Origin: Coriobacteriia bacterium
GTDB lineage: Bacteria; Actinomycetota; Coriobacteriia; Coriobacteriales; Atopobiaceae
NCBI GenBank assembly: GCA_030530145.1
Contig: JAUMVN010000005.1
Coordinates: 1-64,000, forward strand
Length of the DNA: 64,000 nt
Direction of reading: 5' to 3'
Shown here: positions 1-64,000 of the stretch, piece by piece
How the letters are laid out: every line of letters starts with the position of its first letter
How positions within the stretch are numbered: the stretch's first letter is position 1
The notes under the pieces: generated by a model
What the model was told of the DNA's origin: nothing
Seen by the model: only the letters and a program-made list of their open reading frames with translations
The model's database searches: none
Position numbers and translations under genes: made by a program

Positions 1-54
1 CCCCGCAGCCTAAAGGAGGGATGTGACAACAATGCCCGCCCGCGCCGTCGCGCC

Positions 55-202
55 GGGCGCGCTCTTGTTGCCTCTAGTTGCAGCAGAATCACAAATCGGG
101 GTGCGCGGGCGATGGGGCGTCGAGCGGACGGGATTCTTACCTGCGGATATGCAAATCGCAACTAATGGTTCTAGTTGACTTGTAGTTGCCTTGTAGTTAT
201 CA
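55..202. repeat. Direct repeat, upstream copy, with four 11-bp iterons
   Basis: Positions 55-177 match 1708-1830 with only three mismatches in 123 bases, and 189-202 match 1831-1844 exactly. This copy has an extra 11 bp (178-188). TAGTT recurs at 172, 183, 194 and 205, exactly 11 bp apart, just ahead of the start codon at 234. The repeats are placed like binding sites for a protein on one face of the helix, or like a promoter. The block may be an operator for the adjacent AlbA-type gene; that role is inferred. Confidence 0.85.
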
Positions 203-233
203 TCTAGTTATCAATCACGCGTTTGGAGGCGAC

Positions 234-1700
234 ATGCCCGAGGTAAGCAAGATCGAGCTGATTTACTCGCTCGTTGGTTTTCCGGCCGAGACCGAATGGC
301 TTGAGTTCAAAGAGGGGAATGGGGACCCGGAGAAGCTGGGGCGTGACATCTCGGCGTTGGCAAATTCTGCGGCGCTATGCGGCCGCGACCGCGCCTATCG
401 GATTTGGGGCGTCTCGGACTCCGACCACTCGCTTGTGGGGACTTCGTTTAACCCCTATACGAAGAAGGCCAAGGGCAACCAGGATCTTTTGATCTGGTTG
501 CGGAGGTTCCTCTCGGCGAATGCCAACTACGAGTTCGAGCGCTTCTCGCACGACGGTAAGGATTACGTTGTTCTTACCGTGCGTGCGGCGGTCGCGCAGC
601 CGGTGACCTTCGACAAGGCGTGCTACATCCGGGAGGGGAGCAGCACGACGCGCCTGGCAGGAGGATCGGCGAAAGAGGCGGAGCTCTGGCGTCGCCTTCA
701 GAGCGTTGATTATGAGGACCAGCCCGCGGCCGAGAATCTGACGGCGGCGGAGGTTTTGGATCAGCTTGATGTTGCCGCCTACTACGCTCTTATCGGGGCA
801 AGAAGGCCCTCGAGCGGCGAGGCGGTCGTTGACGGCCTTGTTGAGCAAGGGATGGTCTATCGGCAGGATAACGGAAGGTATTTGATTACCAACCTCGGCG
901 CTCTGCTGATCGCAAGGAAGCTGTCTTCGTATCCGGGCCTGCGCAAGCGGCCGATCCGCGTGGTTAAGTATGCCGGGAAGGGCAACTTCGAGATTCTTGC
1001 CGACGAGACGTTCGACGCCGGCTATGCGACCGCACTTTCGGATGCCGTTAAATACATTATGTCCCAGCTTCCTGCGAAGGAGCAGGCTGAGGGGGCATTC
1101 CGCCGTGTAGTGCACCCGTACTCCCAAAGGGTTGTGCGTGAGTTGCTGGCGAATGCCGTCATACATCAAGATATTTCCGATTCGACGGCCGGTCCCCTTG
1201 TTGCGCTTTATGACAATAGAATCGTTTTCTCTAATCCTGGAACAAGCCTGATTCCTATTCCGAGGGTTCTTAACGCTCAGCCGAGGACAAGGAATGTTGC
1301 CTTGGCGCGAATTATGAGGCAGATGGACCTTTGCGAAGAGGGCGGAACCGGATGGGACCTCGTGGTGGCCGAATGCGAGAAGAAGCACATGGCTGCGCCG
1401 AAGATCGTGAGCGATGACGAACTTGGCACACAGGTGACGCTTTACTCCGACTCGGCGTTTGAGCGCATGACGAAGGCGGAGCGAAAGGATGCGGCGTATT
1501 GGCATGCTTGCTTGATGTACGCGCAGGATGAAGCTATGAGCAATCAGTCGCTTCGTGAGAGGTTCGGCCTTGCTTCCGAACGCAAGAGCACTATTGCTAT
1601 CTCCAGGTTGATCAGCGAATGTCGTGAGGCGGATCTGATCAAGCTCGAGGACGAAGAAGCGGGGGATAAGTACAGGCGCTATGTGCCGTTTTGGGCTTAG
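234..1700 (+). CDS. AlbA_2/Schlafen-type DNA-binding protein with C-terminal ATPase-like domain
   Basis: 488 residues. The ATG at 234 is chosen because GGAGG lies at 225-229; the frame extends upstream only to a TTG inside the iteron repeats. The N-terminal ~130 residues look like an AlbA_2 (divergent AAA_4) domain, with TEWLEFKEG near residues 20-28 and a YIREGSS motif. The C-terminal half resembles the HATPase_c_4 module of the same regulators: RELLANAVIHQD, then SNPG and GGTGWD. Such proteins are usually annotated as transcriptional regulators or ATP-binding proteins, often in accessory DNA. Codon use is less GC-biased than in the neighbours, and the gene sits between near-identical direct repeats, so it looks acquired or duplicated. 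The cellular target is unknown. Confidence 0.8.
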   Translation: MPEVSKIELIYSLVGFPAETEWLEFKEGNGDPEKLGRDISALANSAALCGRDRAYRIWGVSDSDHSLVGTSFNPYTKKAKGNQDLLIWLRRFLSANANYEFERFSHDGKDYVVLTVRAAVAQPVTFDKACYIREGSSTTRLAGGSAKEAELWRRLQSVDYEDQPAAENLTAAEVLDQLDVAAYYALIGARRPSSGEAVVDGLVEQGMVYRQDNGRYLITNLGALLIARKLSSYPGLRKRPIRVVKYAGKGNFEILADETFDAGYATALSDAVKYIMSQLPAKEQAEGAFRRVVHPYSQRVVRELLANAVIHQDISDSTAGPLVALYDNRIVFSNPGTSLIPIPRVLNAQPRTRNVALARIMRQMDLCEEGGTGWDLVVAECEKKHMAAPKIVSDDELGTQVTLYSDSAFERMTKAERKDAAYWHACLMYAQDEAMSNQSLRERFGLASERKSTIAISRLISECREADLIKLEDEEAGDKYRRYVPFWA

Positions 1701-1707
1701 GACGGCT

Positions 1708-1844
1708 GGGCGCGCCCTTGTTGCCTCTAGTTGCGGCAGAATCACAAATCGGGGTGCGCGGGCGATGGGGCGTCGAGCGGACGGGCTTCTTACCTGCGGA
1801 TATGCAAATCGCAACTAATGGTTCTAGTTGCCTTGTAGTTATCA
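1708..1844. repeat. Direct repeat, downstream copy
   Basis: Second copy of the repeat at 55-202, beginning 8 bp after the stop codon of the AlbA-type gene. It keeps two TAGTT units (1825 and 1836, again 11 bp apart) instead of four. No rightward gene follows; the next gene is convergent. This copy therefore looks like a remnant left by insertion or tandem duplication. Recombination between the copies would remove the gene exactly. Confidence 0.85.
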
Positions 1845-1902
1845 AAGGGAGGCTTCTGGGCTGGCTCCCGGGCTTGTTGCCGATGCGGAGAGGCCGCCCG
1901 CG

Positions 1903-2901
1903 CTACCCGCGGAGCCTCTGGCGGAGACGCTCGTGGGGCAGCGGAACGTTCGGGCGGTTGACGATGACGATGCCGATGCTCACGAGCGCGAGGGAGCCCA
2001 GTGCCACCGCGGGGCGCAGCACGTTTCCCTCGCCGAGCAGCAGGACCGAGAGGATGGCGCCGAAGACCGGGTTCATGAAGCCGAACACCGCCACGTGCGA
2101 GACGTCGTTGACGGCCAGGGTCGCCGACCAGAGCGAGTACGCCGCGGCGCTGATAAAGCCCAGGTATACGAGCAGCGCGATCGCCGCCACCGGGTTCGCG
2201 CCCTCGGCAGGCGCCACGTGCCCGCCCATGGCGAGGCCGGCGGCCGCCAGCACCGCGCCGCCGATGATGAACTGCCAGGCGGAGAGAAGCACCGGGTCGT
2301 GGTCGCGCGAGTAGCGCTTGGAGAGGTTGCTGCTCATGGCCGCCGCGAACGTGGAGAGAAACACAAGCCCCTCGCCGTCGAGGCGGAAGCTCAGCCCGCC
2401 CGCGGCGCTGCCAGCCAGGCTCACCTGCAGCACGCCGGCGAATCCGAGGACGCAGCCGATCGCCTTCCGCCAGGTCATCGACTCGGTGCGGAACGCGTAG
2501 ACCGCCAGCAGCACGATGAGGAACGCGTTGCTGGCTTCGATGATGGAGCTCGTCACGCCGGCGCAGCGAGAAAGGCCCACGTAGAAGCACAGGTATTGGA
2601 GGATGGTCTGGAAGATGGAGAGCTCGGCAGCCTGGCGCCAGTCGCCGCGGGCGGGCACGTAGGGGCGGCGCCTGGCGATGCTCATGCCGGCGACCACGAG
2701 GCTGCCGGATATGAGGAAGCGCACGCCGGCAAAGAGGACGATCGACGCGACGTCGGCGGAGTCGATGTCGAAGAGCGCATAGCCGATCTTCACGCATGGG
2801 AACGCTGAGCCCCACAGCAGGCACGCCGCCAGGCAGGCGAGGACCATCCCCGCCCCGGTGGAGAGGAACGGCTCGTTGCGGTGGTCGGTGCTGTGGGTCA
2901 C
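1903..2901 (-). CDS. DMT superfamily (EamA) permease
   Basis: 332 residues with about ten hydrophobic segments arranged as two EamA repeats. Each repeat begins with a typical motif (LLWGSAFPCVKIGY in the first half). Members of the drug/metabolite transporter superfamily export amino acids or other small metabolites across the cytoplasmic membrane; the substrate cannot be read from sequence. The GTG start at 2901 has AAAGGA about 8 bases upstream; an internal ATG (MVLACL) is a possible alternative. The gene runs convergently to the AlbA-type gene and is monocistronic. A palindrome-rich gap of about 600 bp lies upstream. Confidence 0.85.
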   Translation of the reverse strand: MTHSTDHRNEPFLSTGAGMVLACLAACLLWGSAFPCVKIGYALFDIDSADVASIVLFAGVRFLISGSLVVAGMSIARRRPYVPARGDWRQAAELSIFQTILQYLCFYVGLSRCAGVTSSIIEASNAFLIVLLAVYAFRTESMTWRKAIGCVLGFAGVLQVSLAGSAAGGLSFRLDGEGLVFLSTFAAAMSSNLSKRYSRDHDPVLLSAWQFIIGGAVLAAAGLAMGGHVAPAEGANPVAAIALLVYLGFISAAAYSLWSATLAVNDVSHVAVFGFMNPVFGAILSVLLLGEGNVLRPAVALGSLALVSIGIVIVNRPNVPLPHERLRQRLRG

Positions 2902-2959
2902 GGTCTCGGTCCTTTGCCTTCGGGTTTTCCGGCGTCAATCTTAGCGCGCGGTGCGGTGG

Positions 2960-3190
2960 GGGTTGCGGGTTTCTTGCCGGGTTCTTGCCGGCTGCTTGCC
3001 ACAAAAGGGCGGCCCCGGCGACGGAGCGGGCGCTTCTTGCCACAAAACGGCGCGTTCGGCGACATCGAAAGGGCCGCGCGCCACAAACCTTCGCCTTCTG
3101 CGGCGCCGTCATGTCGCCGGCCTCGCACTTTTGTGGCAAGAAGCCCGCGTCGCGTCGCGCGGCCGGCGTTTTTGTGGCGAGCGTTACCTG
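2960..3190. repeat. TTGCCACAAAA palindrome units, array 1
   Basis: Several short units begin TTGCCACAAAA and run into GGCGAC, at about 2996 and 3036, with a shorter GCCACAAA near 3080. They are answered in inverted orientation by TTTTGTGGCAAG at about 3131 and TTTTTGTGGCGAG at about 3170. The segment could fold into hairpins in several ways. A near-perfect version of the same unit occurs at 23628-23689. No gene is evident here. Confidence 0.65.
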
Positions 3191-3240
3191 TGTTGCCGTT
3201 GTGTCTACTATTCTGTGGCGTTGTGCGGGGCGCTCCGGGC

Positions 3241-3388
3241 ACCAAACTCTCGAGAATGTACGATTGGTTGGAGGCTTGCCGAGTAGCCACGACCTTTTGG
3301 CGATCGCCCAACTGGGCAAATGCGGCCGAATCGAGGTCGGCTACTCGGTCCCAGCGGGATTTCAATCGTACATTCTCGGGAGTTTGGT
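3241..3388. repeat. Palindromic element A, copy 1
   Basis: A 26-bp arm at 3241-3266 matches the reverse complement of 3363-3388 at 25 of 26 positions. Inside it is a second arm pair, CCGAGTAGCC (3279-3288) and GGCTACTCGG (3339-3348). The tip (3293-3324) contains CCAACTGGGC and GGGCAAATGC. A second copy lies at 50504-50645 with the tip inverted. It lies between the start of the DMT permease gene and the purL terminator. Confidence 0.9.
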
Positions 3389-3401
3389 TCGGCGCCGCCC
3401 T

Positions 3402-3443
3402 CAAAAAGCCCCGCCGGGCGTCGCGGGGACGCCCGGCGGGGCC
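3402..3443 (-). terminator. Rho-independent terminator of purL
   Basis: A GC-rich hairpin (arms CCCCGCCGGGCGTC and GACGCCCGGCGGGG) is followed on the minus strand by a run of five T. It lies about 65 bp downstream of the purL stop codon. Confidence 0.85.
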
Positions 3444-3507
3444 GGATCCGTGCGGTTTGGGGCTGGCTCGGCGCCGCGGCTCTGCGCGGACGCCCTCCGC
3501 CGCGGCG

Positions 3508-6500
3508 CTACTCGGTGAAGTAGGCCACGCCGCCCTCGATGAGCGGCTGGAACTTGTTGCCGGGGACGTTCTTGTACAGGCCCTCGCCGGAGCGCTCGGT
3601 GTGGCCCATCTTGCCGAGGACGCGGCCGTCCGGGCTGGTGATACCCTCGATGGCCAGGATGGAACCGTTGGGGTTCACGTCCAAGCCCATCGCCGGCTGG
3701 CCGTCCTCGCCCACGTACTGTGTGGCCACCTGGCCCTTGGCGGCGAGCTCGGCCACGAGCTCGGGCGACGCGACGAAGCGGCCCTCGCCGTGCGAGATCG
3801 CGATGTTGTGCACGTCGCCGACCTCGCACTTGGACAGCCACGGCGAGAGGTCGCTCGCCACGCGGGTGCGCACGAGGCGGCTCTGGTGGCGGCCGATGGT
3901 GTTGAACGTGAGCGTGGGCGCGCCGTCGGCGGGCTCGACGATGTCGCCGTACGGCACGAGGCCGAGCTTGATGAGCGCCTGGAAGCCGTTGCAGATGCCC
4001 AGCATGAGGCCGTCGCGGGACTGCAGCAGGTCGCGGACAGCCTCGGTGACCTCGGGCGCGCGGAAGAACGCGGTGATGAACTTCGCGGAGCCGTCGGGCT
4101 CGTCGCCGCCGGAGAAGCCGCCCGGGATCATGACGATCTGGCTCTGGCGGATGCGGCGCGCGAGCTCGTGGGTGCTCTCGGCGACGGCCTCGGGCGTGAG
4201 GTTGTTGATCACGAGGACCGAGGGGTCGGCGCCGGCGCGGCGGAACGCGCGGGCGGTGTCGTACTCGCAGTTCGTGCCCGGGAAGACGGGGATCACGACG
4301 CGCGGGCGGGCGACCTTCACGGCCGGCGCGGGGCGAGAAACGCCCTGCTCGGCGGCGCGGAACTCAACGGCGTCGACCTTCTCGCCCTCGGAGCGGTACG
4401 GGAAGACGGATTCGATGGCGCCCTCCCAGGCCTCCTGGAGGCTGGTGAGGTCGATGGTCTCGCCGCCGGCGATAAGCTCGTAGGCCTCGGTCGTGGTGCC
4501 CAGCACGTAGCCGGTCACGCCGTCGTGCAGCGCCGGGACCTCGGCGTCGTCGGCGAGCTCCACGACGAAGCTGCCGTACGCCGGGCAGAAGAGCGCCTCG
4601 GCCTCGAACGCCGGGTCGCAGTTAAGGCCGAGCTGGTTGCCCACGCACATCTTGAACAGCGCCTCGGCCGCGCAGCCGTAGCCGAGCGTGGAGACCGCGA
4701 GCGCGCCGCCGTTGCCGATGAGCTCCTCGACGATGTCGTAGAGCGCGAGCTCGGAGGTGGCCAGCGGCGTGAGGCCGTCGCGGTCGTAGTTGGGGGAGAG
4801 CACGACGACCTTGTGGCCGGCGCCCTTGAACTCGGGGGAGGTCACGCGATCGACCTTGCCGAGGCCCGTGGCGAAGGAGACGAGCGTGGGCGGCACGTCG
4901 AGGTCCTCGAAGCTGCCGGACATGGAGTCCTTGCCGCCGATGGAGCCGATGCCGAGGTCGACCTGCGCCATGAGGGCGCCGAGGACGGCGGCCATGGGCT
5001 TGCCCCAGCGCTCGGGCTCGTCGCGGAGCTTCTCGAAGTACTCCTGGAACGTGAGGTAGAAGCCCTTGTGCTCGAAGCCGGCGGCCACGAGGCGGCTCAC
5101 CGACTCGACGACGGAGAGATACGCGCCGGTGAACTGGTCGGCCTCCATGAGGTAGGGGTTGAAGCCCCAGGCCATGCCGGAGCAGGTGGTCGTCTCGCCG
5201 TCAACGGGGAGCTTGGCGGCCATGGCCATGGCGGGCGTGAGCTGGGTCTTTCCGCCGAAGGGCATGAGGACCGTGGCGGCGCCGATGGTGGAGTCGAAGC
5301 GCTCGGAGAGGCCCTTGTTGGACGCGACGTTGAGGTCGGTGACCAGGCTGCGGAGCTTCTCGGCAAGGGTCGTGCCCGCCCAGTCGCGCTCGTACTCGCT
5401 CGGCATGGCCACGTGGACCTCCTGGTCCTTGGGCGCGCCGTTGGAGGCGAGGAACTCGCGGCTCACGTCGACGATCGTCTTTTTGTTCCAGTCCATGGTC
5501 AGGCGCGGGTCGGCGGTGACGGTGGCCACGGGCGTGGCCTCGAGGTTCTCCTCGTGGGCATAGCCGAGGAACTCGTCGACGTCCTCGGGCGCCAGGGCCA
5601 CGGCCATGCGCTCCTGGGACTCGGAGATGGCGAGCTCGGTGCCGTCGAGGCCCTCGTACTTCTTCGGCACGGCGTTGAGGTCGATGTGCAGGCCGTCGGC
5701 CAGCTCGCCGATGGCGACCGAGACGCCGCCCGCGCCGAAGTCGTTGCAGCGCTTGATCAGGCGGCAGGCGTCCTCGCGGCGGAAGAGGCGCTGGAGCTTG
5801 CGCTCCACGGGCGCGTTGCCCTTCTGGACCTCGGCGCCGTCCTTCTCGATGGACTCGACGTTGTGGGCCTTGGAGGAGCCGGTGGCGCCGCCGATGCCGT
5901 CGCGGCCGGTGCGCCCGCCGAGAAGCACGATGACGTCGCCGGGGGCCGGGCACTCGCGGCGCACGTGGGAGGCCGGGGTGGCCGCCACGACGGCGCCGAT
6001 CTCCATGCGCTTGGCCACGTAGCCGGGGTGGTAGAGCTCGGAGACCTGGCCGGTGGCGAGGCCGATCTGGTTGCCGTAGCTGGAGTAGCCGGCCGCGGCG
6101 GTGGTCACGAGCTTGCGCTGGGGGAGCTTGCCCTCGAGGGTCTCGGATACGGGCACGGTCGGGTCGGCCGCGCCGGTCACGCGCATGGCCTGGTAGACGT
6201 AGCTGCGGCCGGAGAGCGGGTCGCGGATGGCGCCGCCGATGCAGGTGGCCGCGCCGCCGAAGGGCTCGATCTCGGTCGGGTGGTTGTGGGTCTCGTTCTT
6301 AAAGAGGTAGAGCCAGTCCTGCTCCTCGCCGTCCACGTCGACCTTGCACTTGACGGTGCAGGCGTTGATCTCCTCGGACTCGTCGAGGTTCTTGAGGATG
6401 CCCTTGGCCTTGAGGTACTTGGCGCCGATGGTGCCCATGTCCATGAGGCAGATGGGCTTCTCGTCGCGGCCGAGCTCGTGGCGCATGGACTGGTAGCGGA

Positions 6501-7242
6501 CAAAGGCGTCCTTGACCTTCGGGTCGCCCGAGAGGATGTGGTGCAGGCGCGTGCCGAAGGTGGTGTGGCGGCAGTGGTCGGACCAGTAGGTGTCGATCAT
6601 CTTGATCTCGGTGATGGTCGGCACGCGGCCCTCGCCGGCGAAGTACTCCTGGCAGAACTTGATGTCGGCGAGGTCCATGGCCAGGCCGCGCTCGGCGATA
6701 AAGGCCGCGAGCTCGTCCTCGGAAAGCTCGAGGAAGCCGTCGAGGACCTCGACCGGCTCGGGCTCGGCGACGCGGGAGGCCAGCGTCTCGCGCGGCTCGA
6801 GGGAGGCCTCGCGGGCCTCGACCGGGTTGATCACGTAGTGCTTGACGGCCGCGACGTCGGCGTCCGTGAGCTCGCCCTCGAGCACGTAGACCTTGGCGGA
6901 GCGGACGGCCGGGCGCTCGCCCTGGCTGATGAGCTGGATGCACTCGGAGGCGGAGTCGGCGCGCTGGTCGAACTGGCCGGGGAGGAACTCCACGGCAAAG
7001 ACGGTCGCGCCCTCGGCGACCGCCGGCATGGCCTCGGAGGCGTTGTCCACCTGGGGCTCGGAGAAGACGGTCGGGACGCAGGAGGCAAAGAGCGCCTCGT
7101 CGATCCCCTCCACGTCGTAACGGTTGATGATGCGCAGGTTGGATAGGCCGTCGATGCCAAGGAGCGTGCGCAGCTCGCGCTCGAGCGCCTTTGCCTCGAC
7201 GTCGAACCCGGGTTTCTTCTCAACGTAGACGCGAGAGACCAT
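3508..7242 (-). CDS. purL: Phosphoribosylformylglycinamidine synthase, fused PurL/PurQ
   Basis: 1,244 residues. This purine-biosynthesis enzyme converts FGAR, glutamine and ATP to FGAM. It is the large single-chain form, with a synthetase body and a C-terminal glutamine amidotransferase from about residue 977 (VIPVFPGTNCEYD). The nucleophile is Cys1084 in GICNGFQ, and the later SHGEGRF supplies the partner histidine and glutamate. The N-terminus occupies the PurS-like position. The start at 7242 is supported by GGAGG nine bases upstream (reading leftward). A strong terminator follows. No other pur gene is adjacent. The long open frame antisense to it is a GC-skew artefact. Confidence 0.95.
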   Translation of the reverse strand: MVSRVYVEKKPGFDVEAKALERELRTLLGIDGLSNLRIINRYDVEGIDEALFASCVPTVFSEPQVDNASEAMPAVAEGATVFAVEFLPGQFDQRADSASECIQLISQGERPAVRSAKVYVLEGELTDADVAAVKHYVINPVEAREASLEPRETLASRVAEPEPVEVLDGFLELSEDELAAFIAERGLAMDLADIKFCQEYFAGEGRVPTITEIKMIDTYWSDHCRHTTFGTRLHHILSGDPKVKDAFVRYQSMRHELGRDEKPICLMDMGTIGAKYLKAKGILKNLDESEEINACTVKCKVDVDGEEQDWLYLFKNETHNHPTEIEPFGGAATCIGGAIRDPLSGRSYVYQAMRVTGAADPTVPVSETLEGKLPQRKLVTTAAAGYSSYGNQIGLATGQVSELYHPGYVAKRMEIGAVVAATPASHVRRECPAPGDVIVLLGGRTGRDGIGGATGSSKAHNVESIEKDGAEVQKGNAPVERKLQRLFRREDACRLIKRCNDFGAGGVSVAIGELADGLHIDLNAVPKKYEGLDGTELAISESQERMAVALAPEDVDEFLGYAHEENLEATPVATVTADPRLTMDWNKKTIVDVSREFLASNGAPKDQEVHVAMPSEYERDWAGTTLAEKLRSLVTDLNVASNKGLSERFDSTIGAATVLMPFGGKTQLTPAMAMAAKLPVDGETTTCSGMAWGFNPYLMEADQFTGAYLSVVESVSRLVAAGFEHKGFYLTFQEYFEKLRDEPERWGKPMAAVLGALMAQVDLGIGSIGGKDSMSGSFEDLDVPPTLVSFATGLGKVDRVTSPEFKGAGHKVVVLSPNYDRDGLTPLATSELALYDIVEELIGNGGALAVSTLGYGCAAEALFKMCVGNQLGLNCDPAFEAEALFCPAYGSFVVELADDAEVPALHDGVTGYVLGTTTEAYELIAGGETIDLTSLQEAWEGAIESVFPYRSEGEKVDAVEFRAAEQGVSRPAPAVKVARPRVVIPVFPGTNCEYDTARAFRRAGADPSVLVINNLTPEAVAESTHELARRIRQSQIVMIPGGFSGGDEPDGSAKFITAFFRAPEVTEAVRDLLQSRDGLMLGICNGFQALIKLGLVPYGDIVEPADGAPTLTFNTIGRHQSRLVRTRVASDLSPWLSKCEVGDVHNIAISHGEGRFVASPELVAELAAKGQVATQYVGEDGQPAMGLDVNPNGSILAIEGITSPDGRVLGKMGHTERSGEGLYKNVPGNKFQPLIEGGVAYFTE

Positions 7243-7433
7243 AGAGTGAACCTCCGTGACGGGGTCGTATGGGTAACTTGCTTATTCTACGGCATAAAAC
7301 CTACCGTTCACCGAAGAATCGGCAGCTCAAGGGGCATACATTTTGTTTGGCGGGCGCAACCGAAGGCAGGTTTCGCGGGCGGCGGCGCTTCTTGGCGGCG
7401 TTGCTGGCTGGCGTCCGGGCCCGCTCTCGGTTT

Positions 7434-7504
7434 AGTGCACACAAATACGATGAGAAGCCCGAATTCCCGGCGGTTTGGGGGGTTCGATTGTATTCGTGTG
7501 CACT
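7434..7504. repeat. Palindromic element F between divergent genes
   Basis: The arm at about 7434-7450 (AGTGCACACAAATACGA) is nearly the reverse complement of about 7488-7504, with one mismatch in the 17-bp stem. The loop contains GAAGCCCG. It lies in the ~390-bp gap between divergent purL and the ATPase gene. The rest of that gap shows a possible minus-strand -10 (TAGAAT, 7284-7289) for purL and no gene. Confidence 0.75.
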
Positions 7505-7594
7505 AGTTTGAGGCCGGCCCCCATCGCGCGCCGCTCGTCCGTACCCGCGCCGCCGGTGTGCGTGTTGTATACCCCTGTAGTACCCTCACGGTTA

Positions 7595-7600
7595 TATAAT
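7595..7600 (+). promoter_or_regulatory. -10 element for the ATPase/nuclease gene
   Basis: A perfect TATAAT at 7595-7600 overlaps an in-frame ATG at 7599. Transcription from it would start near 7607, which makes that ATG unusable and supports the start at 7635. No good -35 is visible at standard spacing. Confidence 0.55.
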
Positions 7601-7634
7601 GGTGATAACAAACTACCTGCGGAAACGGGGTGCC

Positions 7635-9419
7635 ATGAACCTGCAAGCGCGCATAGACGAACTCGAACGCCAGCTGTCCGAGCTCCCGGCGGGCTCCGTC
7701 GTCCAGAAGAAGGTCCACGGCTCGACGTATTGCTATCACCGCTGGTCGGAGGGTGGCAAGAGGCGCGAGCGTTATCTCAAGGCCGGGGAGGCCGAGCCGC
7801 TGCGCGAAGCCGTCGCGCGTCGCAAACAGCTCGAAGGCGAGCTGAAGGAGCTCCGCCGGGCTGAGGCCGGCACGGGCCGCGCGCCTATCCCGGCCGCGGC
7901 CGCGCCCAGCGCTTCTTTGCAGATGAACGTGCTTGTGGGCGAGCGGCTCCGCGCGTTCGGCAGCGGCGTGGAGAAGTACCGCCGGCGCGAGCTCTTCGGC
8001 CAGCTCGAGGCATACCTGTCGGACGACGACGAGAAGGTCCTCATCCTCTTCGGCTTGCGCCGCACTGGAAAGACGACCATGATTCGGCAGGCCATCCTGC
8101 GCATGGGTGACGCGGAGCTGGGGCGCGCGGCGTTCATCCAGGCCGTCCCCGGCAATACGCTCTCCCAGCTCAACCACGACCTGCGGCTGCTCGAGTCCCG
8201 GGGCGTCCGCTTCGTCTTCGTCGACGAGGTCACGGCGCTCGACGATTTTGTGGGCGGCGCGGCGCTTCTTTCCGACATCTTCGTGGCGGGCGGCATGCGC
8301 GTCGTGCTCTCGGGCACCGATTCGCTCGGCTTCGTGTTCGCCCAGGACGACCAGCTCTACGACCGTTGCCGCCTGCTGCACACGACCTATATCCCGTACC
8401 GGGAGTTCAGCGAGGTGCTCGGCATCCACGGCATCGACGAGTACATCCGCTTCGGCGGGACCATGAGCCTGGGCGGCGCGGACTACTCCGCGTCGTCGCC
8501 CTTCTCGACGGCGCCGCGCGCGGGCGAGTACGTCGACGCGGCCGTCGCGCGCAACATCCAGCACTCGCTCGCGTGCTACGACCACGGCGGGCATTTTCGT
8601 CACCTGCGCGACTTGTACGACGCCGACGAGCTCACGAGCGCGGTCAACCGGGTGGTCGAGTACGTTAACCATCGCTTCGCCCTCGAGGTGCTCTCCCGCG
8701 ACTTTACGTCCCACGACCTGGGGATAAGCGCCGCCAACCTGCGACGGGACCGCGCCGCGCCGACCGATATCCTGGACCGTGTGGACGTGGGCGAGGTTAC
8801 CTGGCGCCTGCGCGAATTGTTGGAGATCCGCAACGCCGGCGAGAGGAGCGTCGAGCTTGAGCCCGCGCACGCGGTGGAGATAGGGGAGTACCTCGACCTT
8901 CTTGACCTTACGGACCGCATAGAGGTGAGGTCGCTGCCCGATGTCTCCGGCGTGGGCGCGCGCACCGTGGTCTGCCAGCCGGGCCTCCGCTACGCCCAGG
9001 TCGAGGCGCTCATTCAAAGCTTGATGCTCGACCAAACGTTCTCCGAGCTCTCGCTCGCGGAGCGCAACGTGGTCGAGGGGCGCATCCGCACCGAGGTCAT
9101 GGGCCGCATGCTGGAGGACATCGTCCTTCTGGAGACCAAGCGGAGCCGTCCCGGCTGCGAGGTGTTCGTGCTCCAGTTCGCGGTCGGCGAGTTCGACATG
9201 GTCGTGTTCGACCCCAAGGCGGCGAGCTGCGAGATTTATGAGGTCAAGCACAGCGACCAGGTCGCGGCGGCCCAGCGCCGGCACCTGCTCGACCCGCAGA
9301 AGCGGCGGATGTGCGAGCATCGCTACGGCCCCATAACGGGCTCGTTCGTCCTGTACCGCGGCGCCGATGACTATATCGATGGCGTGCAGTACGTCAACGT
9401 GGAGGAGTACTTGTCGTAG
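7635..9419 (+). CDS. AAA-type ATPase with C-terminal PD-(D/E)XK-like nuclease domain
   Basis: 594 residues from the ATG at 7635, chosen because the upstream ATG at 7599 overlaps a TATAAT box. Residues ~1-80 form a basic, helical N-terminal region. A P-loop GLRRTGKTT lies near residue 140 and a Walker-B-like VFVDEVTAL near 195. This resembles the archaeal-type AAA_14/DUF4143 ATPases. The C-terminal ~80 residues carry GEFDMVVFD then EIYEVKHSD (from about 518), matching the D...ExK core of PD-(D/E)XK nucleases. Proteins of this build are common but mostly uncharacterised; roles in DNA transactions or defence are guesses. The gene stands alone between palindrome-containing gaps. Confidence 0.8.
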   Translation: MNLQARIDELERQLSELPAGSVVQKKVHGSTYCYHRWSEGGKRRERYLKAGEAEPLREAVARRKQLEGELKELRRAEAGTGRAPIPAAAAPSASLQMNVLVGERLRAFGSGVEKYRRRELFGQLEAYLSDDDEKVLILFGLRRTGKTTMIRQAILRMGDAELGRAAFIQAVPGNTLSQLNHDLRLLESRGVRFVFVDEVTALDDFVGGAALLSDIFVAGGMRVVLSGTDSLGFVFAQDDQLYDRCRLLHTTYIPYREFSEVLGIHGIDEYIRFGGTMSLGGADYSASSPFSTAPRAGEYVDAAVARNIQHSLACYDHGGHFRHLRDLYDADELTSAVNRVVEYVNHRFALEVLSRDFTSHDLGISAANLRRDRAAPTDILDRVDVGEVTWRLRELLEIRNAGERSVELEPAHAVEIGEYLDLLDLTDRIEVRSLPDVSGVGARTVVCQPGLRYAQVEALIQSLMLDQTFSELSLAERNVVEGRIRTEVMGRMLEDIVLLETKRSRPGCEVFVLQFAVGEFDMVVFDPKAASCEIYEVKHSDQVAAAQRRHLLDPQKRRMCEHRYGPITGSFVLYRGADDYIDGVQYVNVEEYLS

Positions 9420-9481
9420 GACGGCGAGAAGGGCGGCCCGGGGCACCGGGTCCGGGCGCGGTCGCGGCCCCCGTGGCTGCA

Positions 9482-9553
9482 ATCTCTACCGCTCTAAATT
9501 GCAATTCCGAGGCCTGTCGGGGTGCGAAAACGTCATTTTCGAGCGGTAGAGAT
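9482..9553. repeat. Palindromic element G
   Basis: ATCTCTACCGCTC at 9482-9494 is perfectly inverted at 9541-9553, with a 46-bp interior. It lies in the 395-bp gap after the ATPase gene. The remainder of that gap (9554-9722) holds GCCGAGCGGCG-like short repeats and no gene. Confidence 0.75.
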
Positions 9554-9722
9554 GCTGTTTGGCCGAGCGCCGCTTGTTTGGCCGAGCGGCGCCCGTTTGA
9601 CCGAGCGGCGTTGTCGGCGAGAAGGGCTTCTTGCCGGCGCCGGCCGCGCTGCGCAGAACCGCGCAGGAGCTTCCAAAACCGCTCAGCGGCCAAAATCGGC
9701 CGTTCGCCGGCCGTTGAAACCC

Positions 9723-9744
9723 AAATTGAAAACGTTACCAATTT
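9723..9744. promoter_or_regulatory. LacI-type operator in front of the regulator gene
   Basis: Arms AAATTGAAAA and TTACCAATTT flank a central CG. The 22-bp site matches the operator at 10917-10938 at 18 of 22 positions and ends 4 bp before the -35 box. This indicates autoregulation by the LacI protein encoded downstream. Confidence 0.7.
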
Positions 9745-9748
9745 CCGC

Positions 9749-9776
9749 TTGACCCATTTTCACAGGCAGCTATTCT
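9749..9776 (+). promoter_or_regulatory. Sigma-70-type promoter of the LacI regulator
   Basis: TTGACC at 9749-9754 and TATTCT at 9771-9776 are separated by 16 bp, and the start codon lies 38 bp downstream. Confidence 0.65.
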
Positions 9777-9814
9777 AATAACCGTCAACAGCGGATACAC
9801 GAAGGGAGACAACG

Positions 9815-10825
9815 ATGGCAACGATTACAGACGTCGCGAAGCTTTCCGGCATCTCGGTCGCCACCGTCTCTCGCGTGATCAACAACAAGCCCCACGTCTC
9901 CGAGGCCAAACGCGAGCGCGTGCTCGCCGCCATGGAGGAGCTCGGCTACGCGCCGCTGCAGGCCGCCCGCCAGATGCGCGGCTCCGGCTCCGGCAACATC
10001 GCCGTCGCCGTCCCCACCCTGACGAACAACTTCTTTGCCCAGCTCGTGGACGCCATCGAGAAGACCTGCCGCAAGCACGGCTACCGCACCCTCATCACCC
10101 AGACCCAGGGTACCGCCGAGGCCGAGGCCGAGGCCCTCGACCTGCTCAAGATGCAGCACGCCGACGGCATCATCCTCTGCTCGATCGAGAACGACTGGGG
10201 CTTCATCACCGACTACGCCAAGTTCGGCGCCATCGCCGTCTGCGACGAGTACAACGCCGACGACGCCGTGAGCCAGGTCTTCGGCCGCCAGTACGACGGC
10301 TTCTTCGGCGCGACCCAGTTCCTGCTGGGCAGTGGCTACAAGAAGATCGCCTACTGCACCGGCTACAAGGGTCTTGAGCTGCGGCCCAAGGACTCCGACC
10401 TGGACTCCGACCGCTATCGCGGCTACCTCGACGCGCTCGCCTCGCGCGGCGTCGAGCCCAACCGCGAATGGTACTTCGAGGGCGTGAACACCCTCGAGGA
10501 CGGCCGCAACGTCATGCGCCGCCTGCTCATGATGCCCGAGCGCCCGAGCGCGGTTCTGGCCGGCTCCGACGAGGTCGCCGCCGGCATCGAGCTCGAGGCC
10601 CTGCACTGCAGGCTCAACGTACCCTCCGACCTGGCCATTATTGGCGTCGACGACCAGCCTATGGCCCAGGTGCTCCCGGTTCCCCTGACCACCATCCGCC
10701 AGCCCATCGAGGAAGAGGGCACGCTCGTGGCCCAGGACCTCCTGCGGCAGCTCTCCGAGGACGAGCCGTCCGACCCCGTCCGCCACGCGCTCAACCTGGA
10801 GCTCATCGTCCGCTCATCTACTTAG
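9815..10825 (+). CDS. LacI-family transcriptional regulator of the PTS/alpha-glucosidase module
   Basis: 336 residues. The N-terminal helix-turn-helix is ITDVAKLSGISVATVSRVINN, then a hinge helix and a type I periplasmic-binding-protein fold for effector binding. The start at 9815 has AGGGAG about 8 bases upstream. It is transcribed in the same direction as the PTS operon 170 bp downstream. A 22-bp operator-like palindrome occurs both at its own promoter and ahead of the PTS genes. The effector is probably a phosphorylated or free alpha-glucoside, inferred from the linked GH13 enzyme. Confidence 0.9.
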   Translation: MATITDVAKLSGISVATVSRVINNKPHVSEAKRERVLAAMEELGYAPLQAARQMRGSGSGNIAVAVPTLTNNFFAQLVDAIEKTCRKHGYRTLITQTQGTAEAEAEALDLLKMQHADGIILCSIENDWGFITDYAKFGAIAVCDEYNADDAVSQVFGRQYDGFFGATQFLLGSGYKKIAYCTGYKGLELRPKDSDLDSDRYRGYLDALASRGVEPNREWYFEGVNTLEDGRNVMRRLLMMPERPSAVLAGSDEVAAGIELEALHCRLNVPSDLAIIGVDDQPMAQVLPVPLTTIRQPIEEEGTLVAQDLLRQLSEDEPSDPVRHALNLELIVRSST

Positions 10826-10916
10826 CGCCCGCCCGTGGCCGGCGCCGCGCGCTTCTTGCCGGCGCCGCGCGCCCCTCGCTTTAACCCAAGGCCCACGCGG
10901 CCTTCTTATTTGCAAC

Positions 10917-10938
10917 AAATTGGTATCGATACCAATTT
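10917..10938. promoter_or_regulatory. Perfect 22-bp operator palindrome for the PTS operon
   Basis: Arms AAATTGGTAT and ATACCAATTT around a central CG form an exact palindrome, the classic LacI/GalR operator layout. It lies 59 bp before the IIB start and closely matches the site at 9723-9744. Confidence 0.8.
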
Positions 10939-10996
10939 GCGATAGCCCATGCCGATAAACGCGCCCCGGAAAGGCGCGAACAGGGAGGAGCCCCTC

Positions 10997-11455
10997 ATGG
11001 TAGTTCTCGCTCGAATCGACCAGCGCCTCATCCACGGGATCGTCGTCAACCAGGTCGCCCCGGCCTATAAGGTCAAGCGCTTCATGGTCGTGGACGACCT
11101 TCTCTGCGACAACGAGGCCATCAAGGCCAGCATGCGCATGGCCAAGCCCGCCGGCACCGGCGTCTCGGTCATCAGCGTCGAGACCGCGGTGACCAACTTC
11201 GCCGCCGGCAAGTACGACGGCCAGAACGTCCTCGTCCTCGTCAAGGAGCCCGAGACCCTCATCCGCCTGATTGACGGCGGCGTCCAGATCCCCAAGGTCG
11301 ACCTCGGCATCATCTTCAACGAGGAAGGCCGCGAGCCCGTGACCAAGTTCATCGCGCTCAACCAGAAGGAGCGCGACGACCTCGAGGCCATCAAGTCCCG
11401 CGGCGTGCCCGTCGTCATCCAGTACGTGCCCACCGACGAGGAGCAGCCGTTCTAG
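10997..11455 (+). CDS. PTS mannose/fructose/sorbose-family IIB component
   Basis: 152 residues. IIB relays the phosphoryl group from IIA to the sugar during uptake; the acceptor is the histidine of RIDQRLIHG (His13). The ATG at 10997 is preferred because GGGAGGAG lies at 10983-10990; an upstream ATG at 10949 has no ribosome site. It is the first gene of IIB-IIC-IID-IIA-GH13, behind the operator at 10917. The protein is cytoplasmic and works with the membrane IIC/IID pair encoded next. Confidence 0.93.
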   Translation: MVVLARIDQRLIHGIVVNQVAPAYKVKRFMVVDDLLCDNEAIKASMRMAKPAGTGVSVISVETAVTNFAAGKYDGQNVLVLVKEPETLIRLIDGGVQIPKVDLGIIFNEEGREPVTKFIALNQKERDDLEAIKSRGVPVVIQYVPTDEEQPF

Positions 11456-11550
11456 CGGACGCGCTTCTTGCCGTTGACGCCGTCGGCGCGGCGCCCGCAG
11501 CGCGCGCCGGCGGCCACGACCCAAACCCCTAGGTAAAGAAGGGAAGCACC

Positions 11551-12339
11551 ATGGAAATCCTGCAAGACCTGCTCGTGCTCATCGTCGCCGGGTGGATGAC
11601 CATCGACCAGAACGGCCCCGTGGTCATGAGCTGGTTCGGCGTCATCGTCGGCCTCATCACCGGCCTCATCATGGGCGACGTGAACACCGGCCTCGTGATC
11701 GGCGGCACGTTCCAGCTCATGAGCCTGGGCGTCGCGGCCCTCGGCGGCTCGTCCGCGCCCAACTACGGCCTGGCCACCATCGTCGGCACCTTCATCGCGG
11801 TGCGCACCGGCACCGGCACCGACGCGGCCATCGCGGTCGGCCTGCCCGTCGGTCTTCTTGCCATCCAGCTCGAGGTCGTCGTCCGCATCGTCAACAACTT
11901 CGTCGCCCACAAGATGCAGGACTACAACAACGCCGGCCAGTGGGACAAGATGAACCGCATCGCCTGGCTCGGCCCCATCATCTGCTCGCTGCAGACCATC
12001 CTGCCGACCCTGCTCGTCATCCTCTTCGGCTCCACCGTCGTCAACTTCGTGCTCGAGTTCATCCCCGAGTGGGTCACCAACGGCCTCTCCATCGCCGCGG
12101 GCATGCTCCCGGTCGTCGGTGTCGGCATGCTCATGCGCTACATGCCCGTCAAGAAGTTCCTGCCCATGATCCTCATCGGCTTCGTGCTCTCCGCCTACCT
12201 GGGCGTCCCCGTCCTGGGCATCGCCATCGTGGGCTTCGCCGCCGCCTTCTGGTACTTCACGACCCAGATCAACAAGACCGAGACCGCCGTCGCCGTCGCG
12301 ACCGACGCTTCCGATATGGGGGATGACTTCGATGAGTAA
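11551..12339 (+). CDS. PTS mannose/sorbose-family IIC permease
   Basis: 262 residues of membrane protein, with the glycine-rich segment GDVNTGLVIGGTFQLMSLGVA typical of the EII-Sor/IIC family. With IID it forms the translocation channel. AGAAGGGAA lies before the ATG at 11551. Its 3' end overlaps the IID start (ATGAGTAA), so the two are translationally coupled. Substrate is not determined by sequence; the GH13 gene at the end of the operon suggests an alpha-glucoside. Confidence 0.93.
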   Translation: MEILQDLLVLIVAGWMTIDQNGPVVMSWFGVIVGLITGLIMGDVNTGLVIGGTFQLMSLGVAALGGSSAPNYGLATIVGTFIAVRTGTGTDAAIAVGLPVGLLAIQLEVVVRIVNNFVAHKMQDYNNAGQWDKMNRIAWLGPIICSLQTILPTLLVILFGSTVVNFVLEFIPEWVTNGLSIAAGMLPVVGVGMLMRYMPVKKFLPMILIGFVLSAYLGVPVLGIAIVGFAAAFWYFTTQINKTETAVAVATDASDMGDDFDE

Positions 12340-13183
12340 CGAGAACACCGAGCTGAACGCCGCCGCCACCGCCTCCGCCGACGGCCGCTACCAGGTCACC
12401 AAGGCCGACCTGAAGAAGGCCGCCGACCGCTACAACTTCATGGCCTGCAACATCTTCAACTACGAGTCCCAGATGGGCGCCGCCGTGGCCTGGGCCCTCG
12501 CCCCGGTCCTGCGCAAGATCTACAAGGACGACGAGGAGTACAAGGCCGCGCTGAACAACCACTTCAACTACTTCAACGCCACGACCTGCATGGCCTCGAT
12601 GATCCTTGGCGCCACCACCGCCACCGAGGAGCGCGACGGCATCGCCGCCAAGGACGCCGTCCAGTCGCTCAAGACCTCCCTCATGGGCCCGTTCTCCGGC
12701 GTCGGCGACACGATCGTCTGGGTGCTGTGGCCTACCATCATGGGCTCCATCGCCGGCTACATGGCCCAGCAGGGCAACCCGCTCGGCGCCATCGTCTGGT
12801 TTGTCTGCAACGTCGCGTTCTGGTTCGTTAAGCGCAAGCTCTTCGAGGTGGGCTACACCTCCGGTACCAAGCTCGTGAGCGAGCTCGGCGAGAAGCTCTC
12901 GGTCTTTACCGAGGCGGCCTCCATCATGGGCCTCTCGGTGGTCGGCGCGCTTATCGCCACGTCCGTCAAGGTGACGACCGCCCTTGAGTTCCAGGTGGGC
13001 GAGGTCGCGCTCAACCTGCAGACCGACATCCTCGACAAGATCATGCCGTCGCTGCTCCCGGTCCTTCTCACCGTGCTCGTCTACAAGCTCCTGGGCAACA
13101 AGAAGTGGACCCCGACCAAGCTGATCCTGCTGCTCATCGCCATCTCGCTCGTGTGCTCGTTCTTCGGCATCCTGGCCGTCTAG
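12332..13183 (+). CDS. PTS mannose-family IID component
   Basis: 283 residues. Family features include YNFMACNIFNYESQMGAAVAWALAP and GPFSGVGDTI, followed by C-terminal membrane segments. The ATG at 12332 is chosen over 12323 because GGGGGA ends about 8 bases before it, and because it gives the usual ATGAGTAA overlap with IIC. It works with IIC in translocation and phosphorylation. Confidence 0.92.
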   Translation: MSNENTELNAAATASADGRYQVTKADLKKAADRYNFMACNIFNYESQMGAAVAWALAPVLRKIYKDDEEYKAALNNHFNYFNATTCMASMILGATTATEERDGIAAKDAVQSLKTSLMGPFSGVGDTIVWVLWPTIMGSIAGYMAQQGNPLGAIVWFVCNVAFWFVKRKLFEVGYTSGTKLVSELGEKLSVFTEAASIMGLSVVGALIATSVKVTTALEFQVGEVALNLQTDILDKIMPSLLPVLLTVLVYKLLGNKKWTPTKLILLLIAISLVCSFFGILAV

Positions 13184-13230
13184 CAAGAAGGGCTCGCCGG
13201 GCTGCCGACCTGCCAAGAAGCGCTTCCCCG

Positions 13231-13271
13231 GGCGCCGGGGCCTCCACACCCGGCGCCAATCCCCCCCCCCC
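13231..13271. other. Hairpin and 11-C homopolymer before IIA
   Basis: The gap between IID and IIA (13184-13350) contains a hairpin with arms GGCGCCGGG and CCCGGCGCC (13231-13257) and then an uninterrupted run of 11 C at 13261-13271. Such tracts slip during replication, and the hairpin may modulate read-through to IIA. No T-run follows, so it is not a classic terminator. Confidence 0.6.
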
Positions 13272-13350
13272 TGGGCGCTGGCGCCCCGAGCGGACCTCCC
13301 CGCCGCGGCGCCGGCGCCCTTCTTTCCACACAACCCGTTAGGAAGAAGCT

Positions 13351-13773
13351 ATGAAGAGAATCCTCATCCTGGCCTCGCACCACACCATGGCCGAGGGCCT
13401 CAAGGACACGCTGGACTTCATCTCCGGCGGCGCGGCCGAGGTTCGCGCGCTCGCCGCCTACATGGACAACGCCCCGGTCGACGCGGAGGTCGACGCCGTG
13501 ATGGCGGAGCTCGATGACGCCGACGAGGCCGTCGTCCTCACCGACCTCAACTCCGGCAGCGTGAACCAGCAGTTCTTCCGCTACCTGGCGCGCCCGCACA
13601 CCCACGTGATCAGCGGCATGAACCTGCCGCTCGCGCTCGTCTTTGCCCTGGAGCCTGCCGACGACTACCTTTCCGCCGAGCGCGTGCGCGAGATCGTGGA
13701 GGATGCCAAGTCCGAGATCAAGTACGCGAACGACCTTGCCGCGCAGATGGGAGGCGACGATGACGACGAGTAA
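13351..13773 (+). CDS. PTS mannose-family IIA component
   Basis: 140 residues. ILASHHTMAEGLKDTL matches the phosphorylation-site region of EIIA-Man; His10 aligns with the active histidine and a second histidine follows directly. The protein accepts phosphate from HPr and passes it to IIB. AGGAAGAAG precedes the ATG. The C-terminus is acidic (GGDDDDE), and the gene overlaps the GH13 start by 14 bp. IIA usually comes first or is fused to IIB in such operons; here it is separate and fourth. Confidence 0.92.
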   Translation: MKRILILASHHTMAEGLKDTLDFISGGAAEVRALAAYMDNAPVDAEVDAVMAELDDADEAVVLTDLNSGSVNQQFFRYLARPHTHVISGMNLPLALVFALEPADDYLSAERVREIVEDAKSEIKYANDLAAQMGGDDDDE

Positions 13774-15448
13774 CCCCGAGTGGTGGAAGTCCGCTGTGGT
13801 CTACCAGGCCTATCCGAAGAGCTTCCGCGACTCCGACGGCGACGGCATGGGCGACCTTAACGGCATCCGCTCCAAGCTCGACTACCTGGCCGACCTCGGC
13901 GTTGACGTCATTTGGCTGAACCCGATCTACGTCTCCCCGCAGGTAGACAACGGCTACGACATCGCCGACTACCGCGCCATCGAGCCCATGCTCGGCACCA
14001 TGGCCGACTTCGACGCGCTTCTGGGCGAGGCGCACGAGAAGGGGCTGAAGATCATCCTCGACCTGGTGGTCAACCACACCTCCGACCAGCATGTTTGGTT
14101 CCAAGAGGCGTGCAAGAGCCGCGAGAACCCCTACCACGACTACTACATCTGGCGCGACGAGATCCCCAACAACTGGGGCTCGAGCTTCGGCGGGCCTGCG
14201 TGGAAGTACGTGGAGAGCGTCGACCAGTACTACCTGCACTGCTTCGCCGAAGGGCAGTGCGACCTTAACTGGGACAACCCGGCTGTGCGCGAGGCCGTCT
14301 ACGACGAGATGCGCTTCTGGCTGGACAAGGGTATCGACGGTTTCCGAATGGACGTCATCACGTTGATCTCCAAGGACCCGGCGCTGCCCGACGGCCCCGT
14401 GATCCAGAACAAGGCCTACGGCAGCTACTACGCGGGATGCGCCACCGGCCCGCACGTGCACGAGTACCTGCAGGAGATGAACCGCGAGGTCCTCTCCAAG
14501 TACCCGGGCATCATGACCGTGGGCGAGGCGCCCCACACGAGCGCCGACCAGGCCGTGGATTACGTGGGCGCGGGCCGCGGTGAGCTGGACATGGTGTTCC
14601 ACTTCGACCACATGCACCTGGACTACGACGAGAACGGCAAGTACGCGCTCAACCGCGTCTATCTGCCCGACCTTAAGCGCGTGATGGACGAGTGGCAGGA
14701 AAAGATGGCCGCGTGCGGTGGGTGGAACAGCCTCTACTGGTCCAACCACGACCAGGCCCGCGCGGTCACGCGGTTCGGCAACGAGTCCGAGCAGTGGCGC
14801 GAGAAGTCCGCGAAGATGCTCGGCGTCGCGCTTCACCTGCAGCAGGGCACGCCCTACATCTACGAGGGCGAGGAGATCGGCATGACGAACGCCGACTTCA
14901 CGTCCATCGAGCAGTATCGCGACGTGGAGGCTCTGGATACCTTCCGCGACTTCACCGAGCGCAAGGGTTTCTCGGCAGAGGACACGCTGGAGCTTCTTCA
15001 CTTGAAGTCGCGCGACAACGCGCGCACGCCCATGCAGTGGACGAGCGGGCACGCGGCCGGCTTTACCGAGGGCGAGCCGTGGATCGAGGCGAACCCCAAC
15101 TGCGACCATATCAACGTCAAGGCGGCGCTGGCGGACCCGGACTCGGTCTATTACTTCTACAAGCAGCTGGTAAAGCTGCGCCACACGCGTGCATCGGTGA
15201 CCGACGGCGTCTACGTCGACCTCGCGCCTGAGGACGAGAGTGTATGGGCCTACCTGCGCCGCGCCGAGGACGAAACGCTCGTGGTTCTGTGCAACTTCAG
15301 CGATAGCGCCGTCGAGTTCGAGCTGCCGGCCGAGGTCTCGTGGGAGTCGAGTGAGCTCGTGATCAGCAACGAGGACGCCGCGCCGGGCGAGCTTGCGCGC
15401 GCGGTCGCGCTCGAGCCGTACGGTGCCGTGGTCTACGCGACGCGGTAG
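13760..15448 (+). CDS. GH13 alpha-glucosidase (oligo-1,6-glucosidase type)
   Basis: 562 residues. It hydrolyses alpha-glucosidic bonds of short oligosaccharides in the cytoplasm. GH13 signatures are clear: nucleophile Asp198 in GFRMDV, acid/base Glu256 in VGEAP, and Asp331 in SNHD. These positions and the length agree with oligo-1,6-glucosidases. Trehalose-6-phosphate hydrolase is the main alternative, since the gene ends a PTS operon and its natural substrate may be phosphorylated. The ATG at 13760 has GGGAGG six bases upstream and overlaps the IIA gene; the frame is open further upstream but without an RBS. Confidence 0.92.
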   Translation: MTTSNPEWWKSAVVYQAYPKSFRDSDGDGMGDLNGIRSKLDYLADLGVDVIWLNPIYVSPQVDNGYDIADYRAIEPMLGTMADFDALLGEAHEKGLKIILDLVVNHTSDQHVWFQEACKSRENPYHDYYIWRDEIPNNWGSSFGGPAWKYVESVDQYYLHCFAEGQCDLNWDNPAVREAVYDEMRFWLDKGIDGFRMDVITLISKDPALPDGPVIQNKAYGSYYAGCATGPHVHEYLQEMNREVLSKYPGIMTVGEAPHTSADQAVDYVGAGRGELDMVFHFDHMHLDYDENGKYALNRVYLPDLKRVMDEWQEKMAACGGWNSLYWSNHDQARAVTRFGNESEQWREKSAKMLGVALHLQQGTPYIYEGEEIGMTNADFTSIEQYRDVEALDTFRDFTERKGFSAEDTLELLHLKSRDNARTPMQWTSGHAAGFTEGEPWIEANPNCDHINVKAALADPDSVYYFYKQLVKLRHTRASVTDGVYVDLAPEDESVWAYLRRAEDETLVVLCNFSDSAVEFELPAEVSWESSELVISNEDAAPGELARAVALEPYGAVVYATR

Positions 15449-15535
15449 GCGCTGGGCGCTGGGCGTGCCAGGCGCCGGCACGCCGAGAGCGTCGGTGGGT
15501 ACCCGGCGGTGAATAGCCGAAAGGCCTGGTTAGAT

Positions 15536-15566
15536 CCGCCCCGCGGCCGTTTGGGCCGCGGGGCGG
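15536..15566. terminator. Strong GC hairpin after the GH13 gene
   Basis: A perfect 13-bp stem (CCGCCCCGCGGCC and its complement) with a 5-base loop lies 88 bp after the GH13 stop. There is no clear T-run, so termination is probable but not certain. It sits between convergent genes. Confidence 0.55.
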
Positions 15567-15598
15567 GCTTCCGTGAGGAGTCGGGCGGGGTATGCCGT

Positions 15599-15747
15599 GC
15601 AACGAATCGACGACTTTGCGGCAGGTTTTGCTCTCTTTGGCCCTTTTTGAGCCAGAAAATCGGGCAAATGCCCGTCGATCGGGCCTGACTGAGGCTTCAA
15701 GCGGGCGATTTTTCCTAAATCTTGCCGCAAAGTCGTCGATTCGTTGC
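15599..15747. repeat. Palindromic element D
   Basis: A perfect 25-bp arm at 15599-15623 is inverted at 15723-15747. The interior holds a small hairpin CGGGCAAATGCCCG (15661-15674) whose GGGCAAATGC also occurs at the tip of element A copy 1. It lies between the convergent GH13 and ecfT genes. Confidence 0.9.
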
Positions 15748-15797
15748 GCGCCCTGCTGGCCGGGGACGCCCAGGGCGGCGCGGCCCGGCTCCGCGCC

Positions 15798-16589
15798 TTA
15801 GAGCAGCGCCATCCCGGCGATAAAAGCGGCGACGATGGCGACTGCCGCGAGGTCGCGCCGCTCGATGCGCTGCTCGTGCAGGTGGGTGCGACCTTCGCCG
15901 CCCTCGTAGCAGCGGGCGTCGAGCGCGCGGCTGAGGCCCTCGGCGTGGCGCAGGCCGCTCGCCAGCAGAGCGACGACCACGGGCACGATCGCCCGGACGC
16001 GCCGCACGGGCCCGCCCTCGTCGAAGCCGCCGCCGCGCATGGCCTGCGCGTCGAGGATAGCCGAGGTCTCGTCCGCGATGGTGGGGATGAAGCGCAGCAT
16101 GAGGCTGAAGACCATCGCGATCTCGTGGGCGGGGAGGCCTAGGCGCGCGAGCGGGCTCAGCAGCGAGTCGAAAGCGTCCGAGAGCTCAGTCGGCGTGGTG
16201 GTCAGCAGAATGAGGGAGCCGAGCATGAGCGCGAGCCCGAATCGCACGGTGTAGAGCACCGCCGCCCAGGCGCCTCCCTCGGTGACGCGCAGCGGCCCTG
16301 CGACCAGGAGCGGCGCGCCGGACTGCACGAACACCAGGTTGAACAGCGAGAGAAACGCGAGGAAGAAGACGAGCGGCTTGATCGACGCGGCGATGCGGCC
16401 GACCGGGATGCGGCTGGCGGCGACGACGCTCAGCGTGAAGGCGGCGCCGAGCACGAGCTGGGCTGGGTTGCCCGCGCAGAACATCGCGACTAGGGCCGCG
16501 AGCTCGCAGCAGAGCTTGACGCGCGCGTCGAGCGCGTGGATGGGAGAGTCGGCCTCGTAGTACTGGCCGATCTTGATGTTAAAGGCCAT
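15798..16589 (-). CDS. ecfT: ECF transporter transmembrane component EcfT
   Basis: 263 residues with about five to six membrane segments. Two coupling motifs, ILDAQAMRGG and ALDARCYEGG, match the short Ala-Arg-Gly-type motifs by which EcfT contacts the ATPases. It couples ATP hydrolysis to toppling of the S component during vitamin import. Its start overlaps the end of the ATPase gene (ATGGCCTTTAA), giving translational coupling. It is the last gene of the S-AA-T operon that starts at the FMN riboswitch. Confidence 0.93.
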   Translation of the reverse strand: MAFNIKIGQYYEADSPIHALDARVKLCCELAALVAMFCAGNPAQLVLGAAFTLSVVAASRIPVGRIAASIKPLVFFLAFLSLFNLVFVQSGAPLLVAGPLRVTEGGAWAAVLYTVRFGLALMLGSLILLTTTPTELSDAFDSLLSPLARLGLPAHEIAMVFSLMLRFIPTIADETSAILDAQAMRGGGFDEGGPVRRVRAIVPVVVALLASGLRHAEGLSRALDARCYEGGEGRTHLHEQRIERRDLAAVAIVAAFIAGMALL

Positions 16590-18381
16590 CGGCGCTCGCC
16601 TCCTCGCGCGGGATGGGGGCAGGTCCGACGCCGGGCGCGCCCGGGCCGGGGTCCGTGCCGTGTCCGCAGCGCCGAAGCGCCGCCGCGAGGCACTCGATGG
16701 TCAAGGGGTCTCCGAGGGGCGCATGCCCCGCGTCCTCGAGCGCGCGGGCGTGCGCGAGCGGCTTCGGGATACCGAGGCCGCAGGCCTTGAGCTGCACTTC
16801 GTTCGCGCGGCTGAACACCTCGGCCGGCGTCCCGTCGAGGACGGCGCGCGACTGGTCGAGCACGATCACGTGGTCGGCCCGGGTGGCGTCCTCCATCGAG
16901 TGCGTGACCTGCACGAGCGTGACGCCCCGCGCCCGCAGCTTGGCAAGAAGCTCGCGCAGCCGCGCCCGTCCGCGCGGGTCGAGCCCGGCGGTCGGCTCGT
17001 CGAGCACGAGCAGCCCCGGCTCCATGGCGAGCACGCCCGCGATGGCGGCGAGGCGGCGCTGGCCGCCGGAGAGCTCGAAGGGGGAGGCGTCGCGCTTCTT
17101 GCCAAGGCCGACGAGGTCGAGCGCGCCGTCGACGCGGCGGGCGACCTCCTCGGCGGGAAGGCCCAGGTTGCGCGGCCCGAAGGCGACGTCCTCGGCCACG
17201 GTTTGGGCGAAGAGCTGCCGCTCGGGGTGCTGCATCACGTAGCCGACGCGGCGGCGGACCAGGCGCCGGCCCTTCTTCGTGCCCGTGCCCTGGCCGGCGA
17301 CGCTCACCGTGCCGGAGTCGGGGGCCTCCAGGCCGCAGAGCAGGCGCAGCAGCGTGGACTTGCCGGAGCCGGTCTGGCCCACGATGGCCGCCGACTCGCC
17401 CGCGGCCACGCGGAAAGAGACCCCGTCGAGGGCCTTCTTGCCGCGGCCGTACGAGTACGACGCGCCCTCCACCGACACCTCGGTCGGCAAAAGGCCGCCC
17501 GCGCTGGTTGCCCTGGCTTCAGCCCCGGCCTCGTCCCCGTCAACCCGCTCCTGCGCGCCGTCCCGGGAGCCCATAGCCAGCTGAAGGCGCAGGTCGAAGG
17601 GGAGCTCGAGCCCGAGCGACTCGAGCAAGCCGGCGTTGGCGGCGCAGAAGACCTCGGCCGGCGCGCCGTCGAGGGCCACGTGTCCGGCCTCCATCACGAC
17701 CACGCGGTCGGCCGCGAGCGCCTCGTCCATAAAGTGCGTCACGTGCACGAGCGTGGTGCCCGCCGCGCGAAGGCGTCCCATCACGCGCAGGATGGCCTCT
17801 CGCCCACGCACGTCGAGAAGCGACGACGGCTCGTCGAGCACCAGGACCTGCGGCTCCATGGCGAGCGCCCCGGCGATGCACACGCGCTGGCGCTGCCCGC
17901 CGCTCATGCGCGAGGGGTCGGCCTTGGCGTAGTCCGTGAGCGCGACGCGGCGCAGCTCGCGCTCCACGCGCGCGGCGATCCCCTCGCGCGGCAGCCCCAG
18001 GTTCTCGGGCCCGAAGGCGACGTCGTCGGCGACCACGCTGGTCACGATCTGGTCGTCCGGGTTTTGGAACACGAGGCCCAGGCCGCGGCGCGCCCTCCGG
18101 TAGGCCTCGAGGTCGGGCGAGCCGTCCTCGCAGACCGCCTCGCCCACGAGCTCGACCGACCCCTCGTCCGGGGCAAGAAGCCCGCAGATCACGCTCGCGA
18201 GCGTCGACTTGCCCGACCCGTTGGCCCCGAGCACGCACACGCGCTGGCCGCGCGGCACCTCGAAGGTCACGTCGTCCAGCGCGGCGGCGTCGCCGTAGCG
18301 CAGCGTCACGTGCGAGAGGCGCACGACGGCATCGCCATCGGCGCCTCTCTCCGCGAGCTCATGTGTTCCGGTCGCGACCAA
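16579..18381 (-). CDS. ecfA: Fused double ECF ATPase (EcfA1-EcfA2)
   Basis: 600 residues with two complete ABC ATPase domains in one chain. The first has Walker A GANGSGKST (52-60) and signature MSGGQRQ; the second has GQTGSGKST near residue 345 and LSGGQRR. A linker of about 40 residues joins them. In most ECF systems these are two genes. The TTG at 18381, ten bases after the S-component stop, is the most upstream start but has a weak ribosome site; a GTG further in is possible. The protein powers uptake of the S-component substrate, here riboflavin by inference, and perhaps other vitamins if the module is shared. Confidence 0.9.
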   Translation of the reverse strand: MVATGTHELAERGADGDAVVRLSHVTLRYGDAAALDDVTFEVPRGQRVCVLGANGSGKSTLASVICGLLAPDEGSVELVGEAVCEDGSPDLEAYRRARRGLGLVFQNPDDQIVTSVVADDVAFGPENLGLPREGIAARVERELRRVALTDYAKADPSRMSGGQRQRVCIAGALAMEPQVLVLDEPSSLLDVRGREAILRVMGRLRAAGTTLVHVTHFMDEALAADRVVVMEAGHVALDGAPAEVFCAANAGLLESLGLELPFDLRLQLAMGSRDGAQERVDGDEAGAEARATSAGGLLPTEVSVEGASYSYGRGKKALDGVSFRVAAGESAAIVGQTGSGKSTLLRLLCGLEAPDSGTVSVAGQGTGTKKGRRLVRRRVGYVMQHPERQLFAQTVAEDVAFGPRNLGLPAEEVARRVDGALDLVGLGKKRDASPFELSGGQRRLAAIAGVLAMEPGLLVLDEPTAGLDPRGRARLRELLAKLRARGVTLVQVTHSMEDATRADHVIVLDQSRAVLDGTPAEVFSRANEVQLKACGLGIPKPLAHARALEDAGHAPLGDPLTIECLAAALRRCGHGTDPGPGAPGVGPAPIPREEASADGL

Positions 18382-18390
18382 GCCCGCGGC

Positions 18391-18969
18391 CTACTTGCCC
18401 AGCACCTTGGACACGGGACCCTGCACGAGTGCGCAGATCACGCAGTTGAGCACGATCTTGAGCACGTTGAAGGGCACGAGGATCGGCACGATCATGCCGA
18501 CGACGGTCGCCGTGTCCACGGCGGTGTAGAGCGGCGTCACGATGATGTTCATCACGATGCAGACGGCGAGCGTGACCACGGCGGCCGCGACCATGCCGAC
18601 GGCCAGGCCGCGCGGCCCCTCGAGCTTGCGCGCGATCAGCGAGCACGGCACCACGAAAGCCACGTTTGCGACGACGGCCATGAGCACGCCCCACGGGTCG
18701 AACGAGAAGAGCAGGTGCAGCAGCCACGAGAGCACGACCACGACGGTGCCCGTCACCGGCCCGAACGCGATGCCCGCGACCAGCGCGATCACGCAGGAGG
18801 GGTCGTACTTGAGCCACGCCGCCGGCGGGAAGATGGGGATCTCGATGAAGCTCGCGATGACCGCGAGGGCGCAGAAGAGCGCCGTCACCGCGATCCGCTG
18901 GGTCGACCAGCCGGCCCCGGCGGTGGTGGAGTGGGTGTCGTGCGAGACATGTGTGGTGGAAGCAGCCAT
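18391..18969 (-). CDS. ribU: ECF substrate-binding component, riboflavin type (RibU-like)
   Basis: 192 residues, about six membrane segments. The stretch IPIFPPAAWLKYDPS is characteristic of RibU-like riboflavin S components. The start at 18969 has GGAGG directly upstream, and the ribosome site adjoins the closing stem of an FMN riboswitch. The longer open frame would start inside the riboswitch. It binds riboflavin at the membrane for import by the EcfA/EcfT proteins encoded downstream. Substrate assignment rests on both motif and riboswitch. Confidence 0.92.
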   Translation of the reverse strand: MAASTTHVSHDTHSTTAGAGWSTQRIAVTALFCALAVIASFIEIPIFPPAAWLKYDPSCVIALVAGIAFGPVTGTVVVVLSWLLHLLFSFDPWGVLMAVVANVAFVVPCSLIARKLEGPRGLAVGMVAAAVVTLAVCIVMNIIVTPLYTAVDTATVVGMIVPILVPFNVLKIVLNCVICALVQGPVSKVLGK

Positions 18970-18980
18970 GATTGGCCTCC

Positions 18981-19128
18981 GTTTCTTCCATCCGGACTTT
19001 AACCGTTGGTCCTGGATTCTCACCAGGTCAACCGCGTATTCGCGGGTCGCGGACTTCGGTTGCCCGACCTCGGCGCGCACGCCGCGGGACCGTTACCGCC
19101 AGTGGGGAATTTCACCCCGCCCTGAAAC
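18981..19128 (-). ncRNA. FMN riboswitch (RFN element)
   Basis: On the minus strand the conserved RFN blocks appear in order: GGGGTGAAATTCCC, ACTGGCGGTAA, GTCCGCGACCC, GGTGAGAATCC and AGTCCGGATGGAAGAA. The closing stem is GTTTC/GAAAC, and the 3' strand of that stem touches the GGAGG (18976-18980) of the RibU-like gene. FMN binding should reduce expression, probably by blocking ribosome access. Confidence 0.95.
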
Positions 19129-19198
19129 TGACAAGTCGGGACTATATCACTTAGGTAAGGGCTTTGCGACCAAAGCGCGAATCCGTTTATCTCCCTGC

Positions 19199-19204
19199 TA
19201 TACT
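19199..19204 (+). promoter_or_regulatory. -10 element of murB
   Basis: TATACT at 19199-19204, about 50 bp before the murB start. No convincing -35 at 16-18 bp. Confidence 0.45.
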
Positions 19205-19254
19205 CACACCCTGCGTACCTGCGCTTATCCCTGATGGACGACCGAAAGGAAATG

Positions 19255-20169
19255 ATGTCCGACAGCGACAGTCCCCTCGAATGGAAACTGCGTGCCATCG
19301 TTGGCGAAGACAACCTGCTGGCTGACGAGCCGATGAGCGAGCACACCACGTTCGAGGTAGGCGGCCCCGCCGACTTCTACGTCATCCCCGAGGACTTCGA
19401 CGAGGTCCGTGGCGTCATTTCCGCCTGCAAGGACGCGGGCGTCGAGTACTTCGTCCTGGGGTGCGGGTCGGACCTGCTCGTTTCCGACGAGGGCTATCGC
19501 GGCGTGATCGTCGCCGTGGCCGACGGCCTCACGGGCGTCTCGGTCGAGGACGACCAGATCTGCTGCCAGGCGGGCGTCGGCCTGCGCGAGGCTTCCGAGA
19601 TGGCTTGCGAGCTGGGGCTTTCCGGCCTCGAGTTCGCGTGCGGCATCCCGGGCTCGGTCGGCGGCGCGTGCTTCATGAACGCGGGCGCGTACGGCGGCTG
19701 CATCGCGGACGTGCTCAAGGAGGTCCGCGTGCTTCTTCCCGACGGCTCGGTGGACGACGTCGCGGCCGAGGAGCTCGAGCTCGGGTACCGCAAGAGCCGC
19801 ATCGCCGACGAGGGCTGGGTCGTGCTTTCCGCCACGTTCGACCTGGACCGCGGCGACCCGGAGAAGATCCGCGCGACGATGGACGACCTCACGCGCCAGC
19901 GGGAAGAGAAGCAGCCGCTCGACATGCCGTCGGCGGGCTCGACCTTCAAGCGTCCCGAGGGCCACTTCGCGGGCAAGCTCATCACCGACGCGGGCCTCAA
20001 GGGGTACCGCTCCGGCGGCGCCATGGTCAGCAAGAAGCACGCCGGCTTCGTGGTCAACGCCGGCGAGGCCACCGCGGCCGACGTCCATTCCGTGATCGAG
20101 CACGTCCAGGACGAGGTCGAGCGCCAGTTCGGCGTCCGCCTGGAGCCGGAGGTCCGGTTCTTGGGGTAG
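19255..20169 (+). CDS. murB: UDP-N-acetylenolpyruvoylglucosamine reductase
   Basis: 304 residues from the ATG at 19255. MurB reduces UDP-GlcNAc-enolpyruvate to UDP-MurNAc in peptidoglycan synthesis, using FAD and NADPH. Visible features are the FAD-binding GCGSDLLVSDEG and GIPGSVGGACFMNAGAYGG, the catalytic-serine segment SAGSTFKRPEG, and the terminal EPEVRFLG with a conserved glutamate. AAAGGA at 19245-19250 favours the start at 19255 over ATGs at 19234 and 19252. The gene is divergent from the riboflavin-transport operon, and it encodes a flavoenzyme. Confidence 0.95.
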   Translation: MSDSDSPLEWKLRAIVGEDNLLADEPMSEHTTFEVGGPADFYVIPEDFDEVRGVISACKDAGVEYFVLGCGSDLLVSDEGYRGVIVAVADGLTGVSVEDDQICCQAGVGLREASEMACELGLSGLEFACGIPGSVGGACFMNAGAYGGCIADVLKEVRVLLPDGSVDDVAAEELELGYRKSRIADEGWVVLSATFDLDRGDPEKIRATMDDLTRQREEKQPLDMPSAGSTFKRPEGHFAGKLITDAGLKGYRSGGAMVSKKHAGFVVNAGEATAADVHSVIEHVQDEVERQFGVRLEPEVRFLG

Positions 20170-20207
20170 ACCGGGGCCAGCCGCGTTGCAACTGAATCCG
20201 ACTTCGC

Positions 20208-20323
20208 GTTAGGGTACTTCTCCGTAAGTACCCTAACTTTTTAACTATCGACAAAAGCCCAGTTGGCAAGAAGGACGGGCTTCTTTCCGGCTCGTTAGCC
20301 TACTTCTGCGGAAGTAGGCTAAA
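20208..20323. repeat. Palindromic element B, copy 1 (inverted)
   Basis: Three-hairpin element: GTTAGGGTACTT/AAGTACCCTAAC (20208-20237), a central GCCCAGTTGGC...GGGC hairpin, and TTAGCCTACTTC/GAAGTAGGCTAA (20295-20322). It is the reverse complement of the copies at 21539 and 23429. The core includes AAAAGCCCAG at 20253. It lies between convergent murB and the DUF559-like gene. Confidence 0.9.
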
Positions 20324-20360
20324 CGTCCGGCCGGCGGGCCGAGCGCGCCGGTGCGTTCGG

Positions 20361-21407
20361 TTATACGTGGTACGGCACGGACCCCGCGGCGACGTCCACG
20401 CCGAAGAGCGCCCCCTCGAGCCCGAGCCCGCATCGCGTGGCGGCAAGCAGCTCCTGGTGAAGGGCCTGTCTTTGGCGGCGGCCGGCCGATGCGTCGCAGC
20501 CCTTGCGCCTGGGGGCCTTGCCTTCGAGCGTCCGCGCGATCGCGTCGAGCCTGCGGAGGTCCGTGAGGTCGCTCATCTCGACGGTCCGGATGGTCCAGCC
20601 CATGTGCTCCAGAGCCTCGACTCGCTTGCGGTCCCTGGTCGGGTCGGGGTGGAACTCGCGCCCGTTGTACTCTATGCCGACTTTGGCGCCGGGCCAGGCG
20701 ATGTCGACGCGGCAGAGCTTCTTGCCAGCAAGGCCCGCGGCCACGGAATCGAGCTCGATCTCGAAGTTAAGGCATGGCTGCGCAAATCCGTGCCCGCCCA
20801 GCTCGGCGGGGAGCGTGAGCTCGCACGCGGCGATCGTCTCCATGGGGGAACGCGCGCCGTCGGACACGAACGAAAGCGCTCGACGCGCCTGGCCGATGCC
20901 GCGCATGCCGCCGAGCTCGCCGAGCGCTCGGCGCGCCCGCTCCTTGGTCAGGAGCGCCGGCCTGTCGTAGAACCCCGAGGCCTCGGGCGCGAAGTGAGAG
21001 TATCTGCCGCACAGCTCGTAGCCCAGGCAGATGAGCTCGGCGAGGGGGAGGCCCTTCGCCATCTGTGCGAAGAGCGTCGCCGGGCTGCAGAGATACACCG
21101 ATGAGGGGATGCCCGCGCGCTCCCGGAAGCCCCACAGGCGGCTGTACGGGACGCCCGCTTTTGTGAACTCGTGGCTCACGACGCCGCGGGATTGGCAGCG
21201 GCGCTGGCCTTTGCCGATAAGGACATGAAGCGGGCGCCGCCGGATGCCGAAATCGAGCGCGTCGATACGGGCGAGCTCCCGATAGTCGGTCGTGAGGCCG
21301 TCGTCGCCGAACGGCACCTCTCCCTCGAGTGGTTGCAGCAGCCCCGTTTGCGGCGGGACCGATCGGAGGATCTCGAGCGCGGTGTCGTGCGAGAAGATGA
21401 CCGGCAT
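20361..21407 (-). CDS. DUF559/Vsr-fold endonuclease-like protein
   Basis: 348 residues. The C-terminal ~100 residues, with RVDIAWPGAKVGIEYNG, then a DRKR segment and MGWTIRTVE, resemble DUF559/Vsr-type PD-(D/E)XK nuclease domains; the usual ExK is ExN here, so activity is uncertain. The N-terminal part is less recognisable. Similar proteins are sometimes annotated as AbiEi-like antitoxins, which is possible but not shown. The ATG at 21407 has AAAGGA upstream. The gene is framed by element B copies in opposite orientation and borders hipBA, which suggests an accessory or defence island. Confidence 0.7.
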   Translation of the reverse strand: MPVIFSHDTALEILRSVPPQTGLLQPLEGEVPFGDDGLTTDYRELARIDALDFGIRRRPLHVLIGKGQRRCQSRGVVSHEFTKAGVPYSRLWGFRERAGIPSSVYLCSPATLFAQMAKGLPLAELICLGYELCGRYSHFAPEASGFYDRPALLTKERARRALGELGGMRGIGQARRALSFVSDGARSPMETIAACELTLPAELGGHGFAQPCLNFEIELDSVAAGLAGKKLCRVDIAWPGAKVGIEYNGREFHPDPTRDRKRVEALEHMGWTIRTVEMSDLTDLRRLDAIARTLEGKAPRRKGCDASAGRRQRQALHQELLAATRCGLGLEGALFGVDVAAGSVPYHV

Positions 21408-21538
21408 GGGGGGTCCTTTCTCACGGTGGGCGGCGGTGGAAAAGACTATGGAGCGCCGGCTCAGTCCGGGTAACGGGCCCGCGGCGAGCGGCCGGCCTTT
21501 CTCGGCGCGTGGGGCCGGGGGGCGGGGATGACGCTCGC

Positions 21539-21653
21539 TTAGCCTACTTCTACAGAAGTAGGCTAACGGCCCGGAAAGAAGCCCGTCCTTCTTGCCAACT
21601 GGGCTTTTGTCGATAGTTCAATAGTTAGGCTACTTGGCAAGAAGTACCCTAAC
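21539..21653. repeat. Palindromic element B, copy 2
   Basis: Same three-hairpin element as 20208-20323, opposite orientation, and nearly identical to copy 3. TTAGCCTACTTC pairs with GAAGTAGGCTAA (21539-21566); CTGGGCTTTT is at 21599; GTTAGGCTACTT...AAGTACCCTAAC closes it. It lies between the DUF559-like gene and hipA. Confidence 0.9.
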
Positions 21654-21736
21654 GTCGCGACGTTTCGCCCGTGGGCGGGGTGGGCGCGGGGCCGGTGCTT
21701 CTCGGCACTTATGCGAACGAAGTTTCTGGCAAGGTC

Positions 21737-22984
21737 CTACAGCTTGAATGCGCTTCTCAGCCGCTCCTGCGCCTGCTGCATCGCGGCCGCCATGAGTGAG
21801 ATTTCTGCTTGCTTGCAACCGTTTCTGGCCGCGGCGCTTTTCCACTGCGAGGTTGCTGCAAGAATGCGGACGACCTCGCTCGCGGCGTCTTTTGGCGAAA
21901 GCCCGCATATGGCGGCGAGCTCAAACAGGCCCTTCGCTTCATTGGAGCCGGCCTCACCGTAGATGGTCGTCACTCGCTGGCGTGATGTGTCGGGGTTGAT
22001 GTTGATGTCGAAGGCCGGCGAGAGAAGCCAGCCCTTGCCATCCCGTATGAACCCGAGGTTGCGCAGGTGGTCGTCGGTGTTATGGAGGGCAACGGACAGA
22101 GTGACGCGGCGGAAAAGCTCCCGAAGCTGAGCCTCTGGCTGGCTGACCCAATCAGCCAATGCCTCCGCGACTTCGGCGTAATCGTTCTGCGAGCCGTCTT
22201 GGACTCCAAGTATGCTCATGGCGCTAAGGTAGGGGATGCGCAGGCCCGTGAGCATCGAGTTCGTGCGGTCGAACCTGTCGAGCACGAGAGCAGTGCTCGA
22301 GCCGAGCCTGATCAGGCGTCGCGATGGGGTGGCGATGCCGGCCTTTTCCGCTAGGTCGAGAGCCGTTTTCTCCCAAGCCATGACGTCCCACTCGTCGCCA
22401 GGATGCGAGAACTTGGCAAGTTGGAGCTTGCCTTCATCGGTAACCGACGCCTTTGGACGCGCCCCTCCGAGCGATCCCGACCCAGCGTCAAGAAGCGCCT
22501 TGATCTGCTCTTTGCCCTCGACGCCCCGGCTAATCTGGTTCGAGGCGTTTACCAGGCGCTTAAGCTCAATGATCGGGGGTACATTGCTGGATTCCGCGAG
22601 CCGCGTGCCGGAGGAGTCGGCGGCGAGGCGCAACGCTCCCTGGCGCGTCGAGTCATCCACTCCGAGGAGGAAATCGACTTCGTCGAGCGTGCGCAGAGGG
22701 GAGCCGGAGCTTTCCGCTTGCCCCAGCGCGCGGCGGGCAATCAGGTGCCTGCCCCAACGGTCGGGCGACGAGTCCCTGAGGGCGCCGGGAAGTCCTTCCG
22801 TGTGAACAGGTCCGCCGCTCAAAGGTAAAGACGGGTCGATTGGAAAAGCAAGGGGGTTGCCCAGATAAGAGGGGTCGTATGAGAACGTGGTGCTGATTGC
22901 GCCCCGACGGAGGGAGAATCGGCACGAGCCTACGAGAAGGTCGTCTCCATTGAGGACGATATGCACGAACAGCGTCGGAACCAT
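21737..22984 (-). CDS. hipA: HipA-type serine/threonine kinase toxin
   Basis: 415 residues, close to the ~440 of known HipA. Seen are the Gly-rich GSGSLGGARPKA loop, the catalytic NTDDHLRNLGF and the metal-binding SPAFDININPD, the standard HipA-kinase series. Characterised HipA proteins phosphorylate glutamyl-tRNA synthetase and slow growth. The ATG at 22984 has AGGAG six bases upstream and lies 2 bp after the hipB stop. The pair is flanked by element B copies 2 and 3. Confidence 0.9.
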   Translation of the reverse strand: MVPTLFVHIVLNGDDLLVGSCRFSLRRGAISTTFSYDPSYLGNPLAFPIDPSLPLSGGPVHTEGLPGALRDSSPDRWGRHLIARRALGQAESSGSPLRTLDEVDFLLGVDDSTRQGALRLAADSSGTRLAESSNVPPIIELKRLVNASNQISRGVEGKEQIKALLDAGSGSLGGARPKASVTDEGKLQLAKFSHPGDEWDVMAWEKTALDLAEKAGIATPSRRLIRLGSSTALVLDRFDRTNSMLTGLRIPYLSAMSILGVQDGSQNDYAEVAEALADWVSQPEAQLRELFRRVTLSVALHNTDDHLRNLGFIRDGKGWLLSPAFDININPDTSRQRVTTIYGEAGSNEAKGLFELAAICGLSPKDAASEVVRILAATSQWKSAAARNGCKQAEISLMAAAMQQAQERLRSAFKL

Positions 22985-22986
22985 CG

Positions 22987-23286
22987 TCAGCTCCTGACTC
23001 GTTGGGGGAGGGACTGGTCGGCCCTGATGCGGCCGAAGTCCGTCTCGTAGGGGTCGGTCGCCTCGACCACGCGGTCGAGGGTGGCGAGGCCGCGGCAAAC
23101 ATTGAGGAAGGTCTCGAAGCTGACGGTCGGGTCGCCGTTCTCGAGGCGCGAGATCGTGGAGCGCGACACCGCTGCCCGTTCGGCAAGCTGCTGGGAGGTC
23201 AATCCGTTAAGCTTGCGCCATGTGGCGAGGTTCTCGCCGATTCGTTTGGCGGCAAGTTTGGTCTTTGCGGTAGTCGGTCTCTTCAT
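22987..23286 (-). CDS. hipB: HipB-type Xre-family antitoxin
   Basis: 99 residues with a helix-turn-helix (LTSQQLAERAAVSRSTISRLENG). It should neutralise HipA and repress the operon. The ATG at 23286 is preferred, with AGGTGA directly upstream; a GTG two codons earlier is possible. TATACT on the minus strand (23321-23326) is a likely -10. TAACGT occurs twice, 31 bp apart (23294 and 23325), flanking the putative -10 and leader and possibly marking operator sites. The canonical E. coli hip operator was not seen. Confidence 0.88.
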   Translation of the reverse strand: MKRPTTAKTKLAAKRIGENLATWRKLNGLTSQQLAERAAVSRSTISRLENGDPTVSFETFLNVCRGLATLDRVVEATDPYETDFGRIRADQSLPQRVRS

Positions 23287-23428
23287 GGTCACCTAACGTA
23301 TGAAATGGCGGACGCTAAATAGTATAACGTCGTCTACTCTAGACATAAACACGATGCCGAGCCGCAGTGAATTGTCACTGTATGGACTAGGGACGGGTAC
23401 GTGAGGACGGAATCCGTTTTCAGCTTGC

Positions 23429-23543
23429 TTAGCCTACTTCCATAGAAGTGGGCTAACGACCCGGAAAGAGGCCTGCCCTTCTTGCCAACTGGGCTTTTGT
23501 CGATAGTTAAAAAGTTAGGCTACTTGGCAAGAAGTACCCTAAC
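23429..23543. repeat. Palindromic element B, copy 3
   Basis: Same orientation as copy 2. The first stem carries CCTACTTC opposite GAAGTGGG, the centre has CTGGGCTTTT at 23489, and GTTAGGCTACTT...AAGTACCCTAAC closes the element. It lies upstream of hipB. The rest of the 23287-23766 gap holds only hairpins and no gene. Confidence 0.9.
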
Positions 23544-23627
23544 GTCGCGGCGGCCCCTACGGCCGCGCCTTGCCCGCCGCCACATTTGCGCGCCCTCGGC
23601 GACCGGAAACGCCCCTCTTACCACCTC

Positions 23628-23689
23628 TTGCCACAAAAGGCCGCCCCCGGCGACAACTTGCTGTCGCCGGGGGCGGCCTTTTGTGGCAA
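23628..23689. repeat. Perfect 28-bp inverted repeat, TTGCCACAAAA unit
   Basis: 23628-23655 is exactly inverted at 23662-23689 with a 6-base loop. The arms begin TTGCCACAAAAGG and end GGCGACA. A second half-unit (TTTTGTGGCAG) lies near 23720. On the minus strand it follows the UPF0210 gene and could end its transcript. It belongs to the same sequence family as 2960-3190. Confidence 0.9.
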
Positions 23690-23766
23690 ATGAACCGTCG
23701 GACGTCGCCGAGGCCCCGCTTTTGTGGCAGGCTCTCGGCAAGAAGCGCTTCTCGCCGCCCGGCCCG

Positions 23767-25131
23767 CTAGTTCTTCAGCGAGTTCATCGGGGCCGGGAAG
23801 CGGCCGCCGCGGTGCGCGAGGACGGTGCCGGCGTGCTTGTTCACGGGCATGACCGGCGCGGAGCCGAAGAGGCCGCCGAACTCGAGCATGTCGCCCTCGG
23901 ACTTGCCGATGGCCGGGATCAGGCGCACGGCCGTGGTCTTGGTGTTGATCACGCCGATGGCCATCTCGTCGGCGATGATGCCGGCGATGGCCTCCACCGA
24001 GGTGTCGCCCGGCACGGCGATCATGTCGAGGCCCACGGAGCACACGCAGGTCATGGCCTCGAGCTTCTCGATGGAAAGCGCGCCGTCCACGGCCGCACGG
24101 ATCATGCCGGCGTCCTCGGACACGGGGATGAACGCGCCGGAAAGGCCGCCCACGGAAGACGACGCCATGACGCCGCCCTTCTTTACGCAGTCGTTGAGAA
24201 GCGCGAGCGCCGCCGTGGTGCCCGGGCCGCCGCACTCGCCGACGCCGATGATCTCCAGAATCTTCGCCACCGAGTCGCCCGCGGCCGGGGTCGGCGCGAG
24301 CGAGAGGTCCACGATGCCCTTCTCGACGCCCAGACGGCGGCTCGCCTCGCGGCTCATGAGCTCGCCGGCGCGCGTGATCTTAAAGGCCGTCTTCTTGATC
24401 TGCTCGGCGACCTCCATGAGGTTCGCGGAATCGGGCAGCTCGGAGAGAGCCGCGGCCATGACGCCCGGGCCCGAGACACCCACGTTGATGACGGCGTCCG
24501 CCTCGCCCGAGCCGTGGACGGCGCCCGCCATGAACGGCGAGTCCTCTACCATGTTCGCGAAGACGACGAACTTGGCCGCGCCGTAGCAGTCGATGTCCAC
24601 GGTCTGGCGCGCGCACTCCAGGATGGTCTCGGCGGAGAGAAGCACGGCGTCCATGTTGATGCCCGCGCGGGTGGACGCGATGTTCAGCGACGAGCACACG
24701 CGCTCGGTCGTGGCGAGCGCGCCCGGCACGGAGTTGATGAGCTTGCGGTCGGTGGCGCCCATGCCCTTCTGGACGAGCGCGGAGAAGCCGCCCATGAAGT
24801 CGATGCCCAGCGTCTCGGCCGCGCGATCCATGGCGTGCGCGATGGGGGAGAGGTCCTCGTCCTTGCAGCCGGCGGCGATCTGGGCCACCGGGGTCACGCT
24901 CACGCGCTTGTTCGCGATGGGGATGCCGTACTCGTCCTGCAAGTCGTCGGCGGTCTTGACCAGGTTCTCGGCCGTGGTGGTGATCTTGTCGTAGACCTTG
25001 TCGCACATGCGGCCCATGTCTTCGTCGGCGCAGCCGGCCAGGCTGATGCCCATGGTGATGGTGCGGAGGTCCAGGTTCTGCTCGGAGACCATCGAGAGGG
25101 TCTCGGCCACTTCCTGCGGAGTGATGTCCAC
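23767..25131 (-). CDS. UPF0210 (PFL/DUF711) family protein
   Basis: 454 residues, collinear with the UPF0210 family: [17 protein letters not shown] near the N-terminus, [16 protein letters not shown], and a [17 protein letters not shown] segment. Function is not established; relatives often sit next to a small ACT-domain protein, which is absent here. The GTG at 25131 is chosen because the family starts a few residues before [11 protein letters not shown] and AAAGGGG lies upstream; a longer frame exists but is not family-like. It is monocistronic, with the 28-bp inverted repeat downstream. Confidence 0.85.
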
Positions 25132-25704
25132 TGAATTGCCCCTTTGCGGTCGGCGCTTTTGCGTTCGCCCCAGATGTTGACGTGCGCCCATTATAAAGTG
25201 CGCCCGCGCATGCGGCACGCGCGGTAACTGCCTTGCAACTGGTCGCGCCCGCGCCGACCCGCGCGCGCCCGCGGCCGCGGCTGTTTAGCTAATCGTTCAA
25301 TTCGGCTGTTCGTTTTGCTCGAAAGGCCGGCGAGCGGTCACCATCGGCGCGATTCTCACCTGTTTTCTAAACATTTGTAAACATCACGACCCGTCAACTG
25401 GGATTTCTAACTAAACAATTATGTAAACAGACCGCTTGCGATGCATTCGCTACCGCTGGCGGCACCACCTCTGCGCAAAGCGTTCGTAAGGGATTAGAAA
25501 TAAATCGAGCAAAGGCAAAGCACCACAAGGCACCACCGCTAGACCCGCCGACGAACGAAACGTTTTCGCAGCACACAAGCCGTTTTTCGACAAGCGGCGT
25601 AAATGTTCGGCAGGCGGGGAGCACTACGGGACGACGGGTTCCGCAAGCATTCGGGGACCCACGGGGCGCGGCGCCCGAACAAGCCGCCATAACGTTGGAA
25701 TGAA
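25132..25704. other. Long gene-free regulatory region before the arabinose locus
   Basis: No credible gene in about 570 bp. The composition is AT-richer than its surroundings from about 25280. It contains CTAAACATTTGTAAACAT (25367-25384) and CTAAACAATTATGTAAACAG (25411-25430), which repeat TAAACA half-sites also found at 25705 and at the second LacI gene. AACGTTTTCG near 25560 is catabolite-site-like. The short open frames here lack ribosome sites. Confidence 0.6.
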
Positions 25705-25729
25705 GTAAACAGGCCTAAACACTGTTTAC
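25705..25729. promoter_or_regulatory. Operator-like inverted repeat before the ABC importer
   Basis: GTAAACAG (25705-25712) and CTGTTTAC (25722-25729) are perfectly inverted around 9 bp, 64 bp before the binding-protein start. The half-site resembles TAAACAGCGTTTA at 41259. Confidence 0.65.
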
Positions 25730-25793
25730 TCATTGTTTCAGTGCGCCGCACGAACGTGCGGCGGGGGAAGCAATACGAAGGGAAGGAAACATC

Positions 25794-26999
25794 ATGGGTA
25801 ACGTTTCGAGGAGGAACTTCCTCAAGTACGCCGGCCTCACCGGCGGCGTCGCGGGTCTCGCCGGCCTGGCCGGCTGCTCCGGCTCCGGCAGCTCCGACGG
25901 CGGCAGCTCCGCTTCCGGCGACAGCGTGAAGATCGGCGTCTCAATCTGGTCGTCCACCGACGCCCTCGGCAAGCTCTCCGTCGAGATCATCAAGAAGGCC
26001 GCCGACATCCTCGGCGTCGAGGTCATCACCAAGGACCAGGGCCACGTCTCCGAGCAGGTCACCGCTTCCATCGAGGAGCTCTGCGCCGCCGGCTGCAACG
26101 GCATCGTCGTCTGCAACTCCGCCGACTCCGAGATGACCTCCGCCATCAACACCTGCAACGACAACGAGGTCTACCTCGCCCAGTTCTACCGCATGATCTC
26201 CAAGGAGAACTCCGCCGACGTCTACGCCGTCGCCGAGAACTCCCAGTACTACGTCGGCGCCGTCCACGAGGACGAGGTCGGCAACGGCGAGAAGCTCATC
26301 GAGCTCCTGACCGCCGACAACGCCGACGCCTACGAGGGCATCCAGAAGGGCGCCCGCAACATCAAGCTCGAGGCCTGGACCGTCGGCGACGCCACCTTCC
26401 AGGAGCGCTGGAAGGGCTACAAGTCCGGCGTCGATAAGTGGAACCAGGCCAACCCGAGCGACCCCGCCACCCTCTCCGACCCGCAGTACGCCAACACCTC
26501 CTCCACAGAGGGCGCCAACGTCACGCAGCAGTTCTACAACGCCGACGCCTCGATGGACGCCCTGATCGTCGCCGGCGGCGGCGGCGACCCGCTGGTCGGC
26601 TCCGTGGGCCAGCTCAAGAACATGGGCCTCACCGGCAAGATCCGCGTCGCCTCCACCGACTTCCTTGACGACCTCAAGGAGCAGCTCACCACCGGTGGCA
26701 TGTACTGCGAGTCCGGCGGCCACTTCTGCGACCCGCTCTACGCCTTCCTCATGGTCTACAACGCCTGCAAGGGCACCGAGTCCTACATGCCCGCTGCCGG
26801 CGACTTCGGCAAGGAGATCAAGTTCCCCTACGTCTTCGTTTCCTCCGTCAAGGAGTACGAGGACTACGAGAAGTACTTCGTCACCGACGCCCCCTACACG
26901 GACGACGAGATGAAGGAGCTCGCCGAGAAGGACTTCGACGCGCTCAACACCGCTGCCACGAGCCTCTCCATCGAGGACGTCAAGACGCGCCACGCGTAA
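25794..26999 (+). CDS. Sugar ABC transporter substrate-binding lipoprotein (probably L-arabinose)
   Basis: 401 residues. The signal begins with a twin-arginine motif (SRRNFLK) and ends in a lipobox (LAGC), so it is probably a Tat-exported lipoprotein. A Ser/Gly linker and a type I periplasmic-binding fold (Peripla_BP_4) follow. GGGAAGGAAA precedes the ATG. It heads an importer operon followed by araA, araB-like and araD, so L-arabinose is the likely ligand. A strong hairpin downstream may explain higher expression of this gene than of the permeases. Confidence 0.9.
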   Translation: MGNVSRRNFLKYAGLTGGVAGLAGLAGCSGSGSSDGGSSASGDSVKIGVSIWSSTDALGKLSVEIIKKAADILGVEVITKDQGHVSEQVTASIEELCAAGCNGIVVCNSADSEMTSAINTCNDNEVYLAQFYRMISKENSADVYAVAENSQYYVGAVHEDEVGNGEKLIELLTADNADAYEGIQKGARNIKLEAWTVGDATFQERWKGYKSGVDKWNQANPSDPATLSDPQYANTSSTEGANVTQQFYNADASMDALIVAGGGGDPLVGSVGQLKNMGLTGKIRVASTDFLDDLKEQLTTGGMYCESGGHFCDPLYAFLMVYNACKGTESYMPAAGDFGKEIKFPYVFVSSVKEYEDYEKYFVTDAPYTDDEMKELAEKDFDALNTAATSLSIEDVKTRHA

Positions 27000-27027
27000 G
27001 CGCAGCAGGCTAGTTTTGCTCCGTTAG

Positions 27028-27064
27028 CTGGGGGCGGGCCTGGGGTCCCTGGGCCCGCCCCCAG
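27028..27064 (+). terminator. Intercistronic hairpin after the binding-protein gene
   Basis: A 13-bp stem (CTGGGGGCGGGCC and its complement) with an 11-base loop and no T-run. It is placed between the binding protein and permease, where a partial terminator or 3'-stabilising hairpin is common. Confidence 0.65.
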
Positions 27065-27107
27065 ACTCATGAACGGATCTGTGGGTCACCAAGGGAAGGA
27101 TCGGTGA

Positions 27108-28055
27108 ATGGAACTTCTAAAGAAGGCGAGGCAGAGCCAGTGGTACGGCGTCGCTCTGCTCCTCATCGTCACGGCTCTGTGCTGGGTGGTGTTCAAGGTT
27201 CTGTGCCAGGACTCGTTCGGATCTCCTGACCAGATGCTCACCTATCTCCAGACCGGCCTTATCTACGCCGTCGGAGGCTGCGGTCTCTACTTCATCGTCA
27301 CCATGGGCCTCTGGGACTTCTCCGTGGGCTCCGTGCTCGTGCTCGCCGAGCTCATCGCCATCGGCTGCTCCCAGCAGCTCGGCATCGTCGGCGTCGTCGT
27401 CGGCCCGATCCTGTGCGGCGCGGTCCTCGGCGCCTGCAACGGCCTCGCGTACACGAAGCTCCGCATCCCGTCGCTGATCGTCACCGTCGGCCTCTCGCTT
27501 CTTTACGAGTCCTTCTCGGTCTTCGCCTCCAACTGGGCGGGCACCCGTCTTGCGGACGAGTACAAGCTCTTCGGCTCCTATCCGTGGAACCTCATCCTGG
27601 CGCTCATCGCCTTCGCGGTCTGCACGTTCCTGCTCAAGTACACCAAGCTCGGCACCTACGCCAACGCCATCGGCGCCAACGAGCTCACGGCCAAGAACAT
27701 GGGCGTCCAGATCGACAAGTACAAGTTCATCGCCTTCGTGCTCTGCTCCACCTTCGTCGGCATCATGGCCGTCCTCTACATCGGCTACGGCACCTCGCAG
27801 ACCCCGATGACCGGCATGCAGTCGCAGTCGCTCAACTTCAAGCCGCTCATGGGCGCGTTCTTCGGCCTGGCCTTCAAGAAGTACGGCCACCCCGTCGCCG
27901 CCATCGTCCTCGGCGAGTTCCTCATCGCCATGATGTTCGCCGGCTTCACCGCGCTCGGCATGCCCATCACGATCAACAACATCGTCTCGGGCGCCACGCT
28001 GCTGCTCATCGTCCTGTTCACCACCAAGCGCGTCAAGGGCGCCGTCGTCAAGTAA
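27108..28055 (+). CDS. Sugar ABC transporter permease, RbsC-like
   Basis: 315 residues with about eight to ten membrane segments (BPD_transp_2 family). Conserved pieces include GLWDFSVGSVLVLAELIAI and the EAA-like region GANELTAKNMGVQIDKYK. AAGGGAAGGA lies about ten bases before the ATG. It pairs with a second permease encoded two genes on, so the channel is likely a heterodimer. A short gap and an AAAGGAGGG site lead into the ATPase gene. Confidence 0.92.
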   Translation: MELLKKARQSQWYGVALLLIVTALCWVVFKVLCQDSFGSPDQMLTYLQTGLIYAVGGCGLYFIVTMGLWDFSVGSVLVLAELIAIGCSQQLGIVGVVVGPILCGAVLGACNGLAYTKLRIPSLIVTVGLSLLYESFSVFASNWAGTRLADEYKLFGSYPWNLILALIAFAVCTFLLKYTKLGTYANAIGANELTAKNMGVQIDKYKFIAFVLCSTFVGIMAVLYIGYGTSQTPMTGMQSQSLNFKPLMGAFFGLAFKKYGHPVAAIVLGEFLIAMMFAGFTALGMPITINNIVSGATLLLIVLFTTKRVKGAVVK

Positions 28056-28070
28056 AGGAGGGATACCACC

Positions 28071-29576
28071 ATGTCTGAACAGAAGCTTCTGCTCCACGGC
28101 GAGAAGATCGACAAGAAGTTCGGTCCCACCCACGCCGTCAAGGAGGTCTCCCTCGACTTCTACGAGGGCGAGATCCACGCGCTTATCGGCGAGAACGGCT
28201 CCGGTAAGTCCACCTTCACCAACATGCTCACGGGCATCCTGCCCATCGGCAGCGGCACCTTCACCCTGCGCGGCCAGGAGGTCGCCCCGAAGAACCAGGT
28301 CGACGCCAACCACCACGGCATCGCCATCGTCGTCCAGGAGACGGGCACCCTGCCCGGCCTCACCGTGGCCGAGAACATGTTCCTCGGCGACGAGGACCAG
28401 TTCGTCCACGCCGGCATCAAGAACACCGGCGCCATGAACAAGAAGGCCCAGGAGCTCCTCGACGCCTACGGCCTCGGCCACATCAAGGCCGACGTGGTCG
28501 TCGACAACTACGACTTCGAGGATCGCAAGCTCGTCGAGATCGTCCGCTCCACCTGGTTCGACCCCGACATCCTCGTGGTCGACGAGACCACCACGGCGCT
28601 CGGCGAGGGCGGCCGCAAGAAGCTCTTCGAGGTCATGCGCGACGTCCGCGCCAAGGGCCACTGCGTCATCTTCATCTCGCACGACATGGCCGAGGTCATC
28701 GAGATGTCCGACCGCATCTCCATCCTGCGCGACGGCGACTACATCACCACGGTGAACAAGTCCGACGTCGACGAGGACAAGCTCAAGACCCTCATGGTCG
28801 GCCGCGAGATGGACGACCACTACTACCGCACCGACTACCCCGACTACACCGCCGAGAAGAAGGGCCAGGTGGCCGTCAGCGTCCAGAACGTGACCGTCCC
28901 CGGCGAGGTCGAGGGCCTGACCTTCGACCTGCACTACGGCGAGATCCTCGGCTTCGGCGGCCTCTCCGAGTGCGGCATGCACGAGGTCGGCAAGGCCATC
29001 TTCGGCGCGTCCTACGACCGCACCGGCGAGGTCGTCCTCGCCGACGGCACCCACGTCAACGACATCAACACGGCCATCAACCACTCCATCGCCTACGCGT
29101 CCAAGGACCGCGACAACGAGTCGCTGCTCATCAACGACACCATCGAGGACAACATCACCATCCCCTCGATGCGCGACATGGGCACGTTCCTCTCGGACAA
29201 GAAGCTCCGCGAGTTCGCCGACACCTACGCCGCCCAGATGCAGACCAAGATGGTCAACGTCAAGCAGCACGTCTCCGCGCTCTCCGGCGGCAACAAGCAG
29301 AAGGTCGTCCTGGCCCGCTGGCTCGGCAAGAAGTCCGACATCCTCGTGCTCGACTCGCCCACCCGCGGCATCGACATCAAGGTCAAGGCGGCCATCTACC
29401 AGCTGCTCGAGGACATGCGCGCCGAGGGCAAGGCCATCTTGATCATCTCCGAGGAGATCATGGAGCTCATCGGCATGTGCGACCGCATCTACATCATGAA
29501 GGACGGCAAGATCAACGCTGAGCTCCAGCGCAGCCCTGAGCTTACCGACCAGGACCTCATCGCCAAGATGGTCTAG
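28071..29576 (+). CDS. Sugar ABC transporter ATP-binding protein, RbsA/MglA-like
   Basis: 501 residues with two ABC domains. The first has Walker A GENGSGKST and Walker B DILVVDE but an altered signature (DFEDRKLVEIV in place of LSGGQ). The second has a degenerate P-loop (GLSECGMHEVGKAIFG) with an intact LSGGNKQKV signature and ILVLDSPTRG. This asymmetry is normal for the RbsA family. AAAGGAGGG lies eight bases before the ATG. It is the energy subunit of the importer. Confidence 0.93.
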   Translation: MSEQKLLLHGEKIDKKFGPTHAVKEVSLDFYEGEIHALIGENGSGKSTFTNMLTGILPIGSGTFTLRGQEVAPKNQVDANHHGIAIVVQETGTLPGLTVAENMFLGDEDQFVHAGIKNTGAMNKKAQELLDAYGLGHIKADVVVDNYDFEDRKLVEIVRSTWFDPDILVVDETTTALGEGGRKKLFEVMRDVRAKGHCVIFISHDMAEVIEMSDRISILRDGDYITTVNKSDVDEDKLKTLMVGREMDDHYYRTDYPDYTAEKKGQVAVSVQNVTVPGEVEGLTFDLHYGEILGFGGLSECGMHEVGKAIFGASYDRTGEVVLADGTHVNDINTAINHSIAYASKDRDNESLLINDTIEDNITIPSMRDMGTFLSDKKLREFADTYAAQMQTKMVNVKQHVSALSGGNKQKVVLARWLGKKSDILVLDSPTRGIDIKVKAAIYQLLEDMRAEGKAILIISEEIMELIGMCDRIYIMKDGKINAELQRSPELTDQDLIAKMV

Positions 29577-29588
29577 GAGGGAAGACAA

Positions 29589-30566
29589 ATGGCATCCAAC
29601 AACACCGCGGTGGCGGATCCCAAGGCCGCAACCAAGAAGTCCTTTGACTTCGCTCAGATCCAGACCTTCTTGCCCTTCGTGGCGTTCGCGATCATCGTGG
29701 TCTTCTTCGCCATCGCCACCGGCGGCAACATCCTCACGCCGAAGAACCTCACGCTGATCCTTTCCGGCGGCTACATGCTCATGATCGGCGCCTGCGGCAT
29801 CTGGCTCATCATGACGATGGGCTGCCTGGACTTCTCCCAGGGCTCGATGCTCGGCATCTGCTGCGCCGTCTTCTGCGCGCTCTCGCAGGTCAACCTCGCG
29901 CTCGCCCTGGCCGGTTCCATCGCCACCGGCGCCGCCATCTCGCTCGTGAACGCGCTGCTGCACGTCAAGGGCCAGATCGCGTCCTTCGTCGTCACGAACT
30001 GCACCATGTTCCTGCTGCGCGGCGTCGTCCAGCTCATCACCACCCAGAACCCGGTCTATGCCGCCACCTACGTGCAGGGCAGCTTCAACGACATGGGCTT
30101 CCTCATGGGCATCACCATCGCCGTCCTCATCGTGACCTACGTCGTGACCCGCTTCACCTGCATCGGCCACAACCTCAAGGCCATCGGCGCCAACGAGAAG
30201 GCCGCCCGCTTCGCCGGCATCAAGGTCCAGAAGACGAAGATCCTGGTCTACGTGGTCGCCGGCTGCATCATCGGCCTGGCCGCCTTCGTCAACGCCATCA
30301 AGGTCGGCTCCGTCACCGCCTCCTCGGGCAACATGTTCGAGACCAAGCTCCTCATCGCCATGGTCCTCGGCGGCATGCCCATCAACGGCGGCGCCCGCGC
30401 CCGCTTCTCCAACATCGTCGTCGGCGTCCTTTCTTACCTCGTCCTCGAGAAGGGCCTCGTCATGCTCGGCCTCACCACCGAGATGCAGCAGCTCTTCCTC
30501 GGCATCGTCTTCGTCGGCCTCGTCGCGCTCTTCTCCGACCGCAGCTCCAACCAGGTCATCAAGTAG
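29589..30566 (+). CDS. Sugar ABC transporter permease, second subunit
   Basis: 325 residues, same family as the permease at 27108 but clearly diverged. It has GCLDFSQGSMLGICCAVFCA and GANEKAARFAGIKVQKTK at matching positions. A cytoplasmic N-terminus of about 25 residues precedes the first membrane segment. AGGAGGG stands seven bases before the ATG, 12 bp after the ATPase stop. Confidence 0.92.
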   Translation: MASNNTAVADPKAATKKSFDFAQIQTFLPFVAFAIIVVFFAIATGGNILTPKNLTLILSGGYMLMIGACGIWLIMTMGCLDFSQGSMLGICCAVFCALSQVNLALALAGSIATGAAISLVNALLHVKGQIASFVVTNCTMFLLRGVVQLITTQNPVYAATYVQGSFNDMGFLMGITIAVLIVTYVVTRFTCIGHNLKAIGANEKAARFAGIKVQKTKILVYVVAGCIIGLAAFVNAIKVGSVTASSGNMFETKLLIAMVLGGMPINGGARARFSNIVVGVLSYLVLEKGLVMLGLTTEMQQLFLGIVFVGLVALFSDRSSNQVIK

Positions 30567-30609
30567 CGAGAAACTCCCCGGCTCCCCAAACCCGGCACCA
30601 TCCTCCCCA

Positions 30610-30651
30610 CGGCCCCGCCCCCACCCACCTCTTCCCTTGAGGGCGGGGCCG
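30610..30651 (+). terminator. Intercistronic hairpin before araA
   Basis: CGGCCCCGCCC (30610-30620) pairs with GGGCGGGGCCG (30641-30651) across a 20-base pyrimidine-rich loop. There is no T-run. It probably modulates read-through from the importer to araA. Confidence 0.5.
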
Positions 30652-30702
30652 CTTCGGGAGGCCCTGAACGCATGGCACGCATACCGTCCGAAAGGAACGA
30701 AC

Positions 30703-32199
30703 ATGCTTGAGATCCGCAAGTACAAGTTCTACTTCTGCCCCTGCACCCAGGACCTTTACGGCGACGAGTGCCTCCAGCACGTGCACGAGCACGCCGAGGA
30801 GGTCGTCAACTACCTCAACGCCGCCTCCGAGGTCCCCTTCGAGGTCGAGCTCAAGCCCAACCTGCTGACCGCGTCGATGATCCAGCAGGTCTTCAACGAG
30901 GCCAACAACGACCCCGATTGCGCCGGCGTCATCACCTGGGCCCACACCTTCAGCCCCTCCAAGAACTACATCCTGGGCCTGCAGGACCTCCGCAAGCCGC
31001 TGTGCCAGTTCGCGACGCAGTACAACGAGGAGATCCCGTACGACACCATCGACATGGACTTCATGAACGAGAACCAGGCCGCCCACGGCGAGCGCGAGCT
31101 CGGGCACATCTTTGCCCGCATGCGCTGGGACCACAAGGTCGTCTTCGGGTTCTGGAAGGACCCGGTGGCGCTGACCGAGCTCGGCCAGTGGCAGACCACC
31201 GCGGTCGGCCTGCAGGAGTCGCGCAACATCCGCTGCGCGCGCTTCTCCGACACCATGCGCAACGTGGCCGTCACCGACGGCGACAAGATCGAGGCCCAGG
31301 TCAAGTTCGGCTGGACCGTCGACGCCTGGCCCGTCAACGAGGTCGTTCCCTACATCGACGCCGTCACCCCGGCCGAGGTCAAGGCCCTTACCGACGAGTA
31401 CTACGACACCTACGAGCTCGTGCTCGACGGCCGCGACCCCGAGGAGTTCCGTCGCCACGTCGAGGTGCAGGCCGCCCAGGAGATCGGCATCGAGCGCTTC
31501 CTGGTCGAGCACAACTACAACTGCTTCTCCGACCACTTCGGCGACCTCGGCGGCATGAAGCAGCTGCCGTCCCTCTCTATCCAGCGCCTCATGCAGAAGG
31601 GCTACGGCTTCGGCCCCGAGGGCGACTGGAAGACCCCGTGCATGGTCCGCATGATGAAGGCCATGACCTCGGCGAACCCGAACGCCCGCGGCTCTGCGCT
31701 GCTCGAGGACTACACCTACAACCTGGTCCCCGGCAAGGACGGCATCCTCGAGTCCCACATGTCCGAGGTCGACCCCTCCATCGCCGAGGGCAAGATCGCC
31801 ATCCGCGCCACGCCGCTCTCCATGGGCGACCGCGAGGACCCCGCGCGCCTCATCTTCACCGGCAAGACCGGCCCCGCCATCGCCACCTCCCTCGTCGACC
31901 TGGGCAACCGCTTCCGCCTGATCATCCAGGACGTCGACTGCAAGCAGGTTGAGAAGCCCATGCCGATGCTCCCCACCGGCACCCTCTTCTGGACCCCGCG
32001 CCCCAACCTCAAGGTCGGCACCGAGGCCTGGATCTACGCCGGCGGCGCGCACCACACCGCCTTCTCGTTCGACCTCACGGCCGACCAGATGGTCGACTGG
32101 GCCGACAACATGGGCATCGAGTCCGTGGTTATCGACGCCAACACCAACATCCGCGACTTTAAGCGCGACCTCAAGCTGGGTGAGGTTTTCTACAAGTAG
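30703..32199 (+). CDS. araA: L-arabinose isomerase
   Basis: 498 residues, aligning along its whole length with AraA. Recognisable are FSPSKNYILGLQDLRKPLCQF, IDMDFMNENQAAHG, GPEGDWKTPCMVRMMK and YAGGAHHTAFS; the conserved Glu and His of these segments bind Mn2+ and substrate. It interconverts L-arabinose and L-ribulose. The ATG at 30703 has AAAGGAA six bases upstream; the frame is open further upstream through the hairpin and is not coding there. Confidence 0.95.
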   Translation: MLEIRKYKFYFCPCTQDLYGDECLQHVHEHAEEVVNYLNAASEVPFEVELKPNLLTASMIQQVFNEANNDPDCAGVITWAHTFSPSKNYILGLQDLRKPLCQFATQYNEEIPYDTIDMDFMNENQAAHGERELGHIFARMRWDHKVVFGFWKDPVALTELGQWQTTAVGLQESRNIRCARFSDTMRNVAVTDGDKIEAQVKFGWTVDAWPVNEVVPYIDAVTPAEVKALTDEYYDTYELVLDGRDPEEFRRHVEVQAAQEIGIERFLVEHNYNCFSDHFGDLGGMKQLPSLSIQRLMQKGYGFGPEGDWKTPCMVRMMKAMTSANPNARGSALLEDYTYNLVPGKDGILESHMSEVDPSIAEGKIAIRATPLSMGDREDPARLIFTGKTGPAIATSLVDLGNRFRLIIQDVDCKQVEKPMPMLPTGTLFWTPRPNLKVGTEAWIYAGGAHHTAFSFDLTADQMVDWADNMGIESVVIDANTNIRDFKRDLKLGEVFYK

Positions 32200-32240
32200 G
32201 CCATCGAGCCTGAGCCCTCGTGGCTGAAGCCGAGTCCGGC

Positions 32241-32336
32241 TTCCCCAGAGGCCCAATCTAGCCACGAACGCGAGGGCTTACGTACGTTCAGTACGCCGCG
32301 CCCTCGCGTTCCTGTCTATCTCGGGCCTCTGGGAAA
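32241..32336. repeat. Nested palindrome J between araA and araB
   Basis: Outer arms 32241-32254 and 32323-32336 (CCAGAGGCCC type, 13 of 14 match) enclose perfect 12-bp inner arms GAACGCGAGGGC (32265) and GCCCTCGCGTTC (32300). The tip is TACGTACGTTCAGTACG. It is unusual in lying within an operon, 70 bp before araB. Confidence 0.85.
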
Positions 32337-32406
32337 CCCCGCGAGGTTATCGGGTCAACCTGTTCGGCGCACTTCTTGGTACATCAATCTCTTAAGGAGA
32401 AGCATT

Positions 32407-34008
32407 ATGGATAAGCAGCAGATCGTTGCCGATATCGAGGCGGGGCGCACCGCGCTCGGCATCGAGTACGGCTCCACGCGCATCAAGGCGGTTCTCAACG
32501 ACTCGACGAACCAGCCCGTGGCCATCGGCACCTTCGACTGGGAGAACTCGCTGGTCGACGGCTACTGGACCTACTCCGAGGACGAGATCTTCGCCGGCCT
32601 CAAGGCCTGCTACGCCTCGCTCAAGGCCGACGTCGCCTCCAAGTACGGCGTCACCCTGCACAAGGTCGGCGCGCTCGGTATCTCGGCCATGATGCACGGC
32701 TACCTGCCCTTCGACGCCGCGGGCAACCTGCTCGTCCCGTTCCGCACCTGGCGCAACACCACCACGACCGAGGCCGCCCACGAGCTCTCGCGCCTCTTCG
32801 CGTTCCACACGCCCGAGCGCTGGAGCGTCTCCCACATCTACCAGGCCGTCCTCAACGGCGAGGACCACGTGGGGCAGATCGATTTCTTCACCACGCTCGC
32901 GGGCTTCGTCCACTGGCGCCTGACCGGCGAGAAGGTCCTCTCCATCGGCGACGCGTCCGGCATGTTCCCCATCGACTCCGAGACCCACGACTACGACGCG
33001 GCCAAGATCGCCCAGTTCGACGAGCTCGTGGCCGGCAAGGGCGTCTCCTGGAAGGTCGAGGACCTGCTGCCGCGCGTGCTCGTGGCGGGCGACGTGGCCG
33101 GCCACCTTACCGAGGAGGGCGCGCGCCTGCTCGACCCCGAGGGCGACCTCGAGGCGGGTTGCCCGCTCTGCCCGCCGGAGGGCGACGCCGGCACCGGCAT
33201 GATCGCCACGAACTCCATCGCCCAGCGCACGGGCAACGTGAGCGCCGGCACCTCGGTCTTCTCGATGATCGTGCTCGAGCACGCGCTCAAGGACGCCACC
33301 GCCGAGGAGATCGATCTCGTGACCACGCCGGTCGGCGATCCCGTGGCCATGGTCCACTGCAACAACTGCACCTCCGACATCAACGACTGGGTCGACCTTC
33401 TTGCCGACTTTGCCGAGACCATGGGCGTGCCGGTGGACAAGGGCGACATCTACACCAAGCTCTTCAACGCCGCGCTCACCGGCGACAAGGACGCCGGCGG
33501 CCTTGTCTCCATCCCGTTCATCTCGGGCGAGACGGTCATGGGCGTCCAGACCGGCTTCCCGATGGTCGTCCGCAAGCAGAACGCGAACTTCTCCATCGCT
33601 AACTTCATGCGCATGCACATCATGGCCGCGTTCGGCGCCCTGGCCGCGGGCAACGAGGCCCTGCGCGCCGAGGACGTGAAGATCGACAAGCTCTACGGCC
33701 ACGGCGGCATCTTCAAGACGCCGAAGGTCGCGCAGTCGCTCCTGGCCGCCGCGCTCGAGGCGCCCGTGACCGTCATGGCGACGGCGGGGGAGGGCGGCGC
33801 CTGGGGCCAGGCCGTCGCCGCGGCCTACATGGCCACCAAGGCCGAGGGCGAGACCCTCTCGGACTACCTGGACCAGAAGGTCTTCGCCGGCATGGAGGGT
33901 GTGACCGTCGAGCCCGACCCGGCCGACGTCGAGGGCTACCGCGCGTTCCTCGACACGTTCAAAAAGGTCAACGAGGCGCAGAAGGTTGTTGAGTCGCAGC
34001 TGGTGTAG
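32407..34008 (+). CDS. araB: FGGY-family carbohydrate kinase, probable L-ribulokinase
   Basis: 533 residues. The N-terminal ATPase fold begins LGIEYGSTRIKAVL; MMHGYLPFD and the GNVSAGTSVFSMIV region are typical of FGGY kinases. It is not a close match to enterobacterial AraB, but its place between araA and araD makes phosphorylation of L-ribulose the likely role. AAGGAGAAG precedes the ATG. A related xylulokinase-like activity cannot be excluded from sequence. Confidence 0.82.
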   Translation: MDKQQIVADIEAGRTALGIEYGSTRIKAVLNDSTNQPVAIGTFDWENSLVDGYWTYSEDEIFAGLKACYASLKADVASKYGVTLHKVGALGISAMMHGYLPFDAAGNLLVPFRTWRNTTTTEAAHELSRLFAFHTPERWSVSHIYQAVLNGEDHVGQIDFFTTLAGFVHWRLTGEKVLSIGDASGMFPIDSETHDYDAAKIAQFDELVAGKGVSWKVEDLLPRVLVAGDVAGHLTEEGARLLDPEGDLEAGCPLCPPEGDAGTGMIATNSIAQRTGNVSAGTSVFSMIVLEHALKDATAEEIDLVTTPVGDPVAMVHCNNCTSDINDWVDLLADFAETMGVPVDKGDIYTKLFNAALTGDKDAGGLVSIPFISGETVMGVQTGFPMVVRKQNANFSIANFMRMHIMAAFGALAAGNEALRAEDVKIDKLYGHGGIFKTPKVAQSLLAAALEAPVTVMATAGEGGAWGQAVAAAYMATKAEGETLSDYLDQKVFAGMEGVTVEPDPADVEGYRAFLDTFKKVNEAQKVVESQLV

Positions 34009-34116
34009 AAGGTATAGAATGTGCTCAATGGGGCGATTTGATTGGTTGAAGGGGAGTAAACGTTCAAAACAATCAAAACGCTGGAGAGAATCGTGTGCGA
34101 AAGGAGCACAACGAAA

Positions 34117-34830
34117 ATGATGCTCAAGGAACTGCGCGAGAAGGTCTACGAGGCCAACATGGACCTGCCCAAGCACGGGCTGGTCGTCTTCACGTGGGGC
34201 AACGCCTCCGAGTTCGACCCCGAGACGGGCCTCTTCGTCATCAAGCCGTCCGGCGTCGACTACGACGAGCTCTCCCCGGAGAACATGGTCGTCTGCGACC
34301 TCGAGGGCAACCGCGTCGAAGGCGAGATGAACCCCTCCTCCGATACCCTGACCCACGCCTGGATCTACAAGAACTGGGCCGATAAGGGCGTCAAGGGCTG
34401 CGTCCACACGCACTCCGCCGCCGCCGTCGCCTGGGCGCAGGCCGGCCGCGACCTGCCCGCCTACGGCACCACCCACGCCGACTACTTCTACGGCCCCGTG
34501 CCCTGCATGCGCGGCCTGACCGAGGAGGAGATCGAGGAGGCCTACGAGCTCAACACCGGCAAGGTCATCGTCGCCGGCTTCGAGGAGCGCGGCATCGACC
34601 CCATTGCCGTGCCCGCCGTCCTCGTGCGCAACCACGGCCCCTTCACCTGGGGCAAGGACGCCGCGCAGGCCGTCTACCACGCCGTCGTCCTCGACGAGTG
34701 CTGCAAGATGGCGCGCGACACCGAGATCCTCTCGGCCCACTGCGGCCCCGCCCCGCAGTACCTGCTCAACAAGCACTACATGCGCAAGCACGGCCCCAAC
34801 GCCTACTACGGCCAGGGCGGCGAGCATTAA
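34117..34830 (+). CDS. araD: L-ribulose-5-phosphate 4-epimerase
   Basis: 237 residues, class II aldolase/epimerase fold. Zinc ligands are in HTHSAAA and RNHGPFTWG, with THADYFYGPVPC between them as in AraD. It makes D-xylulose 5-phosphate, the substrate of the phosphoketolase encoded 3 kb downstream. AAAGGAG at 34099-34105 supports the ATG at 34117 (a second ATG follows directly). The 34009-34116 gap contains AGTAAACGTTCAAAACA, a possible regulatory site, and no gene. Confidence 0.94.
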   Translation: MMLKELREKVYEANMDLPKHGLVVFTWGNASEFDPETGLFVIKPSGVDYDELSPENMVVCDLEGNRVEGEMNPSSDTLTHAWIYKNWADKGVKGCVHTHSAAAVAWAQAGRDLPAYGTTHADYFYGPVPCMRGLTEEEIEEAYELNTGKVIVAGFEERGIDPIAVPAVLVRNHGPFTWGKDAAQAVYHAVVLDECCKMARDTEILSAHCGPAPQYLLNKHYMRKHGPNAYYGQGGEH

Positions 34831-34880
34831 GGACACGCCCTCGGGCTAATCCCGCGTGTTCATAGAGCTGGTTCGGGGGC

Positions 34881-34918
34881 GCCCCGGCAAGATTCCCATG
34901 TCTTGCCGGGGCGCCTTT
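34881..34918 (+). terminator. Rho-independent terminator of the ara operon
   Basis: GCCCCGGCAAGA and TCTTGCCGGGGC form a perfect stem, followed by GCCTTTT. It lies about 50 bp after araD. Confidence 0.88.
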
Positions 34919-34995
34919 TCACGTTGCCACCGCGGGCGCTCTCTTCCCGCGATATGATTTAGGGCAGATTTTGATTCCATGCTAAGGAGAACAAC

Positions 34996-36069
34996 ATGCA
35001 GGTAGAAGGTACCGCGTTCGGGCAGCTCGCCGATGGGGGAGAGGCCAAGCTCTTCACGATCTCGAACAAGGCGGGCATGGAGGCCTCCTTTACCAACGTG
35101 GGTGCCTGCACCGCGTCTATTAAGGTCCCGACGGCCGCCGGCGAGCTCGTCGACGTCGTGCTCGGCTACGACGACGCGTCCGGTTACGTGGCCGGCAAGC
35201 AGCTCATCGGCGCCATCGTCGGGCGCGTGGTCAACCGCATCGCCGGCGCGTCCTTCGACCTCGACGGCGCTTCTTACGAGCTTTCCAAGAACGACGGCGA
35301 GAACTGCAATCACAGCGGCCCGAACTACTGGTTCACGCGCGAGTGGGAGGTCGTCCGCGCCGAGCAGCTCGAGGACGGCGGCGTGGTTGAGTTCCGCCTG
35401 CTCTCGCCCGACGGCGACCAGGGCTTCCCCGGCGAGGTCGACATGCACGTGACCTACGAGCTCGACGGCGCGGGCGCCCTTTCCGTGACCTACGACGGCA
35501 CGGCCTCGGCCCGCACGCCCATCAGCATGACGAACCACAGCTACTTCAACCTCAACGGCTCCGGCACCGTGCTCAACCACCGCCTGACCATCGAGGCCGA
35601 CTCCTACACCGAGACCGACGAGCACCTCATCCCGACGGGTCGCGCGATCCCCGTCGACGGCACCGTGCTCGACCTGCAGGACGGCAAGGAGCTCGCCGAG
35701 TGCGTGGGCAGCAAGGCGCGCTCCATCGTCAACGCGAAGGGCCTCGACCATAACTTCGTGCTGGTAGAGGCCGAGGAGGGTAAGGACGGTTTCGTGGGCG
35801 CCCAGCGCCACGTCGCGCGCCTCGAGGCCGACCAGACGGGCGTTGTGCTCGACATCTCCACCGACCTGCCGGGCATGCAGGTCTACACCGGCAACTACCT
35901 CGAGGGCGAGGCCGGCCGCGGCGGGCGCGTCTATCACGACTACGACGCCGTTGCGCTCGAGACGAACTTCTTCGCCGACGCGATCCACCACCCGAACTTC
36001 GCGCAGCCGGTTTTCGGGCCCGACCGCCCGTTCCGCAGCCGCAGCGTCTACGCTTTCTCGGCACGCTGA
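34996..36069 (+). CDS. galM: Aldose 1-epimerase (mutarotase)
   Basis: 357 residues, galactose mutarotase-like superfamily. The catalytic histidine is in NHSYFNL, and the base glutamate is in the ALETNFF segment near the C-terminus. It interconverts alpha and beta anomers of an aldose, here most likely arabinose from the adjacent operon. AAGGAG lies before the ATG. It is separated from araD by a terminator, so it has its own promoter; none is obvious. Confidence 0.92.
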   Translation: MQVEGTAFGQLADGGEAKLFTISNKAGMEASFTNVGACTASIKVPTAAGELVDVVLGYDDASGYVAGKQLIGAIVGRVVNRIAGASFDLDGASYELSKNDGENCNHSGPNYWFTREWEVVRAEQLEDGGVVEFRLLSPDGDQGFPGEVDMHVTYELDGAGALSVTYDGTASARTPISMTNHSYFNLNGSGTVLNHRLTIEADSYTETDEHLIPTGRAIPVDGTVLDLQDGKELAECVGSKARSIVNAKGLDHNFVLVEAEEGKDGFVGAQRHVARLEADQTGVVLDISTDLPGMQVYTGNYLEGEAGRGGRVYHDYDAVALETNFFADAIHHPNFAQPVFGPDRPFRSRSVYAFSAR

Positions 36070-36112
36070 TCGACGGCGCGGGACGGCGGACACGGCCCGC
36101 GCCCGGGGATGA

Positions 36113-36336
36113 TGCGAGGTTTTGCCCTTCGTGCGACGTTCCCGTGAGTCGGCTGCGAGGTTTTGCGCTTCGTGCGACGTTGTTTTGGCCTTGTGTGTCC
36201 GGCTCGGCAGCAAAAGCCCAGGTTAGGTTTCTGAATTAGGTGAAACCGAGCCTATCGAGGCGGAATCTACGTCGCACGAAGCGCAAAACCTCGCATCGCA
36301 TTCCGGTTTACGTCGCACGAAGCGCAAAACCTCGCA
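36113..36336. repeat. Palindromic element C, copy 1
   Basis: Four copies of a ~28-bp repeat (TGCGAGGTTTTG..CTTCGTGCGACGT type): two forward (36113-36140, 36154-36181) and two inverted (36269-36295, 36310-36336). Outer and inner copies can pair as two nested stems. The tip carries AAAAGCCCAG at 36212, as in elements B and E. Copy 2 is at 57052-57276. It fills the gap between galM and the LacI gene. Confidence 0.92.
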
Positions 36337-36415
36337 AGGCGGGGGTTCGGGCAGCACTTATAGAATTGGCGGCGCGGAGGGAGCCATCCCTTCGCGGCCT
36401 TCGGGGAGAGGACGC

Positions 36416-37444
36416 ATGGCAAAGGTTACGCTCAAGGACATAGCGCGCGAGGTCGGGCTCTCGCCCACGGCGGTCTCGCTCGTGCTCAACGACCGGCCGT
36501 GCAAGATCTCGGCCGAGAGCCGCGCCCGCATCAAGGAGGTCGCGCGCAAGAAGCGCTATATCCCCAACCAGATCGCCCGAAGCCTCGTCACCCAGCACTC
36601 GCAGACCCTCGGCCTTATCGTCCCCAACATCGAGTCGCGGTTCTTCTCGGCCCTCGCGCACAACCTCGAGGTCGAGTGCCGCAAGCAGGGCTACCTGCTG
36701 CTCATTACCAACTCCGACGATTCGTCGCACAACGACGCCGATCTCGCGCGGCTGCTGATCAACCGCGGTGTGGACGGGCTCTTCATCGTCGTCGCCGACG
36801 AGCTGCGCTATGCCCGCGGGCTCAAGTCGATCCTCGAGCAGCTCCCCGTGCCGTACGTGATGGTCGACCGCTTCATCGAGGGCCTCGACTGCGACCGCGT
36901 GGGCTTCAACAACGAGCAGGGCGGCTACCTGGCCACTTCTTACCTGCTCGGGCGCGGGCACGAGCGCGTGGCGGCGCTCATAAACAAGGAGTCCAACACC
37001 GGCCGCGAGCGCATGGCCGGCTACGAGCGCGCGCTGCGCGAGCACGGCATCGAGCCGGACCCGGAGCTCGAGCTCCATTCCGAGTACTACATCAACGACG
37101 CGTTCGAGTCCGCCAAGAACATCCTGCGCTCGGACGCGACCGCGGTCTTCGCGAGCTCCGATAACATCGCGCTCGGGCTGCTCAAGCTGCTCTACGCCAA
37201 CGACCTGCGCGTGCCGCGCGACTACTCTGTGGTGAGCTACGACAACTCCGCGGCCGACACGCTCTTCGAGCCGGCGCTCACCTCCATCGAGCAGAACCCC
37301 GCGGAGCTCGCCGCCGAGGCGCTCGGGCTCATGTTCGCGCGCCTGAAGGAGGACGCCGCGGCCGATTCCGGCGACCGCGCGGCGTCCGTCACGCGCGTCC
37401 TGCGCCCGAAGATCGTCGTCAAGGATTCCGTCCGCTGGCTCTAG
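36416..37444 (+). CDS. LacI-family transcriptional regulator, upstream of the phosphoketolase
   Basis: 342 residues: helix-turn-helix LKDIAREVGLSPTAVSLVLND, then a ligand-binding fold ending in the usual REVLRPKIVVKDS-like tail. GGGGAGAGGA stands before the ATG at 36416. It lies between the arabinose genes and xfp, in the same direction. Two LacI-like sites occur in the xfp promoter, so xfp is a candidate target. Which sugar it senses is unknown. Confidence 0.9.
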   Translation: MAKVTLKDIAREVGLSPTAVSLVLNDRPCKISAESRARIKEVARKKRYIPNQIARSLVTQHSQTLGLIVPNIESRFFSALAHNLEVECRKQGYLLLITNSDDSSHNDADLARLLINRGVDGLFIVVADELRYARGLKSILEQLPVPYVMVDRFIEGLDCDRVGFNNEQGGYLATSYLLGRGHERVAALINKESNTGRERMAGYERALREHGIEPDPELELHSEYYINDAFESAKNILRSDATAVFASSDNIALGLLKLLYANDLRVPRDYSVVSYDNSAADTLFEPALTSIEQNPAELAAEALGLMFARLKEDAAADSGDRAASVTRVLRPKIVVKDSVRWL

Positions 37445-37520
37445 CGCGGCCGCGGCCGCTCGAGGGCGGGTTCGCCTTTCCGACTTTTCTAAAGCGTGTT
37501 CTCATTACCAACAAATTTCG

Positions 37521-37578
37521 GGGTAAAACGAATTACCTCTCGATTCTCAGAAGATAAAGCGTTTTACCCTCCTATACT
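37521..37578 (+). promoter_or_regulatory. Phosphoketolase promoter with paired operator-like sites
   Basis: GGGTAAAACG (37521-37530) and CGTTTTACCC (37560-37569) are perfectly inverted. The first extends into GGTAAAACGAATTACC, and the second is TAAAGCGTTTTA; both have the central CG of LacI operators. TATACT at 37573-37578 is the likely -10, so a bound repressor would cover it. Confidence 0.6.
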
Positions 37579-37660
37579 CCAAGTCGGCTCAAGCAAGCGC
37601 CCCGACAGCATGGCAGTGCATGGAAAGAAGGTCGGGGCTCACGATCTAGGAGGATCAAGC

Positions 37661-40165
37661 ATGGCACAGCCCGTTATCGGCACTCCGTGGCAGAAGCTCG
37701 ACCACGCCGTCCCCGAGGAGGAGCTCGAGGGCGTCGAGAAGTACTGGCGCGCTTCCAACTACCTCTCCGTCGGCCAGATCTACCTTCGCTCCAACCCGCT
37801 CATGAAGAAGGACTTCGTCGACGAGAAGACCGGCGTCGCCCGCGACTTCTCCCGCGCCGACGTCAAGCACCGCCTTGTCGGCCACTGGGGCACCACCCCG
37901 GGCGTGAACTTCCTGTTCGGCCACGTGAACCGCCTCATCGCCGACCACGGCCAGAGCACCGTCTTCCTCATGGGCCCGGGCCACGGCGGACCGGCCGGCA
38001 CCTCCCAGTCCCTGCTCGACGGCACCTACCGTGAGGTCCGCCCGGACATCACCGACGACGAGGCCGGCCTGCAGAAGTTCTTCCGCCAGTTCTCCTATCC
38101 CGGCGGCATCCCCAGCCACTTCGCCCCCGAGACCCCCGGCTCCATCCACGAGGGCGGCGAGCTCGGCTACACGCTCTCCCACGCCTACGGCGCCATCATG
38201 GACAACCCCTCCCTGCTCGCGGTGGCCGTCGTCGGCGACGGTGAGTCCGAGACCGGCCCGCTGGCCACTTCTTGGCAGTCCAACAAGCTCGTGAACCCCA
38301 AGACCGACGGCATCGTGCTCCCGATCCTGCACCTCAACGGCTACAAGATCGCCAACCCCACCATCCTCGCCCGCGTGTCCGACACCGAGCTCGCCGAGTT
38401 CTTCGAGGGCATGGGCTATGACCCGCACTTCTTCGTCGCCGGCTTCGACAACGAGTCCCACGCCTCCATCCACCGTCGCTTCGCCAACCTCCTCGAGGAG
38501 GTCTTCGACCAGATCTGCGACATCAAGGCCAACGCCGAGGAGGGCGACGAGACCCGCCCCGTCTACCCGATGATCATCTTCCGCACGCCCAAGGGCTGGA
38601 CCTGCCCGAAGCACATCGACGGCAAGAAGACCGAGGGCTCTTGGCGCGCTCACCAGGTGCCGCTGGCTTCCGCCAAGGACACCCACGAGCACTTCCGCGT
38701 CCTGCGCAGCTGGCTCAAGTCCTATAAGCCCGAGGAGCTCTTCACCGAGGGCGGCCAGGTCAAGGACGACGTCGTCGCGTTCATGCCCAAGGGCGACCTG
38801 CGCATCGGCGCCAACCCCAACGCCAACGGCGGCAAGGTGCTCCAGAAGCTCGACCTCCCCGACATCCACGAGCACGAGGTCCCCGTCGCCGAGAAGGGCC
38901 ACGGCTGGGGCGCTGCCGAGGCTGCCCGCGTCTTCGGCGCCTACACGGCCGACGTCCTCGCCAAGAACGACAACTTCCGCATCTTCGGGCCGGACGAGAC
39001 CGCGTCCAACCGCCTGCAGGACGCCTATAAGGTGACCGGCAAGCAGTGGGAGGGCGGCTACTACGCCGACGCCGACAACGACGACCTCCTGTATCCCTCC
39101 GGCAAGGTCGTAGAGCAGCTCTCCGAGCACCAGTGCGAGGGCTTCCTCGAGGGCTATGTCCTCACCGGCCGCACCGGCGTCTGGAGCTCCTACGAGTCCT
39201 TCGTCCACGTCGTCGACTCCATGGTCAACCAGCACTGCAAGTGGCTCGAGGCCACCGTGCGCGAGATTCCTTGGCGCGCCCCCATCGCCGGCCTGAACAT
39301 CCTGCTCTCCAGCCACGTCTGGCGCCAGGACCACAACGGCTTCTCCCACCAGGACCCGGGCTTCGTCGACCTGCTGCTCAACAAGTCCAACGAGACCCAC
39401 GTCGTCAACGCCTACTACCCCTGCGACGCCAACATGGCCCTCGCCGTTGCTGAGCGCTGCTACACCTCGACCAACTGCGTGAACGCCATCTTCTGCGGCA
39501 AGCAGCCGGCGCCGACCTTCATCACCGTCGACGACGCCAAGGCCGAGCTTGAGGCCGGTCTGGCCGAGTGGAAGTGGGCCAGCTCCGCTGAGTCCATCGA
39601 CGACGCCGACCTCGTGATCGCCACCTGCGGCGACGTCCCGACCCTCGAGGCCCTCGCCGCCCTCGACATGCTCAAGAAGCTCGGCGTCAAGGCCACCTTC
39701 GTGAACGTTGTCGACCTGCTCAAGATCCAGAACGCTTCCGAGAACGACCTCGCCATCTCCGACGAGCAGTTCGAGGAGTTCTTCGGCCACGACAAGCCGG
39801 TCCTCTTCTGCTTCCACGCCTACGCGGGCACCATCCGTCGCCTGATTTGGGACCGTCCGAACCACGACAACTTCCGCGTCCACGGCTACGAGGAGAAGGG
39901 CTCCACGACCACGCCGTTCGACATGCTGCGCCTCAACAACATGGACCGCTGGGCGCTCGCTGCCGACGCGCTGCGCCTCGTCGACGCCGACAAGTTCGCC
40001 GACCAGATCCAGAAGTGGGAGGACTTCCGCCTCGAGGCCTTCAAGTTCGCTTGCGACGAGGGCTACGATCACCCCGACTTCACCGGCTGGGTGTGGCCTG
40101 ACGCCGCCGCCGCTTCCGAAGGCCAGCTCTCCGCGACCCAGATGACCGCGGGCGACAACGAGTAA
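37661..40165 (+). CDS. xfp: Xylulose-5-phosphate/fructose-6-phosphate phosphoketolase
   Basis: 834 residues. This thiamine-diphosphate enzyme splits xylulose 5-phosphate (and often fructose 6-phosphate) with phosphate into acetyl phosphate and an aldose phosphate. Family segments are [33 protein letters not shown] and the diphosphate-binding [11 protein letters not shown]. The ATG at 37661 has AGGAGG eight bases upstream; the frame is open for 55 more codons upstream through the promoter. It takes xylulose 5-phosphate from AraD and is followed by a strong terminator. Confidence 0.96.
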
Positions 40166-40205
40166 CGGATTAACCCGCTCACGCGACCCTCTTGCACGTT
40201 AACCG

Positions 40206-40246
40206 GCCCCCTCAAGTCCGAAATCGGGCTTGAGGGGGCTTTTGTG
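40206..40246 (+). terminator. Rho-independent terminator of xfp
   Basis: GCCCCCTCAAG and CTTGAGGGGGC stem with an inner CCGAAATCGG, followed by TTTTG. Confidence 0.9.
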
Positions 40247-40248
40247 AT

Positions 40249-40405
40249 CACTATTTCGAGATTCTGCGCGGCTTTTCGAGGGGTTGCGCGAGTAGTGGAG
40301 ATCGCGGGTGGCCCGCGTCGCCGCAAAAGCCCAGGAAATGGTCTTCCGACAGGTCGAAATTGAACATCAAGACTTTAATAGTGCACGCAGAATCTCGAAA
40401 TAGTG
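40249..40405. repeat. Palindromic element E
   Basis: A perfect 20-bp arm at 40249-40268 is inverted at 40386-40405. The interior contains GCAAAAGCCCAGG (AAAAGCCCAG at 40325), the same core as in elements B and C but with unrelated arms. It starts directly after the xfp terminator. Confidence 0.9.
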
Positions 40406-40530
40406 TGCACGCGCCGCCCGCCATATTGTGCGCCGTGCCCTTTTGGGGCCGTTTGTGCCTTTTGCGCCGCAAACGGCCGAGGGTATTATGTGGGCTCGTG
40501 TTGCTCGGCGTCCCGGAGGAGATGGTTGAT

Positions 40531-41169
40531 ATGGCGGGCAAGGCGCGCAGGATTTTCGGCGGGATCTCGATGGGTTGGCCTGCGGTCGTGGTGTTCGCGC
40601 TCGTTGCCGGCGCGTACACGGGGCTTATGGGGTCTCTTCCCGTCACGGCGGGGACGTCGTTTCGCGATATCGCGATCATGCACGAGTGGTGGATCGTCTT
40701 CGCCTTCGCGATCGCGACGAACGCCGAGAAGGGCTGGCAGGCGGCGCTCAAGGTCTTCGTTTTCTTCCTGATCAGCCAGCCCGCGTGCTTTGCGGTCGAG
40801 GTCCTCATGGGACAGCTCTCCGCGGAGATGGCGTGGTACTACTACAGCACGAACTGGTTCAAGATGACGCTGCTGACCCTGCCGGGCGGCTATGTCGCGC
40901 ACCTGATCCGAAGGCAGGACCCGCTCGGCTGCGTCGTGCTCGGCCTCGGCTGCGCGTTCGAGGCGGTTCTTGGAATCCACTACGTGGGCCAGGTGATTGC
41001 CCGCCCGCCGTTCCACCTGCTCTCGACCCTCGTCTGCTTCGGCGCGATCGCCGTGTTCGTGGCCCAGATCCAGAGGAGCCGCGGGCGCCGGATCCTCACG
41101 CTCGCGGTGGCCGGCGTTGCCACGGCGGCCGTTGCGGGCTGGGTGTTGGCGACGGGCTCCACACTGTAG
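40531..41169 (+). CDS. Small multi-pass membrane protein of unknown function
   Basis: 212 residues with about six hydrophobic segments and short loops. I do not recognise the family. Conserved-looking charged spots are RDIAIMHEWW and TNAEKGWQ between the first membrane segments, and SRGRR in the cytoplasmic loop before the last. GGAGGA at 40515-40520 favours the ATG at 40531; an ATG at 40522 is too close to it. TATTAT near 40486 could be the -10. It is transcribed alone between element E and the second LacI gene. Confidence 0.7.
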   Translation: MAGKARRIFGGISMGWPAVVVFALVAGAYTGLMGSLPVTAGTSFRDIAIMHEWWIVFAFAIATNAEKGWQAALKVFVFFLISQPACFAVEVLMGQLSAEMAWYYYSTNWFKMTLLTLPGGYVAHLIRRQDPLGCVVLGLGCAFEAVLGIHYVGQVIARPPFHLLSTLVCFGAIAVFVAQIQRSRGRRILTLAVAGVATAAVAGWVLATGSTL

Positions 41170-41227
41170 GCTTCGCCGGCTGTCGGTCGCGCCCCGCGCC
41201 CTCGCTGCGCCAAGGTATTTGATGGCG

Positions 41228-41283
41228 CTAAACATACCGTCTGGCGAGGGACGGAATATAAACAGCGTTTAGACGTTTAGCAT
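41228..41283. promoter_or_regulatory. TAAAC operator cluster before the second LacI gene
   Basis: TAAACAGCGTTTA (41259-41271) is palindromic, with CTAAACAT at 41228 and GTTTAGCAT at 41275 as extra half-sites. This fits autoregulation. The half-sites resemble those before the arabinose importer (25367-25729). Confidence 0.6.
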
Positions 41284-41327
41284 GGTGTTCGGCCCGGATA
41301 ATGGGTTCGATGGACTTGGGAGACACT

Positions 41328-42332
41328 ATGCGCAACGTGGGCGTTCGTGAAATCAGTAGGAGGACAGGCTTCTCGCCTGCCACGGTGTCGAATGCCCTCA
41401 ACAATAAACGGGGTGTAAACAAAGACACCGCCGAGACCATCCGCCGCATGGCCAAGGAGCTCGGCTACGAGCGCTCCGAGCAGCTCGACCACATCCGCTT
41501 CGTCCTGGCCAGGAAGACGGGCAAGGTCCTCGACGAGGGCACCTTCCACCCCGGCGTCATCGAGGGCGTCGAGCGCGTCGCCGCCCAGCTCAAGCTGCAG
41601 ACCACCTTCACAACCGTCGAGCTCGCCAACCGCGAGGCCGCCGCGCGGCAGGCCTACGAGATCACGCACGACCAGAGCAACGGCATCGTCCTGCTCGGCA
41701 CCGAGATGGCCGAGGAGGACTATGTCCTCTTCCGCGACTCCCTGGCGCCCCTGGTCGTCGTCGACGGCTGGTCGGACCGCCTGTTCTTCGAGTCGATCGT
41801 GACCCAGAACGAGAACTCGGCCTTCCGCGCGGTCACCTACCTGGCCGAGCACGGCCACCGCGAGATCGGCTACATCGCGGGCGACTACCGCATCAAGAAC
41901 TTCCCGCTCCGCGAGCGCGGGTACCGGCGCGCCATGCGCGAGGCGGGGATTCCCATCGACCCGAAGTGGCGCATCGAGGTGGGCACCACGGTCAACAGCT
42001 CCTACGACTCCATGAAGGCCTGGCTCGCCACGAACCCGCAGCTCCCGACCGCGTTCTTCGTCGAGAACGACATCATGGCGCTCGGATGCATGCGCGCCAT
42101 CGCGGAGCGCGGCATCCGCATCCCCGACGACGTGAGCATGGTCGGCTTCGACGACCTGCCCTACGCGAGCATCTGCAACCCGCCGCTGACCACCGCGCGC
42201 ATCCCCAACCGCGAGATGGGCGAGATCGCGGTCCGGCGCCTGATCGACCAGATCAGCGAGCCGCGCGACTATACCTGCGTCACGCACCTCTCGACCTCGT
42301 TCGTGGAGCGCCAGTCGGTCAAGTGGCTCTAG
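41328..42332 (+). CDS. LacI-family transcriptional regulator (second)
   Basis: 334 residues. The helix-turn-helix is VREISRRTGFSPATVSNALNN; the effector domain ends with FVERQSVKWL. The ATG at 41328 is supported by TTGGGAG at about 41316-41322, seven bases upstream; an in-frame ATG at 41301 would add nine residues. TAAAC-type sites occur at its own promoter and before the arabinose transporter, so it may be the arabinose repressor acting at a distance. This is an inference from motif likeness only. Confidence 0.88.
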   Translation: MRNVGVREISRRTGFSPATVSNALNNKRGVNKDTAETIRRMAKELGYERSEQLDHIRFVLARKTGKVLDEGTFHPGVIEGVERVAAQLKLQTTFTTVELANREAAARQAYEITHDQSNGIVLLGTEMAEEDYVLFRDSLAPLVVVDGWSDRLFFESIVTQNENSAFRAVTYLAEHGHREIGYIAGDYRIKNFPLRERGYRRAMREAGIPIDPKWRIEVGTTVNSSYDSMKAWLATNPQLPTAFFVENDIMALGCMRAIAERGIRIPDDVSMVGFDDLPYASICNPPLTTARIPNREMGEIAVRRLIDQISEPRDYTCVTHLSTSFVERQSVKWL

Positions 42333-42427
42333 CGCCGGCGCCGGTCGCCGGTCGCGCCGGGCAGTCGTTTTCAGCTTCGTTTTCGGTTGTGGGCGAGAGG
42401 TGAACCGCCCTGTCGCTCCCTGAATTC

Positions 42428-42462
42428 CTGCACAAACCGTGCAATACTACACAAGCTGTGTA
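42428..42462. promoter_or_regulatory. TetR-type operator and promoter region
   Basis: TGCACAAACCGTGCA and ACACAAGCTGTGT are two adjacent inverted repeats just before the TetR gene. They are placed for autorepression of the TetR/activator operon. Confidence 0.55.
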
Positions 42463-42482
42463 ATAAACGAAGAAGGGACCCG

Positions 42483-43172
42483 ATGCCCGCAGACTGCTTG
42501 GTCAGCACCGATCGCCGCAGCGTGCGCACCCGCGCCGCCCTGCGGCTCGCGCTCGCGCAGGAGATCGACGCCACCGGCGACCTGTCCCGCGTGACCGTCA
42601 CCGCCGTGACGGAGCGCGCCGGCCTCACGCGCCGCACGTTCTACTCCCACTACCGCGACATCCCCGACCTCGTCGGCCAGATCGAGGCCGAGACCCTGTC
42701 CGACCTGCGCGAACACGTCGAGAAGATCGCGCGCGCGGACCTCGGCGACCTCGAGGCCGCGCTCTTGCGCCAGGAGGCGGCGCCCGGCTCCGAGGACCTG
42801 TTGCGCGCCGTCCGCGAGCGGGGCGACTACCTGCGCCCGCTGCTGGGCGACGGGGGAGACCCCGCGTTCGCCGAGCGCCTCAAGCGCATGGCCTACGACG
42901 CCGTGGCCGGCCGCGCGCTCGACGGCATCGACGTCCGCGCCGTGGGGACGTTCTTCGACTATTACCTGACCTACGCGATTTCCGCCGAAGTGGGGGTGCT
43001 CTTGCGCTGGCTCGAGGGGGGCATGCGCGAGAGCGTGGAGGCCATGGCGCGCCTGATGACGGCGCTCATGTTCGTCCGCCCGGGCGACCTGTACGGCAAG
43101 CCCATCGACTTCGACATCCCCCGCTTTGCCCTTGCCATCATGCGTTGTGAGGAGAGACACAATGTCCGATAA
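42483..43172 (+). CDS. TetR/AcrR-family regulator
   Basis: 229 residues. The N-terminal helix-turn-helix is VTVTAVTERAGLTRRTFYSHYRDIPDLV, with a helical ligand-binding remainder. AGAAGGGA precedes the ATG at 42483. It overlaps the next gene by 11 bp, so it is translated with the giant activator/dehydratase protein and probably controls it. Inverted repeats at 42428-42462 are the likely operator. The ligand is unknown. Confidence 0.85.
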   Translation: MPADCLVSTDRRSVRTRAALRLALAQEIDATGDLSRVTVTAVTERAGLTRRTFYSHYRDIPDLVGQIEAETLSDLREHVEKIARADLGDLEAALLRQEAAPGSEDLLRAVRERGDYLRPLLGDGGDPAFAERLKRMAYDAVAGRALDGIDVRAVGTFFDYYLTYAISAEVGVLLRWLEGGMRESVEAMARLMTALMFVRPGDLYGKPIDFDIPRFALAIMRCEERHNVR

Positions 43173-46100
43173 GACCGCCGCGTCCATCAAGGCCGAGAAG
43201 GCCGCGCGCCCCGCCATCGAGCTCAAGCAGGTCGGCGCGGAGCTCTCGCCGAAGAACCCCTATGACCTCACCTACGCGCACCTGCGCCTGGGCATCGACG
43301 TCGGCTCCACCACGGTCAAGCTCGCCGTCATCGACGACCGCGACCACCTGATCTACGCCAACTACGAGCGCCACCACACCGACGTGCGCGCCACCGCCAA
43401 GGAGCTCTTCGCCCGTGCGAAGAAGGTCATCGGCTCGACGCCCATGCGCGTCTCCATCACCGGCTCGGGCGGCATGCTCCTGGCCAAGTGGCTCGACCTC
43501 GAGTTCGTGCAGGAGGTCATCGCCTCCAAGCGCGCGGTCGAGACCCTGATCCCGCAGACCGACTGCGCCATCGAGCTCGGCGGCGAGGACGCGAAGATCA
43601 TCTACTTCGACAACGGCATCGAGCAGCGCATGAACGGCACCTGCGCCGGCGGCACGGGCGCCTTCATCGACCAGATGGCGAGCCTGCTGCACACCGACGC
43701 CTCCGGCTTGAACGAGCTGGCCAAGTCCTCGACCCAGATCCACCCCATCGCCAGCCGCTGCGGCGTCTTCGCCAAGTCAGATGTCCAGCCGCTGCTCAAC
43801 GAGGGCGCCGCCCCCGCCGACGTGGCCGCCTCCATCTTCCAGGCCGTGGCCAACCAGACCGTCTCGGGCCTCGCCTGCGGCCACCCCATCCGCGGCTACG
43901 TCGCCTTCCTCGGCGGCCCGCTGCAGTATCTCTCCGAGCTGCGCCACCGCTTCTACGTCACGCTCAACCTCGACGAGGAGCACATCATCCTGCCCGAGAA
44001 CGCCCACCTCTTCGTCGCCACGGGCGCGGCGCTCGCCGGCGAGTCCGAGAAGCACGTGACGTTCGACGAGGTCATCGAGCTTCTCGACAACCTCAAGGAC
44101 ACCCAGGGCTCCGAGGTCGCGCGCCTCGAGCCGCTCTTTGCCGACGAGGCCGACTACCAGGAGTTCAAGGAGCGCCACGACAAGCAGGTCGTTCCCAAGG
44201 GCGACCTCGCGAGCTACCACGGCCGCGTGTTCATCGGCATCGACGCCGGCTCCACCACCATGAAGGCGGCCGTCGTCGGCGAGGGCGGCGAGCTTCTCTA
44301 CACCTGGTACGGCAACAACAACGGAGACATCCTGGGCACCGCCCGCATCATCACCGACGACATCTACGACAAGATGCCCGCCGACTGCGCCATCGGCCAC
44401 GTGACCACCACCGGCTACGGCGAGCAGATCCTCATCGAGGCCCTCTGCGCCGACTCCGGCGAGATCGAGACCGTCGCCCACCTGCGCGGCGCCAAGGCCT
44501 TCATCCCCGACGTCGAGTTCATCCTCGACATCGGCGGCCAGGACATGAAGTGCCTGCAGGTCAAGGACGGCGTCATCGAGCACATCATGCTCAACGAGGC
44601 CTGCTCCTCGGGCTGCGGCTCCTTCATCGCGTCCTTCGCCGACTCCATGGGCATGAGCGTCCAGGACTTCGCCGAGGTCGCGGTGCGCGCCACGGCCCCC
44701 GTCGACCTTGGCAGCCGCTGCACCGTCTTCATGAACTCGCGCGTCAAGCAGGCCCAGAAGGAGGGCGCGACCATCGGCGACGTGGCCGCCGGCCTCTCGT
44801 ACTCCGTCATCAAGAACGCGCTGTTCAAGGTCATCAAGCTCCGCGACTTCGAGGAGATCGGCACCTACTGCGTGGTCCAGGGCGGCACCTTCCTCTCCGA
44901 CGCGACCCTGCGCGCCTTCGAGAAGCTCACCGGCCGCAACGTGATCCGCCCCGATGTGGCGGGCTGCATGGGCGCCTACGGCGCGGCGCTTCTTGCCCGC
45001 GACCGCGCGGGCGCCGAGGGCGTCTCGGCGCTTCTTCCCCGCGAGGCCATCGACAACCTGCAGGTCAAGCACACCAACGTCCACTGCGGGCGCTGCTCCA
45101 ACAACTGCCTGCTCACCGTCAACGACTTCGGCGGCGGCCGCCGCTTCATCACCGGCAACCGCTGCGAGAAGGGCGCCGGCGGCTCCAAGCGCGCCAAGAA
45201 CGACGCGCCGAACCTCTTCGACTACAAGAACAAGCTGCTCTTCGACCGCCCGGTGCTCGCCGAGGACGAGGCCCCGCGCGGCACCGTCGGCATCCCGCGC
45301 GCGCTCAACATGTACGAGAACTATCCCTTCTGGCACGCGTTCTTCACCGAGCTCGGCTTCCGCGTGGTCCTCTCCGACCAGACCAACGGCAAGACCTACG
45401 ACGCGGGCATCGAGTCCATGCCCTCCGAGTCCGTCTGCTACCCGGCCAAGCTCAGCCACGGCCACATCATGAACCTCATCAAGAAGGACCCGGACTTCAT
45501 CTGGATGCCCTGCATCTGCTGGGAGCGCAAAGAGGACCAGGCCGCCACGAACCACTACAACTGCCCGATCGTCATGAGCTACCCGCAGGCGCTCGAGCTC
45601 AACGTCGACGAGCTCGGCCGCGACACCGAGGTCGAGTTCCTCGACCCGTTCCTGCCCTATGACAAGAAGGGCGAGCTCAAGCGCCGCCTGTACGAGGTCG
45701 TCTCCGAGCAGCGCGAGCGCGACGCCGCCGAGGGCCGCGGCCGCGTGCGCGGCGCCCACATCACCCGCGCCGAGATCGACGCCGCTGTCAACGCCGCCTG
45801 GGAGGCCGACGCCGCGTTCCACGACGCCATGCACCGCAAGGGCGACGAGGCCCTGCGCTGGATCGAGGAGCACCGCGGCCACGGCATCGTGCTCGCCGGC
45901 CGCCCGTACCACAACGACCCCGAGATCAACCACGCCATCCCCGAGCTCGTGCACTCCTTCGGCTTCGCCGTCCTCACCGAGGACTCCATCGCCCACAAGA
46001 TGCACCCCGAGCGCCCGATCCGCGTGGTCGACCAGTGGATGTTCCACTCCCGCCTCTACCGCGCCGCGCGCTTCGTGGCGTCGCGCAACGACCTCGACCT

Positions 46101-47796
46101 CATCCAGCTCTTCTCGTTCGGCTGCGGCCTCGACGCCCTTACCACCGACCAGGTGCAGGAGATCCTCGAGAACTCTGGCAAGATCTACACCATGCTCAAG
46201 GTCGACCAGGTGAGCAACCTCGGCGCCGCGCGCATCCGCATCCGCTCGCTTATGGCGGCGCTCAAGGAGCAGGGCGCCGAGCTCGAGCGCCGCGCCGCCG
46301 CCGGCGAGCTCAGCGAGGCCGAGCCCGCCGAGGTTGTCTACGCCGACGGCACGCCCGAGCGCAAGCGCGCCGACGACGGCGACGTGCCCGTCTACCGCGA
46401 GGCCGCGAGCTCCGCGTTCACGAAGGTCCGCTACACGAAGGAGATGCAGGACGCCGGCTACACGATCCTCGCCCCGCAGATGAGCCCGATCCACTTCGAG
46501 CTCGTCGAGGTCCTTCTCAAGAACGAGGGCTACAACTGCGTGCTCATGCCGTCCGTCGACCAGGGCGCCGTGGACATGGGCCTCAAGTACGTGAACAACG
46601 ACATCTGCTACCCCTCGATCCTGGTCACGGGCCAGATCATGGAGGCGGTGCTCTCCGGCAAGTACGACCTCACGCGCACGGCCGTCCTGATCACCCAGAC
46701 CGGCGGCGGCTGCCGAGCGACCAACTACATCGCCCTTATCCGCAAGGCGCTCAAGGACTCCGGCCACCCCGAGATCCCCGTCATCTCGCTCTCGGCGGCG
46801 TCCGGCCTCGACGAGAGCAGCCCGGGCTTCAACGTCTTCAAGCCCGCGCTTCTCATCAAGGCCGTCTACGCGCTGCTCTACGGCGACCTGATCATGCAGC
46901 TGCTCTACCGCACGCGCCCCTACGAGACGCGCCCGGGATCGGCCGACGAGCTCTACGACCGCATGATGGCGCAGGCCAAGGGCGAGCTGCTCCGCGCCTC
47001 GCGCAGCAGCTTCTTCAAGCTCTGCCAGCAGACCATCGACGCCTTCGAGGCCCTGCCGCTGACCGACGACCGCTCCAAGCCGCGCGTCGGTGTGGTGGGC
47101 GAGATCCTCGTCAAGTACCACCCGACGGCCAACAACCAGGTCGTCCGCGTGATCGAGCAGGAGGGCTGCGAGGCCAACGTCCCCGGCCTCGTGGACTTCT
47201 TCCTCTTCAGCATGACGCACCCCATCAACATGAAGGGGGAACTCGGCTCGAAGGCCTCCGCGCGCCTGGCCAACGCCGCCGGCATCAAGCTCGTCGTCGG
47301 CATCCGCGACCGCCTGAACAAGATGCTCGAGGCCTCCAGCCGCTTCGAGGCCTATCCCGACATCTGGGAGCTCGCCGAGAAGGCCGAGCAGGTGCTCTCC
47401 CTCTGCAACGGCATGGGCGAGGGCTGGCTGCTCACGGCCGAGATGTGCGACCTCATCGAGACCGGCACGCCTAACATCGTGTGCTGCTCGCCGTTCGCGT
47501 GCCTGCCCAACCACGTGGTGGGCAAGGCCGTCATCAAGCGCCTGCGCGAGATGCACCCCGAGAGCAACATCGTCGCCGTGGACTACGACCCCGGCGCCTC
47601 CGAGGTCAACCAGCTCAACCGCATCAAGCTGATGATCTCCGTGGCCAAGGAGAACTACCGCAACAACCGCGGCGAGGGCTTCAGGCTCGAGGGCGACGAC
47701 GAGGGCAACGGCGCCGACGAGGACTACGGCCTGCCGCTGACGGCCGAGCAGCGCGAGCACTTGGCCGACATCAAGGCGCGCGCCGCCGTGGACTAG
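43162..47796 (+). CDS. Giant BadF/BadG-type activator fused to HgdB-like dehydratase domains (DUF2229)
   Basis: 1,544 residues. Two ASKHA ATPase modules of the BadF/BadG/BcrA/BcrD family start with GIDVGSTTVKLAV (~residue 42) and GIDAGSTTMKAAVV (~359). Each has its own loop (CAGGTGAFI near 160; ACSSGCGSF near 480), the latter with cysteines like those that hold the [4Fe-4S] cluster of 2-hydroxyacyl-CoA dehydratase activators. A DUF2229 region and HgdB-like segments follow, with CGRCSNNC, CYPAK and CYPSI. Such proteins occur in anaerobes and are generally annotated as CoA dehydratase activators; the substrate is not known. The ATG at 43162 has GAGGAGAG upstream. Confidence 0.88.
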   Translation: MSDKTAASIKAEKAARPAIELKQVGAELSPKNPYDLTYAHLRLGIDVGSTTVKLAVIDDRDHLIYANYERHHTDVRATAKELFARAKKVIGSTPMRVSITGSGGMLLAKWLDLEFVQEVIASKRAVETLIPQTDCAIELGGEDAKIIYFDNGIEQRMNGTCAGGTGAFIDQMASLLHTDASGLNELAKSSTQIHPIASRCGVFAKSDVQPLLNEGAAPADVAASIFQAVANQTVSGLACGHPIRGYVAFLGGPLQYLSELRHRFYVTLNLDEEHIILPENAHLFVATGAALAGESEKHVTFDEVIELLDNLKDTQGSEVARLEPLFADEADYQEFKERHDKQVVPKGDLASYHGRVFIGIDAGSTTMKAAVVGEGGELLYTWYGNNNGDILGTARIITDDIYDKMPADCAIGHVTTTGYGEQILIEALCADSGEIETVAHLRGAKAFIPDVEFILDIGGQDMKCLQVKDGVIEHIMLNEACSSGCGSFIASFADSMGMSVQDFAEVAVRATAPVDLGSRCTVFMNSRVKQAQKEGATIGDVAAGLSYSVIKNALFKVIKLRDFEEIGTYCVVQGGTFLSDATLRAFEKLTGRNVIRPDVAGCMGAYGAALLARDRAGAEGVSALLPREAIDNLQVKHTNVHCGRCSNNCLLTVNDFGGGRRFITGNRCEKGAGGSKRAKNDAPNLFDYKNKLLFDRPVLAEDEAPRGTVGIPRALNMYENYPFWHAFFTELGFRVVLSDQTNGKTYDAGIESMPSESVCYPAKLSHGHIMNLIKKDPDFIWMPCICWERKEDQAATNHYNCPIVMSYPQALELNVDELGRDTEVEFLDPFLPYDKKGELKRRLYEVVSEQRERDAAEGRGRVRGAHITRAEIDAAVNAAWEADAAFHDAMHRKGDEALRWIEEHRGHGIVLAGRPYHNDPEINHAIPELVHSFGFAVLTEDSIAHKMHPERPIRVVDQWMFHSRLYRAARFVASRNDLDLIQLFSFGCGLDALTTDQVQEILENSGKIYTMLKVDQVSNLGAARIRIRSLMAALKEQGAELERRAAAGELSEAEPAEVVYADGTPERKRADDGDVPVYREAASSAFTKVRYTKEMQDAGYTILAPQMSPIHFELVEVLLKNEGYNCVLMPSVDQGAVDMGLKYVNNDICYPSILVTGQIMEAVLSGKYDLTRTAVLITQTGGGCRATNYIALIRKALKDSGHPEIPVISLSAASGLDESSPGFNVFKPALLIKAVYALLYGDLIMQLLYRTRPYETRPGSADELYDRMMAQAKGELLRASRSSFFKLCQQTIDAFEALPLTDDRSKPRVGVVGEILVKYHPTANNQVVRVIEQEGCEANVPGLVDFFLFSMTHPINMKGELGSKASARLANAAGIKLVVGIRDRLNKMLEASSRFEAYPDIWELAEKAEQVLSLCNGMGEGWLLTAEMCDLIETGTPNIVCCSPFACLPNHVVGKAVIKRLREMHPESNIVAVDYDPGASEVNQLNRIKLMISVAKENYRNNRGEGFRLEGDDEGNGADEDYGLPLTAEQREHLADIKARAAVD

Positions 47797-47824
47797 CGGG
47801 CGTTCGGGGCGAGAAAGGCTGGAT

Positions 47825-47866
47825 TTGATAGCCGCGTCTTGCAAAAATGCTAGATACGGCTATCAA
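47825..47866. repeat. Small palindrome H before ssrA
   Basis: TTGATAGCCG (47825-47834) is perfectly inverted at 47857-47866. It may end the activator transcript or belong with the other palindromic elements. TACAAT at 47904-47909 downstream is a possible -10 for ssrA. Confidence 0.6.
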
Positions 47867-47982
47867 TTTCGAAGGGGGAGCAGGTCGCCGCGCCCCCTTG
47901 GGGTACAATCCCAACCACGCCGCGCGAGCGGCACGAATCTTGACATTCGCATCATGGTGGCAGCGTCCCCATTCCATCTCGT

Positions 47983-48348
47983 GGGGGTGACTGGTTTCGA
48001 CAGGGTGGGCCTGAGATGGGCAGCAGGCCGTGGTCTCCTCGCCACGTTAAACAGGGGAACCGTCAAATTGAATTGACGACACTTATTCTTACGAGCCTCT
48101 GGCTCTCGCTGCTTAATTAACTAGCGGCGCGTCAATGCGGGGATCGCTCCCGTTCCCGCGGCGACGTCATTTTAGGGAGATGCTTGCTTGGACGTAGCTG
48201 GTATGCCAAGCAAAAAGACTGAACCAACTGGGTCGCCAAGCGCGGGTTGACGGGTGCGCGGCGGCTAAGACTTAACCGGCAACTGAGCCTGGAGACACCT
48301 TTCAGGGGCTTGCTTTGGACCGGAGTTCGATTCTCCGCACCTCCACCA
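47983..48348 (+). ncRNA. ssrA: Transfer-messenger RNA
   Basis: The 5' end GGGGGTGACTGGTTTCGACA and the 3' end TTCGATTCTCCGCACCTCC plus ACCA are the hallmarks of tmRNA. The first seven bases pair with the last seven before ACCA. The tag frame, GAC at 48075 to TAA at 48114-48116, gives DDTYSYEPLALAA and ends in the usual degradation signal. The first tag codon is inferred. It rescues stalled ribosomes together with SmpB, which is not in the window. Confidence 0.97.
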
Positions 48349-48452
48349 TAGGCGAATCGCGAGGGCCCGCTTACCCGTTGGGGTGGCGGGTCCTCGCTTA
48401 TATGAATCGAAGGCGCGCCCGACGAGGCGACGGGGCGAGAGGAGCTTTTGCG

Positions 48453-49358
48453 ATGGAGAAGGACCAGGAGACGCAGGCGGCCGCTCCCGCGCTCGTGCTC
48501 GAGGGCGGCGGTTTCCGCGGCATGTTCACGGCCGGCGTGCTCGACGTGCTGCTCGAGCGCGGGCTCACGGGCTTCTCGAGCGTCTGGGGCGTCTCGGCCG
48601 GCGCCATGAACGCGGTGAGCTTCAAGAGCCGCCAGATCGGCCGCACCATGCGCGTCATGCTCGCCTTCCGCGACGATTCCCGCTTCATGGGCTTCCTGAG
48701 CCTGGCCAAGACCGGCGACATGACGGGCGGTGAGTTCGTCTACGAGACGGTGCAGAACGAGCTCGACCCCTGCGATCAGGAAGCGTTCCACGACAACCCC
48801 ATGCAGATGTACGCCGTGGCCTCGAACGTGACCTTCGGCACGGCCGACTACCTGCACGTGGCGCATCTTCCCGAGGACACCTTGAAGGTCCGCGCCTCCG
48901 CGTCGCTGCCCGGTGTCTCCCGCATGGTGGAGATCGACGGCCAGCGCTACCTCGACGGCGGCACGACCGACTCGGTGCCGTTCGCGGCGGCCATGGGCCT
49001 TCCGGGCTCCCGCGCGCCGGAGGGCTACGTCCCCGCCGACCGCGCCCTCGTCGTGCTGACCCAGCACCGCGCCTACGTCAAGGGCGCCGGCTCGGAGGCG
49101 ATGGTCCTTCGCTCCCACCGCTACGACAGCTACCCGTACTACACCGAGGCGCTGCGCACGCGCCCTGAGCGCTACAACGCCCAGCGCGAGCAGCTCTGGG
49201 AGCTCGAGCGGGAGGGTAGGTGCCTGGTCATCGCCCCCGAGAAGCCCGTCGAGGTCGGCGTCATGGAGACCTCCGGGGCGCCGCTGCTCGACCTGTACCT
49301 GCAGGGGCGCCGGCAGGCGGAGGCGCGTCTCGCCGAGATCGACGGGTTCCTCCAGTAG
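48453..49358 (+). CDS. Patatin-like phospholipase family protein
   Basis: 301 residues. The hydrolase motifs are all present: oxyanion-hole GGGFRG near the N-terminus, nucleophile serine in GVSAG, and the catalytic Asp in DGG (YLDGGTTDS). These enzymes hydrolyse acyl esters of lipids; substrate and location are unknown, and there is no signal peptide. AGAGGAG at 48438 supports the ATG at 48453; the frame stays open upstream into ssrA without a ribosome site. Monocistronic. Confidence 0.9.
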   Translation: MEKDQETQAAAPALVLEGGGFRGMFTAGVLDVLLERGLTGFSSVWGVSAGAMNAVSFKSRQIGRTMRVMLAFRDDSRFMGFLSLAKTGDMTGGEFVYETVQNELDPCDQEAFHDNPMQMYAVASNVTFGTADYLHVAHLPEDTLKVRASASLPGVSRMVEIDGQRYLDGGTTDSVPFAAAMGLPGSRAPEGYVPADRALVVLTQHRAYVKGAGSEAMVLRSHRYDSYPYYTEALRTRPERYNAQREQLWELEREGRCLVIAPEKPVEVGVMETSGAPLLDLYLQGRRQAEARLAEIDGFLQ

Positions 49359-49571
49359 GGCGGCGGACCCCGGCGGGCGCGGCGCGTCGGCGCCATGATG
49401 TGTGAAGCTTGTGATGCCTGCCTGCGCCTAAAATTCATCCTCGCCCACGACCTGCGGTGACGTACAATTTACAAGCTTTGTCTACAAGAGCCCCGTATTC
49501 TCTTAAAAGAACAAGCATCTCGGCGGTTTGTCCAGAAGCCGTCCGAACCGTAGGTACGTAGGAGGAGTCAA

Positions 49572-50012
49572 GTGAAGAAGTCGACTCAATTCGCCAAGGC
49601 TGGCGAGGTCGAGCGCAAGTGGCTGCTTATCGACGCTGAGGGCGCTACCCTTGGTCGTCTTGCCACCACCGCTGCTATGGCGCTGCGCGGCAAGAACAAG
49701 CCGCAGTACACCCCGAACGCCGACACCGGCGATTTCGTGGTCGTCATCAACGCCGACAAGGTCGTCCTTACCGGCAACAAGATGGACCAGAAGCGCTACT
49801 GGCGCTACTCCGGCTATCTTGGTGGCCTGAAGTTCGAGAGCTTCAAGGAGGCCATGGAGAAGCACCCCGAGCGCGTCATCGAGCACGCGGTCAAGGGCAT
49901 GCTCCCCAAGACCACCCTCGGCCGCAAGCAGGGCATGAAGCTCAAGGTTTACGCTGGTGCCGAGCACCCGCACGCCGCCCAGAACCCCGTTCAGATCGAT
50001 TGGAGGGCCTAA
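49572..50012 (+). CDS. rplM: Ribosomal protein L13 (uL13)
   Basis: 146 residues. [36 protein letters not shown] and [15 protein letters not shown] are standard L13. GTG start with GGAGGAG at 49561-49567. It forms the usual two-gene operon with rpsI. TACAAT at 49463-49468 is a possible -10, giving a leader of about 100 bases. Confidence 0.98.
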
Positions 50013-50014
50013 TC

Positions 50015-50410
50015 ATGGCTGAGAACTCCGTGGTTTACTGGGGCACTGGTCGCCGTAAAGAGGCCGTCGCCCGTGTCCGTCTCGTTCCCGGCACCGGCAA
50101 GTTCCTCGTCAACGGCCGCGACGCCCTCAACTACTTCGGTCGTCAGCAGCTCGTCGACAACGCCCTCGCCCCGCTCAAGCTGACCGAGACCGCCGATCGC
50201 TTCGACGTCCTCGCCAACTGCGACGGCGGCGGTATCAACGGCCAGTCCGGCGCCTGCCGCCTGGGCATCTCCCGCGCCCTTCTGGACGCCGGCGAGTACC
50301 GTGCCGACCTCAAGAAGGCCGGCTTCCTCACGCGCGACGCGCGTGCGGTCGAGCGCAAGAAGTACGGCCTGAAGAAGGCCCGCAAGCGTCCGCAGTTCTC
50401 CAAGCGCTAA
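50015..50410 (+). CDS. rpsI: Ribosomal protein S9 (uS9)
   Basis: 131 residues ending [18 protein letters not shown], the invariant S9 tail that reaches the P-site tRNA. GGAGGG stands before the ATG at 50015, 2 bp after the rplM stop. A terminator follows. Confidence 0.98.
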
Positions 50411-50431
50411 GCTTCGAGCAATTTGCATCCA

Positions 50432-50467
50432 AAAGGACCCGTCGACAATGGTCGGCGGGTCCTTTTT
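50432..50467 (+). terminator. Rho-independent terminator of rplM-rpsI
   Basis: AAAAGGACCCG and CGGGTCCTTTTT form the stem, with a run of five T. It is about 20 bp after rpsI. Confidence 0.9.
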
Positions 50468-50503
50468 CATGCGTGGGGAGGCGATTTGGACAGCTCCTGC
50501 AAC

Positions 50504-50645
50504 AAAGTCCCGAGAATGTACGACTGACTGGGCGCTGTGCGAGTAGCCGGCCTCAATTCGTCCGCATTTGCCCAGTTGGGCGATCGCCAAAGGGTCGCGG
50601 CTACTCGGCTGGTCACCAGTCAATCGTACATTCTCGGGACTTTGG
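50504..50645. repeat. Palindromic element A, copy 2
   Basis: The 24-bp arm at 50504-50527 is inverted at 50622-50645 (23 of 24). The inner arms GAGTAGCCG/CGGCTACTC match copy 1. The tip (50568-50593, with GCCCAGTTGG at 50571) is the reverse complement of the copy 1 tip, so the two copies are in opposite orientation, 47 kb apart. It lies between rpsI and glmM; no gene is seen in the rest of that gap. Confidence 0.9.
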
Positions 50646-50834
50646 TTTATGGGACCTCGGGTTGCCTGCTAAGGCTGGCTCCAGACGGGCGGCATAGACG
50701 TCGAACCGGCAGGGTGTACTTCCTTTATGGCGCGGGCCTGCATTCGAGGGGGCGGGGCCGCCCGCCGTTCAGGCTGGTAGTAGAATTTAGAACCGTTGAA
50801 TCGTCACCTGTTGTCTAGCAAGAAGGGGCAACGA

Positions 50835-52172
50835 ATGAAGTACTTCGGCACCGACGGCTTCCGCGGCCGCGCCAACGAGGGCCTGAACGTCGAGCACGCC
50901 TACAAGATCGGCCGCTACGTCGGCTGGTACTACGGCAAGCGCCAGGGCAAGAAGGCCCGCGTCATCCTGGGCAAGGACACCCGCCGCTCGAGCTACATGT
51001 TCGAGTCCGCCATCGTCAGCGGCCTCGTGGCCTCCGGCGCCGACGCCTACATGCTGCACGTCATCCCGACCCCCGGCGTTTCTTATGAGGTCGTGGACGG
51101 GGCCTTCGACTGCGGCATCATGATCACCGCCTCGCACAACCCCTACACCGACAACGGCATCAAGCTCGTCAACCGCGAGGGCTACAAGATGGACGAGGAC
51201 GTCCTCGAGCTCATCGAGGACTACATCGACGGCAAGTCCGAGGTCCCTCTTGCCACGGGCGACGCCATCGGCTGCACGGTCGACTACATGCAGGGCCGCA
51301 ACCGCTATATCGCGAGCCTTATCTCTAGCTGCGGTTTCTCTCTCCAGGGGCTCAAGATCGGCCTGGACTGCGCCAACGGCTCCGCCTCCTCCGTCGCGCG
51401 CCCGGTCTTCGACGCCATGGGCGCCGAGACCCACGTGATCAACAACTCGCCGAACGGGTTCAACATCAATGTGGACTGCGGCTCCACCCACATCGAGCAG
51501 CTCCAGCGCTTCGTCGTCCAGAACGGCCTCGACGTGGGCTTCGCTTACGACGGCGACGCCGACCGCTGCCTCGCGGTCGATGAGCGCGGCCACCTCGTGG
51601 ACGGCGACCTCATCCTCTACGTCTGCGGCTGCTACCTGAATAAGCACGGCCGTCTGGCCAAGTCCACGGTCGTCCCCACCGTTATGAGCAACTTCGGCCT
51701 GTTCAAGGCGTTCGACGCCGCCGGCATCTCCTACGAGAAGACCGATGTGGGCGACAAGAACGTCTACGCCTGCATGCGCGAGAACGGCTACACCCTGGGC
51801 GGCGAGCAGTCCGGCCACGTGATCTTCTCCGACCTCGAGAAGACCGGCGACGGCATCATGACCTCGCTGCGCATCATGGAGGTCCTGCGCGGCGAGCGCG
51901 AGAAGCTCTCCGAGCTCACCCGCCCGGTCAAGCTCTACCCGCAGCAGCTCGACAACATCCGCGTGACCGACAAGAACGCCGCGATGAACGCGCCCGAGGT
52001 CACGAGCGCCGTAGCCAAGGCCGAGCAGTTCCTCGAGGGCAACGGCCGCGTGCTTGTGCGCGCCTCCGGCACCGAGCCGCTCGTGCGCGTGCTCGCCGAG
52101 GCCCCCGACGAGAAGCTCTGCGCCGAGGCGAACCAGATTGTGATTGCTGCGCTGGAGCCGTATAAGGCCTAA
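50835..52172 (+). CDS. glmM: Phosphoglucosamine mutase
   Basis: 445 residues. It converts glucosamine 6-phosphate to glucosamine 1-phosphate for UDP-GlcNAc and peptidoglycan. The active serine that carries phosphate is Ser100 in TASHNPYTDNG; the metal site is DGDADRC, and RASGTEPLVRV binds substrate phosphate. The N-terminus MKYFGTDGFRG is canonical. AGAAGGGGC precedes the ATG at 50835. Confidence 0.96.
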   Translation: MKYFGTDGFRGRANEGLNVEHAYKIGRYVGWYYGKRQGKKARVILGKDTRRSSYMFESAIVSGLVASGADAYMLHVIPTPGVSYEVVDGAFDCGIMITASHNPYTDNGIKLVNREGYKMDEDVLELIEDYIDGKSEVPLATGDAIGCTVDYMQGRNRYIASLISSCGFSLQGLKIGLDCANGSASSVARPVFDAMGAETHVINNSPNGFNINVDCGSTHIEQLQRFVVQNGLDVGFAYDGDADRCLAVDERGHLVDGDLILYVCGCYLNKHGRLAKSTVVPTVMSNFGLFKAFDAAGISYEKTDVGDKNVYACMRENGYTLGGEQSGHVIFSDLEKTGDGIMTSLRIMEVLRGEREKLSELTRPVKLYPQQLDNIRVTDKNAAMNAPEVTSAVAKAEQFLEGNGRVLVRASGTEPLVRVLAEAPDEKLCAEANQIVIAALEPYKA

Positions 52173-52316
52173 CCGCGCCTGCGCGCACTGGTAGAATTCA
52201 GAAGGTTATGTCTGACGCGCGTCGGGAGGCCGGCGCGCGTCTTTGTAGCAACATTGGGCACGCTCGGGGCGAGAAGTTCCTCGGGCGCAGGCGGCAAAGC
52301 GCAGGGGGCGAGGCAC

Positions 52317-53015
52317 ATGGCAGCAGCGGGCATCGGCGTCGACATGCTCGAGATCTCGCGCATGGAGCGCGTCATCGAGCGCCGCCCCAACTTCCTGCGC
52401 CGCGTCTTCACCGAGGAGGAGCGCGCCTACTGCGAACGCTCCGCCCGCCCGGCCGAGCACTACGCCGCCCGCTGGGCTGCCCGCGAAGCCGTGGTCAAGG
52501 CCCTCGGCTGCGGCTTCGGCAATGGCGTGGGGATCCGTGACGTGAGCGTCGTGCGCGACGAGCGCGGAGCCGTCCGCGCCCAGCTCACGGGCGGTGCGGC
52601 CAAGGTCGCCTTGGAGAAAGGCGTCGTCGAGGTCGCGCTCTCCATCAGCTATACGCGTGAGGTGGCCGTCGCCAACGCCGTGGCCGTGACCGAGGCGGTC
52701 AAGCCCAAGGTCGACGCCAAAGCGGACGCCGCCCGCGCGCTCGCCGCGAGCTTCCGCGAGGCGAAGAGCGTCCTCGACGAGCTCGAGCGCGTCGAGGACG
52801 CGCAGATGCAGCTGCCGCTCGAGCAGGTGGGCGCCGACACGACGGCGGTCGCGGCGAGCGGCGTGGCCGACCTGCGCGCGTCGGCGGAGCGCGCGGCGTC
52901 GTCGCAGGCGGCCACCGCCCCAAACCAGGCGTTCCCCGCGGGCTTCTCGCCGGCCGAGCCGACGGCGACGCCCTTGCCCGCCGAAACCGAACCGCAGCCT
53001 TCCACGAAGGAGTAG
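52317..53015 (+). CDS. acpS: Holo-[acyl-carrier-protein] synthase with a long C-terminal extension
   Basis: 232 residues. The first ~125 are a normal AcpS: GIGVDMLEISRM with Asp9 and AAREAVVKALG with Glu57, the Mg2+ ligands that position CoA for transfer of phosphopantetheine to ACP. About 105 further residues are predicted helical, rich in Ala, Glu, Thr and Pro, and match no domain I know; AcpS is usually ~120 residues. GGGGGCGAGG precedes the ATG at 52317. It runs directly into nnr, 4 bp downstream. Confidence 0.9.
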   Translation: MAAAGIGVDMLEISRMERVIERRPNFLRRVFTEEERAYCERSARPAEHYAARWAAREAVVKALGCGFGNGVGIRDVSVVRDERGAVRAQLTGGAAKVALEKGVVEVALSISYTREVAVANAVAVTEAVKPKVDAKADAARALAASFREAKSVLDELERVEDAQMQLPLEQVGADTTAVAASGVADLRASAERAASSQAATAPNQAFPAGFSPAEPTATPLPAETEPQPSTKE

Positions 53016-53019
53016 CCAT

Positions 53020-54636
53020 ATGCAGCCAGTGCTCAACATCGAGGATATCAAGCGCGTCGAGGTCGACCTCACGCGCGTCGGCGTGAGCGTGTCCGAGCTC
53101 ATGCACCGCGCCGGGTGCGCCGTTGCCCAGGAGGTCCTGGAGCTCGGCGCCTCCAACGTCGTGGTCTTCTGCGGCATGGGCAACAACGGCGGCGACGGCT
53201 GGGTCTGCGCCGAGGCGCTTCTTTCCAGGGGCGTGTCCGTCAAGGCCGTGACGCCGATCGAGATCGACCAGCTTCCCGGCGACCTTGCCCGACAGGTGGC
53301 CCAGAGCGCGGCGCGCTCCGGCGTCCCCACCATCGTCGGTCCCTCGCGCGAAGAGGTGAACGAGGCCCTCGCCGACGCGGACACCGTGGTCGACTGCATG
53401 CTCGGCACCGGTTTCCACGGCAAGGTTCGCACGCCGTTCGACATCTGGATCGAGTGCATCAATGCGTCGAGCGCGCGAGTTGTCTCCGTCGACGTCCCGA
53501 GCGGCCTCTCCGCCCAGTCGGGCCTCGCGGAGGGCGGCTGCGTCTTCGCCGACATGACGGTCACGATGATCGCGCTCAAGCCCGGGCTTCTTGCCGACAC
53601 GGGCCGCGACGCGTGCGGTGTCATCGTCGTGGCGCCCCTGGCCGAGCAGACCGAGCGCCTCGTGGTCGAGGCCGACCCCGTGGCATGGCGCACCGACCTG
53701 GCCGACTACCTCAGCGTGGTCAGCGAGCCGTCCGCCGCGCAGGATAAGTTCAGCCGCGGCTCCGTGCTCGTGGTCGGCGGCTCCTCGCGCTTCATCGGCG
53801 CGCCCATCATGGCCGCCCGCGCCGCGGCCCGCGCCGGCGCCGGCTACGTGACCCTGGCCGTCCCCGCGACCATCGTTCCCATCGTGCAGTCCCACCTGCT
53901 GGAGATCCCCGTCGTCGGCCTGCCGTGCGATGTCGACGGCGTGCTTACCGCGGACGCCGCCGAGAAGGTCGTCGCGCTCGCCGAGCACAACGCGGCCACG
54001 CTCATCGGCCCAGGCATGCGGGTGGCCGGCGGCCCCGTGGCCTGCGTGAGCGCGCTTCTTCGCAGTGAGTGCCCGCTCGTGGTGGACGCCGACGGCCTGA
54101 ACTGCCTCGCGCGCCTGACCGAGAACAACATCACCGAGTTCCCGGACCTCACGCGCCGAGACGCGCCGCTCATCCTCACGCCGCACCGCAAGGAGCTCGG
54201 GCGCCTCGTCGGGCGCGCGGACAACCCGCCCGCGAGCCTCGAGGAGCAGCTCGAGTGCGCACGCGAGATTATCTGGACCGACGGCGGCTCTGACCTGGTC
54301 GTGGTTGCCAAGGGCAGCGCGACCGGCTGCGTCGGCGTCGATAAGGCCGTCCTCCCCAAGCCCGGCCCCTCGGCGCTGGCCACGGCCGGCTCCGGCGACG
54401 TCCTTGCCGGTATGATGGCGAGCTACCTCGCGCAGTCCCACGGCGCCGCGCTCGACCTGCCGCTCATGGCTGCGCTCGTCTGCGAGGTGCACGGCTATGC
54501 GGGCACGCTCGCCGTCGAGGCGTACGGCACCCGCGGCGTCGTGGCGGGGGACCTGATCGACCGCATCGGGCTCGCGGCGGACGTGATCGAGGAGCACGCG
54601 TTTATCCCCAGCGGCGCGGCCGACGCGCAGGCATAG
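53020..54636 (+). CDS. nnr: Bifunctional NAD(P)H-hydrate repair enzyme
   Basis: 538 residues. The N-terminal half is the NAD(P)HX epimerase (GMGNNGGDGWVCAEAL), and the C-terminal half is the ADP/ATP-dependent dehydratase (ribokinase-like, with GSSRFIGAPIMAARAA, VDADGLNCL and TAGSGDVLAGM). Together they restore hydrated NAD(P)H. AAGGAG lies before the ATG. It sits in a housekeeping cluster acpS-nnr-alr, an order also known in other bacteria. Confidence 0.94.
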   Translation: MQPVLNIEDIKRVEVDLTRVGVSVSELMHRAGCAVAQEVLELGASNVVVFCGMGNNGGDGWVCAEALLSRGVSVKAVTPIEIDQLPGDLARQVAQSAARSGVPTIVGPSREEVNEALADADTVVDCMLGTGFHGKVRTPFDIWIECINASSARVVSVDVPSGLSAQSGLAEGGCVFADMTVTMIALKPGLLADTGRDACGVIVVAPLAEQTERLVVEADPVAWRTDLADYLSVVSEPSAAQDKFSRGSVLVVGGSSRFIGAPIMAARAAARAGAGYVTLAVPATIVPIVQSHLLEIPVVGLPCDVDGVLTADAAEKVVALAEHNAATLIGPGMRVAGGPVACVSALLRSECPLVVDADGLNCLARLTENNITEFPDLTRRDAPLILTPHRKELGRLVGRADNPPASLEEQLECAREIIWTDGGSDLVVVAKGSATGCVGVDKAVLPKPGPSALATAGSGDVLAGMMASYLAQSHGAALDLPLMAALVCEVHGYAGTLAVEAYGTRGVVAGDLIDRIGLAADVIEEHAFIPSGAADAQA

Positions 54637-54766
54637 GGGCTGAGCGGCGGGCTCGCGGCCAGGCTCGCGGGCCCGCCGGCTTGGCGTCGCACAGACCCGC
54701 GCCGGTCCGCCCGTCGACTCGCGTTGGCGGCGATAAGCCCTTCTCGGCGCTTGGAAGGAGCGTTCG

Positions 54767-55927
54767 ATGGTAAAGAAGATATGCCCCGACGACCGGTGGG
54801 CCTGGGTAGAGATAGACCTCTCGGCACTGCGCCGGAACACGACCGCCTTCAAGCGCCGCCTTTCCCGCGGCGTGAAGATGATGTGCGTGGTCAAGGCCGA
54901 CGCCTATGGTCACGGGGCTGTTCGCTGCGTCAACGCCATGCACACCGCGGGGGCCGATCAGTTCGCCGTCGCGACCGTCGCCGAGGGCGTCGCCCTGCGC
55001 GACGCGGGCATCGAGTGGCCGATCCTCATCCTTTCCCAGCCGCCGATCCAAAGTGTGCAGACGCTCGTCGAACGCGACCTGATGCCGTGCGTCTATGAGC
55101 CCGACTTCGCCCTCGCGCTCGGGGAGGCCGCCGCGGCCGCCGGGCGCGTGGCCAAGTACCACCTGATCGTGGACACGGGCATGACGCGCATCGGCGTGGC
55201 GCCTTCCGAGGCGGTCGAGCTGCGCCGGACCATCGACTTCCACCGCGGCATCGAGTGCGCGGGCACCCTGACGCACTTCGCCACCGCCGATGTCCTCGAC
55301 GACTGGGATTTCGCCCTCCAGCTCAACCGTTTCCGCAATGCGGTGCAGGCCATCCACGACGCCGGGATGGAGACCGGCCTCGTGCATTGCAACAACACGC
55401 CGGCGACGATCCTGCATCAGGAGTGCCAGTTCGACATGTGCCGCGTGGGGATCGGACTTTACGGCCTGCAGCCGGCCGAGACGACGATCGGCGCCATCGA
55501 CCTCGAGCCCGTGATGAGCGTGCGCGGGCGCGTGACGCGCGCCGTGTACCCCGAGGTCGGAGCGGGCGTCGGCTACGGTATGACGTATCGCGTGCCCAAG
55601 CGCAACATTCAGATTGCCACGGTGCCCATCGGCTATGCGGACGGTCTTTCGCGCACGCTGTCCAACAACATGGACGTCATCGTGGGCGGCCGGCGCGTGC
55701 CGCAGGTGGGCAACATCTGCATGGATCAGTTCATGTTCGCGGTGGACGTGAACACGACGCGCACGTATTGCCCGATGCCCGAGGTGCGCGAGGGGGACGT
55801 CGTCACCCTTATCGGCGTCGACGGCGACGAGCGCGTGACGGCCGACGAGATGGCGCAGCTGCGCGGCACCATCAACTACGAGGTGGTCTGCGACTTCGGC
55901 CTGCGCCTTCAGAAGATCTACGTCTAA
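54767..55927 (+). CDS. alr: Alanine racemase
   Basis: 386 residues. The PLP lysine is Lys43 in VVKADAYGHG, and the second catalytic residue is Tyr270 in GVGYGMTY. It makes D-alanine for peptidoglycan. GGAAGGAG lies before the ATG at 54767. The UDG gene begins 10 bp after its stop, so it is probably co-transcribed with the following genes. Confidence 0.96.
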   Translation: MVKKICPDDRWAWVEIDLSALRRNTTAFKRRLSRGVKMMCVVKADAYGHGAVRCVNAMHTAGADQFAVATVAEGVALRDAGIEWPILILSQPPIQSVQTLVERDLMPCVYEPDFALALGEAAAAAGRVAKYHLIVDTGMTRIGVAPSEAVELRRTIDFHRGIECAGTLTHFATADVLDDWDFALQLNRFRNAVQAIHDAGMETGLVHCNNTPATILHQECQFDMCRVGIGLYGLQPAETTIGAIDLEPVMSVRGRVTRAVYPEVGAGVGYGMTYRVPKRNIQIATVPIGYADGLSRTLSNNMDVIVGGRRVPQVGNICMDQFMFAVDVNTTRTYCPMPEVREGDVVTLIGVDGDERVTADEMAQLRGTINYEVVCDFGLRLQKIYV

Positions 55928-55936
55928 GGGGCTCGT

Positions 55937-56602
55937 ATGGGCGTCATGCAGATTCCCGGTCATGTGCACCAGAAGCCGCGCGAGGTCTCGCTGGACGAGA
56001 TCCGCTCCTTTATGGGCAACTGCCAGCTGTGCCCGCTCGGCTCCACCCGCACGAACCTCGTGTTCGGGGTAGGCAACCCGCGCGCGCGGGTGATGTTCGT
56101 CGGCGAGGGGCCCGGACGCAACGAGGACCTTCAGGGCGAGCCGTTCGTCGGCGCGGCGGGCCACAAGCTCGATGCCCTTCTTAGCTGCGCCGGGCTCACG
56201 CGGCGGGAGATCTACATCGCGAACGTGATCAAGTGCCGGCCTCCGGGAAACCGCAACCCCAAGCCCGAGGAGATCACGGCGTGCTCGCCCTTCCTGCGCG
56301 AGCAGATTCGCAGCGTCTGGCCCGACGTCATCGTCTGCCTGGGCAACTTTGCTTCGCAGTTCGTCCTGCGCACCAATAAAGGCGTTATGAGCCTGCGCGG
56401 ACAGCTTCACCAGGCGGGCCACTTCGTCGTATGCCCGACCTTCCATCCCGCGGCGTGCATTTATCACCAAGAGTGGGAGCCGTTGCTCGTGCAGGACCTG
56501 CAGATGGTGGGGGAGTGGCTCGCCGCGCACCCCGTTTTGGCGGAGGCGTCGACCCCCTCGGGCTCGGTCGCGGCCTCACAGACCCAAGGAGGGACCCGAT
56601 GA
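55937..56602 (+). CDS. Uracil-DNA glycosylase, family 4 (iron-sulfur)
   Basis: 221 residues. It removes uracil from DNA. The GEGPGRNED motif and the cysteines Cys29, Cys32, Cys100 and Cys116 ([4Fe-4S] ligands) define family 4. The conserved HP of TFHPAA lies near the C-terminus, followed by a tail of ~30 residues. Its stop overlaps the tsaE start (ATGA). Confidence 0.92.
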   Translation: MGVMQIPGHVHQKPREVSLDEIRSFMGNCQLCPLGSTRTNLVFGVGNPRARVMFVGEGPGRNEDLQGEPFVGAAGHKLDALLSCAGLTRREIYIANVIKCRPPGNRNPKPEEITACSPFLREQIRSVWPDVIVCLGNFASQFVLRTNKGVMSLRGQLHQAGHFVVCPTFHPAACIYHQEWEPLLVQDLQMVGEWLAAHPVLAEASTPSGSVAASQTQGGTR

Positions 56603-57039
56603 AGACCCCGCAGCATTTCGTGAGCCGTTCCCAGGCCGAGACCATCGCCGTCGGCGAGCGGCTTGGCCGTGAGCTCGAGGCCGGCGACGTCCTTGTGCTC
56701 ACGGGCGACCTCGGAGCCGGGAAGACGCAGCTCACCAAGGGCATCGCCGCGGCGCTCGGATGCGAAGGGGACGTCACAAGCCCGACCTTCACCATCGAGA
56801 TGGTCTACGAGGGCGGACGCCTGCCGCTCTACCACTTCGACCTGTATCGCCTGGACGACGCCGGGCAGCTTGAGGATATCGGGCTCTACGACGTGCTCGG
56901 CGCCGACGGGGTGTGCGTCATCGAGTGGGGCGAGCAGTTCGCCGACGAGCTCGGCGACTACGTGAGCGTGCGCGTGACGCGCCTCGACGAGGAAGCCGAG
57001 CCCGGGCAGGAGCCCCCGCGCGCCATCGACGTCGAGTAG
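56599..57039 (+). CDS. tsaE: tRNA t6A biosynthesis ATPase TsaE
   Basis: 146 residues. Walker A GDLGAGKTQ, then SPTF and HFDLYRL as in all TsaE, with CVIEWGEQF. It drives the TsaB-TsaD complex in threonylcarbamoylation of tRNA A37. AAGGAGGGA precedes the ATG, which overlaps the glycosylase stop. The partner fusion protein is encoded about 4 kb downstream. Confidence 0.95.
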   Translation: MKTPQHFVSRSQAETIAVGERLGRELEAGDVLVLTGDLGAGKTQLTKGIAAALGCEGDVTSPTFTIEMVYEGGRLPLYHFDLYRLDDAGQLEDIGLYDVLGADGVCVIEWGEQFADELGDYVSVRVTRLDEEAEPGQEPPRAIDVE

Positions 57040-57051
57040 CGTCGTTCTGCC

Positions 57052-57276
57052 TGCGAGGTTTTGCCCTTAGTGCGACGTAGAAGCATGGTGACTGCAAGGT
57101 TTTGCCCTTCGTGCAGCGTAGTATTCGGTCTCGGTGGGCTTTTCCCGCCCTTTAGCGGCTTCGCCAACTGCGGTTTTGCCCATTGGGGTCACGCGAGGCC
57201 AGGAATCTACGCTGCACGAAGGGCAAAACCTTGCACTGAAGGCCTCGCTACGTCGCACGAAGGGCAAAACCTTGCA
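57052..57276. repeat. Palindromic element C, copy 2
   Basis: Two forward repeats (57052-57079, 57093-57120) and two inverted ones (57208-57235, 57249-57276). The inner pair carries GCAGCGTA/TACGCTGC while the outer pair carries GCGACGTA/TACGTCGC, so each stem keeps its own pairing. The tip has TGGGCTTTT (57135) and GCCAACTG. It fills the gap between tsaE and the Fur gene. Confidence 0.92.
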
Positions 57277-57321
57277 GGACGAGTTGCCTGCGGCTAACTA
57301 AATAGTAGAAATTCCCTATTG

Positions 57322-57344
57322 ATAACCATTCCTAATAAGGTTAT
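57322..57344. promoter_or_regulatory. Fur/PerR-type operator candidate
   Basis: ATAACC (57322) and GGTTAT (57339) are inverted around an AT-rich centre in the region 46-68 bp before the Fur-family start codon. AT-rich inverted repeats of this kind are bound by PerR/Fur proteins. Confidence 0.55.
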
Positions 57345-57389
57345 AGTTACCTCAGCAAGCAGGAGGACGTCGATGTAGGGGGTGACCGG

Positions 57390-57812
57390 ATGAGCGCGCG
57401 CAACACCGTTCAGCGAACGATTGTGCTCGACGCCTTGCGCAGCCTGGCCAATCATCCCACCGCCGACGAGGTCTTCGATGCGGTCCACGCAGAGCACCCG
57501 AGCATCAGCAAGGCAACGGTCTACCGCCTGCTCAACAAGCTCTCCAAGGACGGGGACGCGCTCAAGGTAAAGATCAACAACGGGGCCGACCACTTCGATC
57601 ACCAGACGTTCTCGCACTACCATATCCGCTGCAGGGAGTGCGGCCGGGTCGAAGACGTGCTCATTCCCGTTTTAACAACGGTCGACTGCGACGCCGCGAA
57701 GCTTTCGGGGTATCAAAACATCAGCCATACCCTTCAGTTCGACGGTGTTTGCCCTGCTTGCCAAGGGGCGGGCGCCGGCGCCGATGCGCCGCCCGCCCAG
57801 AACGCCGAGTAA
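57390..57812 (+). CDS. Fur-family regulator, probably PerR-like
   Basis: 140 residues. Winged helix with HPTADEVFDAVHAEHPSISKATVYRLLNKL; zinc cysteines Cys81, Cys84, Cys121 and Cys124 (CREC, CPAC). The metal-sensing HFDHQTFSHYHIRC segment supports the family. The next gene is a rubrerythrin, which makes peroxide sensing more likely than iron uptake control. GGGGGTG precedes the ATG. The last ~15 residues are Ala-rich and poorly conserved. Confidence 0.88.
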   Translation: MSARNTVQRTIVLDALRSLANHPTADEVFDAVHAEHPSISKATVYRLLNKLSKDGDALKVKINNGADHFDHQTFSHYHIRCRECGRVEDVLIPVLTTVDCDAAKLSGYQNISHTLQFDGVCPACQGAGAGADAPPAQNAE

Positions 57813-57908
57813 CGGCTTCACCGGACCGCGATGGGAGCGGGCCGTAAGCATAGTGAAGAGGATGGCGGCGCTATGGGGGCGCCGCCGAACAAAGAGAGAG
57901 GAACCATC

Positions 57909-58496
57909 ATGGACAAGTGGGTCTGCAAGGTCTGCGGTTACATCTACGAGGGCGAGGAGCCTCCCGCGGAGTGCCCCGTCTGCCACGCCCCGGCAAAGAT
58001 GTTCGAGAAGGTCGAGGGCGAGCTTGAGCTCGCCGCCGAGCACGAGTACGGCGTCTACGACAAGACCGTCAAGGATAACCCGGACATCTCCGACGAGGAC
58101 AAGGCCTACATCCTCGAGCAGCTCAAGGCCAACTTCACCGGCGAGTGCTCCGAGGTCGGCATGTATCTCTGCATGGCGCGCATCGCCCACCGCGAGGGCT
58201 ACCCCGAGGTCGGTCTCTACTGGGAGAAGGCCGCTTATGAGGAGGCCGAGCACGCCGCTAAGTTCGCCGAGCTCCTGGGCACCGAGCTCGAGCCGAACAT
58301 GAAGGCCACCACCAAGGACAACCTGGCCTGGCGCGTCGACTGCGAGTTCGGCGCCACCGCCGGCAAGGTGGAGCTCGCCACCTGCGCCAAGAAGAACGGC
58401 CTCGACGCCATCCACGACACCGTCCACGAGATGGCTCGCGACGAGGCGCGCCACGGCAAGGCTCTCAAGGGCCTGCTCGAGCGCTACTTCGGCTAA
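57909..58496 (+). CDS. Reverse rubrerythrin (N-terminal rubredoxin domain)
   Basis: 195 residues. A rubredoxin domain comes first (Cys6, Cys9, Cys22, Cys25), followed by a four-helix diiron domain with paired ExxH motifs ([18 protein letters not shown]). Ordinary rubrerythrins have the reverse order. It reduces hydrogen peroxide, and in some anaerobes oxygen, taking electrons through the iron centre. GAGAGAGGA precedes the ATG at 57909. It is downstream of, and likely controlled by, the Fur-family gene. Confidence 0.92.
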
Positions 58497-58501
58497 GCCG
58501 C

Positions 58502-58942
58502 ATGGCCGGTAAGCCGAACAAAAAGGCTGCCAAGAAGGTCAAGCCCTCGGGGCCCGTCGCCACGGCGGTGCTCTGGGGGCTTGACCCCTCCTTCGGCGAG
58601 GCGGCCGGCGAGAAGGGTGATTGCGTGCGCGAGGTGCTGCGCGGCCTCGGCGTCCGCGTGCGGGTGGCCACGCCGCCGCGCCTAGGCGACCCGGCCGGAG
58701 CGTTCGCGGGGCTCGTTGGGTTCCGCCCGGCGTTCACCGACTACGTGGGGCCGGTGCCCGAGGGCGAGTTCGTGCTTCTGTGCAACATGAACGAGGCGCA
58801 GGTCAACGGGTTTATCGCAGGATGCCGGGAGGCCGGGTGCTCCGTGGGGCCGAAGGCGGTTCTTACCAAGCACAACAAGTTGTGGCCGCTCGTGCGCCTC
58901 ATCGAGGCCGTGGCGGCGGAGCACGCGCAGATGAGCAGGTAA
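58502..58942 (+). CDS. DUF3783-like protein of unknown function
   Basis: 146 residues. A basic start (KPNKKAAKKVK) precedes a compact domain with LLCNMNEAQVNGFIAGCREAG and LTKHNKLWPLVRLIEAVAAEH, resembling DUF3783, whose function is not established. The ATG at 58502 is 5 bp after the rubrerythrin stop and has a weak ribosome site, so it is probably co-expressed with rubrerythrin. A terminator follows. Confidence 0.75.
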   Translation: MAGKPNKKAAKKVKPSGPVATAVLWGLDPSFGEAAGEKGDCVREVLRGLGVRVRVATPPRLGDPAGAFAGLVGFRPAFTDYVGPVPEGEFVLLCNMNEAQVNGFIAGCREAGCSVGPKAVLTKHNKLWPLVRLIEAVAAEHAQMSR

Positions 58943-58968
58943 CGGTCTGACCGTCCGTCCGACCGCGA

Positions 58969-59006
58969 CACCACCTCGAGGCATTTCTCGCCGAGGTGGT
59001 GTTTTA
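58969..59006 (+). terminator. Terminator hairpin with flanking CACCACCTCGAG repeats
   Basis: CACCACCTCG and CGAGGTGGTG form the stem, followed by TTTTA. Two further copies of CACCACCT(C/G)GAG lie at about 59010 and 59041, so the sequence is part of a small repeat cluster. Confidence 0.75.
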
Positions 59007-59208
59007 CCCACCACCTGGAGCGCTTCAAAGCTCGATTTCGCACCACCTCGAGCCGCTGCGCAATAGCGATCTCTCCTAACCCAGCAGCCCCTCTTTGAAA
59101 GCAATCTGTAAATTCCAGCCGTTCAGCTGGCTGGAAGGGTAGTGCGGACTTGCCGGGGGAGTAGACTCTTCCTTATCTGTATTGGCTGCAGATAGGAAAG
59201 AGGTTGGT

Positions 59209-61004
59209 ATGCAGCTTAGAGAGAAATTGCTCGGGGGGGGGTTGCTCTCGTAGCTGCGCTGACGCTCGCGTTGCCCGTGAGCGCTCTGGCCGCTGAGGTC
59301 GCCAAGATCGGCGACACGTCGTATGAGACGCTTGACGCGGCCGTTGAGGCCGTGGCCTCCGATCAGCAGATCGAGCTCGTGGACGACGCCGAGCTCACTG
59401 TGGGCTATATCAAGAAGCCGGTGACCATCAACGGCGCTGGGCACGTGGTCTCGGTCCCGAACCAGGGCAACACTGGCGACGGCGATGGCCGGCTCGAGAT
59501 CCATTCCGTGCTCACCTTCAACAATGCTACGGTGAAGTTCGACAACGCCAAAGGCTGGAGCCTGGTTATGTCGAAGGAGGGCGTGCTCAACCTTAACCAG
59601 GGCGCCGACTGTTCCTTCACGAACAACGGTATTTACATGTACAACGGCGCGACCATCAACGCGGATGCGTCGAAGCTGACGGTTGACCACTGCAAGTACA
59701 CCGGCATCATGGGCGAGAAGTACGGTTTGGTCAACGCCACCAACGGCTCGCTGCTCACCATTACGAACAATTCCAGGGGCGACGGCGTCGCCAACGGCGT
59801 TGCGAGCGTGAAGCTTTCCGTCCAGGATTCCGAGCTCGTCGTCGATGGCAACGAGAACCAGGGCCTGGTCAGGGCTCCCCTGAGCCTGAGCAACTCCACG
59901 GCCTCCATTTCTGGCAACGATATCGGCATCACGGGGTATTCTGGCACCGATGTCCTCGTTATGGAGAAGGGCTCCAAGCTCACGGTGGCCGACAATAAGG
60001 GCGCCGGTATTTTCCTGTGGGGCGGCAAGGTTGACGTGCAGTCTGGTTGCGAGCTCTCCATTACCGGTACGGGTAAGAACTCGAGCTACACCCGCTTCGA
60101 TTCCGACAACGCCGACTACTACGGTGCGCTCGTCACGAACGGCAAAACCCCTGAGCGCGGCACGGTTACCTTTGCGGACGGAGCCGACGTTACCATCACG
60201 AACAACCCGCTCGGCGGCATCAACAATAAGGAGACCGTCAGCCTCGGCAACAACACCGTCGTTACCAACAACGGCGGCGAGCGTGTGCCCAACGGCGGCG
60301 GCATCTCCAACAACGGCGGCGTCATCACCGTTGCAAAGGGCGCGCAGGTCTATAACAACCATGCCGAGGACGCGGGCGACGACGTCGCCAACCTCAACGG
60401 CGGCTCCCTGACCCTGGCCGCGACGGGCTCCGGCTGGCAGCTCGACGACTGCGACCACGCCATCACCGGCTGGTTCGACGACGCCTCCGACGCCCGTTGG
60501 AACGCTCACGACAAGGACGCGGACGTCCACGTCGACGAGGTCGCCGCTGCCGCCTTCACCGACGACGTCTACCTCAAGGCGGCCCACGGCCTCGCGACGG
60601 TGGACTACAAGTGGGTCTCGACCGAGAACCCCTCCGGCGTGAACCCGCCTGCCGCCGACGAGAACCTCGAGTTCGGCTCCGCCTACACCGCCAAGGCCCA
60701 GGACAAGGCTGCCGGCTGGACCTTCGACGGCTGGTACGTCGACGAGGCCTGCACGACCAAGTGGAACGATGGTGCCGCGCTTCCCGGCAGCATGACGCTC
60801 TACGGCAAGTGGACCAAGAACGTTGACCCGACTCCGGCCCCGAACCCTGACCCGACGCCGAAGACGCCCGAACAGACGGCTTCGAAGGTCGCGAAGAAGG
60901 CCGTGCCGAAGACCGGCGACCCCGCCTCCGTCGCGTGCATCGCTGCGGCGGCGATTGCGGGCGGCTCCGCGCTTCTCGCCGCAAAGAAGATGCGCCGCAA
61001 GTAA
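59209..61004 (+). CDS. Sortase-anchored beta-helix surface protein, out of frame at a poly-G tract
   Basis: As sequenced, the ATG at 59209 (GAAAGAGG six bases upstream) runs into TAG at 59251 because the tract at 59233-59241 has nine G. With ten G the frame joins a signal peptide (GGGVALVAALTLALPVSALAAE) to the long downstream frame, giving 598 residues. The body has repeated Asn/Gly-rich short strands like a right-handed beta-helix (polymorphic outer membrane/pectate-lyase type). A Listeria-Bacteroides-like repeat (TFDGWYVDEACTTKW...LYGKWTK), a Pro-rich spacer and the sortase signal VPKTGD with membrane helix and RRK tail follow. It is probably an adhesin in the off state; assembly error is the alternative. 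Confidence 0.88.
59233..59241 (+). other. Poly-G slippage tract in the signal-peptide coding region
   Basis: Nine consecutive G eight codons after the start codon. A change of one base (to ten, or loss of two) restores the signal peptide and whole protein, which is the standard design of contingency loci. Confidence 0.85.
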
Positions 61005-61036
61005 CGCTTCTTTATAGGCCCTGAGCACCCCATGAG

Positions 61037-61065
61037 CGCCGCCGGTGGATTGTCCACCGGCGGCG
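61037..61065 (+). terminator. Hairpin after the surface-protein gene
   Basis: Perfect 13-bp stem CGCCGCCGGTGGA/TCCACCGGCGGCG with a three-base loop, followed only by TTAC. It is a probable terminator between the surface protein and the triple fusion. Confidence 0.7.
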
Positions 61066-61105
61066 TTACACTTAGGGGCGTTGAATCTGCGAAGAAGGAA
61101 TGCCC

Positions 61106-63544
61106 ATGATCGTCCTTGCCCTCGACACCTCGACCGATATGCTCGCCTGCGCCGTTGGGCGCATGGACGGCGGCTCGGTCGAGGTTCTTTCTTGCCGTGA
61201 CCACATGTGCCGGCGCCAGGCCAACGTCGAGCTCGTCTCCACGTGCAAAGAAGCGCTGGCCGCCGCCGGCCTTTCCATGGCCGACGTCGATGCGGTGCTC
61301 GTGGGCCGCGGCCCCGGTTCCTTCACGGGCGTGCGCATCGGCATCGCGACGGCCAAGGGCCTGGCTTGCGGCGCGGGTCTGCCCCTCTTCGGCATCTCGG
61401 CGCTCGACGCGATGGCCTGGTCGGCCCATGCGGCCGGTGCGCGCGGGACGCTCGCCGTCATGGGCGACGCCATGCGCGGCGAGGTCTATCCGGGCATCTA
61501 CCAGCTGGACGACGCCGGCGCGCACCGTACCTTCGCGGCCGAGACGGTCGTCAAGGCCGACGCCGCGGTTGCCGACCTCGCGGCCCGCTCGGACGTCGCC
61601 GAGCTCACGCTTTCCGGAAACGGCCTGGTCAAGTACCGTGCGCGCTTCGAGGCGGCGGGCTTCTTGCCCGAGCACGTGGCGGTCGAGGACGCCTGGTGGC
61701 CCACGGGCGAGGGGCTTCTTCGCGCCGCGGCCGAGGCCGACGTGTTCCATGCGGCGCCTGCTGGCGGCGCGCTCGGCGACCCAGCGCTCGTGCTGCCCAT
61801 CTACACGCGCCTCTCCGACGCCGAGGAGAGCGAGCGCACGCGCCTCGGCCTCAAGAAGCCCGCGACCGTCGAGCTCACCGGCTGTGACGACGCCCTCGCC
61901 GGCATCCACTCGCAGCTGCGTCCCATGACGGTCAACGACGTCCACGCCGTGGCCGAGCTCGAGGCCGAGGTCTTTGCCGGCGCGAACCACGAGCCGTGGT
62001 CTGAGCAGGTCTTCTACGACGACGTGACCACACACAACCATGTATGGTGGGTCGCGCACGACCGCGGCCAGATCATCGGCTACGCGGGCGGTACGGTCGT
62101 GGCCGACGAGCTGCAGGTGGCCAATGTTGCCGTGGCAGCCGGCCGCCGCCGCGAGGGCATCGCGGCGCGCCTGCTCTCGCGCGTGGCCTACGACGCGCAG
62201 ATGCTCAACGCCACGTGGTCGACGCTCGAGGTCGAGGTCGGCAACGGCGCTGCGGAGAAGCTCTACGAAAAGCTTGGCTACACCGAGGCTGGCGTGCGCC
62301 CCAACTACTACGGCGCTGGCCACGACGCGCGCATCATGCGCGTTGACCTGCCGCTCGTTGACGTCTCGCCCGACGCGGCCCGCGACCCGGCGCCGCGCGC
62401 GTCCATCCGCCCGTGGCCCATCGAGGCCGCTCCGCGCGACGACGAGGCCCGCGCCGCCATCGCCGACGCCGGCCCGCTGATCCTCTCCATCGAGTCCTCC
62501 TGCGACGAGACGGCCATGGCCGTGACCGACTCGCATGGCGTCGTGTGCGCGAGCGTCGTGGCCACCCAGATAGACTTCCACGCGCGCTTCGGCGGCGTCG
62601 TGCCCGAGATCGCGAGCCGCAAGCACACCGAGGCCATCGTCGGCGTCTTCGAGGAGACGCTCGCCAAGGCGGGCACCCACTTCGGCGTGGACACCCTGAC
62701 GCCTGCCGACCTCGCCGCCGTCGGCGTGACCGCGGGCCCGGGCCTTGTGGGCGCGCTCGTGGTTGGCGTTGCCTTCGCCAAGGGCCTCTGCACTGCCGCT
62801 GACCTGCCGCTTATTGCCGTGCACCACCTCGAGGGACACCTGATGGCCAACCTCTTCGAGACCCCGGGCCTCGAGCCGCCGTTCGTGGCGAGCCTTGTCT
62901 CGGGTGGCAACACAATGCTCGTGCACGTGCGTGCGTGGGGCGATTACGAGGTGCTCGGCCAGACCATCGACGACGCGGTGGGGGAGGCCTTCGACAAGGT
63001 GGCCAAGGCGCTCGGCCTGGGCTACCCCGGCGGCCCCGTGATCAGCAAGCTCGCGGCCAAGGGCAACAAGAAGGCCATCCACTTCCCGCGCGCGATGATG
63101 CACTCGGGCGACTACAGCTTTAGCTTGAGCGGCCTCAAGACCGCGGTCATCACCTATATCGAGGGCGAGAACCGCGCCGGCCGGCCCATCAACCTGCCCG
63201 ACCTCGCGGCCAGCTTCGAGGCCGCGGTCGTGGATGTGCAGGTGGCCAAGGCCCGGACGGCCGTCGAGCAGACCGGCGTCTCCGACATCTGCATCGGCGG
63301 CGGCGTGGCCGCGAACCCGGAGCTCCGCGGCGCGTACCAGAAGGTTTTCGGCAAGATGGGCGTCCGCGTGACCGTGCCGCCCATGCGCGCCTGCGGCGAC
63401 AACGCTGCGATGATCGGTATCCCTGCGCTGCGCAGCTACCTTGCGGGCAACTTCGCGCCGCTCACCCTGGACGCCGCGCCGAACGCGCCCCTCGGCACCT
63501 GGTCCACGCCCGACGCCCCGGTGCCGCCCACCTGGGAACGCTAA
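61106..63544 (+). CDS. TsaB-RimI-TsaD triple fusion protein
   Basis: 812 residues with three enzymes in one chain. Residues 1-~235: TsaB (LALDTSTDMLACAV, GRGPGSFTGVRIG). ~271-415: GNAT acetyltransferase RimI (ELQVANVAVAAGRRREGIAARLL; LEVEVGNGAAEKLYEKLGY). ~458-812: TsaD (SIESSCDETAMAV; metal-binding His574 and His578 in HHLEGH; SGGNTML; CGDNAAM). TsaB and TsaD make the t6A modification with TsaE, and RimI acetylates ribosomal protein S18. The ATG at 61106 suits AAGGAA at 61095-61100 better than the one at 61100. The three are usually separate adjacent genes. Confidence 0.95.
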   Translation: MIVLALDTSTDMLACAVGRMDGGSVEVLSCRDHMCRRQANVELVSTCKEALAAAGLSMADVDAVLVGRGPGSFTGVRIGIATAKGLACGAGLPLFGISALDAMAWSAHAAGARGTLAVMGDAMRGEVYPGIYQLDDAGAHRTFAAETVVKADAAVADLAARSDVAELTLSGNGLVKYRARFEAAGFLPEHVAVEDAWWPTGEGLLRAAAEADVFHAAPAGGALGDPALVLPIYTRLSDAEESERTRLGLKKPATVELTGCDDALAGIHSQLRPMTVNDVHAVAELEAEVFAGANHEPWSEQVFYDDVTTHNHVWWVAHDRGQIIGYAGGTVVADELQVANVAVAAGRRREGIAARLLSRVAYDAQMLNATWSTLEVEVGNGAAEKLYEKLGYTEAGVRPNYYGAGHDARIMRVDLPLVDVSPDAARDPAPRASIRPWPIEAAPRDDEARAAIADAGPLILSIESSCDETAMAVTDSHGVVCASVVATQIDFHARFGGVVPEIASRKHTEAIVGVFEETLAKAGTHFGVDTLTPADLAAVGVTAGPGLVGALVVGVAFAKGLCTAADLPLIAVHHLEGHLMANLFETPGLEPPFVASLVSGGNTMLVHVRAWGDYEVLGQTIDDAVGEAFDKVAKALGLGYPGGPVISKLAAKGNKKAIHFPRAMMHSGDYSFSLSGLKTAVITYIEGENRAGRPINLPDLAASFEAAVVDVQVAKARTAVEQTGVSDICIGGGVAANPELRGAYQKVFGKMGVRVTVPPMRACGDNAAMIGIPALRSYLAGNFAPLTLDAAPNAPLGTWSTPDAPVPPTWER

Positions 63545-63559
63545 GGATTCCGCACCAGC

Positions 63560-63594
63560 ACGGCCGGCCCTCCGCGTGAGGACCGGCCGTTTTA
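63560..63594 (+). terminator. Rho-independent terminator of the triple fusion gene
   Basis: ACGGCCGG and CCGGCCGT stem, followed by TTTA, 15 bp after the stop. Confidence 0.8.
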
Positions 63595-63630
63595 CGTTCC
63601 GCGAAGCCCGGTCGAACCAATACATCGTGT

Positions 63631-63746
63631 ATTGCGTAACTAAAATCGGACTTGCCGAGTAGACCGGGCATTATTGGAACCATTTAGTGCTGCGCAACGC
63701 TATTTTCGGCCGGTATACTCGACACTTTCTAATTAGGTTACGCAAT
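63631..63746. repeat. Palindromic element I
   Basis: ATTGCGTAAC (63631) is inverted at 63737-63746. Inner arms CGAGTAGACCGG and CCGGTATACTCG match at 11 of 12. CTTGCCGAGTAG (63651-63662) is identical to 3275-3286 in element A. The remainder of the gap to 63942 shows no gene. Confidence 0.8.
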
Positions 63747-63942
63747 TCATTCAGTTTTGCCGTATGTAGCCGCTTCAGGGTGCGCGACGTGGCCCCCAAG
63801 CCTCGCCAGCGACGAAGAAATGCCAACAGTTGGTGACGGGAACAGCGCCGTTTGTAACCGCGCGGCCCCGTTCGGCCCCCGCGCCGCCCTTCTTGCCGGC
63901 TTCCTCAGGCACAATAGCGCCCAGGAAAGAAGAGGGGCCACT

Positions 63943-64000
63943 ATGATGCAGTTCGCAGCCGCTGTGCAGGCGGCTATCGGCGTTTACAACATGGCGCTCG
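63943..64000 (+). CDS. Start of an unidentified gene, cut by the window edge
   Basis: AGAGGGG stands about seven bases before an ATG at 63943 (a second ATG follows at 63946). The visible product, MMQFAAAVQAAIGVYNMAL, has hydrophobic stretches and could begin a membrane protein. Too short to identify. Confidence 0.6.
   Translation, partial: MMQFAAAVQAAIGVYNMAL

Follow-up and report, generated by a model that had tools for sequence, protein, structure and literature searches.

The gene considered here lies on the plus strand at positions 59209–61004 of the window, the 64 kb stretch of DNA that was analysed. From its ATG the recorded reading frame passes through eight codons, enters a run of nine G residues that makes up codons 9–11, and soon reaches a TAG codon, as the original prediction of an early stop at this run had described. 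A second frame, displaced by one base from that of the ATG, is free of stops from before the tract to 61004, a length of 577 codons. The features of the locus, all on the plus strand, are as follows.

59166–59203, plus strand: predicted RNA hairpin in the 5' leader, pairing most of the ribosome-binding site (from folding)
59195–59203, plus strand: ribosome-binding site GGAAAGAGG, 5 nt upstream of the ATG (from the sequence)
59209–59253, plus strand: stub reading frame of the recorded state, MQLREKLLGGGLLS followed by the stop TAG at 59251–59253 (from the sequence)
59233–59241, plus strand: run of nine G within the signal-peptide n-region, presumed to act as the slippage switch (from the sequence and run counts)
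59241–59294, plus strand: remainder of the signal peptide in the shifted frame, with its hydrophobic core and cleavage region, VALVAALTLALPVSALAA (read from the sequence; layout as in tract-less homologues)
59295–60656, plus strand: repetitive beta-rich body, possibly a parallel beta-helix (AlphaFold model; weak PDB matches)
60657–60809, plus strand: one copy of the Listeria-Bacteroides repeat domain PF09479 (Pfam, 28.3 bits against a cut-off of 27)
60903–60920, plus strand: sortase sorting motif VPKTGD, then a hydrophobic stretch and the basic tail KKMRRK (from the sequence)

GC content at the three codon positions of the shifted frame is 0.58, 0.46 and 0.87, a coding-type pattern that resembles the neighbouring genes, and the other two frames over the same stretch contain 10 and 14 stops. 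The first non-ATG start codons of the shifted frame after the tract, TTG at 59271 and GTG at 59277, both fall within the signal peptide, and the sequence has no ribosome-binding site before either of them. The locus combines what is found at slipped-strand phase-variable genes: a homopolymer placed where a change in length shifts the frame, an intact frame on both sides of the repeat, a start codon with its ribosome-binding site and a complete anchor. The adjacent segment at 61100–63544, read from the sequence, holds TsaB, RimI and TsaD apparently fused in one frame of 814 residues.

The site from which translation would begin appears conventional. A pattern search found GGAAAGANG at 2–10 nt before an ATG 42 times in the genome, versus 4 times for the reversed pattern, and we therefore take GGAAAGANG to be the ordinary ribosome-binding site of this organism. 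The leader hairpin folds with −19.4 kcal/mol and a z-score of −2.7 when cut out as a 56-nt piece; because other cut-outs give z-scores of −1.0 to −1.2, we regard it as suggestive. A regulatory leader RNA was considered and rejected, since Rfam gave no meaningful match and GGAAAGANG is an ordinary ribosome-binding site. The leaders of two other genes of this genome, on contigs C30 and C51 (L012 and L019), are each predicted to form two hairpins, the first with GGCUC..UUUAAGGG.GCC, directly 5' of GGAAAGAAGGU and the start codon.

The product of the shifted frame would be a secreted protein anchored to the cell wall. The VPKTGD sortase signal that had been predicted at its end is borne out by the motif, hydrophobic stretch and basic tail read in the sequence, and together with the one sortase encoded in the genome (C26:141139; PF04203, 38.9 bits) these are the elements of an LPXTG-type sortase-anchored protein; the match to the Gram_pos_anchor profile is weak, at 13.7 bits against a cut-off of 20. 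The N-terminal signal peptide, judged by eye and hydropathy as were signal peptides throughout this work, spans the tract but is out of frame in the record. The beta-helix that had been proposed for the body is plausible at the level of the model. AlphaFold, run from two sequences, gives many short strands with a mean pLDDT of 57, reaching 70–90 in parts of residues 10–270. Many of the top Foldseek matches in the PDB are beta-helix proteins, including antigen 43, PL6 lyases and the adhesin PfbA, but none is significant (E 0.04 or worse), and the comparison lends this part of the proposal weak support. A sequence search against solved structures returned a weak match limited to the tail region. 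That the protein serves as an adhesin is a guess.

We considered how far a tract of this length departs from chance. Base composition alone does not mark it as special, because a dinucleotide shuffle of the window, a model that overpredicts long runs, expects a mean of 4.3 eight-G words where 6 are seen, which is not unusual. The distribution of run lengths is more telling. Runs of 4, 5, 6, 7 and 8 number 369, 64, 4, 0 and 0 in the window, which also contains one run of 9 and one of 11, and extrapolation predicts, for each 64 kb, about 0.005–0.07 runs of length 9 (or of at least 9). Across the genome, a 57-contig draft for which our statistics are based on pattern searches and sequence stretches, runs of exactly 8 and 9 number 10 and 11, respectively, and three are longer, a single run of 10 and two of 11; runs of 9 are thus as frequent as runs of 8, versus about five times fewer expected, so that the distribution has a shoulder at 9 in place of a steep fall. 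An eleven-C run at 13261–13271 of the window lies between PTS IID-like and PTS IIA-like genes and could tune expression.

Five of the 14 G/C runs of at least 9 in the genome fall within, or immediately after, the segment encoding the signal peptide of a large secreted protein. On the assumption that 1.3–5% of the genome consists of 5' ends of secreted-protein genes, the probability of finding at least five of 14 there is about 7e-7 to 4e-4. Three of the five genes are in frame and two, the window gene among them, are out of frame. The other four, with two further interrupted genes at shorter runs, are:

C30, in frame (ON): MKKSKFSL-GGG-RASFAVFAVVFAAIVALALP, with Cna_B and MBG domains and VPKTGD
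C51, in frame (ON): MKRILSR-GGG-VFAAALALTFCFG, with VPKTGD
C4, in frame (ON): VWA protein with VPRTGD, tract just past the signal peptide
C8:33812 (L085), out of frame (OFF): G9 directly after the signal peptide MIGELSTARRCVYAGLAIGASLTFLTASPIPALASVA, then a secreted CotH-domain (CotH-kinase) body of 1161 residues
C2, about 14240 (L081:3241–3247), out of frame (OFF): C7 run right after the signal peptide MLRKKLGCLLATALMVTTTVPVAAFAST, then an LPXTG-like body of 918 residues
C31:51025 (L119), OFF: acyltransferase-like membrane-protein gene of 366 residues, interrupted at a G8 near its 5' end

Several surface genes of one genome thus carry such repeats and are recorded in mixed states, as would be expected of a phase-variable set. 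On C26, a gene for a large secreted protein contains a C9 that is in frame and lies farther into the coding region, and the remaining long runs fall between genes, at the ends of contigs, or within or next to other genes. One G9 run (C26:181817, L010) is in frame near the start of a kinase-like frame.

The same arrangement recurs among relatives, which we sampled as 140 genomes of the family, one per species, with some of the sites selected by eye. The one further genome of the genus (G001, a second species) encodes a pilin-like LPXTG protein of 1031 residues with VWA and FctA domains that is OFF at a G10 after MTSKVRNV. It also has an acyltransferase-like membrane-protein gene interrupted at a G9 near the 5' end (G001:C1:1409895, L239), and this gene and its counterpart on C31 possibly represent a switched modification of surface glycans. 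Sites of the form ATGA-N4-34-G9 occur in 57 of the 140 genomes. In an unselected sample of one ATGA-G9 locus per genome, with our own genome excluded and 29 loci usable, a signal-peptide-like segment and a long frame follow the tract in 5 of 29, versus 1 of 40 ATGA-C9 control sites (Fisher one-sided p 0.04). The excess is modest and the majority of ATGA-G9 sites are of another type; the single signal-peptide-like control site (L201) may itself be real. Raw enrichment of ATGA-G9 over ATGA-C9 was dropped as evidence, since the two counts are similar and only the association with signal peptides differs.

With the sites picked by eye, the total comes to 13 different genes, including that of G001 and the five from the unselected sample. 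Six are in frame (L132, L134, L135, L140, L160 and L161) and seven, counting that of G001, are out of frame (L137, L146, L148, L154, L155, L158 and L159); most of the out-of-frame bodies remain open for more than 900 codons. Two of the genes, L135 and L140, are orthologues with 49% identity and have a G9 at the identical place, where no run of at least 7 is present in other members of their protein family. Homologues of the window protein are encoded in five family genomes (G001, at 37–38% identity, G058, G113, G038 and G083), and all have usual hydrophobic N-termini with no tract; a search of the 140 genomes for orthologues with other tract lengths found a tract in none. The switch is therefore not ancestral to the window gene. 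We conclude that tracts are gained and lost from lineage to lineage, at a favoured position. A recurrent site with MNALVSCKNL before a G9, in genus g33, was rejected as a conserved switch, since it leads into a short frame with SPSRSA-type sequence and no signal peptide. This element, in which MNALVSCKNL (L124–L129) or MILLTVEKNV (L130–L131) precedes G9 or G10 and an SPSRSA-like sequence, is found in eight genomes with varying tract length and resembles a repeated element, not a surface gene.

A random on/off switch is the most likely explanation of the window locus, because its own genome and those of its relatives have the same arrangement in other surface genes, some readable and some not. 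Judged from sequence, we consider it likely that the window gene is a slipped-strand phase-variable (contingency) locus for a sortase-anchored surface protein, recorded in the OFF state. The core of the earlier proposal to this effect is strengthened by its design, which recurs with the tract in the signal peptide and in both states across the genome and the family, while switching itself is what we infer from that design. We suggest that slipped-strand mispairing during replication would alter the number of G residues in the n-region of the signal peptide. In one of the three frames the start codon would be continuous with the signal peptide, the body and the sorting signal, leading to an exported and anchored protein; the other two would yield a short stub and nothing at the surface. 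The window gene would be one of a set of surface genes in the genome, each switched independently. This scheme supposes that tract length varies often enough to be useful, that the OFF state abolishes export and that mosaic surface display is selected through a benefit from mixed surfaces. Placement in the n-region would be economical, because an out-of-frame length leaves just a short stub, and glycines should be tolerated there. Nine G residues is about the lower end of the tract lengths known to switch quickly.

The alternative that survives best, although we consider it unlikely, is that the gene is simply broken, with a fixed one-base frameshift in a chance homopolymer, no switch, and a body that will decay. 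The existence of tract-less homologues and the recorded OFF state are in keeping with such a history, but the 577 codons have acquired no further stop or frameshift and keep normal codon-position GC, and tracts of this length, rare in the genome, are nevertheless concentrated at the 5' ends of surface genes with about half of them in frame. Slightly less probable is an error of reading or assembly, in which case the actual tract would keep the frame and the gene would always be on. Homopolymers are the commonest site of such errors and the genome is a draft; yet in this same assembly the equally long tracts of C30, C51 and C4 leave their genes in frame, so that a uniform shortening of tracts is absent, and interrupted genes are found in many separate assemblies. 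A wrong recorded length would still leave the tract itself a likely switch. Slippage of RNA polymerase or ribosomal frameshifting on the G run, by which an out-of-frame gene would steadily yield a little full-length protein, is very improbable as the whole explanation. Slippage during transcription of homopolymer runs is well established (work cited in PMC9187656), but no frameshift-stimulating element was identified, and the range of lengths and ON and OFF states across genes fits genomic switching, with which such slippage can coexist.

A slipped-strand switch in the genome itself would place the window gene in known company; it works like, and is probably a member of, the slipped-strand phase-variable loci. 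The direct precedents in Actinomycetota include the pilus loci bbr_0113 and bbr_1889 of Bifidobacterium breve UCC2003, where replication slippage was shown by maximum-depth sequencing (Penno et al. 2022, PMC9187656). There too, in a gut commensal of the Actinomycetota, a G-tract parts the frame of the signal sequence from that of an LPXTG body, and the recorded genome is off. The B. breve loci, however, are the first genes of sortase-dependent pilus operons with a dedicated sortase (PMC9187656), whereas here we find a stand-alone surface protein, a tract within the signal-peptide n-region and, in each genome, several genes that are unlinked, with slippage as a proposal from sequence. Gardnerella has many tracts of at least 8, often with LPXTG, Rib or FIVAR surface proteins, and colonies with 9 and 10 bp at one tract (PMC11287997); its tracts are mostly upstream of reading frames, in contrast to those in or just after the signal-peptide coding region described here.

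Cutibacterium (Propionibacterium) acnes, like the present organism a high-GC actinobacterium with surface-protein genes associated with G/C tracts, has 54 variable tracts, 96% of them G/C, and dermatan-sulphate adhesins and surface-protein genes are among those associated with them (PMC4746626). It belongs to a distant lineage in which tract variation follows phylogenetic clades, suggesting slow change (PMC4746626), and the comparison is one of tract design, not of protein homology. A close analogue is the 5' poly(A) tract of inlA in Listeria monocytogenes, where a frameshift near the 5' end of a surface gene leaves a stub of about 8 residues and is reversible at high frequency (PMC2831843), although that tract is poly(A) and lies in another phylum and protein. 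For Eggerthella lenta, a possibly related gut actinobacterium and the only such one for which a phase-variation study came up, the reported switch consists of large inversions in the capsule locus (PMC13174815). The nearest named matches suggest that the present organism belongs to the class Coriobacteriia. A literature search that covered few subscription papers found no report of homopolymer switching in Collinsella, Eggerthella, Adlercreutzia or Olsenella.

The mechanism is thus already known from Bifidobacterium pili, Gardnerella, Cutibacterium and Listeria inlA, and what is apparently new is a multi-gene set in the present lineage. The best-studied cases of slippage-based surface variation come from Gram-negative mucosal pathogens and from Bifidobacterium. 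We lean, by a small margin of confidence, towards the broader proposition that the family runs G-tract switches in signal peptides genome-wide, through which the export of adhesins, pilin-like proteins and perhaps surface-glycan acyltransferases would be independently randomised in each cell. If this is true, slippage-based surface variation would extend to another group of gut Actinomycetota, whose reference genomes would mis-annotate surface proteins as short or missing genes. Clonal cultures would then be mixtures of surfaces, and tract lengths could be traced in existing metagenomes.
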